Shown one piece after another: positions 1-24,680 of a stretch of 24,680 nucleotides of DNA (position 1 is the stretch's first letter; each line of letters opens with the position of its first letter). Both the position numbers and the translations under genes were made by a program. Source of the DNA: a virus. The notes below the pieces were generated by a model, which saw nothing but the letters and a program-made list of their open reading frames with translations, searched no databases and was not told the origin of the DNA. The stretch is from the IMG/VR virus record IMGVR_UViG_3300031669_000223, positions 1-24,680 of that record; one strand, given 5' to 3'.

Positions 1-291
1 ATATGGAATAAATTTGATTTAGGCAGACACATTGAAAAGATGAGGGTTGCACATCCAAAATGGTCTAAGTATCAGTTAAGGTGTTGTCTGTATTGGCAAG
101 GAACTGCGAGAAAACAATTAAGAGAAGCCATAGAAAGACATAAAAGATTTTTTAGTGGTATAATTTTGACTGCTCCAGAAGCCTATGGAGTAAATGTAAC
201 GGAAACAATGAAACAGCTGGGAATAGAGTTGGAATGGCCACCAGAAAAGTATGCTTATCAAATAGCATTAGCTGGGTCGCCTAAACATTAA
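1..291 (+). CDS. 5'-truncated protein resembling DUF2284 C-terminus
   Basis: The frame is open from base 1, so the true start lies upstream; the first in-frame ATG in the window is at 40. The visible ~96 residues include a paired Cys (RCC) and end in PEAYGVNVTETMKQLGIELE followed by WPP and a short hydrophobic strand. That ending is reminiscent of the C-terminus of DUF2284 predicted metal-binding proteins, though this is recalled resemblance only. The role in the phage is unknown. It is followed after about 36 bp by a run of small Cys-containing genes on the same strand, probably one transcript. Confidence 0.6.
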   Translation: MWNKFDLGRHIEKMRVAHPKWSKYQLRCCLYWQGTARKQLREAIERHKRFFSGIILTAPEAYGVNVTETMKQLGIELEWPPEKYAYQIALAGSPKH

Positions 292-327
292 GATTATTGG
301 AGAATAAGTTGATAGAGGAGGGATGAT

Positions 328-495
328 GTGAAATTAGAAAACATACTAAAACTTGAGGATTACTGTGTTAACTATGATAATTCGTATTGTTTTGCTAAAG
401 ACGAAAAGGATGGTGGATTAACCTGTCAAAATTGTATCTATGGGAATGATTTAATTGAAAAGTTACTTGAACTTTTACCAGAGAAAAAGGAATAG
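328..495 (+). CDS. small Cys-containing protein, GTG start
   Basis: A 55-residue protein starting at GTG 328, chosen because a GAGGAGGG ribosome binding site lies just upstream and the nearby ATG at 323 hits a stop after two codons. It has four cysteines near residues 14, 21, 33 and 36, the last two as CQNC, so zinc binding is plausible. The C-terminus is helical and charged. No family is recognised. The next gene repeats the same TAGAGGAGGGATGA ribosome-binding context. Confidence 0.55.
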   Translation: MKLENILKLEDYCVNYDNSYCFAKDEKDGGLTCQNCIYGNDLIEKLLELLPEKKE

Positions 496-507
496 AGGAG
501 GGATGAG

Positions 508-708
508 ATGAGAATTACATTAGAGGCAATAGAAAAGAAATTAAAAGCAGAAGAACCAGAAGATTGCAGGTGTATGTATCAAGGTAAGTTTATAGTTAAG
601 AAAGTGCGAGCAATAAATGATAATACTCAGGTGCAGATATCAAAGGAATGTAACAAGTGTAAAAGAAAGAAAGTAAGCATTATGGGGTGGTTTGAAACTT
701 CTCTGTAA
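508..708 (+). CDS. small Cys-rich protein
   Basis: A 66-residue basic protein preceded by a strong GAGGAGGG site. It has CRC near residue 20 and CNKC near residue 48, spaced as in small beta-ribbon zinc folds, and many Lys/Arg residues, so nucleic-acid or protein binding is possible. The function is unknown. It sits 12 bp after the previous small gene and 17 bp before the next, consistent with one operon of mini-proteins. Confidence 0.6.
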   Translation: MRITLEAIEKKLKAEEPEDCRCMYQGKFIVKKVRAINDNTQVQISKECNKCKRKKVSIMGWFETSL

Positions 709-725
709 ACTTTAGGGAACTTAAG

Positions 726-914
726 ATGCCCAAGCGAAAAGTGAGGAAATGTAAATTTTATCTTGAATATACTTGGGTAGAACCACCGCTTGAAGAAGGC
801 GACAATGGAACGCCTTATACAGAATACGAATGTAAAAAAGCGAAGGGTTATTTTGTAGCAACCTGTGATGGCAATAAAAAACTTTGTAACTTAAAAGAAA
901 ATCAGGAGGCTTAA
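726..914 (+). CDS. small Cys-containing hypothetical protein
   Basis: A 62-residue protein with cysteines at residues 9, 36, 47 and 54, interspersed with aromatic and Lys/Arg residues. The spacing could support a single zinc site or disulfides, and no family is recognised. An AGGGAAC stretch upstream serves as a modest ribosome binding site. The stop codon directly abuts the ATG of the next small gene, indicating coupled translation. Confidence 0.55.
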   Translation: MPKRKVRKCKFYLEYTWVEPPLEEGDNGTPYTEYECKKAKGYFVATCDGNKKLCNLKENQEA

Positions 915-1007
915 ATGAGTGAGTTATGGTTTATTGAAGAGGAAAAGCAATTAAGATATTATTCTTGGGGAATTTGGGAAGAACAGGGTTTGATTGAGGA
1001 GGACTAA
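915..1007 (+). CDS. 30-residue acidic mini-protein
   Basis: A 30-residue frame (MSELWFIEEEKQ...) starting immediately after the previous stop, with AGGAGG about 6 bases upstream inside the end of that gene. It ends in a TAATG overlap with the next gene. The product is acidic and rich in Trp and Tyr. The tight start/stop coupling and good ribosome binding site favour a real gene, but the short length leaves doubt. Function unknown. Confidence 0.5.
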   Translation: MSELWFIEEEKQLRYYSWGIWEEQGLIEED

Positions 1008-1306
1008 TGAACGCAAGAGAGGAAATATTTAATCTTTTAAGAAAGACTTTATGTAATGAAACGACTGACTGCGAGAATTATCCTGAATGCGTTAATAGTG
1101 GAGACCTGGATGGATGTCCACCGCTTGATTTAGCCCAAGTCATCCTTGACGCAGGATTTGTCAGGCTGGAGGATGTGGAAGTTGATAAGAAGAAAGTGGA
1201 AGAGAAGTTATCAGGATGTGGGATTTCCGAGCATTATCATATTCCATTTATAGCAAAAGTTATCGCCGAAGCAAAGGGAATTTTGAGGGTGAAGGAGGGG
1301 AAATGA
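1007..1306 (+). CDS. hypothetical protein with Cys cluster
   Basis: A 99-residue protein. The first half has cysteines near residues 16, 22, 28 and 37 (CNETTDCENYPEC...GC), possibly one metal site, followed by a mostly helical, charged second half. A GAGGAGG site lies just upstream. The start overlaps the stop of the preceding mini-gene by one base, and its own TGA overlaps the next start as ATGA. No family recognised. Confidence 0.65.
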   Translation: MNAREEIFNLLRKTLCNETTDCENYPECVNSGDLDGCPPLDLAQVILDAGFVRLEDVEVDKKKVEEKLSGCGISEHYHIPFIAKVIAEAKGILRVKEGK

Positions 1307-1482
1307 ACAAAATTCATAAAGATAAACCCTATTGGAAATATACAAAAAAAGAAATAAAACATTTGAAGGAAAAACACAATCTCGCTCCCTGTGTGTATTG
1401 TGGCGTTTTAATCCCAAGCTGTCTCGTATCCTGTGAAAGCTGTGGTTATCTTGAAGATAAAGGATTAGAAAAGGTAGATTAA
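1303..1482 (+). CDS. small zinc-ribbon-like protein
   Basis: A 59-residue protein. An upstream in-frame ATG exists at 1216, but 1303 is preferred because it has a GGAGGGG site and an ATGA overlap with the preceding stop. A basic N-terminal helix is followed by CVYC near residue 30 and CESC near residue 44, with an extra Cys at 40. This resembles a rubredoxin/zinc-ribbon knuckle pair. Likely a zinc-binding mini-protein; partner unknown. Confidence 0.65.
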   Translation: MNKIHKDKPYWKYTKKEIKHLKEKHNLAPCVYCGVLIPSCLVSCESCGYLEDKGLEKVD

Positions 1483-1494
1483 AGGAGGCAAAGA

Positions 1495-1710
1495 ATGATT
1501 CAGCAGAAAGTGGTTTATATTGCCAAATGTGGCAAATGCGGAAAGGATTTTAATCGTTGGCGACAAGACGAACGCCTTATTTCTCCTTTGTTATGCGGAG
1601 AAACTTTAGGATATACCAAAAAATACTTAACTTGGCTTCTTAAACTTGATGGTTGGAAACGCAAGGGCAAGAAGTGGTTCTGCCCGGATTGTTGGGAAGG
1701 GAAGAAATGA
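1495..1710 (+). CDS. small zinc-ribbon protein
   Basis: A 71-residue basic protein with CGKC at residues 12-15 and CPDC near residue 63, a typical split zinc-ribbon arrangement, with an intervening Trp/Lys-rich region. An AAAGGAGG site lies upstream. Its stop overlaps the next start as ATGA at 1707. Zinc-dependent nucleic-acid or protein binding is plausible, but no named family is recognised. Confidence 0.65.
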   Translation: MIQQKVVYIAKCGKCGKDFNRWRQDERLISPLLCGETLGYTKKYLTWLLKLDGWKRKGKKWFCPDCWEGKK

Positions 1711-1904
1711 AAATAAGAAGGCAAACTTGCGGAGCATATTTTAAGGGTAGAGATGGCAGGGGAACTTGCGATACACAATGTCAATGGTATACACCAAAAA
1801 CATTATGTCCTTGTTCGGCAGAGATGATAAAGCGGTTTCCAGATGCGTATGAATTAGGAAAGTATTATGAGAAAAGAAGAAAGAGGCAGGAGTTCCCGGA
1901 ATGA
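1707..1904 (+). CDS. small Cys-rich protein
   Basis: A 65-residue protein. The frame is open further upstream (ATG 1653), but 1707 fits the ATGA overlap with the preceding gene and a GGAAGGGAAG site. Cysteines at residues 8, 21, 25, 34 and 36 make a compact Cys cluster, followed by a basic helix rich in Lys/Arg. Probable zinc binder of unknown function. Its TGA overlaps the next ATG at 1901. Confidence 0.6.
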   Translation: MKIRRQTCGAYFKGRDGRGTCDTQCQWYTPKTLCPCSAEMIKRFPDAYELGKYYEKRRKRQEFPE

Positions 1905-2218
1905 GAAGGAAAAGAAAGAGAATAGAAAATTTGGATACGATATTTATTTGGGGATGGTTGCTGGAGATAGAATATTTTTGTCATCTCCGGCGTTCTATAA
2001 TACCCCAGACAGCTGTATGGGTCTACAAATGCCCACTTTGTGGGAAGGAATTCCTTGATGTTGATAATCGGACCTGGTATGAATTTGAGAAGAAATGCCG
2101 AGAGCATGTGAGTAAGGATTATTGGTATAGGTATAGCAAAAGGGTTGTAACAATGAAGTTTATTAAGACCAAGATAAAAATAGCAAAGATGACAATCTGT
2201 TACAATGACTGCCCCTGA
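1901..2218 (+). CDS. hypothetical protein with CPLC zinc knuckle
   Basis: A 105-residue very basic protein that starts within the stop of the previous gene (ATGA). A central CPLCGKEF motif at about residues 44-51 looks like half of a C2H2 or zinc-ribbon finger, with possible partners C67/H69. The C-terminus is Lys-rich and contains one more Cys pair. A ribosome binding site (GGCAGGAG) lies in the preceding gene. Function unknown. Confidence 0.55.
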   Translation: MRRKRKRIENLDTIFIWGWLLEIEYFCHLRRSIIPQTAVWVYKCPLCGKEFLDVDNRTWYEFEKKCREHVSKDYWYRYSKRVVTMKFIKTKIKIAKMTICYNDCP

Positions 2219-2250
2219 AAATATGGCTAACGGAAAGGGAAGGTCGGTTA

Positions 2251-2436
2251 ATGACTAAATTAGAACAAGCAGTTAAAGATTGGTTGACCCTACCAATGCA
2301 ACATCTTGATTATAAATTAAATCTTAATGAGTATCTTGAAAAGAAAAAGATTAAGGCAACAGAGGAAGAAATGGAAAGCGCGGTTGAGAAGATGAGTAAT
2401 GGGAAAATTTGTAATGAGGGGAGGGAGAAGCCATGA
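2251..2436 (+). CDS. small helical hypothetical protein
   Basis: A 61-residue, mostly helical, charged protein with no recognised motif. The upstream AAGGGAAGG stretch is a reasonable ribosome binding site. It overlaps the start of the RuvC-like gene by four bases (ATGA at 2433), so the two are probably translationally coupled. Confidence 0.55.
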   Translation: MTKLEQAVKDWLTLPMQHLDYKLNLNEYLEKKKIKATEEEMESAVEKMSNGKICNEGREKP

Positions 2437-2894
2437 TAATCTTAGGAATAGATCCCGGGTCCGAAAATAGTTGGTGGGTAATATGGGATACAGAAAAGCA
2501 AAGAATTATTGAAAAAGGAATATTCCTTAATACAGACTTCCCAGTAGCCTTTGAAGTAGATATCGTAGTAATAGAGGATATCCAGTGTTTTGGAATGCCT
2601 GTCGGTAAAAGTGTTTTTGAAACTGCTAAGGCTATCGGTAGATTTTTAGAGAGGGCAGAAAACCGGCACATACCAATAGTTCAGATTGGGCGCCGGGAAA
2701 TTAAACTCCATTTTTGTAATTCCACCAAGGCTAAAGATAGCAATATAAGACAGGCAATAATAGACCGCTTCGGTGGGAAAGAAAAAGCAATCGGGTATAA
2801 GAAAAGTCCAGGCGTGTTGTATGGAGTGAAAGCTGACCTTTGGTCATGCCTTGCCTTATGTTTATGGTTTGAAGAGCAACCGGAGGGGAAATAA
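2433..2894 (+). CDS. RuvC-like Holliday junction resolvase
   Basis: A 153-residue protein of the RNase H-like/RuvC superfamily. The N-terminal strand has GIDPG with Asp7, a second acidic position lies in VIEDIQ (Glu48/Asp49), and the C-terminal KADLWSCLAL supplies Asp135 in the place of the usual HxxDA helix. The length matches RuvC-type resolvases (150-175 aa). Known family role: metal-dependent cleavage of four-way junctions or branched DNA, here likely to debranch replicated phage DNA before packaging. A GGGAGGGAG site precedes the start. A divergent RNase H-like nuclease of other specificity remains possible. Confidence 0.8.
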   Translation: MIILGIDPGSENSWWVIWDTEKQRIIEKGIFLNTDFPVAFEVDIVVIEDIQCFGMPVGKSVFETAKAIGRFLERAENRHIPIVQIGRREIKLHFCNSTKAKDSNIRQAIIDRFGGKEKAIGYKKSPGVLYGVKADLWSCLALCLWFEEQPEGK

Positions 2895-3070
2895 TGGACA
2901 CTTCAAAAGATTATTGGGAGACTAATATTCTTTGGTTTCTAAACCGAAAACAAATGTGGCTATATCTTTTAACTCATCATAAAGTTTTATGGACTCATAT
3001 TTTTGCTTCAATTCTTTACATATTTATCTATGAATATTACTTTCTAAAGAGTTGGGAAAGGTCTAAATAA
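2894..3070 (+). CDS. small single-pass membrane protein
   Basis: A 58-residue protein starting in a TAATG overlap with the resolvase stop, with CGGAGGGG just upstream. Residues about 33-51 form a hydrophobic aromatic segment (TM), flanked by basic residues on both sides; the N-terminal part is amphipathic with several Trp residues. It could be a small holin-like or host-membrane protein, but nothing specific identifies it. Confidence 0.55.
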
Positions 3071-3087
3071 TTAAGGGGAGGATTGGG

Positions 3088-3756
3088 TTGAGTAAAAAGA
3101 ATAAGTTATATGGTACTGGGTTTTCTAAAGGCTCATTTGAACGAATGGTAGAAGTAAATCAGGGCTATAATAAAACTATTGACGGACTTTATAAGAGGAG
3201 GTCAAAGATGAAATTTGAAGCTTATGAACTTTTAGTGTTATGTCGTTTAGCGAAAAATTTTAGGCAACAAGTAGAGAAGATTTTAAAAAAGTTACCAGAA
3301 AGAGAACGCAATGTTTTAAAATTTAGAGTTTTTAATGAGTTTACATTAGAAAAGGTTGCTAAAATTATCGGTGTTACAAGAGAAAGAATAAGACAACTTG
3401 AAGCAAAGGCACTCAGGAAACTTAATTGGCAACTCCAATTTGGTAATGTTTCTTTCTATCTAAATTATAAAGAAGGCAAACCTATTACACAAAAAATTAT
3501 CAAAGTTATTATTCCAAAAGATTTATCAGAAATTCCGATTCGTTTCGTTTCGGATTGGTCTGTTAGAACTTTGAATTGTTTTGGTAGAGCAAAAATAAAA
3601 ACTTTAGGGGATCTCAAAAAATATAAATTAGATGGCTCTGTTTATGATAGGGAGAGTTTATTAGGTTTTCGGCAATTTGGGAAGAAATCTTTAGCAGAAG
3701 TAAGAAGTAAATTGGCTGGATTTTTAGTTTATACTTTATTTAAGGAGGGAAAATGA
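3088..3756 (+). CDS. sigma70 region 4 / RNAP alpha-CTD fusion regulator
   Basis: A 222-residue protein starting at TTG 3088 after AAGGGGAGGA. Residues about 62-115 are a sigma70 region 4: LPERERNVL, then a helix-turn-helix ending in [18 protein letters not shown]. Residues about 149-212 are an RNA polymerase alpha C-terminal domain: [10 protein letters not shown] and FGKKSLAEV. The alpha-CTD residues known in E. coli to contact UP-element DNA (R265, N268, C269, G296, K298, S299) all have counterparts: R160, N163, C164, G198, K200, S201. So one polypeptide carries both a -35-reading and an UP-element-reading module. It has no sigma region 2, so it cannot melt promoters alone. Inferred role: retargeting or competing with host RNA polymerase. 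An internal ATG at 3208 may give a shorter form. Confidence 0.88.
3196..3210 (+). promoter_or_regulatory. internal Shine-Dalgarno and in-frame ATG
   Basis: AGAGGAGGT followed by ATG at 3208 lies inside the sigma4/alpha-CTD gene, in frame (codon 41). It is at least as good as the site at the TTG start. Initiation here would give a 182-residue protein keeping both DNA-binding domains but losing the basic N-terminal 40 residues. It could be the true start or a second start. Confidence 0.45.
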
Positions 3757-4058
3757 AACACTACACCTTAAAACAGGCACAAAAAGAAATTAGCAATAGT
3801 ACTGATTATAAGTTAGCAAAAAGGGTTTCTATTAAGAAATGGAAAGAGATAGTAAAATACGGGCAAAGATATTATGGCATAGGTGATGAGTGTGGTTTTT
3901 GTTTAGTATCCAGAAATATACTATTTGAAAAGGGAATGAGGGCTTTTGGCTGTAGGGTTTGTCCTCAAAATGGTAAAATCTGTGATGATAGAATAGAAGA
4001 TGAAATGACAAAAATTACTATGAAAGAAATTTTAAAAGAATTAAGGAGCAAAAAATGA
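3753..4058 (+). CDS. hypothetical Cys-rich protein
   Basis: A 101-residue protein overlapping the preceding stop (ATGA at 3753), with AAGGAGGG upstream. The N-terminal half is basic and helical. The central part has CGFC and then [11 protein letters not shown], a four- to five-cysteine set consistent with a zinc site. It ends in a charged helix and is coupled through an ATGA overlap to the next gene. Family not recognised. Confidence 0.65.
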
Positions 4059-4288
4059 TTTGGCTGATTGTTTTAGGTATCCTACTATTTTACGGTGGCT
4101 ATATCTTGTCTGGTCTGCTCACGCAGTACAAGGATGACAGAATCCGGGAATTGGAAGGTTTTATTATCAGGATCGCGGAGGCAGACGCGAAGAAGAGGGA
4201 ACAGGAGCTAAAGTTTGTCCAGGAACTTTTTGAACCGAAGGAGGCAGATGAACAACGAATTAGATCCGAAAATCCAAAGCCTCATTAA
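4055..4288 (+). CDS. N-terminally anchored membrane protein with coiled coil
   Basis: A 77-residue protein. Residues 1-22 are a hydrophobic segment ([20 protein letters not shown]) followed by a charged helix of about 45 residues likely to form a coiled coil. The layout resembles small phage inner-membrane proteins such as spanin-like or holin-accessory proteins, but no lysis enzyme lies beside it. The start overlaps the previous stop; its 3' end overlaps the next gene by about 40 bp. Confidence 0.6.
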   Translation: MIWLIVLGILLFYGGYILSGLLTQYKDDRIRELEGFIIRIAEADAKKREQELKFVQELFEPKEADEQRIRSENPKPH

Positions 4289-4481
4289 AGAACACCGGGA
4301 GACACAACACCGGGTTGTAGAACTTACAAAAAAGAGAAATGCTTGGCTTGTAAAATCAAGGCAACAGGGATTTTCTTACAAAAAATTATCGCTTGAGTTT
4401 GGGATAAGTGAGAAAAGGATCAGGCAGATAATTAGCAGAAGTCAAGGGTATGGTAAAATTTCTTTATCGTCGGGGAATTGA
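4248..4481 (+). CDS. small sigma4-like HTH protein
   Basis: A 77-residue basic protein. The frame opens upstream (ATG 4215), but 4248 has an ideal GAAGGAGG site. Residues about 43-66 (FSYKKLSLEFGISEKRIRQI) look like the recognition helix-turn-helix of sigma70 region 4 or related HTH proteins, and the N-terminal 35 residues are a charged helix. It is the second sigma4-like protein in this operon after the fusion at 3088, so a transcriptional role is likely. The target is unknown. Confidence 0.65.
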   Translation: MNNELDPKIQSLIKEHRETQHRVVELTKKRNAWLVKSRQQGFSYKKLSLEFGISEKRIRQIISRSQGYGKISLSSGN

Positions 4482-4500
4482 AAATAAATAAAAATAACAC

Positions 4501-4529
4501 TTGACAAGATTTGGCTATTGATGTATACT
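4501..4529 (+). promoter_or_regulatory. consensus sigma70 promoter
   Basis: TTGACA (4501-4506), exactly 17 bp, then TATACT (4524-4529). The predicted start site is near 4536, giving a leader of about 20 nt before the ATG at 4556. It is one of the best host-type promoters in the window and separates the accessory operon from the small regulator gene. Confidence 0.85.
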
Positions 4530-4543
4530 TTCTACAGTAGAAA
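4529..4543 (+). promoter_or_regulatory. 15-bp palindromic operator candidate
   Basis: TTTCTACAGTAGAAA is a perfect 7-1-7 inverted repeat abutting the -10 box and covering the predicted +1. The position is ideal for repression by a dimeric protein such as the ribbon-helix-helix-like product encoded next. A related half-site, CTGTAGAAA, occurs at 4744-4752 just after that gene. Confidence 0.55.
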
Positions 4544-4555
4544 AGGAGAAGCAAA

Positions 4556-4723
4556 ATGGGAGTAGAAACAGACAAAATCACAGTTACTTTTTATGGCAAA
4601 GAAGAATGCGAAAAACTGGCTAACCCTTTCAGGAAGAAAGCACTTAAAAAATATCGTTCTTTGAATAATGCTTTAAAGAAGATAATAAAAGAATGGTTAG
4701 AGAAACACCGAGATAGTACTTAA
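4556..4723 (+). CDS. ribbon-helix-helix-like regulator
   Basis: A 55-residue basic protein with an N-terminal beta strand (KITVTFYG), then two helices ending in NNALKKIIKEWLEKH. The size and strand-helix-helix order fit Arc/MetJ/CopG-type ribbon-helix-helix DNA-binding proteins, which dimerise and insert the strand into the major groove. It follows its own consensus promoter with a palindrome over the start site, so autoregulation is inferred. AAAGGAG is the ribosome binding site. Sequence support for the fold is by pattern only. Confidence 0.65.
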   Translation: MGVETDKITVTFYGKEECEKLANPFRKKALKKYRSLNNALKKIIKEWLEKHRDST

Positions 4724-4777
4724 TTTTTTTTGTCTTTGCGTTGCTGTAGAAAAACCAAAGTAAAGGAGGTAGTAAAG

Positions 4778-4870
4778 ATGGGCCCGGAAACTGTCCTGGT
4801 ATGGCATACCTGCCGAGTCTTGGTTTATCTCTTGATTGTGTTGATGTTGGCGCTTTCGTTTAAAATTTAG
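4778..4870 (+). CDS. 30-residue transmembrane peptide
   Basis: A tiny frame with a near-perfect AAAGGAGGT site 8 bases upstream of ATG 4778. After ten residues (MGPETVLVWH) it is nearly all hydrophobic (CRVLVYLLIVLMLALSF), forming one membrane helix. It stops 13 bp before the next gene. The ribosome binding site strongly favours expression; the function is unknown. Confidence 0.5.
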   Translation: MGPETVLVWHTCRVLVYLLIVLMLALSFKI

Positions 4871-4883
4871 AAAGGAGGGTTGA

Positions 4884-5567
4884 ATGGTTGACAAATGGAT
4901 TAAGAGATGGGAAGTTCCAAAATCTTCTGGAGAGGGTGTTTGGATCGTGGCACTTGATAAACAGGGGAATTATGGCTGTAGTTGTCCCTTGTGGAAGTTC
5001 CGTAGGGAAGAGTGTCATCACATATTACAAGTAAAAAATAATGGTGGTGAACAGGTCAAGAACTTAACAGAAGAAGAAAGGGCAGAGTTAAAACTAAAGG
5101 CTTATGCTGAGAAAGGTTACAGATATTATACTTGGTATAATGAGCCTTTATTCTCTCATGAACGCCAGAGTTTAGAAGATTTAAAGAATTGGAAACTAAT
5201 TGATGATGTTAAAACTTTTGCCAGGAAAGGTATCTATCGAACTCAACGGGTTGTCTTGATTAAAGAGAATCCTTTAGCCTATGAGAATGAATTTACTAAC
5301 TTTGTTAAGTTACTCAAGAGTTGTAACTTTAGGAAAAGATTTAGCAGGAATCCTTTAAGGTCCGGGATTTGGAGTAGTGATTATTGGGTATCTCAGAAAG
5401 AATTAAGGAAAGAATTAAGGCAAAGATGGTTTGATATTACTCAACACATTATTTATAACAAGACTGGTATTATCAATTCTAATTTGCCTAAAGGGTCTGT
5501 CTATAATAATGGGGAATGGGGAAAGAGAATCGTTAATTTACAGAGGCATTTTAGGTTTTTAAAGTAG
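4884..5567 (+). CDS. SWIM zinc-finger protein
   Basis: A 227-residue protein with an AAAGGAGGG site. The N-terminal ~50 residues carry a SWIM-type zinc motif, CxCx(n)CxH: Cys32, Cys34, Cys44 and His46. SWIM domains bind DNA or proteins and occur in transposases, SWI/SNF-related and other nuclear or phage proteins. The remaining ~175 residues are basic with many Trp, Tyr and Arg and no recognised catalytic motif. It is the last gene before the hairpin-rich gap. The role is unknown; nucleic-acid binding is the best inference. Confidence 0.7.
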   Translation: MVDKWIKRWEVPKSSGEGVWIVALDKQGNYGCSCPLWKFRREECHHILQVKNNGGEQVKNLTEEERAELKLKAYAEKGYRYYTWYNEPLFSHERQSLEDLKNWKLIDDVKTFARKGIYRTQRVVLIKENPLAYENEFTNFVKLLKSCNFRKRFSRNPLRSGIWSSDYWVSQKELRKELRQRWFDITQHIIYNKTGIINSNLPKGSVYNNGEWGKRIVNLQRHFRFLK

Positions 5568-5570
5568 TTA

Positions 5571-5595
5571 GGGAAGGGAACTCCCCTCCCAAAAA
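5571..5595 (+). terminator. weak G/C hairpin after SWIM gene
   Basis: GGGAAGGGAACTCCCCTCCC (5571-5590) can fold as a short hairpin just after the SWIM gene stop, followed by an A-rich rather than T-rich tract. That makes it a poor intrinsic terminator on this strand; it may be a 3'-end stabiliser. Confidence 0.3.
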
Positions 5596-5600
5596 TTATA

Positions 5601-5629
5601 TTGACAAACTATAAGTAGGCGGTTAAACT
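5601..5629 (+). promoter_or_regulatory. candidate promoter in hairpin-rich gap
   Basis: TTGACA (5601-5606), 17 bp, then TAAACT (5624-5629), which matches four of six -10 positions. The predicted start is near 5636. Downstream comes a terminator at 5710-5748, so the transcript could be a short RNA of about 110 nt or, by read-through, the packaging genes. Confidence 0.35.
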
Positions 5630-5670
5630 TAATAGTGAGGACTAATCACTATGTCTAACCGCCACTTTTT
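5618..5670 (+). terminator. long bipartite hairpin with T tract
   Basis: The outer stem GGCGGTTA (5618-5625) pairs with TAACCGCC (5656-5663). The inner stem ATAGTGA (5632-5638) pairs with TCACTAT (5646-5652), with a 7-nt loop. TTTTT follows at 5666-5670, so it could act as an intrinsic terminator. Its left arm overlaps the candidate -10 box, so it may alternatively be a protein-binding inverted repeat. Confidence 0.5.
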
Positions 5671-5709
5671 ATTATATTTAGATTTAGGGAATAGTCAAGT
5701 AAATTATTT

Positions 5710-5748
5710 GCCGAGTTATCTATTAGAGATAGATAACCCGGCTTTTTT
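5710..5748 (+). terminator. rho-independent terminator
   Basis: Stem GCCG(A)GTTATCTA (5710-5722) pairs with TAGATAAC(C)CGGC (5730-5742), with one mismatch and a 7-nt loop, followed directly by six T residues. This is the clearest intrinsic terminator in the window. It separates the accessory genes from the packaging genes. Confidence 0.8.
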
Positions 5749-5766
5749 ATTTTATGGAGTATGGAC

Positions 5767-5880
5767 ATGTGGTTCGTAAACCTACTGACTATATTTATAT
5801 TATTACTTACTATAAGATTTATATATTTATTAGTACCAGAGATTATTATAGGAGATGGTTTAAATGAAGAGAAAAGGTAA
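5767..5880 (+). CDS. possible 37-residue membrane peptide
   Basis: The frame starts at ATG 5767 with GGAG seven bases upstream. Residues 1-28 are strongly hydrophobic (MWFVNLLTIFILLLTIRFIY...) and the tail is charged. It overlaps the first 17 bases of the next gene. An alternative frame, 5754-5867, ends in an ATGA overlap with that gene but lacks a ribosome binding site. Either could be a leader peptide; chance is not excluded in such AT-rich DNA. Confidence 0.3.
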   Translation: MWFVNLLTIFILLLTIRFIYLLVPEIIIGDGLNEEKR

Positions 5881-6334
5881 TAAGCAAATTCCAGATGAAG
5901 TAAGAGAAAGAGTTAAGATCTTAACTGCTCAAGGATATAGTGTTAGAACTATATCTAATAGAGTTAGTCTTGGTAAGAATGCGGTAAATAAGATTCAGCA
6001 TGAGATAGATAACTTAGGACAGTTGAGGGACATAGAAAAAAGGAAAATGGCACAAAAGCTTTGGAATCAGGCAAATCGGATGTTTAATTTCATTACTGAT
6101 AGGAAGTTACAGAAGACCGCCGCCTCCAGTTTATTCATTTCGATAGCAACGGCAATAGACAAGGCGTTATTATTGGTTGGTGATGTAACCGAGCGCGTGG
6201 GGTTGAGTATGCCGGAGATAGACCAGAGGCTTTTGGATATCCAGGAGCAACGGAAGATATTGAAACAGGCCCAAGGGGTTATATCTCGCAAGGGTAAGCA
6301 GTTACAGAAGGATAAGGCAGATGAAAAAAGTTAA
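5864..6334 (+). CDS. terminase small subunit (putative)
   Basis: A 156-residue protein just upstream of the large terminase. Residues about 10-47 form a homeodomain-like helix-turn-helix (IPDEVRERVKILTAQGYSVR, then SLGKNAVNKIQ). The rest is helical, with a central AIDKALLLVGD segment and a basic C-terminus, as in many phage TerS proteins that oligomerise and recognise the packaging site. GGAGATGG is the likely ribosome binding site. The assignment rests on the HTH, the size and the position beside TerL. Confidence 0.72.
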   Translation: MKRKGNKQIPDEVRERVKILTAQGYSVRTISNRVSLGKNAVNKIQHEIDNLGQLRDIEKRKMAQKLWNQANRMFNFITDRKLQKTAASSLFISIATAIDKALLLVGDVTERVGLSMPEIDQRLLDIQEQRKILKQAQGVISRKGKQLQKDKADEKS

Positions 6335-6512
6335 CATAATATTAATTATATGTATCTTGATGGGAGAATATTTTCAATTAGTAAGGGTTATTCTGAAGAA
6401 AGTCGTAACACGAATTGGTCATTTTTGCCTGTTTTTCGGGTTCGATTTTTGGAACTCGGCAGAATGGAAAGGGCAGGCGTCAGAGGTCGGCAAGGTAATT
6501 TCAGGGGGATAG
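6321..6512 (+). CDS. small membrane protein between TerS and TerL
   Basis: A 63-residue frame overlapping the end of TerS by 14 bp, with AAGGCAG upstream. It starts with a Lys-Lys and hydrophobic segment (MKKVNIILIICILMGEYF) like a signal anchor, then a second hydrophobic stretch near residues 34-43. It ends one base before the TerL start region. The coding case is moderate; it could be a filler frame. Confidence 0.4.
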   Translation: MKKVNIILIICILMGEYFQLVRVILKKVVTRIGHFCLFFGFDFWNSAEWKGQASEVGKVISGG

Positions 6513-6513
6513 G

Positions 6514-8073
6514 ATGGAAACCTCAGGTCATTTACAGACGGATAAACTCGACTCGGAGACAGTTGAGGCTAATTTGAAGGCTCTTGATGAAGAAGAGAAG
6601 ACCCTTAAACTGGAAGTATTAAGGCTTTATTCTGAGGAAGGGCTTAAATACTTTGTACCCAATGGCGGTCAAGAGAATGTAATCAAGATGGTAAAACCGG
6701 AGACCAATACTGTTATTCTCTCTGCCGCTAATGACTTTGGCAAGTCGGCTTTAGAGGTTAACTTTGTCGGCAATATGATATATGGACCGACCAACGAATG
6801 GTTTAATACTCCATTCTTCAAGAACTTCAAGCGACCTTCCAAGGGAAGAATTATAAGCGATGGGACTACTGTTGAGGAGAAGATAGTCCCGGAGCTTCAG
6901 AAGTGGCTTATCAAAGGTACTTACAAGTCCAGGAAGGCCGGTAGGAACTTTGAGAGTGTCTGGAACTTCAAGAATGGTTGTTACTTTGACATTATGACCT
7001 ACGACCAGAAACCGAAGGAGTTTGAAAGCGTGGATCTTGACTGGGCTATTCTTGACGAAGAACCTCTGGATTGGGTTTACAAATCTACGGTAGCAAGAAT
7101 GAGGACTAATAGATTTATATTTATCGGCTTTGCTCCTCTCTCGGCTTCTGCCTGGGTGTTTGATGATATAACTCCCCGGGAAGACAAGAAGAAGATAGTC
7201 GTTTACTATGGCGACGCAGAGGAGAATTGCATTGAACACGGACTCAGAGGACAAAGGAAGCATGAGGACATAATGGACAAGGCGGCGGAATACGATCCTG
7301 ACGAAAGAGAGGCAAGACTTCACGGTAGACCTCAAAAGTTCTATGGCCGGGTTCATAAGATATTTGACAGGACTGTTCACGGTATCGATGAACTTCCTCG
7401 CGACCTGTACTCCTATTTTATGATACTTGACCCTCACGATGCAAGACCTCCGGCAATATCCTGGGGAGCAGTCAATTATCACGGACACAAGTTCACTATC
7501 CACGAATGGCCTAATGAACCCTTTCACAAGATGAAATCCTGTTCTCTTGACTTCGACGACATAGCCAAGATAATCAAGCACATAGAGGTTGACTTGAAGA
7601 TTGATGGGAAGATACAGGAGAGGATACTTGACCCTTACTGGTATGCTCATAAGTACCCGAACAGTCAATTAACGGTAGCCCAAGAGTATGCCAAGAGAGG
7701 AATCAAGTTTGGTCCTCAGCTAAAACTCTTCAAGAAGTTTGAGGAGACAGCCAGGAAGCAGTTGAACGAGCATTTGAAGTATGAGAAGAGAGAGGACGGT
7801 ACTTTTAAGATCCATCCGAAGTGGTATGTGCTTAATCACTGCTACAATCACATCTACGCGTTTGAGCATTGGGTTATCGGGGACAGGACTGGTAGGTCTG
7901 CGGAAACCAAAGACCCTGTTGAGAAGCCAGAAGAGAAGCATCAATGCTTTCCGAAGTTACTCTACTACTGGCTAATGAGTAATCCAAGATACATAGTGCC
8001 GAAGGTAAAGATAGTGAAACCAGCAATGACTTCAGAGGATAAGCGATTTTCTAAAGCAGGGAGGATTAGATGA
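6514..8073 (+). CDS. terL: terminase large subunit
   Basis: A 519-residue packaging motor. The N-terminal ATPase has a Walker A of the A/G-x4-GKS form (AANDFGKS, residues 71-78), a Walker B with acidic pair (WAILDEE, residues 177-183, Glu182 the likely catalytic residue), and a coupling-type motif in FIGFAPL (203-209). The C-terminal RNase H-like nuclease begins with the strand ILDPHD (residues 304-309, Asp306 metal ligand). Known role: ATP-driven translocation of concatemeric DNA through the portal, and genome cutting. An AGGGGG site precedes ATG 6514. The stop overlaps the next start as ATGA. Confidence 0.93.
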   Translation: METSGHLQTDKLDSETVEANLKALDEEEKTLKLEVLRLYSEEGLKYFVPNGGQENVIKMVKPETNTVILSAANDFGKSALEVNFVGNMIYGPTNEWFNTPFFKNFKRPSKGRIISDGTTVEEKIVPELQKWLIKGTYKSRKAGRNFESVWNFKNGCYFDIMTYDQKPKEFESVDLDWAILDEEPLDWVYKSTVARMRTNRFIFIGFAPLSASAWVFDDITPREDKKKIVVYYGDAEENCIEHGLRGQRKHEDIMDKAAEYDPDEREARLHGRPQKFYGRVHKIFDRTVHGIDELPRDLYSYFMILDPHDARPPAISWGAVNYHGHKFTIHEWPNEPFHKMKSCSLDFDDIAKIIKHIEVDLKIDGKIQERILDPYWYAHKYPNSQLTVAQEYAKRGIKFGPQLKLFKKFEETARKQLNEHLKYEKREDGTFKIHPKWYVLNHCYNHIYAFEHWVIGDRTGRSAETKDPVEKPEEKHQCFPKLLYYWLMSNPRYIVPKVKIVKPAMTSEDKRFSKAGRIR

Positions 8074-8384
8074 CCGAACCAACGAAAGACAAAGGCAATG
8101 GGAAACCCCAAGAAACAGTTAAGCCATTAGCAGGTTTACCTGTCAGCGATGTTGATATTTGGTTTATCGTCGGAGTTTCCAAGAAGACGGGAGGAATGAT
8201 TATCGCAGGTCCAAAGGTTGAGGAGTTACAGAAGTTTAAAGAGAGAAAGACAAGAGAGCAATGCTTAGACCTTTTGATAGAAGCATTGAATACAGTTATG
8301 GCGAATACTAAGCAATCCCAAAAGAAATCTTCGATATTGAGAGTAGGCAGAAACATTTTTCTTCCCGGAGGAACGCATGATTAA
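8070..8384 (+). CDS. hypothetical protein between TerL and portal
   Basis: A 104-residue protein coupled to TerL by a four-base overlap. The disordered charged N-terminus (~20 aa) is followed by a small alpha/beta segment (DVDIWFIVGVSKKTGGMIIA) and a Lys-rich helix. No family recognised. Position in the packaging module suggests a virion or packaging accessory role. Confidence 0.6.
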   Translation: MTEPTKDKGNGKPQETVKPLAGLPVSDVDIWFIVGVSKKTGGMIIAGPKVEELQKFKERKTREQCLDLLIEALNTVMANTKQSQKKSSILRVGRNIFLPGGTHD

Positions 8385-8399
8385 GAGGAGGAAGAGATA

Positions 8400-8555
8400 A
8401 TGCCCTACAAACGCAAAGGGAAAACGATTCTTCATAAAAAAGATGGTTGGTCGAAAAAGCAAAAATGTAAAAGTGTTCGCAAGGCAAAAAGTGCAATGAG
8501 ATTATTACACGGTATTGAACACGGAATGAAACCCAGAAGACGAAAAAGGAAATGA
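8400..8555 (+). CDS. 51-residue highly basic protein
   Basis: A short protein in which close to half of the residues are Lys or Arg (MPYKRKGKTI...KPRRRKRK). It has a strong AAGAGGAGG site and lies directly before the portal gene. A central KAKSAMRLLHGIEHGM segment would form an amphipathic helix. Very basic small proteins are common beside phage head genes and may bind DNA or the capsid interior. No specific function can be given. Confidence 0.6.
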   Translation: MPYKRKGKTILHKKDGWSKKQKCKSVRKAKSAMRLLHGIEHGMKPRRRKRK

Positions 8556-8556
8556 T

Positions 8557-10620
8557 ATGCAGTTAAAACTTCTTAAAGAAAAGAAACTTAATCTTGACAG
8601 TAAGGACAAGAAAGATATTCTGGGTAGCATTATCGAAGACCTTGACGAAGCGATTAACAGCAATCCAGATTTAGAAGAAACTATCAACGGTTACGATAAA
8701 CTCGCCGCAGGGGATTTACCAGAGAAGACAGAACCCTGGGATGGTTGTTCAAATATCAATCACCCTATGATTCGGATAGCAATTAGCGGAGGAGTAGCTC
8801 GATGGATGAAGCAACTTCTTGGTCGTGGCAAGATGATGGTTGCGAAGCCGGGGACTGATGAGCAGAATAAACTTGCTCCTCGTATTGAAACGGTTATTGA
8901 TTTCCTTATGAGGACAGAAATAAAACTAAAGCGAACAATCCGTCGGCTTGTCAAGAAGGTTGCTAAACACGGAACAGCAATAGCCCATCCCTACTGGGTT
9001 GAGGAGAAAGAAATTGTCAAGGATGTAAAAATTTATAAAGGCGATAATGCTTTGATGGACTTTAAAGAAGATTTTCCATCGGCTGAAGAAGGAGGTATGG
9101 AAGAGAAAGAGTATCGGGCTTATCTTAGAGATTTGGAGAAAGAGCCAGAAACAGGGATTGAAATTCCTGTTGAGTATGAGGATTACAAATTCAGAGGAGT
9201 TAGGGTAGACGTAATTGACCGAAGAGATTTTATAATTCACAAAGATATTATTGACCCTGAGAAAGCGAAAGTAAAAGGGCAAAGGTTCTGGCAGAGTTGG
9301 TATGAGATTGTCGCAAGGTATGAGGCGGGAGAATACGGAGAGGATAATGGCGGAGAGTCTTTAGAGGCGTTAAAAGCAAAATTAGGCGGAGAGAAAGACG
9401 ATAAAGAAGAGAAAAATCCTGACTATACGAAGAAACGACTTGAATGTGTCAAGGCTATTTATAAATACGATGTTGATGATTGTAAGAAGAAAGAAGAAGC
9501 GTTGCTGATAACTATTATAAAAGACGCAGAGGCTGGCGTTGAATATCTTTTGCGTTGCGAGAATTACGGATTTTGGCACGGCAGAGATTTCTTCATTCCT
9601 TTCAGGATTGATGAGGGAGATGGATTTGATGGCGAGGGATTTGCGGAAAAACTCTGGGATATAAACTTATACGCTAACGCCGCACACAACCAGAGAATTG
9701 ACAGGGGAACGATAGCGAATATTCCATTTTTCAAAGGGCGAAAGGGTGCTGATGTAGAAGAAAGTCGTTTAGAACTTGCTAAAGGAATAGTCTATTGGCT
9801 GGAACATCCAGATGATTTTGAGCAGGTAAGAATTCAGGGAGCGCCGATTACAGATTTAATTGCTGAAGAACAGATGTTGGAGAGAATGGGAGAGTTGACA
9901 ACAAAAATCACTACATCAGCCACAGGGAAAGAATCGGCGACTGACCCGAGAGCGCCGGCAACAAAGACACTCGCTTTACTTCAGCAACAGGACATCGGGA
10001 TTAGCGATTACATAGATTGTCTTGACCCTTCCTTTGCTGAACTTGCCTACCAGATTTTATCTCTTTACTATGAGTTTGGGTTTAATGATGAGGAAGAGGG
10101 AGAAGGAACAGTAATCAGAGAATTGACAGGAGATAAATATAAATTTGAACCATTAACAAGACAGGAATTAAAAATTAAGGGAATGGAGTTTGGACTGCGA
10201 TGTTCAACAACAGGAATGAACGAGATGGTTGAAGAAGCGAAGTTTAAAGAAATTGCTGGTCTTTTAATACAAACGCCGGAAATTATGCAAGACCGCGTAA
10301 GGTTCTGGAATGTAATCAGGGAAATGGTTGATAGGTCTGGTTTAGAGATTAGCTCAGATATTCTTCCCACTCCAGAACAGATGGAGAAAGAGAATTTGAA
10401 AAGAATAAAACAGGCATTAAGGGAACTTGTTAAAGAGAGAATGCAGGGAATATCGGAAGAGGCAAGAGGCGAAATTGAAAAACGCTTTCAAATGCTTTTC
10501 CAAATATTAGGTCTTGGAGGAACGCCACCGGTAGCAGGTGCGACTCCGCCAACACCAACAGGAGGTGCAGGTGCAGAAATTACAGGACCCAAACTACCAG
10601 AAGAAGTTGGAGCAGTGTAA
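8557..10620 (+). CDS. portal protein
   Basis: A 687-residue protein starting one base after the preceding stop. Recognition rests on size, position between TerL and scaffold/capsid, and portal-like features. These include an N-terminal region with WDGCSNINHPMIRIAIS, a wing-type alpha/beta middle, the SATGKESATDPRAPATKTLA segment resembling portal stem/clip regions, and a long helical C-terminal part ending in a Pro/Gly-rich tail. The length is typical of P22-like short-tailed phage portals. Known role: dodecameric ring at one capsid vertex, the docking site for terminase and tail adaptors. Confidence 0.85.
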   Translation: MQLKLLKEKKLNLDSKDKKDILGSIIEDLDEAINSNPDLEETINGYDKLAAGDLPEKTEPWDGCSNINHPMIRIAISGGVARWMKQLLGRGKMMVAKPGTDEQNKLAPRIETVIDFLMRTEIKLKRTIRRLVKKVAKHGTAIAHPYWVEEKEIVKDVKIYKGDNALMDFKEDFPSAEEGGMEEKEYRAYLRDLEKEPETGIEIPVEYEDYKFRGVRVDVIDRRDFIIHKDIIDPEKAKVKGQRFWQSWYEIVARYEAGEYGEDNGGESLEALKAKLGGEKDDKEEKNPDYTKKRLECVKAIYKYDVDDCKKKEEALLITIIKDAEAGVEYLLRCENYGFWHGRDFFIPFRIDEGDGFDGEGFAEKLWDINLYANAAHNQRIDRGTIANIPFFKGRKGADVEESRLELAKGIVYWLEHPDDFEQVRIQGAPITDLIAEEQMLERMGELTTKITTSATGKESATDPRAPATKTLALLQQQDIGISDYIDCLDPSFAELAYQILSLYYEFGFNDEEEGEGTVIRELTGDKYKFEPLTRQELKIKGMEFGLRCSTTGMNEMVEEAKFKEIAGLLIQTPEIMQDRVRFWNVIREMVDRSGLEISSDILPTPEQMEKENLKRIKQALRELVKERMQGISEEARGEIEKRFQMLFQILGLGGTPPVAGATPPTPTGGAGAEITGPKLPEEVGAV

Positions 10621-10945
10621 CGCGATAATCAGGAGTGCAAAGGGATTAAAAGGTTTATCAGATTTTGGACCGTGGAAAGAAGCAACCAATATTATAAATG
10701 ACAGAATAGAAGCATTAAAAAGACATAGAGATAGTATTCTCTTGGGAATAAATAAAGATATTTCTACTGACAGGGAACTTGCTGAAGTTAAATCAATAGC
10801 CAGAGAGATAAAAGTTTTAGGAGAGATTAGAGATATTGAGAAATCTTACACCAAAGGCGTTAACGAAGCATTAAAAGAGAAAGAAAAATTAACAGCTTTG
10901 ATAGAAAAAGAGAAAGCGAAACCTAAAAGAAAGTTTTCACTTTGA
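10571..10945 (+). CDS. helical post-portal protein
   Basis: A 124-residue coiled-coil-rich basic protein. The frame opens at GTG 10538, but GTG 10571 has a perfect AGGAGG five bases upstream and is preferred. The first 50 bp, including this ribosome binding site, lie inside the Pro/Gly-rich 3' end of the portal gene in another frame. Lys/Glu-rich helices dominate, and the C-terminus is basic (KPKRKFSL). A small helical protein between portal and scaffold is common, but the function is unknown. Confidence 0.65.
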   Translation: MQKLQDPNYQKKLEQCNAIIRSAKGLKGLSDFGPWKEATNIINDRIEALKRHRDSILLGINKDISTDRELAEVKSIAREIKVLGEIRDIEKSYTKGVNEALKEKEKLTALIEKEKAKPKRKFSL

Positions 10946-10970
10946 AAATAAAATAGGTAGTAACGCTAAA

Positions 10971-11012
10971 TCCTCCGCTGCGACTCGGGTCTGGCGGAGG
11001 TGAAAGACCCGA
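10971..11012 (+). promoter_or_regulatory. H-type RNA pseudoknot in scaffold leader
   Basis: Stem 1 is CCTCCGC (10972-10978) with GCGGAGG (10994-11000). Stem 2 is TCGGGTCT (10985-10992) with AGACCCGA (11005-11012). The order is S1-S2-S1'-S2', with loops of 6, 1 and 4 nt. All 15 pairs are Watson-Crick. The second strand of stem 2 is also the left arm of the terminator that follows, making the two folds mutually exclusive. It matches no riboswitch class I recall. Confidence 0.7.
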
Positions 11013-11059
11013 AAGGATTGATGACTCTGTTGAAAGCCATCAGTCCAATCGGGTTTTTT
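11008..11059 (+). terminator. intrinsic terminator in scaffold leader
   Basis: CCCGA (11008-11012) pairs with TCGGG (11049-11053). After an AA/AA internal loop, GGATTGATG (11015-11023) pairs with CATCAGTCC (11038-11046, one G·U). Six T residues follow at 11054-11059. The basal CCCGA is shared with pseudoknot stem 2, so pseudoknot formation would leave the base unpaired and weaken termination. Confidence 0.7.
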
Positions 11060-11064
11060 AATTT

Positions 11065-11100
11065 CGCCCTCCTTACTCCCATCGCTGAGGGTAAGAGGCG
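11065..11100 (+). promoter_or_regulatory. bulged hairpin before scaffold ribosome binding site
   Basis: CGCC (11065-11068) pairs with GGCG (11097-11100), continuing inward through TC/GA and TTAC/GTAA with single-base bulges. It ends four bases before AGGAGG (11105-11110). Its CTCCT stretch could alternatively pair with the AGGAG of the ribosome binding site, so translation of the scaffold gene could also be modulated. Confidence 0.45.
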
Positions 11101-11116
11101 TAACAGGAGGAGCAAG

Positions 11117-11929
11117 ATGAAGGAGACAGAGAAAGTGTTTGACCCTATTACAGGGGAAGAAGTTGTAAAAACTGAAGAAGAAATTTCAGAGGAGGAGACA
11201 ACGCCTCCTGAAAAAACAGAGGAAGAAGAAGAAGAAACACCGCCAGCTTCGGAAGGCGTAAAACCCGAAGTAGATGAGTTCGGAGTTCCTTACAAAAATC
11301 GCGCTAAGGAATACGAACGGAAGTTAAGGGAAGTTGAGGCAAGACTTCAAGACAAAGTCCGAGAGCTTGAAGACAGGGGAAAACAAGAGGAGGCAGACGA
11401 CTTGGAAACTTTTTTAAAGGAAAGAGAAGATTCAGATGTGCCACTTACAAATGCGGAGATTAAAAAGCTTACCAATCTGATTGGAACACGAATTACTCGC
11501 AGTATAGCGAGGACTATCGGTCCGATGATGGCTTCTCCAAATGTCATCGAAGCACAGATAGGTAGGTTGCAGGGGCAGGTTGGTTTTGAACCGAAAGCCG
11601 AATCTCTTCTTCGTTCCAAGCTTCGTGAAGTTCCGCCTGAAGTTCTTGTCAATAACCCTGAGGGAATAGCGAATAGTGCCTACGATATGGTTCTTGGACA
11701 ACTTGCCCGAGAGGGTAAGCTTGGAGGAAAGCTGAAGCAACCCAAAAAGACACCCGGTCCCAATGCGCCGAAAATTGAAAGCCCTGGCGCTCCGCCAGCA
11801 GTAAGAGGCAAAAAACCGCCAACTGAAGCGGAGAAGAAAGAGGCAGAGGATAAGCATGTTACGGTTGAACAATTGCGAGCAATCAAGGCACGCCGGGAGC
11901 AAGGAAAGAAGGATAGAGAGAAAAAATAG
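11117..11929 (+). CDS. capsid scaffolding protein (putative)
   Basis: A 270-residue protein. The frame is open from 10970, but ATG 11117 has AGGAGG six bases upstream. The N-terminal ~50 residues are very acidic with Thr/Pro/Glu runs, residues ~60-105 are a coiled coil (RAKEYERKLREVEARLQDKV), the middle is helical, and the C-terminus is Pro-rich then strongly Lys/Arg-rich. This acidic-helical-basic build, just upstream of the capsid genes, is typical of phage scaffolds that template procapsid assembly and leave or are cleaved before packaging. No protease gene is visible nearby. Confidence 0.75.
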   Translation: MKETEKVFDPITGEEVVKTEEEISEEETTPPEKTEEEEEETPPASEGVKPEVDEFGVPYKNRAKEYERKLREVEARLQDKVRELEDRGKQEEADDLETFLKEREDSDVPLTNAEIKKLTNLIGTRITRSIARTIGPMMASPNVIEAQIGRLQGQVGFEPKAESLLRSKLREVPPEVLVNNPEGIANSAYDMVLGQLAREGKLGGKLKQPKKTPGPNAPKIESPGAPPAVRGKKPPTEAEKKEAEDKHVTVEQLRAIKARREQGKKDREKK

Positions 11930-11944
11930 AGGAGGTGAACATAT

Positions 11945-12448
11945 ATGAGTGAGGTTAGATACGGGCCTGTTATAGGCAGTTACAACGCTGTTATGTTCCC
12001 TGTAACGGATGCACAGATGTTCCATCCTAACGGGGCAGCCTTTGTATTTTTGGATGCTAACGGAAAGGTAAGTATTGCCATAACAGCAACTGCATCTTTG
12101 TTTGGATGGGCTTTAGTTCCCCGGTCTCTTACACGAACTGATCTTGCTAATGGCTTTTGGACATCTTTGACTGCGGCATCTACTGGAGTAAGTTATGTTC
12201 CTGTAATCGTAGCGGCAATGAATCCTAATGTTGCTTACAGAGTTCCTTGTACTGCGGCTTCAGCTGTTGCGGCAAGGCTTGGCGAGTGTTCCGATTTGGT
12301 TGGAGTCAATGATGGGACTGTTCAATATGCTACGCCAGGTACGACCTCAACCGATGTTCTATTGAATGTCGCCTTACCAGAGGATGGGGACACTAATTCA
12401 ATAATAGTAACAATCAATCCAAATACAATTCAAAGAGATACAGCATAG
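11945..12448 (+). CDS. capsid decoration-like protein, copy 1
   Basis: A 167-residue beta-rich protein with AGGAGGTGA upstream. It shares identical ends with the next gene (MSEVRYGPVIG... and LPEDGDTNSI...IQRDT). Lack of charged runs, many Val/Thr/Ala strands and a place between scaffold and major capsid protein suggest a capsid decoration, stabilisation or head-fibre protein. No specific family is recognised. It is one half of a tandem duplication. Confidence 0.65.
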   Translation: MSEVRYGPVIGSYNAVMFPVTDAQMFHPNGAAFVFLDANGKVSIAITATASLFGWALVPRSLTRTDLANGFWTSLTAASTGVSYVPVIVAAMNPNVAYRVPCTAASAVAARLGECSDLVGVNDGTVQYATPGTTSTDVLLNVALPEDGDTNSIIVTINPNTIQRDTA

Positions 12449-12478
12449 GGATTGAAAACTTTAAGGAGGTGAGTACAA

Positions 12479-12982
12479 ATGAGTGAAGTTAGGTATGGTC
12501 CAGTAATAGGCAACTACAACACAGTCATGCTTCCTGTAACAGACTCGCAGAAGTTTCATCCCAACGGAGGAGCCTTTGTGTTTCTGGATTCCAGTGGGTT
12601 TGTGTCGATTGCGATATCAACATCTCAAGCTCTATTTGGTTGGGCGTTAGTTCCTCGTTCGCTTAAAGGGACTGACCTTTCCAATGGATACTGGACTTCT
12701 GGGGCGGCCGCAGTTGCCGGGACAAGTTATGTTCCAGTGATTGTTGCAGCAATGAATCTTGGGGTTACTTTCAGAGCTCCTTGTGGAACAGGATTAGCTG
12801 TTGCGGCAAGATGCGGTGAGGCTTGTGATCTTCTATTGGCATCGAACAGTGGAGCTGTCCAGTATGTAGATACATCGCTTTCTTCACACGATGTTGTGTT
12901 GATAGTTGGTTTACCAGAAGATGGGGATACCAATTCAATATTGGTAACATTCAACCCGAATGAAATCCAAAGGGATACATAA
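12479..12982 (+). CDS. capsid decoration-like protein, copy 2
   Basis: A 167-residue paralogue of the upstream gene, about 60% identical by eye. Blocks such as SYVPVIVAAMN and FGWALVPRSL are unchanged, while a central surface-like region (residues ~113-138) diverges, including added Cys residues (RCGEACDLL). AAGGAGGTGA is the ribosome binding site. Two diverged copies could occupy different capsid positions or form a mixed oligomer. The assignment is by context only. Confidence 0.65.
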   Translation: MSEVRYGPVIGNYNTVMLPVTDSQKFHPNGGAFVFLDSSGFVSIAISTSQALFGWALVPRSLKGTDLSNGYWTSGAAAVAGTSYVPVIVAAMNLGVTFRAPCGTGLAVAARCGEACDLLLASNSGAVQYVDTSLSSHDVVLIVGLPEDGDTNSILVTFNPNEIQRDT

Positions 12983-13013
12983 AGGTTGAAAATTTTAAGG
13001 GGGTGAAAAAGAA

Positions 13014-13991
13014 ATGGCAATACGAACTGATTATACTCACGCAATAACGGAGAAGTTATACGATTGGTATTACGAATCGTATGACCAACTTCCTTCCGTT
13101 CACGATAAGATTTTCAGGAAGAAGGAATCGAAAGCAGCCTATGAAGCATCGGTTTCAGGAGTTGGGATGGGTAAACTTCAGAAGCAATCCGCTGAGATGC
13201 AGTCAATCCAGTACAGAGACCCGATGGAAGGGTATCCTGTATATGGCAAGAACGACACCTTTACTGATGGTATCAAGTTCAGCAAACAAACAGTAGATGA
13301 CTTCCCTAAGAGTTACATCGAGAACATACTGAAAGAAACAGCTGGAACTTGGGGCGAAGCAGTTCAAGCAACAAAGGAAGCGTTCTATGCGGATGTCTTC
13401 AACAAAGGTGCATATACTGCTGGAGATGCTATGTTTAATGCTTCCGTTGCTGGATTTACTGACCCTTCGGGAAATGTTATCTATGACGGTAAGTGTCTGT
13501 TCACGCCTACTGGTGCTAAGAGAAGTTCAAAGGGAGGCGGAACATACTACAACGCCATAGCATCAGCAGCCTTGACAGGAGCAAACCTGAAGATCGCCTA
13601 CGACCTTATGACAGTAACGAACAATAGGAATGAAAGGGATTTACCAGTTTCAATCATTCCTGATACTCTCTTAGTTCCAGCGAGCTTAAAGTTTACTGCT
13701 GAGGAGATTCTGAAGTCCGAAAAAGAACCATATGTAACCACCAACACGACAAATGTTCTTCGGAACATTGTCAATTTAGTTGTGTGGAATGCTTACTTGA
13801 CGGATACTAACGCTTGGTTCTTGGGCTGTGCTCATAAGGGTTTGATTGCGATGGACAGAGAAGACACCATTTTAGACTACTTCCAGGATGAAGACACCAA
13901 AGCCTTTAAAGCGAATATTTGGGTTCGTTTCGGTTTGAAGATTGACAACTGGAGATTCTGGGTAGCTTGTAATGCCGAGACATCAGCTTAA
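13014..13991 (+). CDS. major capsid protein (HK97-fold, putative)
   Basis: A 325-residue protein with AAGGGGGTGA upstream. Position after scaffold and decoration genes and the sequence texture fit an HK97-fold capsid protein: an N-terminal helical/E-loop-like part, then PDTLLVPASLKFTAEEIL, followed by NVLRNIVNLVVW strands and a C-terminal R-x-G strand-rich domain. The PDTLLVP...A.EIL block resembles Mu gpT-like and related major capsid proteins. Known role: main shell subunit, assembled on the scaffold around the portal. Confidence 0.82.
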   Translation: MAIRTDYTHAITEKLYDWYYESYDQLPSVHDKIFRKKESKAAYEASVSGVGMGKLQKQSAEMQSIQYRDPMEGYPVYGKNDTFTDGIKFSKQTVDDFPKSYIENILKETAGTWGEAVQATKEAFYADVFNKGAYTAGDAMFNASVAGFTDPSGNVIYDGKCLFTPTGAKRSSKGGGTYYNAIASAALTGANLKIAYDLMTVTNNRNERDLPVSIIPDTLLVPASLKFTAEEILKSEKEPYVTTNTTNVLRNIVNLVVWNAYLTDTNAWFLGCAHKGLIAMDREDTILDYFQDEDTKAFKANIWVRFGLKIDNWRFWVACNAETSA

Positions 13992-14004
13992 TTCTGATTT
14001 CAAT

Positions 14005-14039
14005 TGGTCGGGGCGGGCTTAATAAGTCTGCCTCGGCCA
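14005..14039 (+). other. large hairpin after capsid gene, no T tract
   Basis: TGGTCGGGGC (14005-14014) pairs with GCCTCGGCCA (14030-14039), allowing G·U pairs, and the helix continues inward over GGCTT/AAGTC with a 3-nt loop. It is not followed by T residues, so it is more likely an mRNA-stabilising or processing hairpin protecting the capsid message than a terminator. Confidence 0.5.
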
Positions 14040-14052
14040 GTGAGGTGAAGAA

Positions 14053-14229
14053 ATGTCTATCCCAAATGTCAGAGGCACTTGCGACTATTGTGGCGAAGCA
14101 GGTGTTCCATTAGAGAAACGCGGAACTCAAAAGCTTTGTAAACGCTGTCGTCAATGGCAGGAAGATTTGCAAGCTTCTGCTGGAACGCAGAAGGCTGTTG
14201 AGAAATTCCAGAAACTTTTTAGGGGGTGA
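14053..14229 (+). CDS. 58-residue zinc-ribbon protein
   Basis: A small protein with CDYC at residues 10-13 and CKRC at residues 29-32, a clear treble-clef or zinc-ribbon pattern, followed by a helical C-terminus. GAGGTGAAG is the ribosome binding site. It lies between the capsid protein and the next small gene. The function is unknown; it may be a virion-associated or regulatory zinc protein. Confidence 0.6.
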   Translation: MSIPNVRGTCDYCGEAGVPLEKRGTQKLCKRCRQWQEDLQASAGTQKAVEKFQKLFRG

Positions 14230-14234
14230 AAAGT

Positions 14235-14495
14235 ATGGCGGACGAAAAAGTCGACAATTATGCAACGAAAGACCAGGAACTTTCTGAGAGACTTCAGAAT
14301 GATGAGGGATGCACAATAATCAAAGTCAAAACAGACCCAACAGATGGCTTGAAGGAATTTACCTTTGAGGAATCTGAAAGTGAGATTAACAAGATTCTCA
14401 ATGTAAAGGTTGAAAAGTTTGTAGAAGAAGAAGCAGAAGTTCTTCCTGAAGTTAAGAAGAAGAAAGCAGGAAGACCAAAAAAGAAAAGGAGGTAA
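14235..14495 (+). CDS. acidic protein with AT-hook-like basic tail
   Basis: An 86-residue protein. An in-frame GTG lies at 14226, but ATG 14235 is better placed after AGGGGG. The body is acidic (Glu/Asp-rich), while the last 13 residues are KKKKAGRPKKKRR, containing the Gly-Arg-Pro core of AT-hook minor-groove binders. It may bind DNA or an acidic partner in the head; no family is assigned. Confidence 0.6.
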   Translation: MADEKVDNYATKDQELSERLQNDEGCTIIKVKTDPTDGLKEFTFEESESEINKILNVKVEKFVEEEAEVLPEVKKKKAGRPKKKRR

Positions 14496-14502
14496 ACAAG
14501 AA

Positions 14503-15102
14503 ATGAGAAAGTTTCTAACTTTACGAATTCCGATTTTACTGGCTATTTTCGTTATTGCTTTGACTTTAGGTTTAGTCAGTATGAGAGTGGGAGCGCTAAT
14601 CACCGACTATTGGGATATTGGCCCTTGGAGAGTGGATTCTTCAGGACATTTACTTCCCGGTGTTACCGGTAGTTACAATATTGGTAGCGACAGTTTGAAA
14701 CCTGCCGATATTACAATGAGTGGCGATTTGGCAGTTGGTGATGATGCTACTGTTTCAGGGAAGTTGACAGTAACGGAATCTATTACTGAGAGCTATGAGC
14801 TTATTACCACTACCACCGCTTTTACTTTGACAGCTGCCCAGGCAGGGTATGTAGCTATTAACAGTAGCTATAAAGACCTTACTGTTACCCTTCCTAATGC
14901 AGAGACTTGTGAGGGGATAGTATACTATATTAAGGCAGTTGACACGGGAACACTGACGATAGACGGTGGGGTCGCCGGAGTGATTGATGGTGCGGCAACT
15001 TATACAGCGATGGACGCAGCAGGCGATTGTATAGCGGTCAAAGCTGGTGGTCTTGTCGGTGGTGCAACAAACTGGTGGATTTTCCTTAGGTATATTCAAT
15101 AA
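14503..15102 (+). CDS. signal-peptide virion/fibre-like protein
   Basis: A 199-residue protein with AAAGGAGG upstream. The N-terminus is a signal anchor or peptide (MRKFLTLRIP plus a ~18-residue hydrophobic core, possible cleavage after VGA near residue 31). The rest is beta-rich, with a fibre-like segment ITMSGDLAVGDDATVSGKLT of the type seen in phage tail fibres. It is one of six genes in this block with export-type N-termini. Likely an appendage or surface protein; receptor unknown. Confidence 0.6.
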   Translation: MRKFLTLRIPILLAIFVIALTLGLVSMRVGALITDYWDIGPWRVDSSGHLLPGVTGSYNIGSDSLKPADITMSGDLAVGDDATVSGKLTVTESITESYELITTTTAFTLTAAQAGYVAINSSYKDLTVTLPNAETCEGIVYYIKAVDTGTLTIDGGVAGVIDGAATYTAMDAAGDCIAVKAGGLVGGATNWWIFLRYIQ

Positions 15103-15129
15103 GTAAAAAAACTGAATAAGGAGGCAACT

Positions 15130-15495
15130 ATGAAGAGGTTTATTACTCTCTGTATAGTTATCTTGCTTCTCGCAGGAACAGTTTTGCTTTATGGAGCTGA
15201 CCTAACAGATTTCGCAACCAGATTTTCTCCTACAAGAAATATTTTGATAAGCACTACTACGCCCACTGCAGTTGATATTACAGGAGGCAGTAGGAGAGAT
15301 ATTACTATCGAAAATGATGGTTCTGAAGCAGAAACAGTTCTTATCGGCTATGATGTAAATATCACGACATACGCAACTACTGTCTGGGAACTTCATACCA
15401 CCGATAGTCTTACTTTTGAGTTCTTTACTGGTGATATTTATGCAATCGCTATTAACACCACGACGGTAAGTATTTACGAACTCACATACGAATAA
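15130..15495 (+). CDS. small secreted-type beta protein
   Basis: A 121-residue protein with AAGGAGG upstream. It has a textbook Sec signal peptide: MKR, a hydrophobic core, then LLYGA with likely cleavage before DLTD at residue 24. The mature ~98 residues are Thr-rich beta strands, in the style of small virion accessory or baseplate-like proteins. No named family. Confidence 0.6.
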   Translation: MKRFITLCIVILLLAGTVLLYGADLTDFATRFSPTRNILISTTTPTAVDITGGSRRDITIENDGSEAETVLIGYDVNITTYATTVWELHTTDSLTFEFFTGDIYAIAINTTTVSIYELTYE

Positions 15496-15507
15496 GGGAG
15501 GTGTAAA

Positions 15508-15981
15508 ATGACGCTTGGCACAGACAAACTAATTGCTCAAAGGCAATCTCTTGAAATGCAGATTAGTAATTTAGGGCAAGAGAAAGGCAGTATTATCCGT
15601 GATATCAAAGTACACAAAGACCGCAAACGGATAGTTCTTAAAGAGATAGAGAATTTGGAAGAGGAGAGAAATAAGATTGCAAGTGGACTTAACAAAGTCA
15701 AAGAGAGAACCGAGAACGAACTTAGCAAAATTGAAGAGAGAAACGCAGAAGTCAACGAGTTACATAGCAAGAACATTGCAGAGATTGGGAAGATGAGGGA
15801 AGAAGTTACGGAGATGGAAGCGAAGGTTCAGAAGGATAAGAGAACGAATGAGAAAAAGATTGCTTCCGCAAAATCTCGATTAAAAGAAACTCTTACTTCT
15901 CTATTAAAAAGCCTTAATCTTATGTCCATCGATGGCAAAAATACTATGGATACGATTTCGGCGATTATTCAGGGACTCTAA
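15508..15981 (+). CDS. coiled-coil protein
   Basis: A 157-residue protein, almost entirely a heptad-rich coiled coil (residues ~8-135, e.g. EERNKIASGLNKVKERTENE). It ends in a short hydrophobic C-terminus. GGGAGGTG is the ribosome binding site. No signal peptide is present, unlike its neighbours. Structural or chaperone roles in fibre assembly are possible inferences only. Confidence 0.65.
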   Translation: MTLGTDKLIAQRQSLEMQISNLGQEKGSIIRDIKVHKDRKRIVLKEIENLEEERNKIASGLNKVKERTENELSKIEERNAEVNELHSKNIAEIGKMREEVTEMEAKVQKDKRTNEKKIASAKSRLKETLTSLLKSLNLMSIDGKNTMDTISAIIQGL

Positions 15982-15992
15982 GGAGATAAGTC

Positions 15993-16289
15993 TTGATTAT
16001 AGTGAATCCAGTCAAAGTTGTTGGGGCAACAGTAGGTGGTGCTTATACTGGTAACACTCCCTATATCGACGGAGTTTTAGGAGCAGTCCGTTGCAAATTC
16101 ACTACTGTAACGACTGCTTTTGTTTTAACTATCAACGATAGCGATGGCATTGCTATTTATGAAAGTGAACCAATGACAGGGTCGTTAGTTGAACAGGTTG
16201 CTCTGCCGGTCAGAGGAATTTACACTGTTGTAATTTCAGGTGCAAGTGCTAATGAGGCATTTACCTGCAAATTAGAGGTTGAAGAATGA
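15993..16289 (+). CDS. small beta-sandwich virion-like protein, TTG start
   Basis: A 98-residue protein starting at TTG 15993 with AAGGAG seven bases upstream; an in-frame GTG at 16002 is an alternative. It is rich in Val, Thr and Gly strands (VKVVGATVGGAYTGNTPYID) and contains two Cys. It overlaps the next start as ATGA. Probably a virion accessory protein; no family recognised. Confidence 0.6.
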   Translation: MIIVNPVKVVGATVGGAYTGNTPYIDGVLGAVRCKFTTVTTAFVLTINDSDGIAIYESEPMTGSLVEQVALPVRGIYTVVISGASANEAFTCKLEVEE

Positions 16290-17671
16290 AAAAGATTATC
16301 CTCTTAATTTTTCTTTTATTCCTTCCTTCCATTGCTCTCGCCCCAGTCTGGCCTATCAAGACAAGAGCATCGCAGGTTAGAACCAATACTTCTAATTTTG
16401 ATAACATTCTCTCTTCCACAACTACTACTACCCAAAAAGCATTAGATATTTTTGATAATGTTCTAATAAGTAGCGCTACTACTGATGGGCTTTATGTCAA
16501 TCTCGATGGCGAGTCAGTCAACATTACAAACGGCACATTTAACCTCACAACAACAGGCACAGGTTATTTTGGAACAGGTATAACTGGTGCATCTGCAACT
16601 GGAAGTGCTGGTCTTTTTGAAAGAAGTGGCGATGGCACTACACATCCTCTTTTATACCTCAATGCCTATGGGGCAGATACTGGCGTTACTCTTAATATAA
16701 GGAATGAAGGCACTGGCAACTCTCTTGTTATACATGATGGGTATTCTGAAAGATTTAGCATTACAAAAACAGGTGTGATAGGTTGGTGGTCTCATCCATA
16801 TGGAGCAGTAGATACAAGTCTTTATCGTGGTGGTGCTAATTTACTTCAGACAGATGACACTTTTCAGGGAGAGCTCATTCAAGGGACAACAATATATGCC
16901 ACAAGTCAGTTCAAATGTTCCGATGGGACGGTCTTTACTTCGACCTCGGCATTTGGCGGTGGGGGAGGAAGCTCAACCTTTTTAGGCCTTACCGATACTC
17001 CTGTAGCCTTTGAGACTGGTAAATACTTCAAGTCTTGGACATCTTCAGGGACTTGGGAAACTCCAGCAGGTGCAGGGGATATGACGAAAGCAGTTTATGA
17101 TACAGGAGCAAATGATATCGTTGATAATTCGGAAGCATTAAGCGGATACGCATATACCCACTTCCTTGATACCACGACGGCTGATTCGACTTATCTCAAA
17201 AAATCAGAGGATGACTCCAGCAATTACAAACTAACATTGAGTTCGCTTGCAGTAACGAATAACGCCACAGTCGGCAGTCTATCCTCATCTGGACAGGTAA
17301 CTTCTAATGCCAGAAAACTTATAGATACTTACGATTATGCTGTTTGTATTTCTACTCCTAACGCACTCGGCACAATAGCCACTCTTATATCTCCATTCAG
17401 GAGTTACGCAGTAACAATTTCAACGATAAGCGCCCAGATAATCGGTGGAACGAATGTAGTTTTTATGATAGAGCAAAGAACGATAGCCGGTATTGAATCC
17501 GCAGGAACTGATATTTGGAGTGGTGATGTTACTGCTTTACCTGATGTATGGACAGGAGGAACTGCAAGTGATTTTACCGTTCCAGCCGATAGTGCTTTAG
17601 TTCTTGTCATTACTTCCGTATCCGGGAATGTGGATAGGTTTATGTTCAAATACAGGGGAGCAAAGGACTAA
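16286..17671 (+). CDS. signal-peptide tail-fibre-like protein
   Basis: A 461-residue protein starting in an ATGA overlap. A Sec signal peptide (MKKIILLIFLLFLPSIALA) is followed by a long Thr/Ser/Gly-rich beta region. Fibre-like elements include ERFSITKTGVIGW, a Gly run, and FLGLTDTPVAFETGKYFKSW, which resembles repeats of phage tail fibres. A C-terminal compact beta domain (residues ~345-461) could be a receptor-binding head. Host-recognition fibre is the inference; the signal peptide is unexpected for such a protein. Confidence 0.68.
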   Translation: MKKIILLIFLLFLPSIALAPVWPIKTRASQVRTNTSNFDNILSSTTTTTQKALDIFDNVLISSATTDGLYVNLDGESVNITNGTFNLTTTGTGYFGTGITGASATGSAGLFERSGDGTTHPLLYLNAYGADTGVTLNIRNEGTGNSLVIHDGYSERFSITKTGVIGWWSHPYGAVDTSLYRGGANLLQTDDTFQGELIQGTTIYATSQFKCSDGTVFTSTSAFGGGGGSSTFLGLTDTPVAFETGKYFKSWTSSGTWETPAGAGDMTKAVYDTGANDIVDNSEALSGYAYTHFLDTTTADSTYLKKSEDDSSNYKLTLSSLAVTNNATVGSLSSSGQVTSNARKLIDTYDYAVCISTPNALGTIATLISPFRSYAVTISTISAQIIGGTNVVFMIEQRTIAGIESAGTDIWSGDVTALPDVWTGGTASDFTVPADSALVLVITSVSGNVDRFMFKYRGAKD

Positions 17672-17673
17672 CT

Positions 17674-18252
17674 ATGAAAAAACTTTCCCTAATCTGTTTT
17701 GCTATATGTATTGTCCTTCTCTTATTTATGGTTAGGATTGCCTTCTCGGAGACTATTGATGTTGGAGACCTTGCTGAAGAGTACGGTACTTGGATTGGTA
17801 ATAATTATAGTTTAATGTCAAGAGGGAATCCTGCAAATGCAACAGGGACAATTGACCATATAGAGATGTATGTAAGCAGTATAGGAAGTGGAGATAAAGT
17901 AACTGTATATGCACTTACCGAGGTTGCTTCTGGTGAGTTTGATTCTGGTGGAAGTTCAGGAGAATTCACTGTTGTTGTGGGAACAAATATATTTAATGCT
18001 CCAGGTGATTTTGTCGCCTTCGCTATAACTGCTGGGGACTTTATTGGTTGTTACACTACTTGTGCTCTTAAGCGAGATACATCGGGCGGAAGTGATGTCC
18101 TTTTAGATTATGGTCAGGAGTTTCCTATGGATAACTTTACTTTTGGAAGCACATACACAGAGGATAAATTAGCATTATATGGCACGGGGACAACAGGAGA
18201 ACCACCACCAACAGCAAAGCCAGTTCAACCGCAAATTCTTATGCTTGAATAG
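17674..18252 (+). CDS. signal-anchored beta-sandwich protein
   Basis: A 192-residue protein starting two bases after the previous stop. The N-terminus is a signal peptide or anchor (MKKLSLICFAICIVLLLFMV, possible cleavage after AFS). The mature part is a predicted beta-sandwich rich in Gly/Thr/Ser, with a Pro-rich C-terminal tail (EPPPTAKPVQPQ). It probably works with the neighbouring fibre-like proteins, but no family is recognised. Confidence 0.58.
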   Translation: MKKLSLICFAICIVLLLFMVRIAFSETIDVGDLAEEYGTWIGNNYSLMSRGNPANATGTIDHIEMYVSSIGSGDKVTVYALTEVASGEFDSGGSSGEFTVVVGTNIFNAPGDFVAFAITAGDFIGCYTTCALKRDTSGGSDVLLDYGQEFPMDNFTFGSTYTEDKLALYGTGTTGEPPPTAKPVQPQILMLE

Positions 18253-18261
18253 GAGTAGAAA

Positions 18262-18519
18262 ATGCCGAAGAAAATCAAGGATGGGGATGGAAACCTGATA
18301 CCAGATAGAAGGAATAATAATAGTAAAGTTACTTATCGAATCACTTGGGGAGCAATCATTCTATTGACTATTGTTATCGGTTATCTCTTTACTGCTAAGT
18401 CGCAATCGGAAGCGAGGATAAATAGAATGGAGGGAGATTATACTGAAATCAGAATGCAGTTAAGCCAGATACAGACGGATATTTCTTGGATAAAGAGAGA
18501 GTTTGAGAGGAGAAGATAA
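18262..18519 (+). CDS. membrane protein with C-terminal coiled coil
   Basis: An 85-residue protein: basic polar N-terminus (1-26), one transmembrane helix (about 28-44, WGAIILLTIVIGYLF), then a coiled coil to the end. The layout recalls small phage holin- or XhlA-like membrane proteins, though XhlA has the opposite order. AGGAGTAG serves as the ribosome binding site. It overlaps the adaptor gene start (TAATG). Confidence 0.55.
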   Translation: MPKKIKDGDGNLIPDRRNNNSKVTYRITWGAIILLTIVIGYLFTAKSQSEARINRMEGDYTEIRMQLSQIQTDISWIKREFERRR

Positions 18520-19208
18520 TGGAGAATGTTTTAGATATAATTTCGCAGGCAGCAATAGACCTCAAAGACCCTAACTTTGGCCACTTCGGTAAGGCTATGT
18601 TGCGTGGTTGGGCTTCAGAAGGTCAGCGTGAGATAGCACGACGCACGGACTGTTTACAGAAGCAAACGGGCGATGTTTCTTCTCTAATGGTAGCAGATAC
18701 GATTGAACAAGTTCTGAGTACTCTTATTCCAAATACAGAAGTCTTGGCTATATTTTCTGTATATGGTGGAACAAGCACAAGCAAGAAGGCATTAGAACCT
18801 ACTATGCCTCGTGAGATGGACAGGGATGACGCTTATTGGAGAGGTAGGACAAGCGAGACTCCGACAAAATTTTATGTGGGTCCGGCGGGAACTATCGGAT
18901 TCGTGCCACCACCCAGTGCTTCGTGGTTGAGTGCAAACGGAATGTATATTGTCTACTCTTGTTTACCATTGAACGATTTCACAAGTGATTCAGATATTCC
19001 TGAGATTTATCCTAAAGCGTGGGATTATATCAAGGACTACGCAGTATTGCGAGGAAAAATGGAGGATCGTGAACTGGTTTCGTGGGATAGATTGTGGCAA
19101 GTTTGGCGGGACGGATTAGCCTTCATAAGAAGTGAACCAAGAATTGAAATTAAAGGCAAAACTTCACGAATAATTCCGATTGGTGGAGTGCAAATTAATG
19201 CTCCTTAG
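18519..19208 (+). CDS. head-tail adaptor (connector) protein
   Basis: A 229-residue protein. The N-terminal helical part (residues 1-45, [12 protein letters not shown]...[12 protein letters not shown]) is followed by a beta domain with [22 protein letters not shown]-terminal helical part follows around [20 protein letters not shown]. These features match gp4/gp11-type adaptor proteins of short-tailed phages that bind below the portal. It is followed directly by the tail gene, as in podoviruses. The stop is at 19206-19208 and a new ribosome binding site (TTAGGAG) spans it. Confidence 0.72.
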
Positions 19209-19860
19209 GAGATTTTTGATGAGATTTTTTATATTTCAAAATAGTTTTTCCAAATTCAGAAAGTGTGGGAAATTTCTGAAGAATTTCAAATTTTATATGT
19301 TCAGATTGATTAGTAAACAATTTAAGATTTTCTATTCTGTTATCATCAAGAACACCATTCTTATGGTGAACCTTTTCTTTAGGTCTAAGGTAACGACCGA
19401 GATGTTCTTCCATTTTCAAACGATGTTCTCGAACATAACCGCTATTATTTGCAAAAGGGTGATTAGGTCGAAACAAAAGAATATAACCAGATTTATCTTT
19501 AATTTTTCCACCTTTCCATCCAGGATGTTTACTTCCACAATACAATCCTTTATGACTTTCAGACAATTTTTCTCTAATTTTTATAGGAAGTTTTCTTCCA
19601 GTCATTTCTTTCCTACGCTTTATACCTTCTGGGGAATCCCAAAACTTCCTAAGAGTTTTAGAATTCGCTTTGCCTATTTTTATTTTCCATTCTTTACCAT
19701 TCCGAAAACATTTTCTCGAACAATATTTAGCATTTACACAAGGATTAACCCAAAATTCTTTACCACAAGTTTTACAAACCTTCTTAATTTTTTTGCCACT
19801 TATAAATCTACCAAGTTTATCTCTCATTTCACTAATTCTCGGATAAATTCCTCTTGGCAT
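19195..19860 (-). CDS. HNH homing endonuclease, antisense
   Basis: A 221-residue endonuclease on the minus strand, with GGAGGGAATT before its ATG at 19860. It has an N-terminal zinc-ribbon (Cys29, Cys32, Cys47, Cys51), NUMOD-like helices and WKGG (residues ~115-118). An HNH_3-type core follows ([17 protein letters not shown] at 144-160, then [16 protein letters not shown] at 164-179). Known role: DNA cleavage that spreads the gene into phages lacking it. Its 3' end overlaps the adaptor gene by 14 bp. It uses none of the codons TTA, CTA or TCA for 16 Leu and 14 Ser, so the opposite strand stays open in frame with the tail gene. Confidence 0.88.
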
Positions 19861-19974
19861 AATTCCCTCCTAAAATTAAAGGCGGTTTTCAGGTCGTCAA
19901 TAAGAGAACGATTAAATTCTCTAACCCTACTCACCGCCGATTTTTGGCATAAAAAAACCGCTCCCTTATTGACT
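19861..19974 (-). promoter_or_regulatory. structured leader RNA of the antisense HNH gene
   Basis: The minus-strand leader runs from the predicted start (~19974) to the HNH ATG. GTCAATAAGGGAGCG (19973 to 19959) can pair with CGTTCTCTTATTGAC (19910 to 19896) over 15 positions with two G·U pairs. GCGGTTTT (19961 to 19954) can pair with AAAACCGC (19889 to 19882), giving a crossing arrangement. A local hairpin TTAGAGAA/TTCTCTTA competes with the long stem, and GGCGGT (19938 to 19933) competes for ACCGCC. The folds are mutually exclusive, so a switch or protein-binding leader is possible. Confidence 0.5.
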
Positions 19975-22900
19975 GGGATTATTTTAACATTTCTCTGTTT
20001 ATTTGTCAACCTTTCTTTTGCTCAAGACCTCAAATGGATTTCTATTAACGACTTCTCAGGTGGGTTAAACGACGATGTTTCCACTTGGGAACTTGCCGAC
20101 AACGAAGCAACCGACCTCTTGAATGTTTATGTCGACGAGATTGAAAAAGGAATTAGCAAGAGAAAGGGCTACCAAAAAGCAAACTCAACAACGACTACCT
20201 CAAACTCTTGGCTTCAAGACACCGCAGAAGATTGGAATGCTGGAACTTTAGTCAATATTGATACTTATACTGCTTCAGGAACATTCAGAATTGCTAAAAC
20301 AACAGAGGCAATAAATCAACAACAACCAGACCCAAAGAGTTCAGGTAGTTATACCTATGCCGGACCATTGGGGCAATCTTTTGAACTTCAAGAAGAAGGT
20401 ACCTGTACTAAGATAGCTTTATATTTATATAGATATTCTTCCGTTTCCGAAGATTTTACGATCCATATAGCTACAGATGATAATAATTCTCCAGTGGGTT
20501 CTTTAGTTTCTTTATCTGTATCCTCCAGTACAATAAGTGCGACTGGGGCGTGGCATATTTTTGATATAGATGATATAGACTTGTTAGCAGATACTCGTTA
20601 TTGGATTTATATTCCTAAGATTGGTGGAAATGTGGGAGAGTCTTATAACCTATACAATACGTGCCCAGATGGGAGTCTTTATCCATATGGTAATTATTGG
20701 GAAAACGGGACTCATTATACTACTACGGATTTAGCCTTCAAGATTTATGTGAAAGCCTATTTCCCATCTGGCTCTTTTATTTCTCAATCCTATGATTGTG
20801 GCTCAGATATTCAACAATGGGGAAGATTAGAAGCGAATGATACTCTCAATGGACAGACAATAACCTACGCAGTCAGGACTTCTTCTTATTCTGGCGGATT
20901 AGCAATTGCCGATTGGTATGAGGTTCAATCAGGGAATAATATCACTGCTCCAGTCAACCAGTATGTTCAAGGGATTTCTACCTTAACTTCAACAGGCAGT
21001 CAAACTCCAATCGTTAATAATGTTACGATTTACTGGTATTCAACTCCAGCCTCTGTTTTCGATTACCCAATTACAAGTCTACACCGATTAAAAAAATCCG
21101 ATGGGTCTGAATATATGTGGGCTGTCAGTAGTGGAACTATTTGGGGTTCAGATGATGCAGGAACTTTCAGTTCTGTTAAATCTGGAATGTCTACAACCTA
21201 TGATGTCAACTGGGCTAATATCGGCGATACTGCTTATTGTGTTGACGGATCTACTTGGGCCCAAAAGTTTACTGCCTATGATAGTTGTACAGCAGTTACA
21301 ACAGTTCCCAGAGGAAGATTCATAATAGAGGAAGGATATAGACTTTGGGTTGGTTATGCTTCTGGGTATCCGAACAGACTTTATTATTCTGATTTAGCAG
21401 ATGATACTACTTGGGATTGGGTTTATATCCCTGGGGAAGGCGAGATAACAGGATTAGGAAAGTTACAGGGTTCACCAATTGTCTACAAAACTAACTCGGC
21501 GTGGAAAGTTGTCGGAACACAAGTTACTACCGAAGAAGATGTCTATTTCGTTCCCTCTCTTGTAAATCTCTCCTCAGAAATAGGCTGTATCAATCATCGC
21601 GCTATTCAGAATTTCAGACTTAAAGGAATGACTGTTCAAGTCTTTCTCGGCAAAGATAATGTCTACGCTACTAATGGAGTAGCAGTAACTCCTGTTGGCG
21701 ATAAGATTGGGAATACTATTGAGGACTTGAAACAGGCAAGTTTTGCCTCTTCATATTCTTGGAATGAAACTCTTTTTACAGAGGGAACTTCTGTAAATGT
21801 TGATACAACAACAGTTCCTTGCACGATTAGATTAGATTCGGATTATTGGATAGAAACTTCGACTACTGATTTTGGTGCTGGAGTAACAAAAACTAATATT
21901 GATACTTCTAATGATGAGATTAAACTTATCCTTAGTGATGAGGCAATAGATCAACAGCAAACTACTTGGATTGGCAATTGGGGTCTAATTCCCGATAGAG
22001 CTCAATCTTTTAAACCTTCCCAAAATTGCTTTATTACAAAAATTTCAATATATGTAGGTGGAAATGGTAATTATACTTTAAGATTAAAATCTGATAATAA
22101 TAATTCACCAGGAATAACACTTCAAACAAAAACAATTTCTGTTACTTCTTGGGGATGGGAAGATTTTGATATTACGGACCAAGCTGTTAATGGAGGTGTC
22201 AGATACTGGATTTGGTTAGATAAAATGACCGATTCGCAGAATTGGAGTTATGCGACAGGTAACCCATATTCTAATGGTAATGCTTGGAATTCAATAGGAG
22301 GACATACTACTTCTTACGACCATCTTTTTAAAGTCTACGAAAAACATTATCCCGCATCTGGATACTTCCGTTCTCAAGAAAAAGATTTAAGTATAACTTC
22401 TGCTTTTGGCAACTTTCACGAAGACGATACAGGTTCAGGAATTACTTATAAAGTCAGAAGATATGTAGATGGTGATTGGAGTAGTTTTGTTACAGTAACT
22501 GACGGAAATAAGATTAACTTAACTCCAGGAACAAAAGTTCAATATGATATAACTTTGACTGGAACTGGTAATGCTACTCCAACAATTTATGATGTAAGTG
22601 TTGACTATGTTACTCAAGATGGCAATTTTACTTCTCAATATCACGACTGCGGAACGCAAATAACTAATTGGGGAAATTTCGTTCCTAATCATACCTTGAA
22701 TGGACAAATAATAAGTTATCAAGTTCGGTCATCTACTTGGTCGGGTGCCATTGATGGCACAAGTTGGTATGATGTCGTTCCCAGTGGTTTAATTCCTTGT
22801 TTAGTCAATCGCTATGTCCAATGGAAATCAATCTTCAATACAACTGATGGAACTAAAAACCCTACTTTAGAAGATGTAGCTATTTATTGGTGGGCTGGTG

Positions 22901-23478
22901 CTTTTTCAGGCTCAAGTCCTGCTTCAGTAGTCTATGATGACAGATACCATCTATTCGCTATGACTTCAGGTTCGGATGTAAACGATATTGATTTAGTTCT
23001 CAATGAAGATGGTGCTTGGACTAAAAATGATATAGGAGCAGATTCGGCGGTTATCTACAATGAAAAACTTTATACTGGAAGTTCAACAACGACAGCAAAT
23101 GGTAGTTGGCTTTACGAACAGGATATAGGATATTCAGATGATTTGCAACCGATAAATTCCTACTGGCAGTCAAAAGATTATGATTTGGGGATTCCTTATA
23201 AAGATAAGACATTGAGGAAGATATGGACTGTTGCTAAGAAAGTGGGAGCATATCCATTAAAGTTAGAATACATAACTGATTTTGGGAATACTCTTAATAG
23301 TTATAATGTTTGGCTTTCTTCAGGAGTGGCGATAGCAACTGATGAGAGACACATAAGCTCGGAAGCGCGAGGAAAGTTCTTTAGATTCAAAGTTTCAAAC
23401 AATGGCGAAAATCAACCATTCGAACTTTATAGGATAGATTGTGGTTTTCAACCAAGCCCGGGAGGAAGTGAACCGTGA
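19969..23478 (+). CDS. beta-propeller tail protein with duplicated binding modules
   Basis: A large tail protein of ~1169 residues from TTG 19969, the only near start. The same frame stays open upstream across the antisense HNH gene to ATG 19219, which has TTAGGAG correctly spaced, so the true start is unresolved. A signal-peptide-like stretch (LTFLCLFVNLSFA before QDLKW) leads. Then comes FSGGLNDDVS...DNEATDLLNV, the N-terminal signature of P22 gp10-like/tail-tube-B-like proteins. A propeller region (LWVGYASGYPNRLYYSDLAD; GCINHRAI; VFLGKDNVYATNG) and a C-terminal continuation follow. Two large beta modules are inserted. Known relatives form the tail tube or stabilise the portal channel. Confidence 0.75.
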   Translation: MTGIILTFLCLFVNLSFAQDLKWISINDFSGGLNDDVSTWELADNEATDLLNVYVDEIEKGISKRKGYQKANSTTTTSNSWLQDTAEDWNAGTLVNIDTYTASGTFRIAKTTEAINQQQPDPKSSGSYTYAGPLGQSFELQEEGTCTKIALYLYRYSSVSEDFTIHIATDDNNSPVGSLVSLSVSSSTISATGAWHIFDIDDIDLLADTRYWIYIPKIGGNVGESYNLYNTCPDGSLYPYGNYWENGTHYTTTDLAFKIYVKAYFPSGSFISQSYDCGSDIQQWGRLEANDTLNGQTITYAVRTSSYSGGLAIADWYEVQSGNNITAPVNQYVQGISTLTSTGSQTPIVNNVTIYWYSTPASVFDYPITSLHRLKKSDGSEYMWAVSSGTIWGSDDAGTFSSVKSGMSTTYDVNWANIGDTAYCVDGSTWAQKFTAYDSCTAVTTVPRGRFIIEEGYRLWVGYASGYPNRLYYSDLADDTTWDWVYIPGEGEITGLGKLQGSPIVYKTNSAWKVVGTQVTTEEDVYFVPSLVNLSSEIGCINHRAIQNFRLKGMTVQVFLGKDNVYATNGVAVTPVGDKIGNTIEDLKQASFASSYSWNETLFTEGTSVNVDTTTVPCTIRLDSDYWIETSTTDFGAGVTKTNIDTSNDEIKLILSDEAIDQQQTTWIGNWGLIPDRAQSFKPSQNCFITKISIYVGGNGNYTLRLKSDNNNSPGITLQTKTISVTSWGWEDFDITDQAVNGGVRYWIWLDKMTDSQNWSYATGNPYSNGNAWNSIGGHTTSYDHLFKVYEKHYPASGYFRSQEKDLSITSAFGNFHEDDTGSGITYKVRRYVDGDWSSFVTVTDGNKINLTPGTKVQYDITLTGTGNATPTIYDVSVDYVTQDGNFTSQYHDCGTQITNWGNFVPNHTLNGQIISYQVRSSTWSGAIDGTSWYDVVPSGLIPCLVNRYVQWKSIFNTTDGTKNPTLEDVAIYWWAGAFSGSSPASVVYDDRYHLFAMTSGSDVNDIDLVLNEDGAWTKNDIGADSAVIYNEKLYTGSSTTTANGSWLYEQDIGYSDDLQPINSYWQSKDYDLGIPYKDKTLRKIWTVAKKVGAYPLKLEYITDFGNTLNSYNVWLSSGVAIATDERHISSEARGKFFRFKVSNNGENQPFELYRIDCGFQPSPGGSEP
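19981..20009 (-). promoter_or_regulatory. minus-strand promoter for HNH gene
   Basis: On the minus strand TTGACA (20009 to 20004) is followed by 17 bp and TAAAAT (19986 to 19981), five of six matches at -10. The predicted start is about 19974, right at the first base of the structured leader. The promoter lies inside the signal-peptide codons of the oppositely directed tail gene. Confidence 0.75.
20206..21050 (+). repeat. binding-module insert, copy 1 in tail gene
   Basis: The encoded segment begins DWNAGTLVNIDT, then EAINQQQ, a jelly-roll-like domain with TDDNNSPVGS and RYWIYI, then GSFISQSYDCGSDIQQWG...LNGQTITYAVR...NQYVQ...NVTIYW. The first part resembles galactose-binding-like or 'choice-of-anchor' carbohydrate-binding modules. 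It is repeated in copy 2. Confidence 0.7.
21841..22900 (+). repeat. binding-module insert, copy 2 in tail gene
   Basis: This matches copy 1 in order: DFGAGVTKTNIDT, EAIDQQQ, SDNNNSPGIT, RYWIWL. It then has two rather than one of the second-type domain: a degenerate one (GYFRSQEKDLS...) and a close one (GNFTSQYHDCGTQITNWG...LNGQIISYQVR...NRYVQ...DVAIYWW). Protein similarity is clear but diverged. Confidence 0.7.
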
Positions 23479-23999
23479 AGAAACTTCTATCGATATTCTT
23501 AATCCTTTCAATCCTTGCAATAGTTTATGGGGCAAAGCAATACCAATATCCCGAAAATCCTCCGTTGAACTCCGAGATTGAGAATATTTATCTGGATACT
23601 GGCACTTCTAAAAAACGAATAGCAGAACTTGAAGAAGGAATAAAAGTCAAAGTCGGTTCTTTTACTTGTCCAGCAGATACTGGCAATTATTCAGTAACAG
23701 GACTTGGATTTAAGCCGAGATATGTTGACTTTATGATTGGAATGGAAGCTACCGCTTATTCAATAACTGCAAATGGTTGGATGGATTATAATGGAAATCA
23801 GGGAGCAGTATCAACATCTGGGATAAATACAGGAGCTGAATACTGTGAACGCTCAATTACCAGATGTCTTCATGTAGTTGATACTGTTGGTTCTATTTTC
23901 ATATATGCTACTTTCGTTTCTATGAATAATGATGGGTTTACGATAAATTTTGGAGCCGTAAATGTAACTTATACAATTATGTGGAAAGCGTGTAGGTGA
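23475..23999 (+). CDS. signal-peptide fibre-tip-like protein
   Basis: A 174-residue protein starting at GTG 23475, overlapping the previous TGA, with GGAGGAAG upstream. The signal peptide (MKKLLSIFLILSILAIVYGA) precedes a short linker. Residues ~58-174 form a beta domain beginning VGSFTCPADTGNYSVTGLGF and KPRYVDFMIG, like the C-terminal domains of several phage fibre proteins. Four Cys residues in the last ~65 residues could form disulfides if exported. Probable adhesin or fibre tip. Confidence 0.6.
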   Translation: MKKLLSIFLILSILAIVYGAKQYQYPENPPLNSEIENIYLDTGTSKKRIAELEEGIKVKVGSFTCPADTGNYSVTGLGFKPRYVDFMIGMEATAYSITANGWMDYNGNQGAVSTSGINTGAEYCERSITRCLHVVDTVGSIFIYATFVSMNNDGFTINFGAVNVTYTIMWKACR

Positions 24000-24002
24000 T
24001 AT

Positions 24003-24521
24003 ATGACAGGGAGAAAATTTGGCCACGAAGTTTCTATAAAAACACGAAAGAAAATTAGTATTGCCTTCACAGGAAGAAAATTATCCGAAAACCATAAAGA
24101 AAAAATAAGGTTAACTCTGATAGGAAATAAAAGAAGTTTAGGATATAAACATACAGAAGAAAGTAACGAAAAAAGAAGAAAAAGTCATATAGGTTTGTGT
24201 GCTGGCAATAAACACCCATTTTACGACAAAAAAGGTTCTTTGAGTTCTAACTGGAAGGGTGGTCTTAGTAAAGAAGGTTATCCGTTTAATTTTAATAGAG
24301 AATTAAAAGAACTAATCAGAAGGAGAGATAATTATATATGTCAAAAATGTAGTGTTAAGCAAAATGGAAGAGCTCATTGTGTTCATCATATAGATTATGA
24401 TAAGGAAAATTTAGACCCAATAAATTTAACTACTCTTTGCCATAATTGCAATGTTAAAGTAAACGCAAATAGAGAATATTGGAAAAAATATTTTCAAGAT
24501 AAAATTGCTAATTTAAATTAA
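24003..24521 (+). CDS. HNH homing endonuclease with NUMOD3 motifs
   Basis: A 172-residue nuclease. The N-terminal part holds two to three NUMOD3-type DNA-binding repeats (HEVSIKTRKKISIAFTGRK, then SENHKEKIRLTLIGNKR). The HNH domain follows: CQKC at 113-116, HCVHHIDYDKENLDP at 125-139, LCHNCNVKVNANREYW at 145-160. The zinc pairs and His-His-Ile-Asp core look intact. It is on the same strand as the tail genes, unlike the antisense HNH gene, and uses TTA codons freely. Likely a free-standing homing endonuclease inserted between tail genes. Confidence 0.88.
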   Translation: MTGRKFGHEVSIKTRKKISIAFTGRKLSENHKEKIRLTLIGNKRSLGYKHTEESNEKRRKSHIGLCAGNKHPFYDKKGSLSSNWKGGLSKEGYPFNFNRELKELIRRRDNYICQKCSVKQNGRAHCVHHIDYDKENLDPINLTTLCHNCNVKVNANREYWKKYFQDKIANLN

Positions 24522-24534
24522 GGAGGAAAATAAA

Positions 24535-24680
24535 ATGCCAAATGGTTATCAACCTTTAGAGTTAGGAAGTGAAGATTATTTTGCAAAAGCCGCAGAGATT
24601 TTGAACGAGGAAATAGACAAAGCTGTGAGAAAAAGCATGAAGGGAATTGCTGAAAAGAGTGTCAGTCAGTTTGGATTAGT
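24535..24680 (+). CDS. 3'-truncated gene after HNH
   Basis: The frame opens at ATG 24535 with AAGGAGGAAAA upstream and runs off the end of the window (48 full codons seen). The visible part is helical and charged (EDYFAKAAEILNEEIDKAVR). Given the location it may be an internal virion or tail protein, but too little is visible to assign it. Confidence 0.6.
   Translation, partial: MPNGYQPLELGSEDYFAKAAEILNEEIDKAVRKSMKGIAEKSVSQFGL

Follow-up and report, generated by a model that had tools for sequence, protein, structure and literature searches.

A phage protein that joins sigma region 4 to an RNA polymerase alpha C-terminal domain, with relatives in other phages and in bacteria

A virus record of 24,680 bases in IMG/VR, analyzed whole and referred to here as the window, encodes a protein in which region 4 of sigma70 (sigma4) is followed, on one chain, by the C-terminal domain of the RNA polymerase alpha subunit (alpha-CTD). 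These two domains touch neighboring DNA at the strongest bacterial promoters, yet do so from different subunits. The joined pair recurs in other phages, in mobile elements and in a few bacterial genomes, and its breadth is the main new point. Phage factors made of sigma4 only, the attacks of T4 on sigma4 and on alpha Arg265, and a phage alpha-CTD (in Goe8) are already known or annotated. Judging from its domains, we think the protein is probably—at odds of roughly 0.6—a non-catalytic, bivalent regulator that binds promoter DNA at the -35 and UP positions, accessory to phage promoters. Found in many different phages, a natural protein of this kind would let the joint reading of -35 and UP elements be tested in minimal form; it might also be a new way for phages to steer the host polymerase, and could serve promoter engineering as a compact part. 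With twelve examples from one motif scan, the question does not rest on a single uncultured contig.

THE FUSION GENE AND ITS PHAGE

The reading frame is intact and uninterrupted (Table 1). Its TTG start follows the Shine-Dalgarno sequence GGGGAGG (duplex -11.2 kcal/mol), and both are kept in the closest relative of the phage, a 45.8-kb record (L007) whose TerL is 96% identical; one open frame, with the same start signals in another phage, rules out a frameshift or an assembly artifact. Pfam matches Sigma70_r4 (PF04545) to residues 66–112 (E 1.5e-16; 60.1 bits against a cut-off of 24.1) and RNA_pol_A_CTD (PF03118) to residues 158–210 (E 5e-10; 39.4 bits against 23.8; E 6.8e-12 when the single record is searched). 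The rpoD and rpoA models of NCBIfam independently match the same two stretches, rpoD/rpoA-type matches being those found among the best 25 of 79, and this agreement of two libraries rules out chance domain matches. An earlier note, written from the DNA letters alone, had proposed just such a 222-residue chain, with its alpha-CTD at residues 149–212 and with no sigma region 2; Pfam, NCBIfam and AlphaFold agree in bearing it out.

Pfam finds no sigma region 2 in the fusion, and none turns up across the whole window record or that of the closest relative (G001), an absence that is provisional because the records are fragments. The N-terminal domain of alpha (PF01193/PF01000) has no match in the fusion, either, although both families are matched in L004, a true rpoA fragment; without this domain the protein cannot be built into core polymerase as its alpha subunit. 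Compared with Sigma-70 factors such as rpoD and the minimal one-HTH phage sigmas, then, it has the same sigma4 with the -35 contact residues kept, but no region 2 or 3, an attached alpha-CTD, and a different helix after region 4.2; compared with rpoA, it has the same C-terminal domain and UP-element contact residues, but no N-terminal domain. Neither Pfam nor PHROG matches the fusion to AsiA, MotA, gp33 or Alt/ModA, or to the Xpf, RinA and ArpU families of late activators. The linker is shorter than the 57–80 residues of other fusions, but its length should be ample for adjacent -35 and UP sites.

Table 1. Features of the window (residues are those of the fusion protein)
Feature	Position	Strand	Remarks
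RuvC-like resolvase	2433-2894		
Sigma4–alpha-CTD fusion gene	3088..3756	+	TTG start, 222 aa; Pfam matches for both domains above cut-off
N-terminal module, residues 1-42	3088..3213	+	Counterpart in L007 at 8278-8403, on a different C-terminus
Possible second product, 182 aa (M41-K222)	3208..3756	+	Internal ATG; both domains, without N-terminal module
Sigma-70 region 4 domain, residues 59-112	3262..3423	+	PF04545; pLDDT 85-96; PDB sigma4 matches
Interdomain linker	3424..3534	+	46 residues, L112 to V159
RNA polymerase alpha C-terminal domain, residues 150-212	3535..3723	+	PF03118
Small HTH protein, 77 aa	4248..4481	+	ATG start; weakly sigma4-like; L007 counterpart 8830-9036
Candidate target promoter, TTGACA-17-TATACT	4501..4529	+	Sigma70-like; 11/12 consensus matches
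Promoter-like TTGACA-17-TAAACT	5601..5629	+	Ahead of packaging/structural genes; also in L007
Terminator hairpin with U6	5710..5748	+	About 75 nt past the inferred 5601 start; kept in L007
TerL terminase	6514-8073		Recognized through relatives
SU10-type portal	8557-10620		Tailed phage
Capsid protein	13014-13991		
SU10 adaptor	18519-19208		

The window is probably a fragment of a larger phage, because the record of its closest relative is the longer one. The portal and adaptor matches are of SU10 type, which rules out a T4-like origin. The terminase found no match in bacterial genomes that would point to a host. The fusion gene lies between the resolvase and terminase genes, ahead of the terminase/structural operon. 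A second sigma4-like protein had been described 500 bp downstream of it; an HTH protein is indeed encoded there, but at 20.7 bits it scores below the Sigma70_r4 cut-off, and its matches to the 'late transcriptional activator' family phrog_836 and to NCBIfam models of late-activator type are also weak. Two other ORFs may be recorded here: one of 227 aa (4884-5567) that weakly resembles a SWIM zinc finger (E 0.05), and one of 1,432 aa (19180-23478) for which neither Pfam nor PHROG gave a match at the thresholds applied.

OCCURRENCE IN OTHER PHAGES AND IN BACTERIA

A direct search of IMG/VR gave no close relatives of the whole protein, and among 50,697 GenBank phage records both domains occur on only two contigs, faecal and unannotated (L002, L003). 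Family scans of IMG/VR yielded L010/L011, L012, L013 and L028. More came from a back-translation into DNA of the alpha-CTD motif VRxxNCxxRAxIxT, which matched 30 IMG/VR contigs. Read in frame, 12 of the 30 encode sigma4–alpha-CTD fusions (L072, L084, L085, L089, L090, L091, L092, L093, L098, L099, L011 and L087, the last being the contig of L010); 13 encode an alpha-CTD without sigma4, five are spurious, and none encodes a full rpoA. Among bacteria, 391 Clostridia genomes gave three clear fusions at the threshold used (L046, L054, L058), and two (L052, L053) came from 287 genomes of the phylum to which a Parcubacteria genome belongs (Patescibacteria); both counts are lower bounds, because thresholds were set strictly and scoring within each genome was limited to its few best candidates. 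A genome scan with an Xre-type fusion as query returned rpoD only. Most alpha-CTD matches in GenBank faecal 'phage' contigs and in plasmids were ordinary rpoA, and were discarded as evidence.

Two extreme readings fall away as a result. The protein is not unique to this phage, since the pair is encoded by no fewer than twelve further viral contigs and by some bacterial genomes; nor is it a common, already characterized host protein—an eventuality that the earlier note had reckoned with—since it is rare in the 391 Clostridia genomes and no description of it was found. That note is borne out in that we found no described family, but the protein is not a one-off. Nor did we find the joined pair described as a phage class in the searchable literature, subscription journals lying mostly outside it.

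The fusions come in several forms. Four from phages (L085, L089, L090, L093; 204–234 aa) and two from Clostridia (L046, L054; ~220 aa) share the bare layout and approximate length of the window protein, but are only about 30–40% identical to it, have other N-terminal tails, and belong to other phage types. Others carry an added HTH_17/MerR-like, Xre or other N-terminus or, in L092, a C-terminal extension. Those of gut and rumen phages and mobile elements (L010, L028, L072, L091, L002, L012, L013) have the same order of sigma4 then alpha-CTD but are preceded by an extra HTH; in the HTH–sigma4–alpha-CTD proteins scanned individually both domains score above the Pfam cut-offs, and in all of them both are matched. 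The settings vary, too. A terminase and a portal of SPP1 type mark L093 as a bona fide phage, in which the fusion precedes recombination genes. L090 looks like a prophage, its fusion following genes for a serine integrase and a repressor; in L089 a DNA polymerase A and a VapE-like primase are encoded as well, and L054 lies beside SSB and methyltransferase-like genes. Several gut-type fusions have a [YF]PxNL motif before sigma4 and look, from their sequences, like one family. The window protein is without the motif. Its sigma4 scores 133 against L028 and 117 against rpoD, and its alpha-CTD 104 against L085 and 102 against Bacteroides-type rpoA, neither pair of scores being separable; it is possibly an independent fusion event.

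Some variants on the theme deserve mention. In L058 (1087-3567, minus strand; G326:C26) a 993-aa SF2-helicase-like ORF ends in sigma4 followed by two alpha-CTD-like repeats. A phage protein of L029 (2638-3204, plus strand) combines sigma4 with a region that weakly resembles Xre, lacks the alpha-CTD, and is possibly an intermediate of the fusion class. Ten of the 13 proteins with alpha-CTD only were scanned with Pfam, L083 and L096 being repeats of L071 and L081, and L080 being truncated. All ten (L071, L073, L076, L078, L079, L081, L088, L094, L095, L097) have the alpha-CTD (E 6e-15 to 5e-27) and no sigma4, in ORFs of 98–611 aa—another use of the domain in phages. The 'RNA polymerase subunit alpha' of Bacillus phage Goe8 (Goe8_c00050) is likewise a phage alpha-CTD (E 4.3e-22) without sigma4.

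CONTACT RESIDUES AND PREDICTED STRUCTURE

Residue positions of sigma4 and alpha-CTD are given in E. coli numbering. Aligned to the E. coli proteins, the fusion has R98, E99, R102, K107 and R110 at sigma4 positions R584, E585, R588, K593 and R596, and R160, N163, C164, G198, K200, S201 and E204 at alpha positions R265, N268, C269, G296, K298, S299 and E302. All six UP-element residues named in the earlier note (the alpha residues just listed, less E302) therefore have counterparts; N294 differs, being Q196 here. Seven residues are inserted between helices 2 and 3 of the alpha-CTD, and H5, with which sigma4 ends in sigma70 ('RHPSR...'), has been replaced, so that counterparts of R599 and R603 are missing. 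Across 16 aligned fusions from phages and mobile elements (alignment A12), all of which match both Pfam families, sigma4 R586 and Q589 and alpha G296 are invariant, E585, R588 and E302 are nearly so, and position 261 of alpha is acidic in 14. Conservation of V264, R265, N268 and C269 is partly imposed, these residues having belonged to the pattern by which ten of the sequences were found.

Structure prediction of the protein alone, one of the checks that the earlier note had proposed, succeeded in part. With 16 homologues, AlphaFold gave a model (pLDDT 64.2, pTM 0.37) that is usable for the two domains only; a previous run with six sequences was of low confidence (pLDDT 51.5). Sigma4 is predicted well, most of the alpha-CTD less so (pLDDT 67–88), and the N-terminus, the linker and the 181–192 insertion unreliably; at this pTM the domains have no fixed mutual orientation. 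Foldseek matched the model to sigma4 structures and to the alpha-CTD of 9dvt at E values of about 1e-2, with none below 1e-3, and a sequence search of PDB chains found sigma4 as the sole domain.

A MODULAR 5' END

The first ~42 codons of the gene form a module that L007 has too. At the equivalent place, starting at 8278, L007 has a gene with the same beginning—72% identical over 43 residues, and 82% in DNA—but with another C-terminus, of 80 residues, that neither Pfam nor PHROG matches. Only residues 1–60 of the window protein matched the L007 record, which contains no alpha-CTD, though the absence of that module from the phage itself is provisional because the records are fragments. Residues 1–42 have no Pfam match, and no further carrier of the module was found in IMG/VR. 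Codon changes in the part common to both phages comprise six synonymous and ten non-synonymous ones, and strong constraint is not evident from them.

The joint appears to lie at a start of translation. Just 5' of ATG 3208, AGAGGAGGT gives the strongest pairing (-12.7 kcal/mol) among 13 window starts compared, and a 182-aa form with just sigma4 and alpha-CTD is plausible from the sequence; at the corresponding junction L007 has an in-frame AAAGGAGG and TTG 8398 (-11.6 kcal/mol). With an in-frame ribosome-binding site and start in both phages, the module seems to have been exchanged at a natural translation start, unrelated C-termini being joined in frame to a common 5' end. Since L007 does without the pair, the fusion is best regarded as an exchangeable accessory and not as the core of this phage's transcription program.

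WHAT THE FUSION MIGHT DO

The established functions of its domains suggest that the protein binds DNA, at -35/UP sites, and regulates transcription. Its sigma4 would read -35-like DNA through the major groove, and immediately upstream of this the alpha-CTD would read the minor groove of A/T-rich DNA; a single chain would then recognize a composite '-35 plus UP' address that two polymerase subunits normally read between them. Having no sigma region 2, it could not melt promoters, and must therefore act, with host holoenzyme or against it, where that enzyme opens them. An accessory role in activating or tuning phage promoters is the likeliest, and repression is less likely. The window has strong promoters of sigma70 type whose -35 boxes are complete (TTGACA), and candidate targets are the one at 4501, which is preceded by A-rich, UP-like DNA at 4482–4497, and the one at 5601; promoter-like sites in general (30, against 21.8 ± 4.7 in shuffles) are only mildly above chance.

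Support for a regulator comes from the relatives, many of which begin with an HTH of a classical DNA-binding kind (Xre, HTH_17/MerR-like), as would be expected of DNA-binding regulators, and from the position of the gene before a promoter, a terminator leader and the packaging/structural operon. Phage late regulators such as RinA, ArpU, Xpf and lambda Q often sit just before that operon. Fusions elsewhere, however, are found in early or replication regions (L090, L089, L093), and so no single regulatory stage fits them all. The same promoter and terminator leader are found in L007, without the pair, which counts against the regulator reading and means that the 5601 promoter does not require the fusion.

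A bolder, and we think rather doubtful, proposal is that the protein appropriates the polymerase. Its sigma4 would replace sigma70 region 4 on the beta-flap, host sigma region 2 would open the -10, and the attached alpha-CTD would replace or supplement that of the host, redirecting polymerase to phage promoters. The sigma4 is a full, rpoD-like one, close to group-1 sigma. Position 261 of alpha, which faces sigma4 in host polymerase, is acidic in the fusion. Jumbo phages are known to have minimal sigma factors with a single HTH (PMC7824862), and T4 shows that the surfaces are worth controlling: AsiA acts on sigma region 4, and Alt/ModA on alpha Arg265 (PMC2988021). The earlier note was right, then, that T4 attacks both, but it does so by binding or modifying host parts and not by mimicking them. 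Against appropriation stand the missing H5 and R603 counterpart, the lack of a sigma2 or other partner in the record, and a close relative, L007, that manages without the fusion. Small proteins that act at, or replace, sigma region 4 or the alpha-CTD include AsiA, MotA, Alt/ModA, gp33 and gp55 of T4, and SigO/RsoA of B. subtilis; SigO works with a sigma2 partner, of which the window record has none. To our knowledge, none of these fuses sigma4 with alpha-CTD. It is conceivable, if still improbable, that the fusions make up an undescribed class of detached, joined promoter readers in phages and mobile elements of many bacteria, each a portable '-35 plus UP' reader that works in trans with holoenzyme. 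That at selected promoters they would stand in for both region 4 of sigma70 and the alpha-CTD, by a route unlike that of T4, is equally speculative.

Less probable again is a decoy for host shut-off, in which the protein would prevent initiation by sitting on the beta-flap or on the -35/UP DNA of strong host promoters. The address would be that of holoenzyme, if the contact residues work as they do in the host, and with sigma2 missing occupancy alone would suffice to block; but the promoters of the phage bear the same -35 boxes and would be affected too, and general shut-off makes less sense for relatives in temperate phages and mobile elements such as L090. An equally slim prospect is that the pair is not a regulator at all but a portable DNA anchor for replication, partition, recombination or defense, as the helicase-like ORF of L058, the long phage proteins of unknown role with alpha-CTD only (L073, L081, L094) and the replication neighborhoods of several fusions might suggest, were it not for the specific -35 contacts kept in sigma4 and the repressor/excisionase-type HTHs, typical of regulators, on several relatives.

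A CONSERVED PROMOTER AND TERMINATOR LEADER

The leader ahead of the packaging and structural genes can be described in its own right. In both phages (window 5601-5748; L007 about 9060-9210) a promoter is followed within about 110 nt by a strong terminator, whose hairpin has a fold z of -4.2 in the window and -7.2 in L007; the arrangement looks like one controlled by antitermination. The leader holds a short conserved ORF that ends ...DNPAFLFYGVWTCGS. Over the -10 lies a dyad (window 5617-5664; L007 9072-9125) with arms GGCGGTTA/TAACCGCC in the one phage and GCCCAGTA/TACTGGGC in the other, between which pairing is kept; these compensatory changes point to an operator or an RNA hairpin.
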